From Candidatus Poribacteria bacterium (GTDB lineage: Bacteria > Poribacteria > WGA-4E > WGA-3G), in NCBI GenBank assembly GCA_026702755.1, contig JAPPBX010000046.1:1-39347 (forward strand): a stretch of DNA of 39,347 nt, given 5' to 3'. The notes beneath the pieces were generated by a model. The model ran no database searches. It worked only from the letters and a program-made list of their open reading frames with translations, and had not been told where the DNA came from. Each line of letters starts with the position of its first letter. The stretch's first letter is position 1. The translations under genes and the position numbers were made by a program. Positions 1 to 39,347 of this stretch are shown piece after piece.

Positions 1-539
1 AGACTCATTTTGTTAATCATAATTCGCGCAAGCGTTTCACTCGGTGAATCGGGTGTCAACACGATGCGCGCCCGCGGATTGCTCAAACTTGGTATTTGAG
101 GGACCCCTCGCTTATACGCAACAATCGCATCTGCCCCTTTAGATTCATCAATCACGAGGACAATTGAACCTGGAAACTCGCCGATAACGCTCCCCGCCTT
201 GAGGTAGGCATCGATGGTGAAAACTGCCATCTGAACCTTACCGCTTTTCAGGGCGCGTGCCCTGCCTACATAGTCGGCTTTGTCGTCAACGAACGAGAGT
301 TTAATGCCTTGCCGGTCGAGCAAGTTCTGAACAGCCGGAGAGCGGAGTATCGCGTACCCCGGAAACGAGTCGTGCGCCACTTTGATAGTGTGGGCATACC
401 GTTGTGTGCTCGTCTCTTTGACGAGATCCCCTCGAAGCCACGGTTCAACAACAAACTTGTAAGCTAACCCGCTAATCCCGATGATAATGAGCCAGCTTGC
501 TACTGCGATGATTAGGCGTTTTTTCTTTCCAGCGTCCAT
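1..539 (-). CDS. Membrane-anchored periplasmic substrate-binding-like protein (C-terminus outside window)
   Basis: The minus-strand frame is open from an ATG at 539 to the window edge, so only about 179 N-terminal residues are visible. The start is M-D-A-G-K-K-K-R, followed by one hydrophobic segment (about residues 9-27). This looks like an uncleaved anchor or signal peptide, so the rest should be periplasmic. The remainder (KVAHDSFPGYAIL, MAVFTIDAYLKAG, IVLVIDESKGADAIVAYK) resembles the first lobe of ABC-type (NMT1/nitrate-taurine-like) substrate-binding proteins. It lies 5 bp downstream of the vWA gene and is probably co-transcribed with it and the substrate-binding/OmpA gene further upstream. 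The ligand cannot be read from the sequence. I infer a shared envelope role for the three genes and am moderately sure of the fold. Confidence 0.65.
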   Translation of the reverse strand, partial: MDAGKKKRLIIAVASWLIIIGISGLAYKFVVEPWLRGDLVKETSTQRYAHTIKVAHDSFPGYAILRSPAVQNLLDRQGIKLSFVDDKADYVGRARALKSGKVQMAVFTIDAYLKAGSVIGEFPGSIVLVIDESKGADAIVAYKRGVPQIPSLSNPRARIVLTPDSPSETLARIMINKMS

Positions 540-544
540 AGTTC

Positions 545-1471
545 CTATTTCCTACTTCTGAAAACCAAGAAACCTGTAACGGCGAGCACAATTAGAATCA
601 TAACGAACCATAGAGTGCCTTGGTTTTCATCGGGTCGCTGTGGTGTCGGAGTCTTTCTTGGTGTTGTCGTTTGCGACGGCGTTGCTTCTATATGCTTTAC
701 AGCAATTGACGTATTGCTGGGCGGCGTTGTAAGTCGCTGGATCAAATCAGCGGCAATCTCCGATGAAAGTGGGGCAATATATTCAAAGGCATCTTCTCCA
801 CCAAGGTCTGTTCCCGTATCGTCAGTTTCAGCGAGGATCTGCGACACTGCTGCCACCAACTCGCCAGGGTTATCTGCCTTGCGATAGCTATCTACGACAT
901 TTGCCAACATGTGATCGGTTTTCATATCTACACCGATCACGTCAACGCGAATCTGTCGATTGAGGATTTCAGGTGTATAGTGCTTGACTTTGTCGGCATC
1001 CGAAGCCTCACCGTCTGTGACAACTAACAACCGATAGTTTCCGTAGTTATACTGTTTTTCTCGTTGTTCAAGGAGGCGATTTGCACCAATTCGGATGTAT
1101 TTCCCTAAGGGCGTATTCCCACCGGGTTGCGGTAGATGAATGGCTGCTGTCAGTTTTTGGGTGTCCTTCGGTCCCAATGGATATACCCATTCGTTACGGA
1201 TGTTGGCACCACTAAACACTAATAATCCGATATATGTATCATCCGGAATTTTCGAGAGAACTTCTTGTAGTGCTGCCTTCGCTGCTTCCATCTTCGATTT
1301 CGTCCGATCTCCACTAAATTTGTCCTGCATTGAACCGGAGGCATCAAGGATCACAATGATGTTATCTTTATGGATGTCATCGTCAGCACTGCAAATCTGG
1401 AGACCAAAGATGAACAGACTCAATAGGAGAATAAATCGCGTACCGGAACTGGCAATTCTAATAAATTTCAT
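545..1471 (-). CDS. Exported von Willebrand factor A (vWA) domain protein with C-terminal membrane anchor
   Basis: The 308-residue product has an N-terminal signal segment (about residues 10-29, ending near CSAD). A vWA domain follows with a complete metal-ion-dependent adhesion site: D43-x-S45-x-S47 in ILDASGSM, T120 in GGNTPLG and D153 in VVTDGEASD. A Pro/Thr-rich spacer (about 255-283) leads to a single C-terminal transmembrane helix (about 285-303) with a basic R-S-R-K tail. The vWA domain is therefore probably held on the periplasmic face of the inner membrane. It sits between the two substrate-binding-like genes, 60 bp after the upstream one and 5 bp before the downstream one, which suggests an operon. 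vWA domains with intact MIDAS motifs usually mediate metal-dependent protein-protein contacts. The partner is unknown; the adjacent binding proteins are the obvious candidates. Confidence 0.85.
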   Translation of the reverse strand: MKFIRIASSGTRFILLLSLFIFGLQICSADDDIHKDNIIVILDASGSMQDKFSGDRTKSKMEAAKAALQEVLSKIPDDTYIGLLVFSGANIRNEWVYPLGPKDTQKLTAAIHLPQPGGNTPLGKYIRIGANRLLEQREKQYNYGNYRLLVVTDGEASDADKVKHYTPEILNRQIRVDVIGVDMKTDHMLANVVDSYRKADNPGELVAAVSQILAETDDTGTDLGGEDAFEYIAPLSSEIAADLIQRLTTPPSNTSIAVKHIEATPSQTTTPRKTPTPQRPDENQGTLWFVMILIVLAVTGFLVFRSRK

Positions 1472-1494
1472 AAAAAGACCCTATCCGGGAAGTG

Positions 1495-1533
1495 GTTGTC
1501 AGTTTTCAGTGGTTCTTGTAACCGATAACTATC
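1495..1533. repeat. Dispersed short repeat (TTTTCAGT/ACCGATAACT type), copy 1
   Basis: This intergenic stretch carries the words GTCAGTTTTCAGT and AACCGATAACT. Related words recur at 3471-3505, 3592-3629, 27881-27920 and 35372-35396, nearly always between genes or touching a gene end. Here it abuts the stop codon of the substrate-binding/OmpA gene. Its function is unknown. Confidence 0.6.
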
Positions 1534-3415
1534 AAAAATCAAAGTCGGAGACTGCGACGGCTTCTGCTGAAACTTTAATCAGTGCGAATTCGACACGTCG
1601 ATTTTCTGCTGCTTCAGTCGGGCTGGTCGGCTTTGCAATAACGGGTTCCTTGATTCCGACGCCTACCGGCACAATCTGGTCGGGATCGATACGTGCGTTT
1701 TTGCGACGTGCGTAGGTGATAATCGCCTGTTTAACGGCTTGCCCGCGCTGCTCGGAGAGTTTCAGTGCAGCCCGCATCACTTGATAGGGACTCTCAATGC
1801 TGCTACCATCGTCAAACTTCTTCTGCTGGACCAGTCGAATCAGGTTTCCAGTATCTTCCAAACTAAAAGCCTTACCGTCCATAAAATATTTATAATTACC
1901 TCGGGTACCTGTCCGTTTCAAAATACCTTTTTGGAGTCCTGTTTTCACTAATACACTCAATGTTCGCGAGGGGTCGCTGTGTCCTTTGATGGCGATTGCA
2001 GCATTCCCGTATTTAGAAGCGAGTTCAACAACCCTGTCAAATTCTTCTTGGTATTCGGTATCACTAAAAGTGTCTTGGTTTGCCTTGAACTGAATTGTAA
2101 ACGAGATAAGCGTCTTTTCATCAAGTACTGCGTCTTCGTTGAACGATTCAATTTCAGCGCGGACAGTCTCTTTTTTGAAACGTGTTTGTTTCAATTGTGT
2201 AGGCGCTGTAACAGTCGTCGTCAGTAAGTTCTTAAAGGTTGACGAGTTAAAATCTAAATCGGAGGGAATCAGGGCATATCGCTGTCTCGCAAATCCCCAG
2301 TTCACAGCCATATCCAGACCTGCTTTATTGAAGCCTTCAAAACCGGTAATCGTATTACTCGGATCGTTAAAGAAAGCGATATTTCCGGGTTGCCCAACAA
2401 ACGTGCAATCCGCGATTAAGCCGTGCGCATCCTCTTCAAGCGTTGGTAACACTTCTTTACCGTAGATGTTTTGCATCATCGTCAGGAGCTGCGTGTATTT
2501 TGCGGATCCGCTCGCTTCGTAGGTTTTTTTGAGAGCCACGACCTCTTCGGCACCCTTGAGATAACCGGCAAAGAAGCGTTCAACAAACGGTTTGTAAGCG
2601 TCATAGAAATCTTTGCGGCAGGCGTAAACATCGGCAATAGACCGAGAAAGTGTGGCGGTACTGACAACAACCGATGCGCCTTTGACAGTGCCTTCGGCAC
2701 CTGTGCCAGTATTCTCGGGACCCCCTGTCAATCCGATCATATCGGGCGTTATTACAAAGCAGCCTGCGATAGTTGCGTCATTTCGGAAGCGTTCTGCGGG
2801 TCCGTTCGCACCTGTTAGTTCGTCCACCCAAACAATTTCCACCTGTGACTTTGAAAGACGGGCGGTTTTTAGCATATCATAGAGCATTCCTACGTGCGGT
2901 CCCCCGTTTTGGATAGCGATCTTTTTACCTCTGAGGTCAGATATTTTGCGAATGTTAGAACGCCCAACGAAATGATCGCCTGCCGACCAAGTGAGCTGTC
3001 CAAAAACGACCGGTTTTGTACGGGCATCTTTTCCCACGGCTTCGCTTGCTTGTGCGATCATTCTGAATGTGCCACGCAGAAACGGGGATTTGCCTGAGAG
3101 ATAGTCGCGGACCTGCTGCTGAAAATTATCACCCGGCACCAGTTTGAGATTCATGCCCAGTTCCGCCATAATCGTTCCGGGCTGAGTCGTCAACCCGCCG
3201 TTGGCATGGAAGAGTGCTGCTTCACCACCCCATGTGATATATGGCACGACCAACGGGGTTATTACTGTTACCTCTTCAACCGGAACAGGACCGACCGCAT
3301 CTGAGAATCGTTTTTGCGCGTTGGCGTAAGGGGCAAAAACGATGAACAGCGTTACGAGACAAAACACCGGACATTTCAAAAGATGCCAGCAAACTGATCT
3401 ATAATTCGTTTCCAT
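1532..3415 (-). CDS. Substrate-binding domain fused to C-terminal OmpA-like domain
   Basis: This 627-residue exported protein has a signal peptide (about residues 14-33, cleavage near ANA). The bulk of the protein is an NMT1/phosphonate-type solute-binding domain (about 45-400), recognised by WGGEAALFHANGG, the lobe-closing phrase ISDLRGKKIAIQNGG and a second lobe containing CRKDFYDAY. The last 180 residues are an OmpA/MotB-like peptidoglycan-binding domain (IKGHSDPSRT ... KLSEQRGQAVKQAI ... AENRRVEFAL). That domain is interrupted by an insert of roughly 60 residues after GHSDP. A good ribosome site (GGAGGA, 6 nt) precedes the ATG at 3415. Proteins of this architecture are often annotated as phosphate-type substrate-binding/OmpA family proteins. 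No permease or ATPase is visible, so it may act as a sensor or scaffold rather than in transport. Confidence 0.8.
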   Translation of the reverse strand: METNYRSVCWHLLKCPVFCLVTLFIVFAPYANAQKRFSDAVGPVPVEEVTVITPLVVPYITWGGEAALFHANGGLTTQPGTIMAELGMNLKLVPGDNFQQQVRDYLSGKSPFLRGTFRMIAQASEAVGKDARTKPVVFGQLTWSAGDHFVGRSNIRKISDLRGKKIAIQNGGPHVGMLYDMLKTARLSKSQVEIVWVDELTGANGPAERFRNDATIAGCFVITPDMIGLTGGPENTGTGAEGTVKGASVVVSTATLSRSIADVYACRKDFYDAYKPFVERFFAGYLKGAEEVVALKKTYEASGSAKYTQLLTMMQNIYGKEVLPTLEEDAHGLIADCTFVGQPGNIAFFNDPSNTITGFEGFNKAGLDMAVNWGFARQRYALIPSDLDFNSSTFKNLLTTTVTAPTQLKQTRFKKETVRAEIESFNEDAVLDEKTLISFTIQFKANQDTFSDTEYQEEFDRVVELASKYGNAAIAIKGHSDPSRTLSVLVKTGLQKGILKRTGTRGNYKYFMDGKAFSLEDTGNLIRLVQQKKFDDGSSIESPYQVMRAALKLSEQRGQAVKQAIITYARRKNARIDPDQIVPVGVGIKEPVIAKPTSPTEAAENRRVEFALIKVSAEAVAVSDFDF

Positions 3416-3443
3416 GATTTTCCTCCGCGGAAGTTATATGATT

Positions 3444-3460
3444 GCTATCATCGTGATAGC
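3444..3460. promoter_or_regulatory. 17-bp inverted repeat in the leader of the substrate-binding/OmpA gene
   Basis: GCTATCA-TCG-TGATAGC is a perfect 7-bp inverted repeat 28 bp upstream of the start codon at 3415. It could be an operator or a short mRNA hairpin. No T-run follows, so it is not a terminator. Confidence 0.4.
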
Positions 3461-3470
3461 GTGCTTCCAC

Positions 3471-3505
3471 TTGTTAGTTTTCAGTTGTTGATCGTCAATT
3501 ATCAG
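3471..3505. repeat. Dispersed short repeat, copy 2
   Basis: Contains GTTAGTTTTCAGTTGTTGAT and CAATTATCAG, related to the repeat at 1495-1533. It lies in the 213-bp gap between the DUF4159 gene and the substrate-binding/OmpA gene. Confidence 0.45.
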
Positions 3506-3591
3506 TCTCGTTTGGGGGGCGATAGCAATTTCTTTATGTTCCACATATCCATTGGATCCTGGCAATTACAAAAGGTGTACCTACATCCAAA

Positions 3592-3629
3592 GTTAACTGA
3601 AAACTGATGGCTGAAAACCGATAACTACT
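3592..3629. repeat. Dispersed short repeat, copy 3
   Basis: Carries AACTGAAAACTGATGGCTG then AAAACCGATAACTA, the clearest copy of this family in the window. It ends exactly at the stop codon of the DUF4159 gene. Confidence 0.6.
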
Positions 3630-4528
3630 TACCGTGTTAAGGCATACGCGACAACATTCATTCCTTGTTGAAATGCCCATTCTTGTTGCGCTTTATGATC
3701 AGGTTCGCAAATTCTACCTTCCCACGCACAATTCAGGTCGCTCGGACAGAAATAGACAATCACGCGATCGTCGTCCATGATTGCCTCGTCGTAATCGGAA
3801 ACACCAGGGATGCGTTTATCGCCACCGAGGTATTCATCGTGGTGGTAAAGCGTCCGATAAATCGGGTGGCTCATCTCCAGGCGTTCAAATTTCTTTTCGG
3901 GATAGACCTGTCGCATCATCTGGTAGACGTGCGGACGCAAGCCGCCGCGGTAATTGTTGAGGCGGGCATCACAATCTTCGACGTGGAGAAAACCGCCACG
4001 TTCAAAGTAATCTCTCAACTTTCGGATCTGTTCAGGAGAAAGTCGAATCCCGGTATGTCCCGTCATAAAGAGGAACGGATAGGCGAATAACCCCTCATCG
4101 TCAATGTCAACGTATTGTGGATGCTCGCGCACTTCAACATCAATCGTCGTATTTTTAGCGAGCTCTTTGGAGAACTGCAAATCCGATTGCCAGCGATAAT
4201 AGTTGACGATGTTCGTATACCAATCACCACCCGGGTACTTGAGTCGTACGAACGTGAACTTCTCGCCTGTCGGATTCATCTCAGGATAATGATGTTCGAT
4301 TTCCCCGTATCGTGTGCCGTAATGGACATCTCGCACAGCATCGTAAGGAATGTATTCTCGGAACCCACCTCTGAACTGGGCATCTGCAGGCAGAATCACC
4401 TTACCTGCGGCGAGCGCGGAGGCAGCAAGTCCAACAGATCCTTTGAAAAAGGAGCGTCGCGACAGACGGTTCTCATTTTTGTAGGGTTTTTTGGGATTGT
4501 TACTATTATTGAATAACACTGTACGCAT
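3629..4528 (-). CDS. Tat-exported DUF4159 domain protein
   Basis: The 299-residue product has a twin-arginine signal (RLSRRSFFKG, Arg24-Arg25), a hydrophobic stretch and a likely ADA cleavage site near residue 50, so it should be exported folded. The rest matches the DUF4159 family: FREYIPYDAVRDVHYGTRYG early, then FPFLFMTGHTGIRLSPEQ-like and GGFLHVEDCDAR segments with a glutamine-amidotransferase-like layout. Family members often sit near vWA and MoxR-type genes; here the vWA/OmpA genes follow on the same strand. The ATG at 4528 touches the Shine-Dalgarno GGAAGGAGG with no spacer. A GTG three codons later (4519) has 9-nt spacing and may be the true start; it removes only three residues. The biochemical function is unknown. 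Confidence 0.8.
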   Translation of the reverse strand: MRTVLFNNSNNPKKPYKNENRLSRRSFFKGSVGLAASALAAGKVILPADAQFRGGFREYIPYDAVRDVHYGTRYGEIEHHYPEMNPTGEKFTFVRLKYPGGDWYTNIVNYYRWQSDLQFSKELAKNTTIDVEVREHPQYVDIDDEGLFAYPFLFMTGHTGIRLSPEQIRKLRDYFERGGFLHVEDCDARLNNYRGGLRPHVYQMMRQVYPEKKFERLEMSHPIYRTLYHHDEYLGGDKRIPGVSDYDEAIMDDDRVIVYFCPSDLNCAWEGRICEPDHKAQQEWAFQQGMNVVAYALTR

Positions 4529-4647
4529 CCTCCTTCCATTTTTTTTAATTCTACCACAATCCTCTGAAATTTTCCAACAATATATGTCTGGGAGTATATA
4601 AAGTTATGTAAACATTTCAAAGGGACAGATCCACCTACACCGCCGCT

Positions 4648-4668
4648 GGCGAAGATTGTATCCTCGCC
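4648..4668. repeat. 21-bp palindromic intergenic repeat, copy A
   Basis: Near-palindrome with arms GGCGAaGAT / ATCcTCGCC around TGT, preceded by CGCT. A second copy with 19 of 21 identical bases lies at 7705-7725. This copy is 50 bp past the end of the NtrC-like gene and could form a transcript-ending or 3'-protecting hairpin. Its recurrence suggests a dispersed repeat element. Confidence 0.55.
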
Positions 4669-4717
4669 CCTATAGTGCGCAAGTAATTGAAGGATGTCTT
4701 GCAGTTTGGAGAGTGCG

Positions 4718-5992
4718 CTAAGAAACATTATAGTTTTTTAACCTGCTCCTCAGGGTCTGCACATTTATGTCCAAGACACTCGCTGTTTTGGCACGATGCT
4801 TGTCCATCCACTCTAAAGTTTCCAGGATATACACCTGCTCTATCTCCTTCAACGTCCGCCCGATGCGAAAGGATACCGTGGGGCCTTCTTCGCCGTCAGA
4901 ATGTTCTTCGGGTAAAGGTACCGGGTGCGCGGAGTCCTCCTGGAGGAACTGCGGTAAGTGCATCGGTAAAATAGTGCTGTCTCTGGCAAAGTGGAGTGCG
5001 TAGATTATGCTACCTTCCAGTTCTCGGATATTCCCGGGCCAGTCGAAGCCTTGGAGTAACGCGAGGGCTTGTGGACTTATACTGCCTTTCTTTTCAACTT
5101 GGACTTGGTTGTGTTTCTTCAAAAAGTGTTCTACCAACGCGGGGATGTCCTCCCGCCGCTGACGCAACGGTGGCATAAGGATATGAAGTGGCTTTAATCG
5201 CTGATAGAGGTCTTCGCGAAACCTATCCTCTTTAACCGCTTGCGCAAGGTCGCAGTTGGTAGCCGCCACAACACGGACATCCACCGGAATTTCTGCTGTT
5301 CCACCGACGCGTCTAATCTTACCTGCCTGAAGTACGCGTAACAACTTGGATTGAAGGTGCTTGGAGAACTCACCGATTTCATCCAGGAACAGTGTCCCAC
5401 CTTGTGCCGCTTCAAACATGCCACTACGTTGTGCCTCCGCGCCGGTAAACGATCCCTTCTCATATCCAAAGAGTTCAGTGTCCACCAGCTGCTCCGAAAT
5501 CCCCGCACAGTTAACGGCAAGGAATTTTTTCTTTGATCGGTTGCTTTGTTTGTGCAATGCGTCTGCTACCAGTTCTTTGCCGGTTCCCGTCTCGCCGGAA
5601 ATAAGCACCGTTGTTGGAAATTTCGCAAACCTTTCAATCATGTGCAGAACCTTAACAAGTTCTGCACTCTCACCGATAATGTCGGCGTAATCCCCTTCCA
5701 ACATCTCTCGTTTCAGAGGCATCTCCGGTGGAAACAGGGTGCCTGCGTGTTCTTGTGAATTTTCTGTCGTATTATGCACCCTGTCAAGGTGCTGCGCTGC
5801 TACCTGAAGAGTTAGCACTGTCGCCTCCGGTGCTGCGTTGAGCATCTGGCGAAGCACCTCACTCCCCTTGGGGGCAGTGGAGATTTCATAACCCTCCTGT
5901 TCAAGGAGATTCTGTAAATTCACCCCTATATTTGAGGTATCTCCAACAATAAAAGTATGGGTCTTGGTTGGGTTTTTCGTTACTTTTTTCAT
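4718..5992 (-). CDS. NtrC-family sigma-54-dependent activator with decayed receiver domain
   Basis: This 424-residue transcription activator remodels sigma-54 RNA polymerase using ATP. The AAA+ domain (about residues 104-330) is intact: Walker A GETGTGKE at 133-140, the sigma-54-contacting loop GSFTGA at 180-185 (usually GAFTGA), Walker B LFLDEIG at 201-207, and FREDLYQRL. A Fis-type helix-turn-helix ends the protein (TASVLDINVQTLRSRL). The N-terminus resembles a response-regulator receiver (HTFIVGDTSNIG, LLEQEGYEISTA) but is only about 60 residues long. Where the phosphorylated Asp would be it reads TVLTLQV. It therefore cannot be phosphorylated in the usual way and may be constitutive or protein-regulated. 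No histidine kinase is adjacent. The ATG at 5992 has only a weak ribosome site. Confidence 0.9.
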   Translation of the reverse strand: MKKVTKNPTKTHTFIVGDTSNIGVNLQNLLEQEGYEISTAPKGSEVLRQMLNAAPEATVLTLQVAAQHLDRVHNTTENSQEHAGTLFPPEMPLKREMLEGDYADIIGESAELVKVLHMIERFAKFPTTVLISGETGTGKELVADALHKQSNRSKKKFLAVNCAGISEQLVDTELFGYEKGSFTGAEAQRSGMFEAAQGGTLFLDEIGEFSKHLQSKLLRVLQAGKIRRVGGTAEIPVDVRVVAATNCDLAQAVKEDRFREDLYQRLKPLHILMPPLRQRREDIPALVEHFLKKHNQVQVEKKGSISPQALALLQGFDWPGNIRELEGSIIYALHFARDSTILPMHLPQFLQEDSAHPVPLPEEHSDGEEGPTVSFRIGRTLKEIEQVYILETLEWMDKHRAKTASVLDINVQTLRSRLKNYNVS

Positions 5993-6311
5993 CTTATTCA
6001 GTTGCCATAGTCATCTGTCCAAGTTTGATCAAGTGGTCAATGGGATTTACCATAAACGCACGCTCAGGTTGTGCAGGAGTCAACAAAACAAATTTCCATT
6101 TCACGAACGTGCTGTTATCATTTTTTAGGTCAAGCCCTATGATTTAGTTTGTCAGATGTAGACGTGCCTCCTTCTTTTTTTTGACAAAAAATTCAATATA
6201 TGAAGTCATATTGAGTAAAACATAGAAACGTTGTAAAATAGGGGAAGAAAAGGTTTTGTTTTATGTCCCTTTATTCCACTTTTGACACCCCTTACTTTAT
6301 GACCTTACTTT
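5993..6311. other. Intergenic region between the NtrC-like gene and the IS element
   Basis: I find no gene here. The region should hold the leftward promoter of the NtrC-like gene, but I see no clear -10/-35 or sigma-54 site. A 13-bp tandem duplication (CCTTACTTTATGA at 6290-6302 and 6303-6315) runs into the transposase. Its second copy supplies the ATG at 6312. Confidence 0.5.
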
Positions 6312-6749
6312 ATGAAAGGTGCTCTTATGGCAAACGCGTCTGAAAAGTCCCCGAGATACAAAGGTATTCCGAAGCAAGTTTCGCGTAAGGATTTTAATCA
6401 CTATATCTTGCCACATCTGAAGAAATGCGTCAAAGGTCCAAAGCCGAAACTTTCTTTCTACAAGATATTTAACTATATCCTCTATGTTTTGCATACAGGT
6501 ATTCAATGGAATCAACTCCGAACCCGACGCAATGAACTGCATTGGTCTAATGTGTATAAATGGCATCGTCGCTGGTCAAAAGATGGCTCGTATGAGAAAC
6601 TTTTTCAGGCATCTGTCATCCATTTGCTTGATACGGATCAACTTGATACGACCCGCCTTCATGGAGATGGGTCAAACACCGTCGTGAAAAAAGGGGTGAT
6701 GGTATCGGATACTCCGGACACAAACATCAGAAAGGTGAAAAAGAGGTGA
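6312..6749 (+). CDS. IS5-family transposase, N-terminal frame
   Basis: The 145-codon frame carries the N-terminal helical domain of IS5-type transposases (RYKGIPKQVSRKDF, LHTGIQWNQL, WHRRWSKDGSYEKL) and the first catalytic Asp in HGDGSNT. After V-V-K-K the frame runs into an unrelated tail and stops at 6749. The normal family continuation (GDGIGYSGHKHQKGEK) is in the -1 frame from 6695. The change falls at A6G4 (6687-6696), read here as AAA AAA GGG. An alternative ATG at 6327 has a better ribosome site (AAAGGTG). Confidence 0.8.
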   Translation: MKGALMANASEKSPRYKGIPKQVSRKDFNHYILPHLKKCVKGPKPKLSFYKIFNYILYVLHTGIQWNQLRTRRNELHWSNVYKWHRRWSKDGSYEKLFQASVIHLLDTDQLDTTRLHGDGSNTVVKKGVMVSDTPDTNIRKVKKR

Positions 6750-7198
6750 CGATCACCGATAATCATGGGTTCATCATAGGACCGATAACGATCAAACCCG
6801 TCAACCGACAGGATACAACACTTTTGCCTGAGGTCTCCTTCAGCGATATAATCGCCTTTAGTAAACGGATCGGCATGGATCTTTCAGGTGCTGCTCTGAC
6901 GCTTGACTCAGGGTTTGATTCTAAGGCGAATCATCACCTGATTAGAGAACATGGACTGACCCCCGTGATTTATCCCAACCGGCGGAATGCTAAAGAACCT
7001 ATCGTCATTGCGCGCATGTTTCGCTGGTTTAACAAAGAGATATACAAAGACCGATATAAAGTTGAGCGAACTTTCGGCTGGCAGGATACCTATCGAAAAC
7101 TCGCACTGAGCTACGATAAACTCAAAGAGACTCGGTTAGGATTTCGTCATCTCGCATATTCTATGATTAACTTTCGTATAACTTTCAACCATTCATAG
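6746..7198 (+). CDS. IS5-family transposase, C-terminal (DDE) frame
   Basis: This frame encodes VTITDNHGFIIGPI, the second catalytic Asp (TLDSGFDSKAN) and the Glu region KVERTFGWQDTYRKL, ending with a typical IS5 C-terminus (GFRHLAYSMINFRI). True homology starts at 6695, upstream of the nominal GTG at 6746. It is therefore the downstream part of a frameshift product or of a broken gene, not an independent protein. Either a -1 slip at the A6G4 run or one deleted G explains it. A functional element would need slippage to make the fused transposase. Confidence 0.8.
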   Translation: MTITDNHGFIIGPITIKPVNRQDTTLLPEVSFSDIIAFSKRIGMDLSGAALTLDSGFDSKANHHLIREHGLTPVIYPNRRNAKEPIVIARMFRWFNKEIYKDRYKVERTFGWQDTYRKLALSYDKLKETRLGFRHLAYSMINFRITFNHS

Positions 7199-7817
7199 CA
7201 CTTACTCGCTATGAGTTCTATAGTAAAACCCATAATTATTTGGACATTACGAGGGCAGGATTACAACCCCACCAGCGGCAGTGACGGTTCTGTTCACTGA
7301 GAAACTGTCTACATATTTTCGGGCTTTAATATAAAACTTTTGGATCGAAAACTTGCATAACGGGGAAAGATATGGATTTTAGCCCAAAAATTGAACTTGA
7401 TTGGATCGATTCCGATTAAGTATGGAACGTGATGTCCTTTAATTATTAAAGACACAATTTTGAGTGAAAAGGGTGCATAGCGTGAAAAGATTGAGGACTC
7501 TAAGGTTTATTTGGTGAGACGCGCTATGGTCTTTTGCCTGTTTCTCGTAGATGTATCACTTTACCAGGCATCAAACCTGAGGAACAGAAGGATAGGGAAC
7601 CTTCCCCCCACGTTTCTACCCTTCCAATCTTCCAGACTCCCAATTATAATAAAGCCCCAAAATATGTGGATGGTTGCTTAATGAACGAAACCCTCACAAT
7701 CGCTGGCGAGAATTGTATCCTCGCCTCCCCGCAATGTCCAAATAATTGTAGATTTCACTTACTTCCACAAACAAACGATGAGATTTTGCGTCCGTCCTAA
7801 ATATGGTGGTTTCTCTG
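7199..7817. other. Repeat-rich non-coding region after the IS element
   Basis: No convincing gene is present in about 620 bp. An imperfect direct repeat of about 40 bp occurs at 7338-7376 and 7457-7497, sharing TTTTG, GAAAA, GCATA and GAAAAGAT-like words. A 15-mer TCCCAATTATAATAA (7638-7652) recurs with one change at 31545-31559. The palindromic repeat of 4648-4668 recurs at 7705-7725. The 88-codon frame at 7534-7800 runs through these repeats and is not protein-like. Confidence 0.55.
7705..7725. repeat. 21-bp palindromic intergenic repeat, copy B
   Basis: GGCGAG-AAT-TGT-ATC-CTCGCC, preceded by CGCT as at 4648-4668 and differing from that copy at two positions. The arms pair perfectly over the outer six bases. 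It lies 92 bp beyond the end of the ECF sigma factor gene. Confidence 0.55.
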
Positions 7818-8411
7818 CTAAGAGGTGAGCCAGGGGATGTGTTGGTTTTGCCGATAGGGCGTGAGCAACTCTCGGAGTTGATGGTGTGCTTTATGCAAGT
7901 GCGTTTTCACCGTGCCCTCGCTTCGTTTGATGCGGGTGGCGATATCTTTGATAGGGAGTTCCTCAGCGTAGCGCAGCAGAAATACACGTTGGCGGGTCGG
8001 TGGTAGGTGCGCAATAGCATCTCGAAGTATTTGTCGCAGTTCCTGTTTTTGGAGGATGTCACCAGGGTCGGAGTGCGTGTCTGTGATGCGACGTTCATCT
8101 ATAGTGTGAAGGGGAGCAATGTCTTGTTCCGCCTGTTGCTTCCGCTGAAAGTCGATACAAATGTTTCGGGCGATGCGGTATATCCATGAATAGAACGCCG
8201 AGTCACCGCGGAAGGTGTTGATGGCACGAAACGCCTTTAAAAACGTTTCCTGGGTCAAGTTTTTTGCGATTTCGGGGTCTTGAACCTGTTTTTGGATGAG
8301 AGTATAGATGTGATTTTGGTATTTGGTGACAAGGGGGTTAAAGCTTTCGGGGTCGCCTTGTTGTGTACGAGCGATGAGTTTATGCTCATTTATATGTATT
8401 GTGTTGTTCAA
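7818..8411 (-). CDS. ECF-type RNA polymerase sigma factor (RpoE-like)
   Basis: The 197-residue protein has sigma-70 region 2 (about residues 20-92: FNPLVTKYQNHIYTL, LTQETFLKAFRAINTF, FYSWIYRIARNICIDF). An acidic linker leads to region 4 (about 130-182: LPPTRQRVFLLRYAEELP, IKDIATRIKRSEGTVKTHL). There is no region 3, which defines the extracytoplasmic-function group. The start is a TTG at 8411 with GGAG spaced 6 nt upstream; the next downstream ATG would cut into region 2. It is the last gene of the leftward run, 26 bp after the FkbM gene. No anti-sigma factor gene is adjacent. It might control envelope or glycan genes such as those upstream, but that is inference. Confidence 0.92.
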   Translation of the reverse strand: MNNTIHINEHKLIARTQQGDPESFNPLVTKYQNHIYTLIQKQVQDPEIAKNLTQETFLKAFRAINTFRGDSAFYSWIYRIARNICIDFQRKQQAEQDIAPLHTIDERRITDTHSDPGDILQKQELRQILRDAIAHLPPTRQRVFLLRYAEELPIKDIATRIKRSEGTVKTHLHKAHHQLRELLTPYRQNQHIPWLTS

Positions 8412-8437
8412 AGAATTCTCCTAATTTGCGAGTGTGT

Positions 8438-9208
8438 TTATTCGGTTGATAACTTCTCTCTAAGCACACCACGGAGTTCTTCCGGATTCTGTGCGTCAAT
8501 TCGGTAGCCTTGTGTCTCTAATACTTGTCGAATAAAAGCTTTACCTTCTTGACAATGATGCTCCACACTGAGGAGCATCGGTTTTAGGTGCCAAGGGTAT
8601 GCCTTCAAAATCGGCACTTCTGCGCCTTCAACATCTAAACGTAAGAGGTGAATGTGTTTGTGGTTTAGTGCCGAAATCAGTGTCTCAAGCGAGACGGTAA
8701 AGAGTTTGAAAGTTACTGTGTTGTCAATCATATCGGTATGAAGGTGTTTCGTCTCTTCCAAGGCGAAGCGATTGACAAAAAGGTTACTAAGTGGACCTAT
8801 TTCCATACCCATTGCGCTAAACAGTGATGCCTCGCTGATTGCCGCATTGATGAAAGTAAGTCGGTGTAAAAAGGGTCTGAGTTTTTTGTTTCCTATCGTT
8901 TTTTCAACGAGCGCGCAGAAGTTGCGCGGGTGTGCTTCTACGAGATAGCCGTGCCAATGGCCCTCTTTAGAGAGCCACGACTCGGGAAGGGAACGCAACG
9001 AATCGGTCCGGCGTTTCCTCCGTGCGGTGTCCCGCCAATCGTCTCGAATAAGGTATGTCCATTCTGCTTTTGATCCTGTTCCAATTTCCACAAAAATATA
9101 TGTGTTATCCGTGGCTGCATCTGTTTGTCGGACAGGGTATCTCTGTTTTACCTTTGAGAGGCATCTGAGAACAACCGTTTTTATCTCTTTTTTAATGTGA
9201 TTATACAT
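8438..9208 (-). CDS. FkbM family methyltransferase
   Basis: This is a SAM-dependent methyltransferase of the FkbM type. Visible landmarks are TYIFVEIGTGSKAEW (SAM-binding loop 1), YLVEAHPRNF (acidic residue after beta-2), INAAISE, SLETLISAL, and LLRLDVEGAEVPILKAYPW, the hallmark FkbM stretch. I chose the ATG at 9208 (256 residues), which overlaps the upstream stop by 8 bp and has an AGG site 7 nt away. A longer frame starts with TTG at 9238 and would overlap 38 bp. FkbM enzymes often O-methylate sugars of exopolysaccharides or glycolipids, which fits its place directly after the glycosyltransferase and membrane genes. Confidence 0.85.
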   Translation of the reverse strand: MYNHIKKEIKTVVLRCLSKVKQRYPVRQTDAATDNTYIFVEIGTGSKAEWTYLIRDDWRDTARRKRRTDSLRSLPESWLSKEGHWHGYLVEAHPRNFCALVEKTIGNKKLRPFLHRLTFINAAISEASLFSAMGMEIGPLSNLFVNRFALEETKHLHTDMIDNTVTFKLFTVSLETLISALNHKHIHLLRLDVEGAEVPILKAYPWHLKPMLLSVEHHCQEGKAFIRQVLETQGYRIDAQNPEELRGVLREKLSTE

Positions 9209-10118
9209 GTCTCTGCCTATAGTAAAATCCGAAAGCAATACTGCCTGCGAACAGTTCGCTGCTCAGCATCCAGAATCGAGAGAGGAGAGCGACCAGCATT
9301 GCTGTTGTAGAGGGTAGACACAACGTTAGCAAAACACTCAAAAGACTTTCTCGAACACCTAACCCGCCGGGGGTTATCAGACTAAGGAAACCGATGCTCC
9401 ACGCGAGGGAGTAGACACTTGTGAGTCTGAAGAACTGGTGGTACTGGAGGGGATGTATACTTTTGATAAAAAGAAAAAAGGCGATTCCAAAGTAAATCCA
9501 GAGAAGAAAATAAGTGGCGACAATATGGCGCATTCCTGAAATGAAAAAGAGTGTGCGTATATATTTTTTAACGATTTTCGGATTTCTAAAAAAGAGCATG
9601 AGAACAACTGTGCCGCCACCAATCAAAACTGTGAGTCCTATGAGAAGTGTATTCTCCAGATGCAAACCATAGAAGTCGTTGTGTAAAATGGGAGACATCA
9701 AGACAGGCCCACCAAGTGCTATTCCAAGCAGACACTGAAGGGCAAGCCCTTGTATGGTACTCACAATCGCAGCGGTTTTTGAAAGTCCGAGGGGTTGACA
9801 CAAGGCGATAATGCCAACAAACTGCCCGACTTTGCCGGGGACGTACTTGCCAAATTGTGTGAGTTGGAAAAGTGTCCAACTCTTTTGAAAAGATGCAGAC
9901 TTTTGGGCTGCGGAAGCATAAAGTTTTCGCCATGGGTAAACCAGCAAAGTTTGATAAATGAAAAGTAAGACCAGTGAAAGCACGAACCAGAAGGGTTGGA
10001 ACACGACCACTTCTTCTTTGAGCTCTGTCAGCGAAGTGTAAAGTTGCTTGAACAGAAAGCAGAGAATCGCCAATGCAATTAGCAATCTTCCATACTGCAG
10101 CAACCGCGAGGGGGTCAT
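9201..10118 (-). CDS. UPF0104/LPG-synthase TM-region family membrane protein (flippase-like)
   Basis: This 305-residue polytopic membrane protein has about seven or eight hydrophobic helices. It carries the phrases FGKYVPGKVGQFVG and TPGGLGVRESLL, characteristic of the PF03706 family (the transmembrane half of MprF/lysylphosphatidylglycerol synthases and AglD/UPF0104 proteins). It has no C-terminal transferase domain, so a role in lipid or glycolipid translocation is more likely than aminoacyl transfer. Its ATG overlaps the stop of the GT2 gene by 4 bp (ATGA), indicating translational coupling. The neighbouring GT2 is polyprenyl-phosphate-type, so the pair may make and handle a lipid-linked sugar for the GT39 enzyme. 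That link is inferred. Confidence 0.85.
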   Translation of the reverse strand: MTPSRLLQYGRLLIALAILCFLFKQLYTSLTELKEEVVVFQPFWFVLSLVLLFIYQTLLVYPWRKLYASAAQKSASFQKSWTLFQLTQFGKYVPGKVGQFVGIIALCQPLGLSKTAAIVSTIQGLALQCLLGIALGGPVLMSPILHNDFYGLHLENTLLIGLTVLIGGGTVVLMLFFRNPKIVKKYIRTLFFISGMRHIVATYFLLWIYFGIAFFLFIKSIHPLQYHQFFRLTSVYSLAWSIGFLSLITPGGLGVRESLLSVLLTLCLPSTTAMLVALLSRFWMLSSELFAGSIAFGFYYRQRHV

Positions 10119-11116
10119 GTTTTAGTTTTCCTTTTGGTCCCGAACGGCGCGTGTTCAGTATCCGTTTTCTCCTGGATCACGCGTCGTTCAAGTCGGGAGA
10201 TGAGTCCGATAACAAGTTCACCCAATAACCCGATAGAGAAGAATTGGATGCCCAGAATTATCATCAAAACGGACAACATCAGCAGCGGACGGAAACCGAC
10301 ACCACCTTCCACCATCCACAAAACAGCGAGGTAGAGTCCTATCAGAATGCCAAGAGAGGCAACCAAACCACCAATGGTGCCGAAAACATGCAGGGGGCGT
10401 TTGAGATATTTCGTTAAAAATAGCACGGTGAAGAGGTCAAAGAACCCTTTCGGTATCCGCTTGAACCCATACTTAGAAATCCCAAACCGCCTCGGATGAT
10501 GTTTCACCTTCACCTCTCCAACCCTATAACCTGCTTGATGTACTAATATCGGGATGTATCGATGTAGGTCGCCGTAAAGATGCAGTTCTTTGACAACTTC
10601 GGCACGGTAAGCCTTGAATCCACAGTTCATGTCGTGAAGTTTCACCCCTGTGGAGAACGTAGTGACACGATTGAAAACGAAAGAGAACGCCCGTTTCTCC
10701 AGTGGGTCTTTACGCGGATATTTCCAGCCAGAAACAACATCATAATTCCCGTTATTGAGAGTTTCTAACAACTTCGGTATCTCGTTCGGATCATCTTGGA
10801 GGTCTGCGTCCATAGTAATGACGATATCCCCTGTCGCTGCGGCGAAGCCAGCCATGAGTGCTTCCGCTTTACCTTGATTGTGTTTGAAATGGATAACATG
10901 CACCGGCAAGGGGTGTGTTTCCATCGAGAGGACATCTAAGATCGCTGCTGTTGCGTCCGTGCTGCCGTCGTTGATAAAGATAACCTCGGCGCAATGATAG
11001 GTGTGCGTTTTCAGAGCAACTTGAATCTGCTCCAATAGAATAGGGAGTGATTCTGCTTCGTTATACGCCGGTATGACTATCGAAAGTTGCGGGAAATCAC
11101 AGAAGGTTTTTAACAT
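10115..11116 (-). CDS. Family 2 glycosyltransferase, polyprenyl-phosphate mannosyl/glucosyltransferase type
   Basis: The 333-residue protein starts with a GT-A domain (LSIVIPAYNEAESLPILLEQI, EVIFINDGSTDATAAIL, ITMDADLQDDPNEIPKL with the metal-binding DAD, and DVVSGWKYPRKDP). Two C-terminal transmembrane helices follow (about residues 240-305). This is the dolichol-/undecaprenyl-phosphate sugar transferase layout (DPM1, GtrB, ArnC). It should transfer a sugar from a nucleotide donor to a polyprenyl phosphate at the inner membrane, providing the donor used by GT39 enzymes such as the one two genes upstream. The start overlaps the end of the GT4 gene by 20 bp. The sugar cannot be predicted. Confidence 0.9.
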   Translation of the reverse strand: MLKTFCDFPQLSIVIPAYNEAESLPILLEQIQVALKTHTYHCAEVIFINDGSTDATAAILDVLSMETHPLPVHVIHFKHNQGKAEALMAGFAAATGDIVITMDADLQDDPNEIPKLLETLNNGNYDVVSGWKYPRKDPLEKRAFSFVFNRVTTFSTGVKLHDMNCGFKAYRAEVVKELHLYGDLHRYIPILVHQAGYRVGEVKVKHHPRRFGISKYGFKRIPKGFFDLFTVLFLTKYLKRPLHVFGTIGGLVASLGILIGLYLAVLWMVEGGVGFRPLLMLSVLMIILGIQFFSIGLLGELVIGLISRLERRVIQEKTDTEHAPFGTKRKTKT

Positions 11117-12338
11117 TGCGCTGATACACCTCCTTTATCTGTTCAATCACCTTGTCCCAAGTGAGTTCGTTGAGAATTCGTTCGCGCCCTGCCTGTCCAA
11201 ACCGCTGGCGTTTTGATTTGTCTGTGAGCAGGGTAACGAGTGCCGCTGCTAATTCTGCGACGTTTCGCTCCTCTACCAAAATCCCTGTTTCTCCATCTTT
11301 GACGATAATAGGAATGCCGGAGATATCGGAGGCGACGACGGGTTTTCCACACGCCATCGCCTCGAGAATGACATTCGGGCAACCGTCCACGTTGCCCTTC
11401 GGGTCAAAAACCGCAGGGAGTGTAAAGACATCGCAGAGATGGAAATAAGCAGGCACTTCAGAACGATTAATAGTGCCGGTGAACCTGATGTTTTTTGAAA
11501 CGTTGAGTTCCTTCGCCACTGTTTTCAATCTACTCAGGTCAGTCCCATCACCACCGATGATGAGGGTAACATTCGGAACCTTTTCTTTTACCAGGGGGAG
11601 TGCTTGAATCAGGATGTCAAACCCTTTTTTTTAAACAACGCGTCCTAATGCGAAAATAATACCATCGTCTTCTAAAATTGAAAATCTCCTTCGGATTTCT
11701 ATATGTTCTTGTGCCTTTAGTGGAACGGACAAAAATGCCTCGGGGTCTACGCCGTTAAGGATTAGACACCGCTTCGCCTCGGGAACACCCAGTGCTGCGA
11801 GTTCTGGCAGAAATGTGGGTGTCACGCTTGTCGTCATCTCGGTGTGTTTCAACACCCAAGTTGCTATCCATTTGAAGAGGCGATTCTGTTTGGCGATGAA
11901 CATATCGGAACCTTGCATCGTAATGACTAAAGGTAATTTGTACACTTTACACAGGACTGCACCGATGAACCCGTTGGGTAAGAGCCAAAACGCGTGAATT
12001 AGGTCAAAGCGGTGCTTGCGATGCAATCGGAACAGGTGCAAGATGCCGGATAAGAACATGAACGGCGCGAGCAGATAGACATATTTTTTCAGTTCACAAT
12101 CATTGACGAGTGTATTGGAGTATCCCAACCGCTGCAGCCGCCGTGGAAAAAAGTAGCGATACGTCTGTAGGTTCACGGTGTGGTCTGCTAAGGTACGCGC
12201 GAACCTCGGCGTATCGGGTGTGAGCACAGTGACATCAACCCCCTCTTTCTGAAGCGTCTCTGCTGTGGATTCAACAAAAGGTGCTGTTGTGTCATTGGGA
12301 AAACAGGGATATGTATGTGTAAGCAAACAAACTTTCAT
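11097..12338 (-). pseudogene. Family 4 glycosyltransferase interrupted by an in-frame TAA
   Basis: A single minus-strand frame from the ATG at 12338 to the stop at 11097 encodes a complete GT4 (GT-B fold) glycosyltransferase, except for a TAA at 11631-11633. Before the stop lies the acceptor-side Rossmann domain (MKVCLLTHTYPCFPNDTTAPF, LITMQGSDMF-like, LNGVDPEAF). After it the same frame continues K-K-G-F-D-I-L-I-Q-A-L and later VILEAMACGKPVVASDISGIP with the family's E-x7-type donor site. Relatives have a Tyr in a G-x-V-Y-K-K-G context, so TAT to TAA would explain it. The stop lies next to A8, so a sequencing error is possible. As read, it yields a 235-residue half protein lacking the donor domain. 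GGAGG precedes the ATG. Confidence 0.8.
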
Positions 12339-12350
12339 CCAATTCCCCTC

Positions 12351-14051
12351 CTATTGGACTCTGTAGATCCAGACGTGGTCAATGCCATTGAGGGCTATGC
12401 GTGCCTCCAGTTCGCCATTTAGTGTGCCTGTTTGTGGCACATATCCAATTTGTGAATCTCGAATATAAATGACTTCATAATTGATGGGGTCCCCTATTCC
12501 TCTATCAGTGTGGTGTGTGAAGCCCCGAAAATAGTGTTCCATAAACTGGGCGGATAATGGAGAAACGAGAATTCGCATGCGATGTGCATTTGGTTTCTTA
12601 TTGAGATATTTTGCGGCGAGGTCTAAGCCGGAGGCTTCACCGACAGTAATAACTTGGGTGATGTCTGTTAGCTTCCAACAGAGATTATAGTAGGTACCGT
12701 AATAAGGGTGGAGTGCGAGGACAGGAAACACTTGAATAAAAAATAATCCGATACATATAATAACAACCAGAGCATTTTTGTATGAAGCCGTTTGCTCTGT
12801 TCTAAAGTGTATGTGGAGTGCATTATAACTCCATTTGAGTCCCTCCACAAATCCAATAGCCGCGAGGATTTCCAACATTGGAAAAGCGGGTAACAGGTAC
12901 CGACTAAACTTTTTATTTGTTACTGAAAGGGAGAGCATGAAAAGAAAAACTCCGGCAGCGAGTATGAGTGCCATCTGAAACTGGTATGATGTCTCCTCGG
13001 AATATTTCCGCCGTTTCCAAAGTAGAAAACATCCGAGCAGCGCGAGGGGAAGCATCAATGGTGTGCTTTTGATAGTAAGCACGAAAGGATAGAAGAGCCA
13101 ACCCGGGTCGTTAACGATTTTTCCTAAAAAAAAGTGTTCGACTTCATGCGGTGTGGTGACTGCCCAGTTAACTCTATCAAAGACGAGCCAGACACTTTGT
13201 GCTGCCCGTACACAGATGAGCACCAGTCCGGCAAATGCGGCAATGAGGAGTCCTATAGGACAGCGTTCCTTTTCCACCCCTCTGAATAGCAAAAAGGTAA
13301 CTCCGAGAAGGCATAGGGTCAGTAGTCCGAAAATGGGTGTCCAGAAAAGGGGCCAGAGTGTGAGAACGGTAAGGACAGTGCAGTTGATGAAAGCAAGCAT
13401 CTTTGCGATGTGTGTCCAAAAGCCACCAGTCTGTTTCTTCCGAAAGAGGACCAGACACAGCGGTACCAAGGGGAACAGAATCAGGGCGGAACTTTTGGAA
13501 AGTAATGCGAGTCCAAAGGTGACACCTGAAAGGCTGAGATAGCGGTGGTCCTGTCGGTTTTGGCAAGAGAGTAGAAATAGAAGTACCGTCAACAGAATAA
13601 AAATTGTGGCGAGTGCGTCTGTATGGACGCGGCGTGCCTGTGCCAAAAAGAGGGGTGAGGTAGCGAGGCACGCGAATCCAGCAAGTGCTATCCACTGTCC
13701 AAAGAGTTTATACAGTAAGAAACAGGCTATGCCGATACCTGACCAGACGACAACGCCGACGAACCACCGGGCGTGAGCGAGGTTTGGGATATCTATGCCT
13801 GGTTCTGTCCAAAAGGTACGAAGTCCCGCAAGCCACATCGTTGTTACACCGGGATGGTAGGCAACGAGGGTTTTGGAGAACTCACCTTGCTTGACAGCGG
13901 ACATGAATTGCGCGCTTCGATTGAGCCAGCGCGCTTCGTCGCTACTCCAGTGTGCGTCTAAGGAGAGAAGACGGGGGACACCCATGATAAAAAAGAGGCA
14001 TCCAATGATAATGATGAGCAATATTTTTCGCAGAATCAGCATACCTGACAC
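12351..14051 (-). CDS. GT39-type (PMT/ArnT-like) membrane glycosyltransferase
   Basis: This 566-residue integral membrane protein has about twelve hydrophobic segments. The first extracytoplasmic loop carries the acidic pair in HWSSDEARWLNRSAQFM, where GT39 enzymes place the catalytic Asp/Glu, followed by AYHPGVTTMWLAGLR. Such enzymes use polyprenyl-phosphate sugars to glycosylate proteins, lipid A or other acceptors on the periplasmic side. The gene begins one base after the preceding stop. A GTG at 14051 has GGAG 6 nt upstream, and an ATG at 14042 is an alternative that loses three residues. Context with the GT2, GT4, flippase-like and FkbM genes suggests assembly of one surface glycan or glycolipid. 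Confidence 0.85.
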   Translation of the reverse strand: MSGMLILRKILLIIIIGCLFFIMGVPRLLSLDAHWSSDEARWLNRSAQFMSAVKQGEFSKTLVAYHPGVTTMWLAGLRTFWTEPGIDIPNLAHARWFVGVVVWSGIGIACFLLYKLFGQWIALAGFACLATSPLFLAQARRVHTDALATIFILLTVLLFLLSCQNRQDHRYLSLSGVTFGLALLSKSSALILFPLVPLCLVLFRKKQTGGFWTHIAKMLAFINCTVLTVLTLWPLFWTPIFGLLTLCLLGVTFLLFRGVEKERCPIGLLIAAFAGLVLICVRAAQSVWLVFDRVNWAVTTPHEVEHFFLGKIVNDPGWLFYPFVLTIKSTPLMLPLALLGCFLLWKRRKYSEETSYQFQMALILAAGVFLFMLSLSVTNKKFSRYLLPAFPMLEILAAIGFVEGLKWSYNALHIHFRTEQTASYKNALVVIICIGLFFIQVFPVLALHPYYGTYYNLCWKLTDITQVITVGEASGLDLAAKYLNKKPNAHRMRILVSPLSAQFMEHYFRGFTHHTDRGIGDPINYEVIYIRDSQIGYVPQTGTLNGELEARIALNGIDHVWIYRVQ

Positions 14052-15128
14052 CTACTTCTCCAAGGTTATAGGGAGATCCTTTTGTTCAATTGGGATATTG
14101 AAAATAGCGCGTTGCACTTGTATCCTGTACGTGCCATACGGCTGCAGGCGTTTGACAAGTGTGGCTTCTGGGATAAGTGCCTCATTCATAATTAATGGCA
14201 CCTCAGTTACGGGAATGTCAGGAAAGACTTCAGAGATGTCGGGTGTACCGGTCCATTGCTGAGTCACTGTTTTGGGGAACCAGATGCCCGGTTCGTATCT
14301 CGCAAGCTGATAGGTGGTATGAGTCCTTCCGAGAAAAGGTCTCCTCTCAAAATTGCGGGTGCCGTCAGGGTTGAGTGTGAAGGTTTCGTGGATACCTCGC
14401 TCGTATGCTATCGTCCGTGTGGCGTGGTAGTCTTTCTGTGGATCTATCCAGATCTCGTATGTTGTGTTTGAGTCAAGCCTATCTTTGCCAGGACGGTATA
14501 AGCTAAGTTTGAGGTGAGGGATGCCGTGGATTTCGACGTTTTTTATATCAACAGTTTTGTAGCGGCGAAAGAATCTTTTTAGGCCCTCTGGTGGTAAGTT
14601 CCACCATTGCGGATTGAATCCGTCTTCTAAGAAGGTTGAAGGCATCTTCCGGGGCGGGTGTTGTTTCCACTCGCTACCGATTTTCTCCCAGACATACAGC
14701 GTTTTTTCTTTTACCAAATATTGATGATGAATGTCTGTCCACTCCGGAAGGGGGAATCTGCTACCGAGTTCCATTTTTTTACGTGCCTTGACATCATAAA
14801 ATTGGTGTTCTTCATCAAATTTATAGGTGATTTGCCAGTGTCCCTGTTCTTCATAGTTCGGTTTTGTACCGAATGGAATTGGGGATTGTGTGACAGCATG
14901 AATCGTGATAGTGAATTCAACTTCGCCGCTTTTGAACTGGGACGCATACACATCAACTTCTGTCTTGAGTCGTTCCAGTAGTTGTGTTGCTTCTGCGTCC
15001 ATTGCGGGGAGGTTCGTTAGCGGGGCACTGCTGATCTTCTGCTCTATAAATAAGAGCATTACTATGAACAGAACGGAGAGAAAAGGGAAACAAAATCTTT
15101 TTTTGGGGGAGGTAGAATTGAGACGCAT
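14052..15128 (-). CDS. Exported LolA/LolB-like (outer-membrane-lipoprotein-sorting-like) protein, paralogue 2
   Basis: The 358-residue protein has an N-terminal signal segment (about residues 12-33) and a beta-rich body. Several phrases align with the gene immediately upstream: FKSGEVEFTITI against VESGSIEFMVES, TYEIWIDPQKDYHATR against TAELWVNPEKSYRPER, and YEPGIWFPKTVTQQ against IAPDLWFPVSAS. These alternating strands resemble the LolA/LolB half-barrel fold found in periplasmic lipid- or lipoprotein-binding proteins, but I cannot confirm it. The start overlaps the preceding stop (TAATG), so the pair is translationally coupled and probably arose by tandem duplication. Function unknown; hydrophobic-ligand binding is a guess. 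Confidence 0.65.
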   Translation of the reverse strand: MRLNSTSPKKRFCFPFLSVLFIVMLLFIEQKISSAPLTNLPAMDAEATQLLERLKTEVDVYASQFKSGEVEFTITIHAVTQSPIPFGTKPNYEEQGHWQITYKFDEEHQFYDVKARKKMELGSRFPLPEWTDIHHQYLVKEKTLYVWEKIGSEWKQHPPRKMPSTFLEDGFNPQWWNLPPEGLKRFFRRYKTVDIKNVEIHGIPHLKLSLYRPGKDRLDSNTTYEIWIDPQKDYHATRTIAYERGIHETFTLNPDGTRNFERRPFLGRTHTTYQLARYEPGIWFPKTVTQQWTGTPDISEVFPDIPVTEVPLIMNEALIPEATLVKRLQPYGTYRIQVQRAIFNIPIEQKDLPITLEK

Positions 15129-16309
15129 TAGTTATTTTCCTCCGGAACTATAAAGGATTCTCGGGTACGGCGGTCATACACCCTCGCTCCTGGTGGTGGT
15201 TCAATTGTAAAGTGGTATGAGGGGATATGTTCGTTTAAGCGGACGTTTGTCATAGAAATGGATTGGGTCAAGATATCGGTTTCTACACCGGTTGTGGAGT
15301 CAATAGCGGTGATCACAGAGGACGCGGAGACAGGGAACCAGAGGTCAGGGGCGATTTCTTGAAAATCATACTCTTTTATGATACTTCCCATAGGTCCTTG
15401 AAATGTAAACCGTTCGGGGCGATAACTTTTCTCTGGATTCACCCACAACTCCGCAGTGCCATCTGCAACGGTGCCTGTTATGTAATAGTTTTGACTGCTG
15501 CTCTCGTCAATTTGAATATTTTCGATATTGAAGGAATCAATAACATCAACGAGAGACTCTGTGGTGCCTGTGAGGTTCCAGCCCCAGAAGCGAGGATCAT
15601 CGACGGAGGGGTATGCAACGTCGGTGCGGCGTTCAAGGCGGAATCCGTTGTTGTCTTCGCGAAGTATTTCAAATGTTTCACCGTCATATGCGAATTCTGT
15701 TGTAGACTGACTTGTGTGCGGAGCATTGCCTGTTTCGCCGCCATTGTAATAAGTCATATCTTCGGTGATTGTGGATTTGAAGTCGTTATTAGAGAACTCA
15801 AAGGTGCCATATCGGGTGCCGTTGGGACCGCGAGGGGTACCGGGAAAATCGATGCTGGACGATTCTACCATGAACTCAATACTACCGCTTTCGACGAGAC
15901 TATCGTAATAAGAAACACCTTCTCGGACAATTTGAAGCATTTCATCTTGCGTAAGTTCTGATGTATTTCCAGTCGCTTGTTGTCCGGTTTCTTCGCCGTT
16001 GTTTTCAGATTGACTTTGTTCTTCAAGGGTTTCAAGAAAGTCAATTGCCTGTCTCACTTCTTCGGTATCTTCTGGTGTTTCGGATATCGTGTCGGTTTCC
16101 TCTTTAGGTGCAGCAGGTGTCTTTACTGTCGCTTCAATATCTGGATGTGGTGCCGCGATGGGCATTTCAGGAGACTGTGTTGGTGCCCGTTGTGACACGT
16201 TAGTTACGAGTATGGTGTTGGTGCTGTCAAAGGTACGCCAATAGAGAAACGATGCCACTAATAAAATAACGATACAGATTACGGCGATGCCGACTTTGTT
16301 TTTCAACAT
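15128..16309 (-). CDS. Exported LolA/LolB-like protein, paralogue 1
   Basis: I chose the ATG at 16309 (393 residues, M-L-K-N-K-V-G-I...), which has GGAG 8 nt upstream and leads straight into a signal-anchor helix (about residues 5-24). The frame extends to a GTG at 16372, but that adds 21 unlikely residues across a hairpin. After an acidic, Glu/Thr/Pro-rich linker (about 30-130) the beta-rich body begins (DEMLQIVREGVSYYDSLVESG). It shares its layout with the next gene. The C-terminus (HFTIEPPPGARVYDRRT) resembles that of LolA-like sorting proteins, which often end in a phrase such as F-x-x-x-P-P-x-G-x-x-V. Likely anchored in the inner membrane facing the periplasm. The ligand is unknown. Confidence 0.7.
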   Translation of the reverse strand: MLKNKVGIAVICIVILLVASFLYWRTFDSTNTILVTNVSQRAPTQSPEMPIAAPHPDIEATVKTPAAPKEETDTISETPEDTEEVRQAIDFLETLEEQSQSENNGEETGQQATGNTSELTQDEMLQIVREGVSYYDSLVESGSIEFMVESSSIDFPGTPRGPNGTRYGTFEFSNNDFKSTITEDMTYYNGGETGNAPHTSQSTTEFAYDGETFEILREDNNGFRLERRTDVAYPSVDDPRFWGWNLTGTTESLVDVIDSFNIENIQIDESSSQNYYITGTVADGTAELWVNPEKSYRPERFTFQGPMGSIIKEYDFQEIAPDLWFPVSASSVITAIDSTTGVETDILTQSISMTNVRLNEHIPSYHFTIEPPPGARVYDRRTRESFIVPEENN

Positions 16310-16358
16310 TTGATTTCTCCTTTGGATCGAGGCGAGGTATATTGATCTACTGTTTGAT

Positions 16359-16378
16359 TTTTCCGCACGCACGGAAAA
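16359..16378. promoter_or_regulatory. Hairpin in the leader of the first LolA-like gene
   Basis: TTTTCCG (16359-16365) and CGGAAAA (16372-16378) form a perfect 7-bp stem with loop CACGCA. It lies 50 bp upstream of the start at 16309. It could be a processing or attenuation hairpin between the peptide gene and the LolA-like genes. Confidence 0.4.
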
Positions 16379-16424
16379 GCTTTGACAACTTTATCATCAC
16401 CTCGCCACAGTAGTCGTTTTGAAG

Positions 16425-16448
16425 GTTAGGCGAGTCGCCTCGCCTAAC
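16425..16448. terminator. Strong stem-loop after the cysteine-rich peptide gene (possible weak terminator)
   Basis: GTTAGGCGA (16425-16433) and TCGCCTAAC (16440-16448) form a perfect 9-bp stem with a 6-nt loop, 35 bp beyond the end of the peptide gene at 16483. No U-tract follows in the leftward transcript. It may stabilise the 3' end of the peptide mRNA or reduce read-through rather than act as a classical terminator. Confidence 0.45.
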
Positions 16449-16482
16449 TCAGAATAAAACAGTTGGTCTCGATTTAGAAACT

Positions 16483-16890
16483 CTAACAGATGGTCACGGT
16501 AGGCTTGGTATTTACTTGCCACGTATATAGCAATTCTTTGGAACCAGCAAGAAAAGAAATGCAGCCCAATGATGTCCTGTACCATTGTCTGTACCCACAC
16601 TCGCTATTACGCCAACCATAGTAACAATCCCGAGAGGAACTCTTTCCACCACATTTAGGATGTGATCCGCCATAGTCTCTGTAGCTCCCGGTATCATTTC
16701 TCTTACAGCCAGTAGATGGGCATCTGTGAGCATCGGGAACCATTGTCTGGCAGGTCCCAGCACCTTGTGTTGCGAGCATTTCTATTTCGCTAAGGGCTTG
16801 GAACGTGGTTTCGGTGTTGGACTCCACTTGTAGCAGAGTCAGTCCTGCTATGAGCGTGAGCAGGAGTATTGCGAAAACTGTTAATTTCAT
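16483..16890 (-). CDS. Secreted eight-cysteine peptide with double-glycine-type leader
   Basis: The 135-residue product starts with a hydrophobic signal/anchor (residues 3-21), then a short linker and the motif L33-S34-E-I-E37-M38-L-A-T-Q-G43-A44. This matches the L(-12) S(-11) E(-8) L/M(-7) G(-2) G/A(-1) pattern of leaders cut by C39 peptidases. The remainder is Gly/Ser/Cys-rich with Cys at 47, 57, 62, 80, 89, 98, 110 and 135, enough for four disulfides. The leader also resembles the L-S-x-x-N-V-E-A-L-A motif of Bacteroidetes NVEALA peptides. GGAG is 9 nt before the ATG. The gene follows the C39 peptidase-DUF1573 gene by 81 bp on the same strand. I infer a matured secreted peptide (bacteriocin-, signal- or structural-type); the actual role is unknown. 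Confidence 0.7.
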   Translation of the reverse strand: MKLTVFAILLLTLIAGLTLLQVESNTETTFQALSEIEMLATQGAGTCQTMVPDAHRCPSTGCKRNDTGSYRDYGGSHPKCGGKSSSRDCYYGWRNSECGYRQWYRTSLGCISFLAGSKELLYTWQVNTKPTVTIC

Positions 16891-16971
16891 AACAAGATTC
16901 TCCTTTACTGAGCATTACACTCGGACGTTTTTCTTGTTTTTTTGCACACTGAACTGTGTACAAAAACCTTT

Positions 16972-18402
16972 CTATTTAACAACAATACCGAACACTGGCA
17001 CTTTAATAAGGCGATTTTTCGGGTGGTTTGTGTGTATCCGCACCTCGCCTTTTAGGATGCCTGTCGGTAGCCGCGGTGGCAACGTTAGCTGCAACTCATA
17101 ATGATTTTCGTCTATGAGTGAGTGCGCCTGAACGGTGCCGACATCGGTTTCTACCTTTTCAATCTGGATGTTGGTATCGCTCTGGTTACGAAGTACCACC
17201 GCTTTTGTATTTCCTTCGGCAGCTTTGATGCGTCCGAAGAAAAATCGGTTGGGGGTCAGTGTATATCGCTGGTTTACTTTCCCTGAAATTGGTAAGATAA
17301 GTGTCTTTGTTTCTCCGCTATCTTCAACGTAATGCACGGTGAGGGTTTCGTTAATCATTACGTCTCTCGGCAGCTGTTCCTTTTCAAAATAGAGTTCTAT
17401 GTTTGCCCTGCGCCACGGAGGAATGATGGTGTTGCTGCGGAGAACAGGCTGAATCCATTTCTGTGAACCCTCAATTCTCTGAATCTTCACCGCGATCTCG
17501 TTGAGGTTTTGGAGATCAACAATTTTTTTGAGAGTGGAAGTACCCGTCCCACTGAGCGATAGAGTTTCAGGAGTAAAGACGAGGGAAAATTCGCGAATGA
17601 GCCCCAAAGAGATAAAGATGTAAGGGCGTTTGGGGGTATCTGTCTGAATCTGAATTGTGGTGAAAAGAGAACGGTTCATGGCTTGCGCGTCCCAGTTGAC
17701 ATCTAAAGTGGTAATACCGCCCGCTGGAATAACGTCTGTCTGTCGTTTGGCGACGGCACAGTTGCAATCGGCAGCGATGTTGAGGATTTTTAGAGGGGCA
17801 TTGCTACGGTTTTGGAGCTGTACTGATATCTGGTATTCTCCTGCTTTCCCCTTTCCGAAGTCGTGTAGCATGGGGGTAGCAGATAAAGCGGAGTGCCATC
17901 GCCGTTGCTGCTTTTGTGAGAGGGTGAGGGTTTTACCAGTCCAGAACTCCAGGAAGCGATCGCGTGAGACAACAGTGGCTGTATTATATAAGGTGTTGTG
18001 GGGCGTGTCAAAGAGGCGCACCCATTTGGGAGTGGCGTGCTCAACGACGACAAAGTGCCCGACAGCACCATCAGCAGCCGATGGGTCCTTAGCAAATGTG
18101 GTTTTGAGATGGGCGATGACAGGGGTGTCAAATGTCTGCATTTGTGTGTATGTCAGTTTTACGCCTTGCAACTCAAGCCCTATTTCTTTGGCACAATCAA
18201 TGAGTTCTGCAAAACTCGCCACGCGATTGCCTTCCTGTTTTTCTTTGAGGACAGTGTCAGTTTTATCAAGGGATACCTCAATACCCAAGATTGTGGCGAG
18301 GTGGTAGAGGCTGGTAGCACCACAAGCATGCTTTTCGTCTACGGCGAAAGACAGTTGTAGCGTAAACAAGGCGATAAGTAAGATGCTGACAAAAAGTTTC
18401 AT
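16972..18402 (-). CDS. Exported C39-type cysteine peptidase fused to DUF1573/ASH-like domains
   Basis: The 476-residue protein has a signal peptide (residues 1-20). A papain-like C39 domain follows (about 21-170) with Cys27 in HACGATSLYHLATILG, His116 in VGHFVVVEH and Asp132 in RLFDTPHN. The oxyanion Gln, normally five residues before the Cys, is Asp22, right at the signal cleavage point. The rest has three immunoglobulin-like repeats. The first is a good DUF1573 match (FGKGKAGEYQISVQLQN, ILNIAADCNCAVAKRQ, VIPAGGITTLDVNWD); two ASH-like repeats follow (about 275-375 and 380-476). Unlike bacteriocin transporters it has no ABC or membrane domains. The start overlaps the GspC-like gene (ATGA). 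The adjacent double-glycine-leader peptide is the likely substrate. The Gln loss could mean altered or absent catalysis. Confidence 0.75.
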   Translation of the reverse strand: MKLFVSILLIALFTLQLSFAVDEKHACGATSLYHLATILGIEVSLDKTDTVLKEKQEGNRVASFAELIDCAKEIGLELQGVKLTYTQMQTFDTPVIAHLKTTFAKDPSAADGAVGHFVVVEHATPKWVRLFDTPHNTLYNTATVVSRDRFLEFWTGKTLTLSQKQQRRWHSALSATPMLHDFGKGKAGEYQISVQLQNRSNAPLKILNIAADCNCAVAKRQTDVIPAGGITTLDVNWDAQAMNRSLFTTIQIQTDTPKRPYIFISLGLIREFSLVFTPETLSLSGTGTSTLKKIVDLQNLNEIAVKIQRIEGSQKWIQPVLRSNTIIPPWRRANIELYFEKEQLPRDVMINETLTVHYVEDSGETKTLILPISGKVNQRYTLTPNRFFFGRIKAAEGNTKAVVLRNQSDTNIQIEKVETDVGTVQAHSLIDENHYELQLTLPPRLPTGILKGEVRIHTNHPKNRLIKVPVFGIVVK

Positions 18403-18989
18403 GATTTCACCTCTGTTTCGGGGTTCTTCGGACCACCACCAAAAGGTGATGGTGAAAGATTAATATATTTCTGTTCACCGTCTTTACCGATGTAACTCAC
18501 CTTACGTGCCTCAATACGTGTAATCGTGAATTCTTCTAAGAATGTGTCGCCTGTTTTAACGATGAGCCTTCGGTATTTTGGGTGGTTACTTTGCAAAACG
18601 GCGGTATTCTTCGCAGAATCCGCATATACCATTGTTCCGACGAGTTCAAGTTTAAGTGTCCATTCGTATTTGCGATAGCCAAGCGGACGGAAGAGATTAT
18701 TGTTTACGATGGTCTGGCAATAAGGCGGCAGTTTCACAAAAGTGCGGCGGGGCATCCTTCGGATTACTTTGCGCTTCGGTGCGGGTTTGTTGAGCTTTTG
18801 ATAAAGCTGCTGCCGCAGCCGTTCTTGAAGATACGGATCTGCCTTGAGTTCTATAAGCGTGGCACCCTCTTTTTCGAGCAATTCTTGTATTAATTTTGGC
18901 GGTGTCTCATCGCTATTTCCAAAGGTCGCACCACTGATGGAAATTCCCAAAGCACACAGAAAACTGAGGATTCTTAAAAATAGATTCAT
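18399..18989 (-). CDS. GspC/PulC-like exported protein
   Basis: The 196-residue protein has a signal peptide (about residues 1-22, SGA region) and a coiled, charged N-terminal part (IQELLEKEGATLIELKADPYLQERL). A C-terminal domain follows: IVNNNLFRPLGYRKYEWTLK, LELVGTMVYADSAKNTAVLQ, VKTGDTFLEEFTITRIEARKVSYI. This order (N-x-L-F-R-P-L-G, then LVGT and A-x-L, then the G-D-x-F ... I-x-x-I-x-x-x-x-V pattern) is that of the homology region of type II secretion protein GspC/PulC, without its PDZ domain. No other secretion gene is in the window. It overlaps both neighbours by 4 bp (ATGA at each end), so it is stoichiometrically coupled to the cytochrome fusion and the C39 protein. I take it as a scaffold or interaction protein. 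Confidence 0.7.
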   Translation of the reverse strand: MNLFLRILSFLCALGISISGATFGNSDETPPKLIQELLEKEGATLIELKADPYLQERLRQQLYQKLNKPAPKRKVIRRMPRRTFVKLPPYCQTIVNNNLFRPLGYRKYEWTLKLELVGTMVYADSAKNTAVLQSNHPKYRRLIVKTGDTFLEEFTITRIEARKVSYIGKDGEQKYINLSPSPFGGGPKNPETEVKS

Positions 18990-20377
18990 CGGTGCTTCTC
19001 CAGTGTATGGACAATTTTTGGGAAATACACGTTTAAGTCAAACTTCGGACTATTCTCCACAGTATGGCAGACAAGACACGTTGTCTCTGTCACTTTACCA
19101 TAACCTATGTCAGTTACCTTTGAAACCTCGTTTTGTTGTTGTTTTACATGTGTACTGCCAGCACCGTGGCAATTTTCACATCCTACGTCAAGGTGATTTG
19201 GTGTTTCTTCAACGGAAAGAAAACCGGTGGAGAACCCAAACCCGACGGTATGACAAGTTAGACAATCCGGATCGGTTTCATGTCCTGCGACCTCCAAGGT
19301 ATGATATGCGTGTGCATGTTTGGTTGCCTTCCACGATGTCCACTCAGTTATATGACACGTTTTGCAAGTGGCAGTCCCGACAAACTGTGGACCTGTTTTC
19401 TGTTGTGTCCGAGGCACTGACGCTGCGGAATTTTCATCCGTTATCATTTGTTGATACAGTGCTAATAAGTCTATCATCCGCTGCGAATCAGGAATCTGTT
19501 CGTCTAACAGATGCTGTTGTGAGTCCTTAACAACTGGATGTCCGGTGATGTCCGAATGAACCTTCACACTATAGATAGATTTTCCTTTAGTCCCTGTGTT
19601 CACGAACTGATGATCAGATGCTGACAACGGTAACCCCTCGGTGTTGTCATTGCTGACTACTATAATACTTAACCTCGGCAAATTGTTTCGCAGTTTTGAT
19701 GCCTCAATGGACGTTCCATTAAAAAGACAGACAATAATGTCAGCATTCTCAGTTAGTTCGGGTATTAGAGTATCCAAAATAGTGGTGGGCTCCAGAATCC
19801 GCAAATCGGTGTTCTTAGCATAGACTGCGTAACTTGGCGAAATAAGCCCAACAATGGCGATTTCAACGGCATCATCTGGCAATTGCACTGTGTGCAAAAG
19901 GTAAGGTATAAACGCCGGAGAAGTTCCTTGATAAAGGTTCGCACTTATTAACGGAAGTCGGTTCCGTTCTGAAAGAGCAGTGAGCTGCGCTGTGCCGAGT
20001 TCGAGATCACGCTCTCCGATATTATAGGCGACGTATCCCATATCTGCTAAAGCGAAAAAACCTATGTCTGCTTTGATTTCAGATTGTGGTAAGGCATCTT
20101 GTATTAGATTACCATTGGCAATAGGCACGATTGTGTTTCCATGCGCGCGAAGCTGCTGTAGAAAACTATCTCGCCTCGCGATACCTCCAAGTTGTCCTTC
20201 AGCACATCCACACGGTTCAAGGTAGCCTAATTCCTGACCGCTGATCACCAAGGTAAAGTCAGGAGGAGGTTCTGTTGTTGCTGGACGCATTGATGTTGAA
20301 CTCAGTGCCAACAGCGAGAAATATCCAATCACGGCAAAAATCGGTAAAATAAAGAATACTTTTTTCAACAAGGTCAC
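18986..20377 (-). CDS. 5'-nucleotidase-like domain fused to tetrahaem cytochrome c554-like domain
   Basis: The 463-residue exported protein has an N-terminal membrane anchor (about residues 5-25). A UshA/5'-nucleotidase-like segment follows (about 40-275; SGQELGYLEPCGCAEGQLGGIARR, GYVAYNIGERDLELG, ANLYQG), in which several metal-binding positions of the family appear to be missing. The C-terminal quarter binds c-type haem through four CxxCH sites: 338-342 (CKTCH), 372-376 (CLTCH), 400-404 (CENCH) and 434-438 (CLVCH), with extra His residues for axial ligation (KHAHAYH). This resembles cytochrome c554/multihaem families and should act in periplasmic electron transfer. It is the first gene of the leftward cluster, downstream of a three-palindrome site. 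The GTG at 20377 overlaps an AGGTGA; a TTG at 20368 has 5-nt spacing and may be the true start. Confidence 0.85.
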   Translation of the reverse strand: MTLLKKVFFILPIFAVIGYFSLLALSSTSMRPATTEPPPDFTLVISGQELGYLEPCGCAEGQLGGIARRDSFLQQLRAHGNTIVPIANGNLIQDALPQSEIKADIGFFALADMGYVAYNIGERDLELGTAQLTALSERNRLPLISANLYQGTSPAFIPYLLHTVQLPDDAVEIAIVGLISPSYAVYAKNTDLRILEPTTILDTLIPELTENADIIVCLFNGTSIEASKLRNNLPRLSIIVVSNDNTEGLPLSASDHQFVNTGTKGKSIYSVKVHSDITGHPVVKDSQQHLLDEQIPDSQRMIDLLALYQQMITDENSAASVPRTQQKTGPQFVGTATCKTCHITEWTSWKATKHAHAYHTLEVAGHETDPDCLTCHTVGFGFSTGFLSVEETPNHLDVGCENCHGAGSTHVKQQQNEVSKVTDIGYGKVTETTCLVCHTVENSPKFDLNVYFPKIVHTLEKHR

Positions 20378-20499
20378 CTCACACCCTATTTTAATCTATT
20401 TCAATTTCGCATTAGGCGTTCCATAATTAACCCATAGCTAGCAAGTTTCGTGCCAATGTGAGAAACCGCACTGTTACGGGATAGAGCCGTTTTACAATA

Positions 20500-20555
20500 G
20501 GGTAAAATTTACCGAATAGGGTAATTTTTACCTGTAGAATTGGGTAAAATTTACC
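20500..20555. promoter_or_regulatory. Three tandem GGTAA-N3-TTACC palindromes upstream of the cytochrome/C39 cluster
   Basis: GGGTAAAATTTACC (20500-20513), GGGTAATTTTTACC (20519-20532) and GGGTAAAATTTACC (20542-20555) are near-identical inverted repeats with start-to-start spacing of 19 and 23 bp. They lie 120-180 bp upstream of the start at 20377, in a gap where only the leftward cluster begins. The arrangement looks like a cooperative operator for a dimeric regulator. The regulator is not identifiable here. Confidence 0.65.
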
Positions 20556-20609
20556 GATCGGTGTGTGAAGTTACAAGAGGGCTGAATTCGGTTGGTAAGA
20601 AGATTTCTA

Positions 20610-20661
20610 TATATTCTTAATGTTGAAAAATCAAGTATATTCTTAATGTTGAAAGATCAAG
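20610..20661. repeat. 26-bp tandem duplication at the 3' end of the phosphodiester glycosidase gene
   Basis: Two copies (20610-20635 and 20636-20661) of a 26-bp unit beginning TATATTCTTAATGTTGAAA differ at one base. The second copy contains the last codons and stop of the gene ending at 20643; the first is downstream non-coding sequence. This indicates recent slippage or unequal recombination. Confidence 0.7.
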
Positions 20662-22043
20662 ATCGCATCTGAAATTGCGCGTCCTTGTTGTCTCGGCATC
20701 GGACGAACCCGACGATTCCCACGAGCAGACCTCGTATTCCGCCCTGCTCGCACCTTTTCTGGTGTTGGTCTGCCACGTGAAACCCGTTGCGGTTGATCTC
20801 CTTCTGGTTTCGGTTTGCCACGCGAGATCTGTTGTGCTTTATCCCCAGGACGAGGCTTGGTGGAGTCCTCCTGCTTGACACTCACGATCTCGTCCCGAAT
20901 TACTAACATTGATGAACCACCGCCATCAAGATTAAGCGCATCCGTTGCACCCCATTCCAGAAAGAGTTCGGCAAGCCGCGGTAGCATAACACCGCGTCGA
21001 ACACCTGCTCCTGCTGCCGTTATTGTCACGAAAAGGAGCGTGCCATCTGCCTTTTTACCGACTGCCGTGCGCGGGTGCCAAAAACTGTGAAAGGCTTGGT
21101 CAAACCCTTCACGCTCGTAGGATGCCGTTGAAGGCGCGAACCCATCCTGCAATAGCAACGGACCGCCGCCGATAATATGTGTAAAACTTGCCCATAAATC
21201 GCTGTCCCCAACGCGTTCAGGGATGATTGTCTCACGAATCTGAACTGAATCACCTTCTGCTGTATGTGATAAGAGTTCACCGCGCTTCCTACCGCTTGCA
21301 GAGAGGACATAACCATCTGCAGGGATACGCGAACTGCCCTGTCTATTGTTTATGCCGGTCACTTCATCATTTCTCACAACGACTTCTGCGCCATCCGGCA
21401 TTGTCAAGGTCACTACGTGAAAATGCGGACGATAAATGACTAATTCATTTCTGCCACGGTTTCGATTCATGCCGTCAATTGGCAATGTGTTTCCATCCGG
21501 TAAGACGAGTTCCTGTCGTAGAGCAATCCTGTCAATGTACGCTTCGATTTTTCCGTCAATAGTTCGGAGTCCGATCACTGCTCTGCCTTGTTCCGGTTCG
21601 CTGACCCATTCTCCATCAATTTTCAGCGCGCCGACAGACTCTCCACGGAACGTGCCTGACATCTCAAAGAAACCACCATTTATCGCTGCGAGTGCCTTGT
21701 GTCGCCGCGCAAGCGATACCAACGATTCTGTGCCGATACCCGCACTCAACGCTCGGTATGGACGGATGTCTACCGCGTCTGGTGATACGGCAAGAATATT
21801 CGTCAGCACACCGTTGTCTTGTATCTGTCGGTGTACAATTCCTCGCGCAACGGATTTTGTCACATCCGTCCGTTCGGGATCCGCAAAAGAACGGAAATAA
21901 TCGGTTATTTTGCTGAACTGGACTGTCTGTCCCAACCGAATACCGATACCGAAGATCAGCAGAAAACCAATTATTGTCCATGTGCGCGGATAGCGTCTGA
22001 TGAAACGGAAGCATCGCCGTCCTAAGTAAGTAATATCAAACAT
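20643..22043 (-). CDS. Phosphodiester glycosidase (NAGPA-like) family protein
   Basis: The 466-residue protein has an N-terminal membrane anchor (about residues 20-40). A PF09992-type domain follows, related to the catalytic domain of N-acetylglucosamine-1-phosphodiester alpha-N-acetylglucosaminidase. Characteristic phrases are LAAINGGFFEMSGTFRGESVGALKIDGEW, GRAVIGL, ASFTHIIGGGPLLLQDG, FWHPRTAVGKKADGTLLFVT and WGATDALNLDGGGSSMLVI. The last 80 residues are a Pro/Arg/Lys-rich low-complexity tail with repeats of the form Q-x-I/V-S-R-G-K/R-P-x-P-E, an unusual extension for the family. It probably acts in the periplasm on a glycan or teichoic-like phosphodiester. The ATG at 22043 has no strong ribosome site. 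The gene stands alone, and its 3' end carries the 26-bp duplication. Confidence 0.88.
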   Translation of the reverse strand: MFDITYLGRRCFRFIRRYPRTWTIIGFLLIFGIGIRLGQTVQFSKITDYFRSFADPERTDVTKSVARGIVHRQIQDNGVLTNILAVSPDAVDIRPYRALSAGIGTESLVSLARRHKALAAINGGFFEMSGTFRGESVGALKIDGEWVSEPEQGRAVIGLRTIDGKIEAYIDRIALRQELVLPDGNTLPIDGMNRNRGRNELVIYRPHFHVVTLTMPDGAEVVVRNDEVTGINNRQGSSRIPADGYVLSASGRKRGELLSHTAEGDSVQIRETIIPERVGDSDLWASFTHIIGGGPLLLQDGFAPSTASYEREGFDQAFHSFWHPRTAVGKKADGTLLFVTITAAGAGVRRGVMLPRLAELFLEWGATDALNLDGGGSSMLVIRDEIVSVKQEDSTKPRPGDKAQQISRGKPKPEGDQPQRVSRGRPTPEKVRAGRNTRSARGNRRVRPMPRQQGRAISDAILIFQH

Positions 22044-22255
22044 CTTTTTAACTATTGGGTTTCTGAGCTGCCCTCCGCTACGCTTACGGGCAGGTTTTTG
22101 ATTAATTTGAAATGGAGTTAGAGAATTTGCCCTTTTTTACTTATAGTTCCGGACAATTATATCCCAACCATTCTCAAAAGTTTCAAAACCCATAGCACGT
22201 AACGAAGTGGAGTGCGGATTTAAGGAACGCACGCTAAAGTCTAAACGCACGAAGT

Positions 22256-23659
22256 TTAACCGCAAGGTAAATTAAAAATCCGTTTCTCCCATTCATCGCA
22301 TGTCGCGTGGGTACGCCGTACGGAGGCACCGATATAATTCGTTGGATCGCGTAGTGCTTCGCGCTGCGGTTCTGTCAACTTGTCGAGGAATGGACGGAAC
22401 GTCTCATCTTCCCACAGCAACGTTGTCAGACTCTTTCCGGTTTGATGTACTTGTCCGATTAACTTCCGAGTATGATCATAGGCATCGGGAAATCCGTAAT
22501 ACGCCATCAGTAAGTAGATAGGCTCTGCAATCGTATCCTCTGCGCTCAACGCGAGGTTGCGCTGCATGTTATCCGCCTTCACATCCATCTCCTCCAATGC
22601 GCGCCGAAGCCGATAGATCGAATAATCGAACGCCGTGAACAGTTCCGTCAGGAAACGGCTTGATGCCGAATTCGTCAGATCGCGTTGATGTTCTAAAATG
22701 CTGTCCATGAAAACAGTCTGCATACGTGGCACGAACGCCTTCCACAGGCTTTTGATATTCTCATACGTCTCTGGGTTCACTTTGTGGGGCATTGTCGATG
22801 AACCGACCAGTTGCGGATTGTATTTCCTGCCGACCTCTGCGATTTCGGTGCGGTAGAGGTGGCGCATATCGTCTGCGAAGTTCGCAAGCACGGTGTACGC
22901 CGCCGTAATCTGATATGCCAGATCAGAGATGAATTCCGGTTCTACACACTGTGTTGACGTGTGCGTATCGGACGGCTTCAAACCGAGCAGTTCGAGAAAA
23001 TCCGCCTCAATCTGTTCGGGGTGTTCGTGAATCAGCGTAAGTCCATTGAATGCGCCGACTGCCCCTGAGAATTGCCCACGGAGGTTTTGCCCTGCTTTAT
23101 GAATCTCTTCTATTCGGGTGCCGAGACGACTGATGTAAAGTGCCAGTGAATAGCCAAAGGTTGTCGGTTCTGCGTGTTGACCGTGTGTCCTGCCGATTTG
23201 TACCGTGTCCGCATGCTCGCGCGCCATTGCAATGAGTTGCTGCTCCAAAGCAACCAGATCGGGAATAATGACGTTTTCTGTGAGTGCTTTGAACCGTAAA
23301 GCGGTGGCGGTATCCAGAATGTCCGCAGAAGTGGCGAACAGATGGACATACGGGCGTGCTTCGGGACTAATCTTTCGCCGAATTACATTGACGAGCGAAC
23401 GGATGTTATGTCGAATGCGAGACTGTTCTTCGTAGACCTCTTCCGCTGTTACGAGGTCCACCGCTGCTTCCACCTCATCGGCGATAGCAGAATCGCAGAC
23501 ACCGTAGTTTGCCAAGGTGCGTACCAGTGCCGCCTCCACCTTTGCCTGGGACGTGACGTAACCTGCCTCAGAGACATAGGGCAGCAACCGTTTCATAAAG
23601 TCTGGATCACTGCCGTAGTATCTAAAGTCCAGTGGACTGACGGCTTCGTAAAGTTCCAT
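22256..23659 (-). CDS. purB: Adenylosuccinate lyase
   Basis: The 467-residue enzyme belongs to the fumarase/aspartase superfamily. It should cleave SAICAR and adenylosuccinate, releasing fumarate, in purine synthesis. Landmarks include IRHNIRSLVNVIRRK, YVHLFATSADILDTATALRF, IGRTHGQHAEPTTFGY (His of the substrate site) and the flexible signature loop GSSTMPHKVNPETYEN with its catalytic Ser. The length fits the family. GGAGAAG lies about 8 nt before the ATG at 23659. It is read leftward with no purine genes beside it. The 212-bp gap after it (22044-22255) holds no gene; it has an imperfect CTGCCC/GGGCAG inverted repeat at 22068-22093. The superfamily also contains argininosuccinate lyase, but this signature and the length favour PurB. 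Confidence 0.9.
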   Translation of the reverse strand: MELYEAVSPLDFRYYGSDPDFMKRLLPYVSEAGYVTSQAKVEAALVRTLANYGVCDSAIADEVEAAVDLVTAEEVYEEQSRIRHNIRSLVNVIRRKISPEARPYVHLFATSADILDTATALRFKALTENVIIPDLVALEQQLIAMAREHADTVQIGRTHGQHAEPTTFGYSLALYISRLGTRIEEIHKAGQNLRGQFSGAVGAFNGLTLIHEHPEQIEADFLELLGLKPSDTHTSTQCVEPEFISDLAYQITAAYTVLANFADDMRHLYRTEIAEVGRKYNPQLVGSSTMPHKVNPETYENIKSLWKAFVPRMQTVFMDSILEHQRDLTNSASSRFLTELFTAFDYSIYRLRRALEEMDVKADNMQRNLALSAEDTIAEPIYLLMAYYGFPDAYDHTRKLIGQVHQTGKSLTTLLWEDETFRPFLDKLTEPQREALRDPTNYIGASVRRTHATCDEWEKRIFNLPCG

Positions 23660-23889
23660 AAAATATCTTCTCCGTTAGAGTGGAGAGAGCTCCACTCCTT
23701 CATCTTGTTTTGTTTTCAATTATATATGTCATTTAGCGGAATGTAAAGCGTTTTGTTTTCTTGTAGTGGTGGTCTCCGAATTTCTGCTTTATGATGGTAA
23801 ACATTTAAGTCGAACTCACGTTGAATTACATACTTGATTGGATTCAAACTGCGCACCTCCTTCATAGTAGACTTTTAAAGGGGACACGA

Positions 23890-24753
23890 ATGAAACATAG
23901 CAAAACTATCAACGCATTTTTTTACCTCGCCTGTCTTATAAGTCTGTCGTTCTTTCTCAGCTGCGGAGATACAGAGGACACAGAGGAGACAATTGACTCT
24001 ATTTTCAATCCTTTCCTTGACGAACCCGATGAACAATGGCTACAGTTGGAAGACGAAGATTGGGAAAAATTGAAAGATGAGAATTGGGTAAGGTTGACGG
24101 ACGAAGAAGTTAAGGAGCTCATGACCCTTGATATTCCACAAGACTGGGGCTTTAATACGGAAGCTCGCGTATCCCAAAAGTATCACCACGCCACTCTCTT
24201 CCAAAGGTTCGGAGACATCCCACAGGTGCGCTTCATCGTTGAGTTTGAGCGGATGGAGATAAGTGGGATTGTAACACTTGCGCTTGCTAAGCAAATCGCT
24301 GCTCATGCTGAAGCAACATATTTTATCACTCCAAATGCTGTCACTCGCCGTTCGCTTGAAGAGACCAGAAACCTGCTAAGACGTGTAGAAGAACAGGAAG
24401 CACTTCGTTTATTGGATCAGTTGAGAATAGAAGATCCTGAGGCTTGGCTAAAAGGCATGCGTGCTGTGCTCATTGAAAGGCATGGAGACATCCGAGAGGT
24501 GGACACCAGTATCGATTTTTTTCGGAAATTGGAATTGGGGTTACCAAGAACAAACCGTGACTGCAACACTTATATTAAGGTACACGAAACGCTCTTCAGT
24601 CGTTCTGAGAATTTTTTCCCTTATGCATTCTATGCTATGCTTGAAGCTGTGAATCAGATAGGACGTTTGGGGTCGCTCCGCAGGCTTGAAAAATATCGAG
24701 AGGCAAGAGAAAAGGGCATTTCGTTCTATGATATAGACTGGGATGATGAGTAG
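23890..24753 (+). CDS. Lipoprotein of unknown function with internal duplication
   Basis: I chose the ATG at 23890 (287 residues), preceded by AAAGGGG and starting a signal peptide with a lipobox FLSC (Cys25), over a TTG 69 bp upstream. After the Cys comes an acidic linker, then three short repeats of the form W-x-x-L-x-D-E (residues about 51-77). Two segments are similar and look duplicated: ATLFQRFGDIPQVRFIVEF and AVLIERHGDIREVDTSIDFF. No known family is recognised. It lies divergent from purB and convergent with the protease fusion, so it is a single-gene unit. The product should be lipid-anchored in the inner or outer membrane. Confidence 0.75.
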   Translation: MKHSKTINAFFYLACLISLSFFLSCGDTEDTEETIDSIFNPFLDEPDEQWLQLEDEDWEKLKDENWVRLTDEEVKELMTLDIPQDWGFNTEARVSQKYHHATLFQRFGDIPQVRFIVEFERMEISGIVTLALAKQIAAHAEATYFITPNAVTRRSLEETRNLLRRVEEQEALRLLDQLRIEDPEAWLKGMRAVLIERHGDIREVDTSIDFFRKLELGLPRTNRDCNTYIKVHETLFSRSENFFPYAFYAMLEAVNQIGRLGSLRRLEKYREAREKGISFYDIDWDDE

Positions 24754-24885
24754 CACGCAATTTTTGAGTTGAACCAATTTAGAATCCAAGATGGCACCTA
24801 CCAGTTACTTATATAATCAGGGTGAATCCAAGAAGCGCGCCTACCTGTAGAGGTCTACAAGTCTTTATATTCACTACAACCCATT

Positions 24886-27291
24886 TCACTCGGAAGTGTC
24901 AGATGACGGGGTCGCTTCGGTATCCTGCTGAGATGGCGCGCTTTTTGCACAACGAAATCCGAGCCAACTGTTTGTGTTTGTAGGTGTATCATCGCCGCGA
25001 CTTGCCGCATGCGCAGGTCGAGGCGTATTCCAAGAACCGCCGCGTGACACGCGCTCCGTTTGAACGCTCATGAAGTTTTCCATCAATGCTTTAGTATCGG
25101 GAACACCAGCGATCGGATTTTTCTTCGGAGAATTTTTATAAAAGTTTTTGTCAAACTGATCCAAGCAGTGTTCCCATACGTTCCCACCCATGTCGTGCAG
25201 ACCGTATCCGTTCGGTAAATAACTGCCGACAGGCGAGGTATTTCGTCCATAATACCCGTAGTTTGCTTTACCTGGGTCCCGAGAATCTCCCCATACATAG
25301 CGTTCACCTGCTGTGCCACCGCGTGCCGCTTTCTCCCATTCCGCCTCTGTGGGAAGCCGCTTGCCTTTCCACTTTGCATAAGCCATCGCTGCGTACCAGC
25401 TCACATAGACGACAGGGTGATTGGCTTTTCCATCGGGATAGTCGTTCTCAGTCCAATGTTTTAAGTAGTTACCGTTATGGTATTCGCTGGGGATATTTTT
25501 TTTGCTCCACTCTGGGTTGGCATCAACGAACGCCTTGAATTGGGCATTTGTTACCTCATAAGGATCAATATAAAACGCGTCAAGATAGACGGTGTGTATA
25601 GGTGTCGCGTACATGCATTCCTTGCTACCCATCTGAAACTCGCCTGCAGGAATTTTCACCATTTCGGTAGCAGCTTTTTCCAATTCCTGTGCCGATAAAG
25701 TGCCGTGCCCTAAACATTGCATCGCTCGCGTGAAGTCTATTTCCGCTGCTTCACGTTGTCCAAGTCTCTCTTTTGTTTTCCCACGATTCTCATAGGCTTC
25801 GGTGAAATCAGATTTGTATTCTATGGCTGTATTAAAATTTTCTATTGCGTTGTTATACTCACCAAGCACCTTTTTTGTAACACCACGAGTGTAATAGGCG
25901 AAAGCGTTATCTGGTTTTAGTTGAAGTGCTTTATCACTGTCCGCGATCGCTGCGTAATAGTGTTTCTGTGCTTCAGCGGCTTTTCGTCGTTCCATTTTTA
26001 GTTGCCCGAGAAGGTACTTCGTCCATCCGCGTCCATTGTAATTTGAGCTATCGTTCGGGTCTAACGTAATGGCTTTAATGTAGTCTTTTATCGCCGCTTG
26101 ATACTGTTTTTGGGCTTTGCTAAATTCTCCTTGTTTCATGTTCAATTGTCCAAGAAAGTGCTTCACCTGTCCGCGCCCGTTGTAATTCGTATTATCGTCT
26201 GAATCTAACTTGATGGCTGTGGTATAATCTTCTATCGCCGCTTGATACTGTTTTTGGGCTTCTGTTGTATTTCCTTGCTTGGCTTCATATTTACCATAGA
26301 GGGACCGCGCATATCCGCGCTCGTAGTAGTTTTCATCATCTTCAGAATCTAATTTGATGGCTTTGGTGTGGCTCCTTATCGCTGCTTGATGCTGTCTCCG
26401 AGCTTTAGCGATGTTCCTCTCGTATTTACCTATAGCTTCAGCGTAGTAGGACATTACATACCCGCGCACCCTGTAGGTGTAAGCAAACTCTGGATCCAAT
26501 TTAACGGATTTATTGAGTTCAAATATCGCCCCTCTATCGTCATTGTCAAAAAATTTGTGTTGTCCTCGAGCGTAATAGGTATAGGCACGTATACGTTTTT
26601 GCTTATACCACTTCGTCAACGGTTCAATTTGGTCGGATTGAGAGAGCAGTGTTTTAAGCGCGTCTGAAGGGACAGCGTAACTGTAGAAATCACTCACGCG
26701 GGAACTGATGCCGATGACTTCGCCTCTATCGTTTAGGATAGGACCGCCGCTGTTCCCTTTGACAGTGTCTGCTGTTGTTTGTATCCATATATCTTTATAT
26801 CGGTTGTTCCATACGATTCCCTCCGTTAGTTTGTATTCTCCACCGCCGGGATAGCCTATGGCGTAAACAGTCTCACCTTTCGTAACGGTGCCACTATTAC
26901 CGAGAGGGAGCGGTACACCTTCGCCTGCGATTTTTAAAATGACGAGATCGTTTTCTATATCAAATGCAGCGACCCCTTCAACAGCCCAGATTGTTTCATT
27001 GTCGCTGAGTTTTACGAAGATAACACCGGGACTTGAAACAACGTGCATGTTCGTCACAATCTTATCAGGCTCCACAAAAAAACCACTCCCTGCCCCGATG
27101 CTCCACCAATTTATACTTTTGGGCAGACTACCACTTGTAATACGGACTACAGAAGCTTTTCCTTTCTCGGTTGCGATGTCTGCCGTCAGCGTTGGAAGTT
27201 TTTCCGAAAGGTTTTGCTGGGGTGTCCGCGCCCCTAAAAGGAAAATCACTAAAGCGAAAAGACAGAATAAACATTTTTTGTTATATTTCAT
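24886..27291 (-). CDS. Trypsin-like (HtrA-type) protease - TPR - FGE-sulfatase fusion
   Basis: I chose the ATG at 27291 (801 residues, M-K-Y-N-K-K-C-L-F...), which gives a clean signal peptide. The frame extends to a GTG at 27426 with 45 extra residues of poor character. Order of domains: serine protease (about 30-215) with triad His83 (TNMHVV), Asp115 (DIENDLVIL) and Ser181 (VKGNSGGPI); about six TPR units (about 235-560), some stretched with repeats such as Q-K-Q-Y-Q-A-A-I-x-D-Y; and a C-terminal formylglycine-generating-enzyme/SUMF1-like domain (MVKIPAGEFQMGS, DPYEVTNAQFKAF, RLPTEAEWEKAARGG, MGGNVWEHCLD, SRGGSWNTPRP, LGFRCAKS). The protein should be exported. FGE-like domains of this kind often bind rather than oxidise; the pairing suggests a multidomain surface or periplasmic factor. 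Confidence 0.88.
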   Translation of the reverse strand: MKYNKKCLFCLFALVIFLLGARTPQQNLSEKLPTLTADIATEKGKASVVRITSGSLPKSINWWSIGAGSGFFVEPDKIVTNMHVVSSPGVIFVKLSDNETIWAVEGVAAFDIENDLVILKIAGEGVPLPLGNSGTVTKGETVYAIGYPGGGEYKLTEGIVWNNRYKDIWIQTTADTVKGNSGGPILNDRGEVIGISSRVSDFYSYAVPSDALKTLLSQSDQIEPLTKWYKQKRIRAYTYYARGQHKFFDNDDRGAIFELNKSVKLDPEFAYTYRVRGYVMSYYAEAIGKYERNIAKARRQHQAAIRSHTKAIKLDSEDDENYYERGYARSLYGKYEAKQGNTTEAQKQYQAAIEDYTTAIKLDSDDNTNYNGRGQVKHFLGQLNMKQGEFSKAQKQYQAAIKDYIKAITLDPNDSSNYNGRGWTKYLLGQLKMERRKAAEAQKHYYAAIADSDKALQLKPDNAFAYYTRGVTKKVLGEYNNAIENFNTAIEYKSDFTEAYENRGKTKERLGQREAAEIDFTRAMQCLGHGTLSAQELEKAATEMVKIPAGEFQMGSKECMYATPIHTVYLDAFYIDPYEVTNAQFKAFVDANPEWSKKNIPSEYHNGNYLKHWTENDYPDGKANHPVVYVSWYAAMAYAKWKGKRLPTEAEWEKAARGGTAGERYVWGDSRDPGKANYGYYGRNTSPVGSYLPNGYGLHDMGGNVWEHCLDQFDKNFYKNSPKKNPIAGVPDTKALMENFMSVQTERVSRGGSWNTPRPAHAASRGDDTPTNTNSWLGFRCAKSAPSQQDTEATPSSDTSE

Positions 27292-27527
27292 GGGTGATAT
27301 ATCTCCGACCTCATTAGAAAATTTCAGCATCCGCTGAAAAATTTGATTTGTTCTAATACCTCTCGATATGCAAGGTTTCCTAACCTTGCCGGTCCATTTG
27401 GATATTTGCTGGTTTCCGTGTTTCACTGTAGGTTATACACCTTTTGTTTCACTGGGATTCGGGAATCTTCGGTAAAAATTCTCTTATATCGGTTATGCCC
27501 TGAATCTCGCGCTTTGTGAAGAAATAT

Positions 27528-27556
27528 TTGACATCCCCCGTGGAATATGGTATCAT
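27528..27556 (+). promoter_or_regulatory. Sigma-70 promoter for the ileS leader
   Basis: TTGACA (27528-27533), a 17-bp spacer and TATCAT (27551-27556) form a near-consensus promoter. Transcription would start near 27563, about 90 nt before the leader peptide ATG, and read through the attenuator into ileS. Confidence 0.75.
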
Positions 27557-27651
27557 AATTAGCAAGTACACGTTCTAAAACAAGTCTTCGCTAAGTCTGA
27601 CGAGGCTTACGTAGCATTTACAACGACCTCATACACCGTTCAAACCATATA

Positions 27652-27804
27652 ATGGACAGAAAATCGCTTACCACACTGACATCGCAAGATAAGGAATTTG
27701 TGCGCTACAACACCCCAAATCAAGACTGCCTTCGTGCTGTCACGGGTTTGCGCGCCATATCCATTATTATTATTATTGCTATTCGTCGTGCTGTGGTGGG
27801 TTAA
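27652..27804 (+). CDS. ileS leader peptide (isoleucine-rich)
   Basis: This 50-codon frame starts at ATG 27652 and ends at TAA 27802-27804. Its final part reads ATA TCC (ATT)x5 GCT ATT CGT CGT GCT GTG GTG GGT TAA, giving I-S-I-I-I-I-I-A-I-R-R-A-V-V-G. Seven of nine consecutive codons are Ile. It ends 33 nt before a strong terminator and lies upstream of isoleucyl-tRNA synthetase, as in classical leader-peptide attenuation. The ATG has no clear ribosome site. A GTG at 27700 preceded by AAGGA would give a 34-residue peptide and may be the real start. The product itself probably has no function; its translation is the sensor. Confidence 0.75.
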   Translation: MDRKSLTTLTSQDKEFVRYNTPNQDCLRAVTGLRAISIIIIIAIRRAVVG

Positions 27805-27844
27805 TCACGAACAGATAAGAAATTTCTATTACAACGCCCATCAC
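27793..27844 (+). promoter_or_regulatory. Antiterminator pairing in the ileS leader
   Basis: GTGGTGGG (27793-27800, the last Val-Val-Gly codons of the leader) can pair with CCCATCAC (27837-27844) over eight bases with one G-U. The second strand overlaps the 5' arm of the terminator (TCAC at 27841-27844), so the two structures exclude each other. A ribosome stalled at the Ile codons (27757-27783) leaves the first strand free; one that reaches the stop codon covers it. Confidence 0.65.
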
Positions 27845-27879
27845 TGAACAGACGATTTCAGTGAGGGTGTTTTTTTTTT
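27837..27879 (+). terminator. Rho-independent attenuator upstream of ileS
   Basis: TCACTGAA (27841-27848) and TTCAGTGA (27857-27864) form a perfect 8-bp stem with loop CAGACGAT. Flanking CCC/GGG can extend it around one bulged base. Ten T residues follow (27870-27879). It stands 120 bp before the ileS start, where it would stop transcription unless prevented. Confidence 0.9.
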
Positions 27880-27880
27880 A

Positions 27881-27920
27881 GAGTTTTCAGTTATCGGTTA
27901 TTGGTTTTCAGTTAAAGAGT
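27881..27920. repeat. Dispersed short repeat, copy 4
   Basis: Contains GTTTTCAGTTATCGGTTATT then GGTTTTCAGTTAA, in the opposite orientation to the copy at 3592-3629. It fills the space between the attenuator and ileS. Confidence 0.6.
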
Positions 27921-27998
27921 CACTCTGTCATTGCCGAATTAAATTTTTGACTTCACACTGAACACACAATTTAAGTTAGGATCATGAGGGAATTTCGT

Positions 27999-30900
27999 AT
28001 GTTTGGAGAAGTATCATCTCAATTCACGTTTGCTGAAAAGGAAAAACAGATCTTAGAGTTCTGGCGTGAAAATGACATCTTTCAGAAGAGTATGGAGATG
28101 TATAAAGACGCACCGTCGTTCGTTTTTCTGGAGGGACCGCCGTTTGCGAATGCACCTCCCGGTGTGCATCACGTCCTGGCACGCGTCATGAAAGATGCCG
28201 TCTGTCGCTACAAGACTATGACGGGGCATTACGTCCACCGTAAAGCGGGCTGGGATACGCACGGACTTCCGGTTGAATATCAGGTTGAAAAGCAGCTCAA
28301 CATTACAAACAAAGCAGAACTGGAAGCCTACGGCGTTCAAAACTTTATCGAAAAGTGTAAGGAAAACGTCTTCCAATACGAGCGGGATTGGCGGCAGATG
28401 ACGGAACGCATCGGATTCTGGGTCAACTTAGATGATGCCTATATCACGTTGTCCAACGATTACATTGAAAGTGTCTGGTGGGTGCTCCGACAAGCGTGGG
28501 ACAAGGAACTGCTCTATCAAGGACATAAGGTGCAGCCGTATTGCTATCGGTGCGGTACAACCTTAGCAAGCCACGAAGTCGCGCTCGGTTACCAAGAGGT
28601 TGCCGATCCGTCTATCTTTGTCCGCTTCCGGCTGAAACACAAGGAGAATGCTTACCTGCTCGTCTGGACGACGACACCATGGACCTTACCTTCTAACGTG
28701 GCTGTTGCTGTGGGTGAGGATTACGATTACGTTGCCGTTGAAGAAGGTAACGGACAGCACCTCATCCTCGCAAAGGAATGCATACCGAGCTTATTCGGCG
28801 ATGAATCTCCGCAGGTTGTCGAAAACTATAAGGGGAGCGACCTCCAAGCGTGGGAATACGAACCCTTGTTTGATAGCGGGCAGCATCGGGAAAAATCACA
28901 CTACATTGTCACTGGTGATTTTGTAACGACGACAGAGGGAAGCGGTTTGGTTCACATCGCCCCCGCCTTCGGACAAGATGACTACGAGATCGGGCAAAAA
29001 TACAACCTGCCGCTCGTGCAACTGGTAGGTCCCGATGGCAAATTTGTTTCAGCGGTGAAAGAGCCGTGGGCAGGCGAATACGTCAAGGATGCTGATCCGA
29101 AAATCATCGAAAACTTGGATGGACGTGGACTGTTGTTCAAGGCTGCCGAATATACGCACCAATATCCGTTCTGTTGGCGGTGCGATACCCCGTTGCTCTA
29201 TTACGCACGCGAATCGTGGTTTATCCGAACGACCGCCATCCGAGAACAGATGCACCAGAATAATCAGCAAATCAACTGGTACCCGGAGCATATTAAAAAC
29301 GGACGCTTCGGCAATTGGCTGGAAAATAATATTGACTGGGGATTGAGCCGTGAACGTTATTGGGGAACACCCTTGCCGGTCTGGGTGTGTGACGACTGCG
29401 GGCATCAGCATTGTGTCGGAAGTATCGCCGAATTGAAAGAACTCGGTACGGATGTGCCGGATGATATTGAACTCCACCGTCCTTATGTGGACGACGTTGC
29501 TCTCGTCTGCAGCGAATGTAGCGGCACGATGTATCGTGTGGAAGACGTAATTGATTGCTGGTTTGACTCCGGTTGTGCGCACACAGCACAGTGGCACTAC
29601 CCCTTTGAAAACAAGGAGATGTTGGAGCAGGCGTATCCGGCAGATTTCATCTCTGAAGCCATCGATCAGACACGAGGATGGTTCTATAGCCTCTTGGCAA
29701 CCGGCACACTTCTCTATGATAAACCGGCTTACAAAAACTGCCTCTGCCTTGAACTCATTATGGGACCCGACGGTCAGAAGATGAGTAAGAGTCGGGGGAA
29801 TACGGTGGATCCGTGGACAATTCTCAACAAGCAAGGTGCGGATGCGATGCGCTGGTATATGTTCACCGCAACTACACCGTGGACACCACGCGCTTTCACA
29901 CTTGACGGCATTGACGAGGCGTTGAAAAAGTTCATGGGGACTCTCCAGAACGTTTATAGTTTCTTCGTTATGTATGCCAATTTAGAGCAGGTCGATGTCT
30001 TGCAAGATGTACCGCCTGTCTCGGAACGTTCCACAGTGGACAAATGGATCCTGTCGCGTCTCCACACCCTCATTGACAATGTGCGCGATGAGATGGAAAA
30101 TTACCATCTCACGAATGCCCCACGTGCCATCGAGGCGTTTGTGGACGACCTCAGCAACTGGTACGTCCGTCGTTCCCGCGACCGCTTCTGGGGCGCGGAA
30201 GCCGGACCCGACAAGCATGCCGCTTATGCCACGCTTTATGAAGTGCTTGTAACCATTGCGAAACTCTCCGCGCCTTTCGTTCCATTTTTGGCGGACGAAC
30301 TCTATCGCAATTTGGTATGTTCGCTGGATGTCGAGGCACCCCTGAGTGTTCATCTTGCGGAATATCCGGTTGCGGATGCCGCGCTCAGAGATGTTCAGTT
30401 GGAAACCGATATGGCTTTCACTCGCGATGTGATCAGCATGGGACACGCTGCACGCAACCGTTCCGGCATCAAGACGCGCCAACCCCTTGCGGAGCTTACG
30501 CTTGGTGGACTCTCCGAGGCAGAGAAAGCAACCGTTGAGCGTTTAGCGGAGCTCGTCCACGATGAACTCAATGTCAAAACGATCGGATTCACAGAGGACT
30601 TGGACGCTTTCGCGCAGGTGACGCTCAAACCCAACTTCAAGGTATTGGGACCCAAGTACGGTAAGGGCGTACAAGCCATCGCTAAAACACTCGCTGCTGG
30701 AGATGCAATAGCACTGAAGGCGGAGTTGGAAGCCGCTGGAAGCTTACAGGTTGAGGCATCGGGAGAGACGTATACCCTTGGGCAATCTGACGTTGAGGTC
30801 CAGACACAGAATCGGGAGGGGTTCTTTGTAGAGATGGATGCAAAGAAATTCGTTGCTTTGTCGACGGAATTGACGCACGAATTGACGCTTGAAGGCTTGG

Positions 30901-31145
30901 CGCGCGAGTTCGTCAATAAGATTCAGAATATGCGGAAGGAGGCTGATTTTAACGTCTCCGATCGGATCAAACTCAGCCTTGACACGACATCCCCACTTTT
31001 AGACGAGGCGTTTCAGGCGCATCAAGACTACATCCTCCGTGAAACGCTCACAACAGCGGTTGTAGACACGCCGGGTGAAAATGCCTTCATCCTCGCACAG
31101 AAACTCAACGGAGAACCCGCCACCTTGAGTGTTGAGCAGGTCTGA
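27999..31145 (+). CDS. ileS: Isoleucyl-tRNA synthetase
   Basis: This 1048-residue class I synthetase charges tRNA-Ile. I chose the ATG at 27999 because M-F-G-E-V-S matches the family N-terminus and GAGGG lies 8 nt upstream; an ATG at 27984 adds five residues. The catalytic Rossmann fold has GPPFANAPPGVHH at the HIGH position (GVHH, residues 55-58, instead of HxGH) and QKMSKSRGNTVDP (KMSKS at 594-598). RKAGWDTHGLPVE, the editing-domain phrase LVWTTTPWTLPSNVAV and DVIDCWFDSG are all typical. The extended C-terminal region and length fit the large (type 2, eukaryote-like) IleRS group, whose members tend to resist mupirocin. Expression appears governed by the leader attenuator at 27652-27879. Confidence 0.97.
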   Translation: MFGEVSSQFTFAEKEKQILEFWRENDIFQKSMEMYKDAPSFVFLEGPPFANAPPGVHHVLARVMKDAVCRYKTMTGHYVHRKAGWDTHGLPVEYQVEKQLNITNKAELEAYGVQNFIEKCKENVFQYERDWRQMTERIGFWVNLDDAYITLSNDYIESVWWVLRQAWDKELLYQGHKVQPYCYRCGTTLASHEVALGYQEVADPSIFVRFRLKHKENAYLLVWTTTPWTLPSNVAVAVGEDYDYVAVEEGNGQHLILAKECIPSLFGDESPQVVENYKGSDLQAWEYEPLFDSGQHREKSHYIVTGDFVTTTEGSGLVHIAPAFGQDDYEIGQKYNLPLVQLVGPDGKFVSAVKEPWAGEYVKDADPKIIENLDGRGLLFKAAEYTHQYPFCWRCDTPLLYYARESWFIRTTAIREQMHQNNQQINWYPEHIKNGRFGNWLENNIDWGLSRERYWGTPLPVWVCDDCGHQHCVGSIAELKELGTDVPDDIELHRPYVDDVALVCSECSGTMYRVEDVIDCWFDSGCAHTAQWHYPFENKEMLEQAYPADFISEAIDQTRGWFYSLLATGTLLYDKPAYKNCLCLELIMGPDGQKMSKSRGNTVDPWTILNKQGADAMRWYMFTATTPWTPRAFTLDGIDEALKKFMGTLQNVYSFFVMYANLEQVDVLQDVPPVSERSTVDKWILSRLHTLIDNVRDEMENYHLTNAPRAIEAFVDDLSNWYVRRSRDRFWGAEAGPDKHAAYATLYEVLVTIAKLSAPFVPFLADELYRNLVCSLDVEAPLSVHLAEYPVADAALRDVQLETDMAFTRDVISMGHAARNRSGIKTRQPLAELTLGGLSEAEKATVERLAELVHDELNVKTIGFTEDLDAFAQVTLKPNFKVLGPKYGKGVQAIAKTLAAGDAIALKAELEAAGSLQVEASGETYTLGQSDVEVQTQNREGFFVEMDAKKFVALSTELTHELTLEGLAREFVNKIQNMRKEADFNVSDRIKLSLDTTSPLLDEAFQAHQDYILRETLTTAVVDTPGENAFILAQKLNGEPATLSVEQV

Positions 31146-31241
31146 ATTTTTGAAGTATCAGTCTAACCAGACCCGCGAGGTATTATTTGATATTCTTTGC
31201 TGTGCAGCTGAGTGTTGTGAAGTGGGAAAATGCTACTATAT

Positions 31242-31300
31242 GCAAGTGGACTTGACAAATAGTTCTACCATAAGCAAGTAGACTTGACATATGGTAGAAC
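31242..31300. repeat. Direct and inverted repeats after ileS
   Basis: GCAAGTGGACTTGACAAAT (31242-31260) is repeated as GCAAGTAGACTTGACATAT (31274-31292). In addition GTTCTACCAT (31262-31271) and ATGGTAGAAC (31291-31300) are a perfect 10-bp inverted repeat. Both TTGACA words could serve as -35 boxes. The second inverted arm contains the ATG of a 45-codon frame, so an operator-like role is possible. Confidence 0.5.
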
Positions 31301-31428
31301 TACATGGTGAAAACTTTGTTGTAGCCCACGATGTGGATCGCTCTTTCACAGACAATTACAACGGCATCCAGGTTAAGTTTGTTAATTTGGACGAATTGGT
31401 TGCTGAAGTACACCTTCCCAAAACATAA
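31291..31428 (+). CDS. Small hypothetical protein (45 residues)
   Basis: The frame starts at ATG 31291 and stops at 31426-31428. It encodes M-V-E-L-H-G-E-N-F-V-V-A-H-D-V-D-R-S..., ending E-V-H-L-P-K-T. The composition is protein-like, mildly acidic and without membrane segments. There is no good ribosome site: the start lies inside an inverted repeat. It could be a small gene or the remnant of a longer one. No family is recognised. The rest of 31146-31577 holds repeats and a promoter but no other gene. Confidence 0.35.
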   Translation: MVELHGENFVVAHDVDRSFTDNYNGIQVKFVNLDELVAEVHLPKT

Positions 31429-31433
31429 AAAAC

Positions 31434-31462
31434 TTGCCTTAAAACCGAATTTTTGCTATAGT
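31434..31462 (+). promoter_or_regulatory. Extended -10 promoter for the molybdenum hydroxylase operon
   Basis: TTGCCT (31434-31439), a 17-bp spacer and TATAGT (31457-31462) preceded by TGC, giving an extended -10. The start point would be near 31469, about 110 nt before the FAD-subunit gene. A TATAAT also occurs at 31552-31557 but without a good -35. Confidence 0.6.
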
Positions 31463-31577
31463 AAGGTTTAAAATAGGTATCTTTAAAACTTATCTCATAA
31501 ACTGATTTCTGTGGCGGGGTCTCCGCGCCTCAGCCCCTTCTAAGTCCCAGTTATAATAATGAAAGGAGATTCCGGTC

Positions 31578-32444
31578 ATGCAAGATTTTTCTTATGTTTC
31601 CGCGCAAACGGTGCCGGAAGCCGTTGCTCTACTTGATGAAAAGGGAGAAAAGGCTCGCATTTTGGCGGGTGGGACCGACCTCATCGTTCAAGTCCGGGAA
31701 GCACGCCGAGACGTTGACTTGATGATTGATGTCAAATCCATTCCAGAGGTGAACGTCTTAAATTACGATGCTAACGTCGGCTTGACGCTCGGTGCCGCAG
31801 TCGAGTGTTATAAGATTTACGCCGTTGATGCTATTTGCGATGCTTATCCCGGTTTAGTCGATGCGACCAAAATTATCGGTGGCACCGCGATCCAAGGACG
31901 CGCTGGCGTTGGTGGTAATTTGTGTAATGCTTCACCCGCTGCGGATTGCATACCACCACTGATTGTGCTAAGTGCTACCTGTGTCATTGCCGGTCCAAAC
32001 GGCGAACGCGAATTACCTGTTGAACAATTCTGTACAGCTCCGGGGCAGACTGCTCTCGAAAAGGGTGAGATGCTTGTCTCTCTGAAGATACCAGCACCTG
32101 CAAGCAACTCGAGTTCCTTCTATCTCCGGTTTATCCCGCGCAATGAGATGGATATCGCTGTCGTTGGTGCCGGAGCATCTGTAACACTTGATGCTGCAAA
32201 ACGGACAATCGTTTCTGCCCGTATTGCACTCGCTGCTGTCGCGCCCACGCCGCTCTTTGCAGAAGAAGCAAGTGCGCTGCTTGTAGGTCGCGAGGTCTCT
32301 GATGAAGCAATCGACGAAGCCGCACAAGCTGCACAAGCGATCGCTCGTCCGATTAGTGATATGCGTGGTACTGCGGAGCAGCGAACTCATCTCGTCGGTG
32401 TGCTGACTCGGCGTGCACTCAACGGCGCAATCCAAAGAGTTTGA
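31578..32444 (+). CDS. Molybdenum hydroxylase FAD-binding subunit (CoxM/xanthine dehydrogenase type)
   Basis: The 288-residue protein is the medium subunit of an xanthine dehydrogenase/CO-dehydrogenase-family enzyme. It passes electrons from the iron-sulfur subunit to FAD. FAD-binding phrases are present: ARILAGGTDLIVQVREARR, GLTLGAAVECYKI and IGGTAIQGRAGVGGNLCNASPAAD. The C-terminal domain also fits (FIPRNEMDIAVVGAGASV). GGAG lies 9 nt before the ATG. It is the first gene of an M-S-L cluster (small subunit 103 bp later, large subunit 42 bp after that), the order found in coxMSL-type operons. The substrate cannot be told from this subunit. Confidence 0.92.
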   Translation: MQDFSYVSAQTVPEAVALLDEKGEKARILAGGTDLIVQVREARRDVDLMIDVKSIPEVNVLNYDANVGLTLGAAVECYKIYAVDAICDAYPGLVDATKIIGGTAIQGRAGVGGNLCNASPAADCIPPLIVLSATCVIAGPNGERELPVEQFCTAPGQTALEKGEMLVSLKIPAPASNSSSFYLRFIPRNEMDIAVVGAGASVTLDAAKRTIVSARIALAAVAPTPLFAEEASALLVGREVSDEAIDEAAQAAQAIARPISDMRGTAEQRTHLVGVLTRRALNGAIQRV

Positions 32445-32547
32445 AACACAGCATAAATTTTGTTGATTTTTTAACGGCAATCCTTTTTGGAAAACGGACA
32501 AAACGGAACGAAACCCGAATCGTAAAAAGCGTGAAAGGAACTATACT

Positions 32548-33024
32548 ATGGCGAGAAAATCGCACGTTCAAACCACTATCAATGGTGAAACGGTGGAATT
32601 TCTCTGCGAATCCCGTCAAAGCCTACTCGAAGTCCTCAGAGATGAACTCCATCTTACGGGTGCTAAAGAGGGATGCAACAACGGAAATTGTGGGGCTTGC
32701 AGTGTCATCCTTGATGGCAGACTTGTCAATTCATGCCTGGTCCTCGGTGTAGAGACTGAAGGTAAATCTGTGGAAACCATAGAAGGTCTCGCGGAGCCTG
32801 ACAAGCTGCACCCGATCCAAGATGCGTTCTTGGAAAACGCCGCGCTCCAGTGCGGTATTTGCACACCCGGCTTTATTATGAGTGCTAAAGCACTACTGGA
32901 TAGCAATCCGAATCCAACTGAACATGAAATTCGGTACTGGTTGGCGGGTAACCTGTGTCGCTGTACCGGCTATGATAAAATTGTCAAAGCAGTGATGGAT
33001 GTCGCTAAGGAAACCTCTGCTTAA
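32548..33024 (+). CDS. Molybdenum hydroxylase [2Fe-2S] subunit (CoxS type)
   Basis: The 158-residue small subunit carries both [2Fe-2S] clusters. The N-terminal plant-ferredoxin-like cluster has Cys43, Cys48, Cys51 and Cys63 (EGCNNGNCGACSV ... NSC). The C-terminal helical cluster has Cys102, Cys105, Cys137 and Cys139 (QCGICTPGF ... NLCRCTGYDKIV). All eight ligands are intact and the length is typical. AAAGGAA lies 8 nt before the ATG. It should carry electrons from the molybdenum site of the large subunit to FAD in the medium subunit. Confidence 0.95.
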   Translation: MARKSHVQTTINGETVEFLCESRQSLLEVLRDELHLTGAKEGCNNGNCGACSVILDGRLVNSCLVLGVETEGKSVETIEGLAEPDKLHPIQDAFLENAALQCGICTPGFIMSAKALLDSNPNPTEHEIRYWLAGNLCRCTGYDKIVKAVMDVAKETSA

Positions 33025-33066
33025 CTTCACACAAACCGAGTTTCATGAATCGGAGGTATATGCGTA

Positions 33067-35325
33067 ATGGCAACCGAAAAGAAAGAATATAAAGTTATCG
33101 GGACCCGGCCCATCCGCCATGACGGTGTTGACAAAGTCACCGGTCGTGCACTTTACGGGGCAGATTTTCAAATGGCTGGACTCCTACACGGTAGAGTCCT
33201 TCGAAGCCCACACGCCCATGCGCGGATTATATCGATTGATACCAGCCGTGCCGAAGCCTATCCCGGGGTTAAAGGCGTTGTTACCGCGAAAGACTTGCCT
33301 GATGCTGGGGACAAAGTCGCGGATCTCGGCGAAGGTGCTGTTAATCTCAAACATCTCTGCGATAACATCTTGGCAAGCGATAAAGTGTTGTACAAAGGGC
33401 ACGCCGTTGCCGCTGTTGCTGCGACGAGTCCACACATCGCAGAAGAGGCTTGCACACTTATTGATGTCGAATACGAGGTGCTCCCACCTGTCTTAGAGGT
33501 GCGTCAAGCAATGGAGCCGGATGCACCGCTCCTGCACGAACACTTGAAAACCACCTCAATGGGCGAGACGGCTGATGAACCGAGCAACGTTGCAAGTCAT
33601 ATCCAGCATCAGTTGGGTGACCCTGAAAAGGGATTCGCCGAAGCGGATATCATTGTTGAGCGTGATTTCGTTACAGGTACCGTCCATCAAGGCTATATTG
33701 AACCGCACAACGCCACAGCACATTTCAACCAAGATGGTCAACTGACCATTTGGTGTAGCACGCAAGGTGCGTTTACGGTTCGTGAGCAGGTTGCTGAAAT
33801 TCTCCAATACCCCATTTCCAAAATTAAAGTCGTTCCGATGGAAATTGGTGGCGGTTTTGGTGGTAAGATTAGTGTTTACATTAAACCTGTCGCTGCATTG
33901 TTGGCAAAGAAAACAGGTAAGCCTGTCAAGGTGCTCATGAACCGTGCTGATGTATTTGAAGGCACGGGACCGACACCTGCTTCCTACATTCGCGTCAAGA
34001 TGGGTGCGACGAATGACGGTAAGATAACAGCCGCTGAGGCGTATCTCGCTTTTGAAGCGGGTGCCTACCCCGGTTCCCCCGTTGGACCTGGCGCGATGTG
34101 TATCTTTGCACCCTACAGCATTGAAAACCTCATCATTGACGGCTACGATGTGGTTGTCAATAAACCGAAAACCGCGCCTTACCGCGCCCCCGGCGCACCA
34201 AACGCTGCTTTCGGTTCTGAGACAGTTGTTGACGAGATCGCGGAAAAACTCGGCATTGACCCACTTGAGATCCGGTTGCTCAACGGTGCAAAAGAGGGCG
34301 ACCGGCGTGCAGATGGCCCCATTCACCCCCGCATCGGCTGTATTGAAACGCTTGAAGCGGCGAAAGCGCATCCGCACTATACCGCACCGAATGGGAAGAA
34401 ACACCACGGTCGCGGTGTCGCTTCCGGGTACTGGTTCAATATCGGCTTGGAGTCGAGTGTGACGATTAATGTCAACGCCGATGGTACAATTAACCTCATT
34501 GAGGGTTCTACAGACATCGGTGGCACTCGCTCTTCGATTGCTATGCAGGCGGCGGAAGTCCTCGGTATATCTGCTGAATCGGTCAACCCAAGCGTTGTTG
34601 ATACCAATTCTGTCGGTTATACTGCTGTAACGGGCGGTAGCCGTACAACCTACGCGACCGGTTACGCCGCTTATGAAGCCGCACAGGATGTCAAGCAGAA
34701 GATGATCGCTCGCGCCGCGAAACTCTGGGAAGTTGACGAAGCCAACGTGCAGTTCGCAGATGGCGAATTTTCATGCATCAACGGCAAAGAGGAGCAGATT
34801 AGTTTCCGCGACCTCTGTGGCAGACTCGGTGAAACCGGCGGTCCGGTTGTGGGCAGCGGAACCGTGAATCCCGGTGGTGCCGGTGGTGCCTACGCAACTC
34901 ACGTAGTGGATGTGGTAGTGGACGAGGAGACCGGCAAGGTCGAGATTCTCCGCTATACCGCAGTCCAGGATGCAGGAAAAGCCATCCATCCCAGTTATGT
35001 TGAGGGCCAGATACAGGGCGGTGCTGTTCAGGGTATCGGTTGGGCGTTGAATGAGGAATACATCTACAATGCCGAAGGCACGATGACCAACGCCAGTTTC
35101 CTTGATTATCGGATGCCGACCTGCTTGGATTTACCTATGATTGATGCTGTCATCGTTGAAGTCCCGAATCCGGGGCATCCGTATGGTGTGCGTGGTGTCG
35201 GTGAAGTGCCGATTGTGCCACCGATGGCTGCCATCGCCAACGCTATCTACGATGCAATCGGTGTTCGGATGACGGAACTCCCGATGTCGCCTGATCGGCT
35301 TCTGAAAGCCATGGGCAAAATCTAA
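33067..35325 (+). CDS. Molybdenum hydroxylase catalytic subunit (CoxL/XdhA-like, molybdopterin-binding)
   Basis: The 752-residue large subunit binds the molybdenum cofactor and performs the hydroxylation. Family marks in order: IGTRPIRHDGVDKVTGRALYGADF, LHGRVLRSPHAHARI, VPMEIGGGFGGKISVYIKP (GGGFGGK near residue 260), YRAPGAPNAAFGSE, GGSRTTYATGYAAY and GVRGVGEVPIVPPMAAIANAI with the catalytic Glu of GVGE near residue 716. The active-site loop of true CO dehydrogenase (AYxCSFR) is absent; the equivalent region reads KTAPYRAPGAPN. The substrate is therefore more likely a purine, aldehyde or other heterocycle. CGGAGGT lies 9 nt before the ATG. A strong terminator follows at 35342. Confidence 0.93.
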   Translation: MATEKKEYKVIGTRPIRHDGVDKVTGRALYGADFQMAGLLHGRVLRSPHAHARIISIDTSRAEAYPGVKGVVTAKDLPDAGDKVADLGEGAVNLKHLCDNILASDKVLYKGHAVAAVAATSPHIAEEACTLIDVEYEVLPPVLEVRQAMEPDAPLLHEHLKTTSMGETADEPSNVASHIQHQLGDPEKGFAEADIIVERDFVTGTVHQGYIEPHNATAHFNQDGQLTIWCSTQGAFTVREQVAEILQYPISKIKVVPMEIGGGFGGKISVYIKPVAALLAKKTGKPVKVLMNRADVFEGTGPTPASYIRVKMGATNDGKITAAEAYLAFEAGAYPGSPVGPGAMCIFAPYSIENLIIDGYDVVVNKPKTAPYRAPGAPNAAFGSETVVDEIAEKLGIDPLEIRLLNGAKEGDRRADGPIHPRIGCIETLEAAKAHPHYTAPNGKKHHGRGVASGYWFNIGLESSVTINVNADGTINLIEGSTDIGGTRSSIAMQAAEVLGISAESVNPSVVDTNSVGYTAVTGGSRTTYATGYAAYEAAQDVKQKMIARAAKLWEVDEANVQFADGEFSCINGKEEQISFRDLCGRLGETGGPVVGSGTVNPGGAGGAYATHVVDVVVDEETGKVEILRYTAVQDAGKAIHPSYVEGQIQGGAVQGIGWALNEEYIYNAEGTMTNASFLDYRMPTCLDLPMIDAVIVEVPNPGHPYGVRGVGEVPIVPPMAAIANAIYDAIGVRMTELPMSPDRLLKAMGKI

Positions 35326-35341
35326 AACTCAAACACTGGTA

Positions 35342-35370
35342 GGCGCGCTTTGTAAGCGCGCCTTTCTCTT
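35342..35370 (+). terminator. Rho-independent terminator after the molybdenum hydroxylase operon
   Basis: GGCGCGCTT (35342-35350), loop TGT, AAGCGCGCC (35354-35362), then TTTCTCTT. The 9-bp GC-rich stem ends 17 bp after the large-subunit stop codon. The sequence is symmetrical enough to work in either direction. Confidence 0.75.
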
Positions 35371-35371
35371 G

Positions 35372-35396
35372 ACTTAACTGACAACCGATAGCCATT
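35372..35396. repeat. Dispersed short repeat, copy 5
   Basis: CTTAACTGACAACCGATAGC matches the AACTG / AACCGATAAC core of the other copies. It sits directly between the terminator and the MoaD-like start codon, replacing any normal ribosome site. Confidence 0.5.
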
Positions 35397-35401
35397 AAAA
35401 A

Positions 35402-35683
35402 ATGCCAACCGTAGTCATTCCACCCCTCATGCGTAAACTCACGGACGGCGAAGCGAACATTACTCTTCCTGGTGTGACTGTTCGTGAAGTGATTGATAAT
35501 TTAGAAAGTCGCTACCCGGGTATGAAAGAGCGGTTGCGTGAAGAAGACCGTCTTAAGCCCGGCATCGCCGTATACATTGATGGTCTCCTTACTCGGGGAT
35601 CCCTCCTTGAACGCGTTGACACGGACGCAGAAATTCATTTCCTTCCTGCTATAGGTGGCGGTATGGCAGAACCTTCTAACTGA
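35402..35683 (+). CDS. MoaD/ThiS-family ubiquitin-like protein with C-terminal extension
   Basis: The 93-residue protein has a beta-grasp fold typical of MoaD/ThiS (VVIPPLMRKLTDGE, VTVREVIDNLESRYPG, IAVYIDGLLTRGSLLERVDTDAEIHFLPAIGGG). These proteins carry sulfur as a C-terminal Gly-Gly thiocarboxylate, for example in molybdopterin synthesis. Here GGG (85-87) is followed by six residues (M-A-E-P-S-N), so the Gly-Gly would have to be exposed by proteolysis or the protein is not a sulfur donor. Its place after the molybdenum hydroxylase suggests a link to molybdopterin supply, although a terminator separates them. The ATG at 35402 has no ribosome site. Confidence 0.88.
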   Translation: MPTVVIPPLMRKLTDGEANITLPGVTVREVIDNLESRYPGMKERLREEDRLKPGIAVYIDGLLTRGSLLERVDTDAEIHFLPAIGGGMAEPSN

Positions 35684-35799
35684 ACCTCATAACATTTTGA
35701 AACATTTTACTTTTTAAGGGTGTTTTTTGCTTAAATGCTATATTTTGCGCTCTTGAGGGTACAACTGTTGAAGATTAACCGTTTTAAGAGGGAAACACA

Positions 35800-36486
35800 A
35801 TGTTAGAGCGATTTAATATGAGAATGCTTGGAGTCGCGTTCGTAATTGTTGTACTGCTCTGCGCGGGGATCTATTTTTACGCGGAGTGGAGTAACAAGCG
35901 TTTTATGTCAGAGTTAGGGATACCACCCCAGCCAACCGTGGCATCTGAACCCGCTACCGAGATAGAAAGCGAAGAGTTGTCAACGACACTTGTCGAGCCG
36001 ACGGAATTTGTAAGCGAGGATCCTAACGAGGATGCTGTAGTGTCCGATCCGGAGTCTGTGGACGTTTCAGAACTCATGGATGAGGAAGCACCGGTTGAGG
36101 CAACAGAAGCATCTGAACCCGCATCTGAATTTGACGCGACACCGCTCCTTTCGGCGTTTGGATTGCCTGAAGAAGTGACCACCCTCTTTGATGAGGGTGC
36201 CGACGAGGCAGACTTTGAAGAAGCGCAGACGCATCTTATTGAGGAGTACGGTCCATCTCCCGAAGTAGAGGCGATAATCGATAAACTGAAACAGATGTCT
36301 GGTGGTCCGGTCAAACTTGACGATTTAACCGAGCTTTTTGAGGCGTGGATTCAGGTCTTACCGGAATCTGATCAGGAAAATCGTCGCCAACTGATGGATG
36401 TGTTGACACAACTCAATCAAGCGAAGGCTTTGGGAGGCGATGGAGAGGTTAGTATAGAGGTTCACGTTGTTGGTCCTAATGATTAA
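35800..36486 (+). CDS. Acidic membrane-anchored protein of unknown function
   Basis: The 228-residue product has one N-terminal transmembrane helix (about residues 9-28). A long acidic Glu/Ser/Thr/Pro-rich linker follows (about 45-110), then a small helical C-terminal domain (ATPLLSAFGLPEEVTTLFD ... RRQLMDVLTQLNQAKALGG). The linker recalls that of the LolA-like protein ending at 15128, but the C-terminal domain differs. No family is recognised. GAGGG precedes the ATG by 8 nt. It starts a rightward series with the LamG-like, PhyH and deacetylase genes, 61 bp before the next start. Confidence 0.75.
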   Translation: MLERFNMRMLGVAFVIVVLLCAGIYFYAEWSNKRFMSELGIPPQPTVASEPATEIESEELSTTLVEPTEFVSEDPNEDAVVSDPESVDVSELMDEEAPVEATEASEPASEFDATPLLSAFGLPEEVTTLFDEGADEADFEEAQTHLIEEYGPSPEVEAIIDKLKQMSGGPVKLDDLTELFEAWIQVLPESDQENRRQLMDVLTQLNQAKALGGDGEVSIEVHVVGPND

Positions 36487-36547
36487 CGAGATTGAAATAG
36501 ATTTGGAATGATCTTTGATTGGTAGTTATGCCATAGAAGGAGCAATC

Positions 36548-37225
36548 ATGAAATACCGCATCTTTACTTTCTTTTTATTTACACTCATCTCAGTATATGT
36601 GCCCCTTTGTGTTGGCGAAGTGCTGTTTGAGGATGACTTTAATAAGAAGGCAATTGACAAAGGTAAATGGGTGCCTACAGGAACCTGGTCCGCGGATGGC
36701 AAGGAACTGACGGTTAACGGTGGAGAAGTCGGGATTACTCTAAAAAACGACTTTACTGACTTTGAATTATACGTTGACTTCAATATGGTAAACCCGCTAT
36801 GGGCATCGAATTGGGTCATGCGGGCAAAAGACCCAAATAATTGTACATTGGTTCAAATTGTGGCAGATAATCGGGATCAATTTTGGTGGTTTACAAGAGT
36901 AGGTGGTAATTATATTGTTAAGGATGAGGATAAGTTGGACAATGAATCGGGTGTACACGCTGAGTTGGGCAAATGGTATACGATAAAGATAGTTGCCGAA
37001 GGTGATCGTTACGACCTCTACCTCGCTGAGCGTGGCAAGGAACTCAAATTATGTTGTACATGGGAAGATGATACCAATGACAAAGGCGGTATAGGTTTCA
37101 GAGCCGGTGGCGGTGAACACTCCTTGTATGACAATGTGTTGGTTACAACCGTGGGACACAGTTTTGCTGTGAACCCCGAAGATGCCCTGCCAGTCACATG
37201 GGGTAAACTCAAGGCTGTCCCATAA
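36548..37225 (+). CDS. Exported LamG/DUF1080 (3-keto-disaccharide hydrolase)-like protein
   Basis: I chose the ATG at 36548 (225 residues) because AAGGAG lies 6 nt upstream and a signal peptide follows (MKYRIFTFFLFTLISVYVP). The frame could extend 33 bp further. The mature part is a concanavalin-like beta-sandwich: LFEDDFNKKAIDKGKWVPTG, DFELYVDFNMVNP, ASNWVMRAKDPNNCTLVQI, GKWYTIKIVAEGDRYDLYLA and GGIGFRAGGGEHSLYDNVLV. This pattern is common to DUF1080 and family-16-like sugar-binding domains. It may bind or cut a secreted glycan. The PhyH gene starts 23 bp later. Confidence 0.8.
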   Translation: MKYRIFTFFLFTLISVYVPLCVGEVLFEDDFNKKAIDKGKWVPTGTWSADGKELTVNGGEVGITLKNDFTDFELYVDFNMVNPLWASNWVMRAKDPNNCTLVQIVADNRDQFWWFTRVGGNYIVKDEDKLDNESGVHAELGKWYTIKIVAEGDRYDLYLAERGKELKLCCTWEDDTNDKGGIGFRAGGGEHSLYDNVLVTTVGHSFAVNPEDALPVTWGKLKAVP

Positions 37226-37248
37226 AGAGTTAAGAGGAAACAATTTTA

Positions 37249-38139
37249 ATGCACGCCGAATTGCCATTTGTGGACTGCACAGACTTGGTTAAAGACCGAG
37301 ACAGACTTCTTGAGCACGCCCACCAGAATGGGTATCTCTTCTTTCCCGGACTGCTTCCTGTGGAACCGGTACTTGCCCTACGTCAACAGGTGCTTCATGT
37401 AGCAGGACAGCATGAACTTCTTGAACCAAATACCGATCCCGATGCTGGTATCCGCAGAAAAGGGGTTTTCGTCTGCGAACAGGACAGATCCGAGACGTAT
37501 ATACATTTCTATGTTGATGTCCAGAAACTCCGGCTTTTCCACGCGCTTCCGCATCACGAGCGTATTGTAGGTATCCTGGAAGTCCTGTTTGGAACATCTG
37601 TTTTCATCCACCCCCGTCATATCTGTCACGTTATCTTTCCGGGAGAACATCAGTACACTACGCCGCCGCATCAGGACTTCAGTCCAGTTCGCGGTTCGCA
37701 GGAAACATGGACCGTGTGGACACCTTTAGGAGACTGTGATGCCGAGTTGGGTGGCTTGGCGATTGCGCGTGGATCAAACCGTCATGGGTTGTTAGAGGAC
37801 GGCGGTGTCCGTTCTTGGGAGTTGGTCGGAGACAGTACAGAATGGGCATGGAACCCCTTCAAATGCGGAGATGTTGTTATGTTCCACAGTTTAACGATTC
37901 ACCGAGGTCGTGACAATATGACCGAGGATCGTATACGGCTCGCAACGAGTGCCCGCTACCAATCGGTCAATGAACCCGTTGATGAAGACGCTCTCACCGT
38001 TCATCTGGGCTGTGCGAAATGGGAAGAGGTCTATTCGGAGTGGGAAACCGACGATCCGCTGAAGTATTATTGGAACGCAATTGACTTGGATGTTCAACCG
38101 GCTTACCATCGGCGCAGGAGAGAAACTGCAAATCGTTAG
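37249..38139 (+). CDS. Phytanoyl-CoA dioxygenase (PhyH) family protein
   Basis: The 296-residue protein belongs to the Fe(II)/2-oxoglutarate oxygenases. The facial triad is His141 and Asp143 (PPHQDFSP) with His218 (SLTIHRGRDN), and Arg230 or a neighbour is placed to hold 2-oxoglutarate (EDRIRLATSARYQ). The N-terminus (LPFVDCTDLVKDRDRLLEHA, QNGYLFFPGLLP) is typical. PhyH proteins hydroxylate varied small molecules and are highly expanded in Poribacteria and some other uncultured phyla, hence the lineage hint. The substrate is unknown. It is followed after 8 bp by the deacetylase gene. Confidence 0.93.
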   Translation: MHAELPFVDCTDLVKDRDRLLEHAHQNGYLFFPGLLPVEPVLALRQQVLHVAGQHELLEPNTDPDAGIRRKGVFVCEQDRSETYIHFYVDVQKLRLFHALPHHERIVGILEVLFGTSVFIHPRHICHVIFPGEHQYTTPPHQDFSPVRGSQETWTVWTPLGDCDAELGGLAIARGSNRHGLLEDGGVRSWELVGDSTEWAWNPFKCGDVVMFHSLTIHRGRDNMTEDRIRLATSARYQSVNEPVDEDALTVHLGCAKWEEVYSEWETDDPLKYYWNAIDLDVQPAYHRRRRETANR

Positions 38140-38147
38140 GAGCAAAA

Positions 38148-38936
38148 ATGGAAAAAGAAAATCAAGAATTATCTGAAACTGAAGCCTTACAACCTATCCC
38201 CGACGGATTGATTGTCCTCACCTTTGATGATGGTAACAAATCGGATTATACTTATGTTGGACCGCTATTGAAGCGTTACGGTTTTGGAGCGACGTTTTTC
38301 ATCACTGAAGGTCTTAATTTCCTCAATAACAAGTCACACTATGTCACATGGGAAGAGATCCGTCAATTGCACGAGGAGGGTTTTGAGATAGGTAACCACA
38401 CCCGTCATCATACGCATGCCAACACACAATCGAAAGCGGAATTGTTGGCAGATTTGATACACATTGATGAACGGTGCGAAGAATACGGTATTCCTGTGCC
38501 TGAGACCTTTGGCTATCCGGCGGATTGTCGCGGACCGGAAGCGATAGAAGCGTTGTCAGAAAAAGGGTATCGTTTCGCGCGGCGTGGCATTGGACCGGAG
38601 TTTCCATTTCATCCAGAGGGCGGACGTGGACCGGCTTACGATCCGGATGTCTATCATCCGTTGGTCGTTCCGTCAGCAGGTGTCCCCGGTCCGAACTACG
38701 GATTTGAGGATTTGGTCTGGGCGGTTGAACAGGCAAGAGATGGGAAAATCGCTGTTCTAACGTTTCACGGGGTGCCTGCGCTTGAACACCCATGGGTTGA
38801 TGTCTCACCCGAGCAGTTTGAGACGTACATGAATTACCTTCGTGACACCGGTTGTACTGTTGTTGCGTTGCGGGATCTGGCTAAATACGTTGATGTCTCA
38901 GAAACAACTGGAAAAAGCGTAACATATTGGCCGTAA
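38148..38936 (+). CDS. Polysaccharide deacetylase (NodB-like) family protein
   Basis: The 262-residue protein has the NodB homology motifs: IVLTFDDGNKSDY (Asp27, Asp28), GATFFITEG, EIGNHTRHHTHA (metal-binding His84 and His88), FGYPADCRG where many members have R/T-Y-P-Y-G, and AVLTFHGVP near the end. It lacks a signal peptide and so should act in the cytoplasm or be exported with a partner. Close relatives deacetylate N-acetyl sugars or hydrolyse cyclic imides and other amides. TAGGAG lies 7 nt before the ATG, and the gene is 8 bp from the PhyH stop, so the two are co-expressed. Confidence 0.92.
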   Translation: MEKENQELSETEALQPIPDGLIVLTFDDGNKSDYTYVGPLLKRYGFGATFFITEGLNFLNNKSHYVTWEEIRQLHEEGFEIGNHTRHHTHANTQSKAELLADLIHIDERCEEYGIPVPETFGYPADCRGPEAIEALSEKGYRFARRGIGPEFPFHPEGGRGPAYDPDVYHPLVVPSAGVPGPNYGFEDLVWAVEQARDGKIAVLTFHGVPALEHPWVDVSPEQFETYMNYLRDTGCTVVALRDLAKYVDVSETTGKSVTYWP

Positions 38937-39234
38937 AAAGTTCCAAGTACCTATGATCTTGTCCATCCTTCAATCCTGCAAATCCTGATTCAGAAGATGG
39001 ATACTGCACATTACTCATTTAAACTTCGCTAATTTTCAGATGTTTCACTGTTCGCGTTTTATTCACATCTGTCTATGTTATGAAACCGCGCAAAAAAGAA
39101 AGTGAAAAATCGCGTGGAAGTTGGATGAGGGTGCTAAAAATCGTAAAAATAGACTTTATTTGCAGAAAAATGTAATGAAAATGTAAAAAAATAGGTTTTG
39201 AGGTCAAAATTATGCGTTTTTTTGACAAATTAAT

Positions 39235-39263
39235 TTGACAAAGTAATTTGTAGAGTGTATAAT
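39235..39263 (+). promoter_or_regulatory. Consensus sigma-70 promoter near the window end
   Basis: TTGACA (39235-39240), exactly 17 bp, then TATAAT (39258-39263): both hexamers match consensus. A second TTGACA lies 13 bp upstream (39222-39227), with A/T tracts above it. Transcription should start near 39270 and proceed rightward. Confidence 0.85.
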
Positions 39264-39294
39264 TAACATTACCTTTTGACAAGAAAGGTGAGTT

Positions 39295-39306
39295 TGTTCT
39301 TTGAAA
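39295..39306 (+). promoter_or_regulatory. boxA-like antitermination motif
   Basis: TGTTCTTTGAAA resembles the rrn leader boxA (TGCTCTTTGAAAA in several phyla), placed about 25 nt after the predicted transcription start. With the strong promoter it suggests that a 16S rRNA gene follows beyond the window. Confidence 0.5.
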
Positions 39307-39347
39307 GTTAAATAGTGAACGTGACGTGCCTATTAATAGCTTGTGAG

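Follow-up and report, generated by a model that had tools for sequence, protein, structure and literature searches.

A probable attenuator upstream of ileS

The window, by which we mean the whole 39,347-nt stretch of DNA analysed, is contig 46 of a 5.8-Mb Poribacteria genome (G000). A tRNA-synt_1 match spans the forward-strand gene at 27984/27999-31145, identifying it as ileS, which encodes isoleucyl-tRNA synthetase. The annotated reading frame opens at 27984, whereas the start is likely the ATG at 27999 (gene 27999-31145), since the conserved beginning MFxEVS lies there, together with an AGG-type ribosome site. Upstream of the ileS region, a large protein is encoded on the minus strand (24886-27426); by eye, it combines a trypsin-like protease part with TPR repeats and a part like formylglycine-generating enzyme.

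An earlier note on this DNA had described a promoter, a 50-codon leader frame, a run of Ile codons, the segments GTGGTGGG and CCCATCAC, and ten T's ahead of ileS, and all are present where it placed them, on the forward strand. The promoter (27528-27556) is of the sigma-70 type, TTGACA-17-TATCAT with an extended -10, and matches 11/12 consensus bases. The leader open reading frame (27652-27804; ATG...GTG GTG GGT TAA) encodes MDRKSLTTLTSQDKEFVRYNTPNQDCLRAVTGLRAISIIIIIAIRRAVVG* in 50 codons, and the sequence at 27757-27783 has seven Ile codons in nine (ATA TCC ATT x5 GCT ATT). Overlapping the last leader codons is the antiterminator strand GUGGUGGGU (segment 2, 27793-27801, with GTGGTGGG at 27793-27800), which pairs with 27836-27844. 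That partner, GCCCAUCAC (segment 3, with CCCATCAC at 27837-27844), is identified by covariation as a shared strand, serving also as the terminator 5' arm. Terminator scanning and folding both find an intrinsic terminator hairpin with its ten T's (3:4) at 27833-27879, in which 27833-27839 and 27841-27848 pair with 27857-27871, A27840 is bulged, and the T-run occupies 27870-27879, between the leader frame and ileS. The earlier note was right that this hairpin exists, and placed its start too late: the stem begins at 27833 and is slightly longer.

By folding, the antiterminator duplex comes to -15.6 kcal/mol and the terminator to about -18 to -20 kcal/mol; having one strand in common, the two are mutually exclusive. 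A possible 1:2 protector hairpin (CUGU.GGUG.....CACGAACAG; 27790-27813) folds at -6.9 kcal/mol. The 101-nt attenuator RNA from 27780 to 27880 folds far better than its shuffles (z = -3.1).

The claim that no T-box precedes ileS also stands: RF00230 stays below threshold near the ileS of the window, though T-boxes occur elsewhere in the genome, and no Rfam leader or riboswitch matches at ileS even at E <= 1. One T-box precedes ilvB, for acetolactate synthase (specifier GTC, Val; G000:C95:65898-66190, L084), and another precedes pheS (specifier TTC, Phe; G000:C106:30468-30673, L085), the specifiers being assigned by our own reading of the Rfam alignment.

Conservation across Poribacteria

We gathered 73 ileS upstream regions from the phylum, two of them from one genome. 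An automatic scan for a terminator opposed by an upstream duplex, with a cutoff of -14 kcal/mol for that duplex, was positive in 65 of the 73, and three further regions (G039, G048 and G066a) show the attenuator parts by eye. Among the remaining five, the G055 region ends at a contig end, and G026, G002, G032 and G051 have no attenuator directly before ileS. For G002, an ileS-type leader is found on a different contig. G032 and G051 have neither leader nor terminator, and the promoter is kept close to ileS, only the attenuator being gone; these few genomes show that the attenuator is dispensable, a point against the attenuator reading. Matches to the same promoter type occur in nearly all f1 relatives and in most of f4, G051 and G032 among them. 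In 57 distinct relatives, every terminator lies below -16 kcal/mol.

Both exclusive pairings show covariation exceeding that of shuffles and slides. In a 57-sequence alignment, 92% of cells are paired for the antiterminator, against 29-65% for slides, and four of its pairs have changed on both sides; for the upper terminator stem the paired share is 99.7%, and the lower terminator stem has the exchanges CG/AT/TG and GC/GT/AT. The core varies so little that antiterminator covariation is confined to few column types. RNAalifold, given 42 f1 sequences, returned the antiterminator unprompted as the consensus structure. Strands 2, 3 and 4 are tied together by a joint replacement of G6-C86-G105 with A6-U86-A/G105, as an attenuator would predict. 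The 1:2 protector hairpin is paired in 96% of cells among 42 relatives, with modest covariation. The earlier note had proposed aligning the regions upstream of ileS, and would have given up the attenuator had relatives lacked the Ile run or the hairpins, or had neither pairing covaried; across the phylum, the run is kept, and so are the two hairpins, with compensatory changes.

Leader frame and isoleucine codons

Frame 0 of the leader is open in all 44 aligned relatives, and indels preserve it. Among 21 leaders that share one length, stops fall in the +1 frame of 13 and the +2 frame of all 21, and in frame 0 of none. Leader dN/dS is about 0.7, and change falls equally on all three codon positions. 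The open frame and these rates suggest that translation of the leader is kept while selection on its peptide sequence is not strong, as expected where only translation and the codons matter. A functional leader peptide was considered and rejected on the same rates. In family f1, the peptide terminus is IIIAIRRAVVG* in most genomes.

Most families of the phylum carry an Ile run in the ileS leader, with four to seven Ile in nine leader codons among 51 g1/g13 sequences. Random 69-nt stretches reach at least five Ile codons in nine in about 0.5% of cases and seven in 0.025%, in a background that includes the leaders themselves. Distant ileS leaders write Ile as ATT, ATC and ATA, which argues that Ile itself is kept, rather than a simple repeat. 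Families differ in the frame that runs through the core RNA motif (VVG, DGG or MVG), which argues that the core is selected as RNA. Since the motif frames and the Ile synonyms both vary, motif and Ile codons would each be maintained for their own reason. A point against the Ile reading is that in families f5 and f6 and genus g12 the Ile codons close to the ileS core number just one to three.

A shared core at other amino-acid genes

An exact-pattern search of G000 for the f1 motif hit ileS and one unrelated place only; such a pattern misses paralogs, so covariance models were needed. R1, a covariance model of the ileS core, matches at ileS in most genomes and at an unexpected second site in many; R2 is a wider model. 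Downstream genes were identified with NCBIfam and Pfam for representatives, and by sequence resemblance for the rest. Leu-rich leaders with the core precede leuS in G043, G031, G027, G036, G024 and G049, and Tyr-rich ones precede tyrS in G037, G027 and, in another class, G041. Tyr/Phe-rich leaders precede two DAHP synthase types (G024-G037, also genus g1), and Ile-rich leaders with the core precede the citramalate synthase gene cimA in G039, G042 and G037. There are also single weak cases, an Arg run before argD (23.1 bits) and a Met run before metG (22.3 bits). R2 reached at best 23 bits (E 0.014) in nine non-Poribacteria genomes, with no attenuator seen in the inspected stretches around those matches; at such a background, the argD and metG members are weak by score, resting on their codons.

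In the genome of the window, a divergent Tyr/Phe leader (GLYLYVYFYFYGNERW*) precedes a DAHP synthase gene; no leader of the attenuator type is seen by eye upstream of its valS, leuS, metG, thrS, serS or hisS, and its proS sits at a contig end. Elsewhere, a promoter immediately precedes tyrS in G063, and hisS of G028 (L172) has the core with no His run.

Both exclusive pairings hold, with covariation, across the mixed-gene family, and the leader codons are cognate to the controlled gene, as Ile is to ileS. In permutation tests taking in 35-38 family members, none of 50,000 label permutations reached the observed match of codons to gene with chosen frames (the leader peptides being hand-picked from ORF lists), and none of 100,000 did in a frame-free version that removes this choice.

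It is quite probable that these leaders form a homologous poribacterial attenuator family, whose core (RUGGUGGGC / GCCCAUCAUCG) was duplicated before ileS, cimA, leuS, tyrS and DAHP synthase genes, perhaps also argD and metG, and was re-specified by exchanging the leader codon run. Such a family would parallel that of the T-boxes, with the ribosome as reader, and would operate in cells that also use true T-boxes.

Proposed mechanism and alternatives

From comparative sequence evidence we conclude, with a probability of about 0.93, that a ribosome-mediated transcription attenuator controls ileS and belongs to a poribacterial family with a common RNA core. The attenuator first proposed in the earlier note is thus strongly supported, by conservation, by compensatory changes and by the absence of a T-box or other Rfam match. 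RNA polymerase would start from the promoter at 27528-27556 and a ribosome would begin the 50-codon leader. With ample Ile-tRNA, the ribosome should reach the stop codon at 27802 and cover GUGGUGGG (27793-27801); 27833-27848 could then pair with 27857-27871, forming the terminator, and transcripts would end at the T-run. With Ile-tRNA short, the ribosome would wait on the Ile codons at 27757-27775, its covered stretch ending before 27793, and the free GUGGUGGG could pair with GCCCAUCAC, block the terminator and let polymerase read into ileS, which would thus be induced. If there is no translation, the small 1:2 hairpin could hold GUGGUGGG, making termination the default. The ribosome footprint reaches some 15 nt downstream of the A site. 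A waiting ribosome would clear 27793 and one at the stop codon would cover 27793-27801, so the layout agrees with classical attenuation.

Terminators and ATT repeats are common, and the neighboring gene at 24886-27426 lies on the minus strand; the hairpin might then merely terminate an upstream or antisense transcript, with the Ile-rich frame a chance ATT repeat. We regard such a coincidence as very improbable, given a promoter directly upstream in the same direction, phylum-wide conservation of the leader frame, the mixed-synonym Ile codons and the competing pairing, and codons in the paralogous elements that match the downstream gene. Hardly any weight goes, either, to a switch that senses leucine, its leader being a Leu-rich peptide (a TTA run) in the +1 frame. 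That frame does read YPLLLLLLFVVLWW in this stretch, but it is the one interrupted in 13 of the 21 relatives where frame 0 is intact; distant relatives use ATC and ATA for Ile, their +1 frame is not Leu, and the true leuS members of the family carry Leu in the leader frame.

The core is conserved beyond the need of pairing and common to several genes, which would suit a trans-acting protein, or IleRS, that binds the GUGGUGGG/GCCCAUCA core and controls termination, the leader setting only translation coupling. A common protein ligand, however, leaves unexplained why the codons track gene identity, and we give this arrangement a chance only marginally above that of the two preceding ones. Three mutually pairing strands would alone slow sequence change, and recent duplication may suffice for the remaining identity of the core across genes.

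Relation to known systems

The attenuators of trp, his, leu, thr, ilvGMEDA, pheA and pheST in E. coli and Salmonella likewise have a leader frame with regulatory codons, an antiterminator competing with a terminator, and a T-run before the gene. The poribacterial element differs from them in controlling ileS, in lacking an Rfam leader match, and in having one core across different genes. Classical attenuators are usually regarded as independent inventions per operon. One RNA core at several amino-acid genes, with matching codons, would let the evolution of attenuator specificity be traced directly, as for T-boxes. T-box leaders also sense tRNA charging for ileS and amino-acid genes, reusing one architecture with altered specificity, but their specificity lies in a specifier loop that binds tRNA, whereas that of the poribacterial element would lie in codons read by the ribosome. 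The two types, leader peptides and T-boxes, appear to divide the work inside one genome, and an uncultured phylum adds ileS, tyrS, cimA and DAHP synthase to the genes that may be under leader-peptide control.

The earlier note knew of no described Ile leader for ileS. This needs softening, as an 'ileS leader CDS' (CCNA_03934), likewise a translated short ORF, is named in Caulobacter crescentus (PMC4117421), and such a leader is therefore not wholly unprecedented. In the available text of that paper it appears only as a negative-control construct, and codons, hairpins and regulation are not given. Classical attenuation has likewise been predicted for aminoacyl-tRNA synthetase genes, with candidate attenuators of leuS and trpS in Streptomyces (PMC1262725) and His leaders preceding hisS/hisZ in bacilli (PMC2965389); these are other genes in other phyla, and the available portions of the two papers describe no core common to several genes with swapped codons. 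Translational T-boxes are reported on ileS in Actinobacteria (PMC1262725). The open-access literature yielded no poribacterial attenuator and no common attenuator core with exchanged codons; subscription papers lay outside this scope, and priority is unproven.

Other observations on leaders and cores

Several peculiar loci were seen. (i) In f6, two ileS leaders, L028 (G039) and L167 (G042), keep the core and are rich in Phe/Tyr/Trp rather than Ile; in these genomes the Ile run is found at cimA (L179, L183). (ii) G026 has an Ile-containing leader with the core (L174, G026:C21:175096-175178) about 7.5 kb upstream of ileS and adjoining an integrase gene, which looks displaced. (iii) The f1 DAHP synthase leaders (L192-L201) have a Tyr/Phe run and a diverged core (AGGTGGTGA / TCACCACCC); L196 is the G000 member, on contig C96 with the gene at 127348. 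(iv) In genus g1 the core occurs a second time, ahead of a gene for a DUF5916/CBM9-like protein (G000:C49:19429-19530, which is L140:801-902; also L141-L144, L147, L148, L158 and L188), and the leader there begins like that of ileS (MFYQLLTTL); the Ile run is gone from this leader and no other codon run is evident.

The spacing from terminator to ileS ranges from 0 to >600 nt, with tandem repeats of ~140 nt extending it in G009. Repeat-like stretches (GTTATCAGTT, GGTTTTCAGTTA) lie in this interval in the window (27880-27925) and in the upstream regions L005, L013 and L034. The G066 genome bin, in which mixed strains are possible, has two ileS copies (G066:C84 and G066:C74), one with an internal stop, and an attenuator precedes each.
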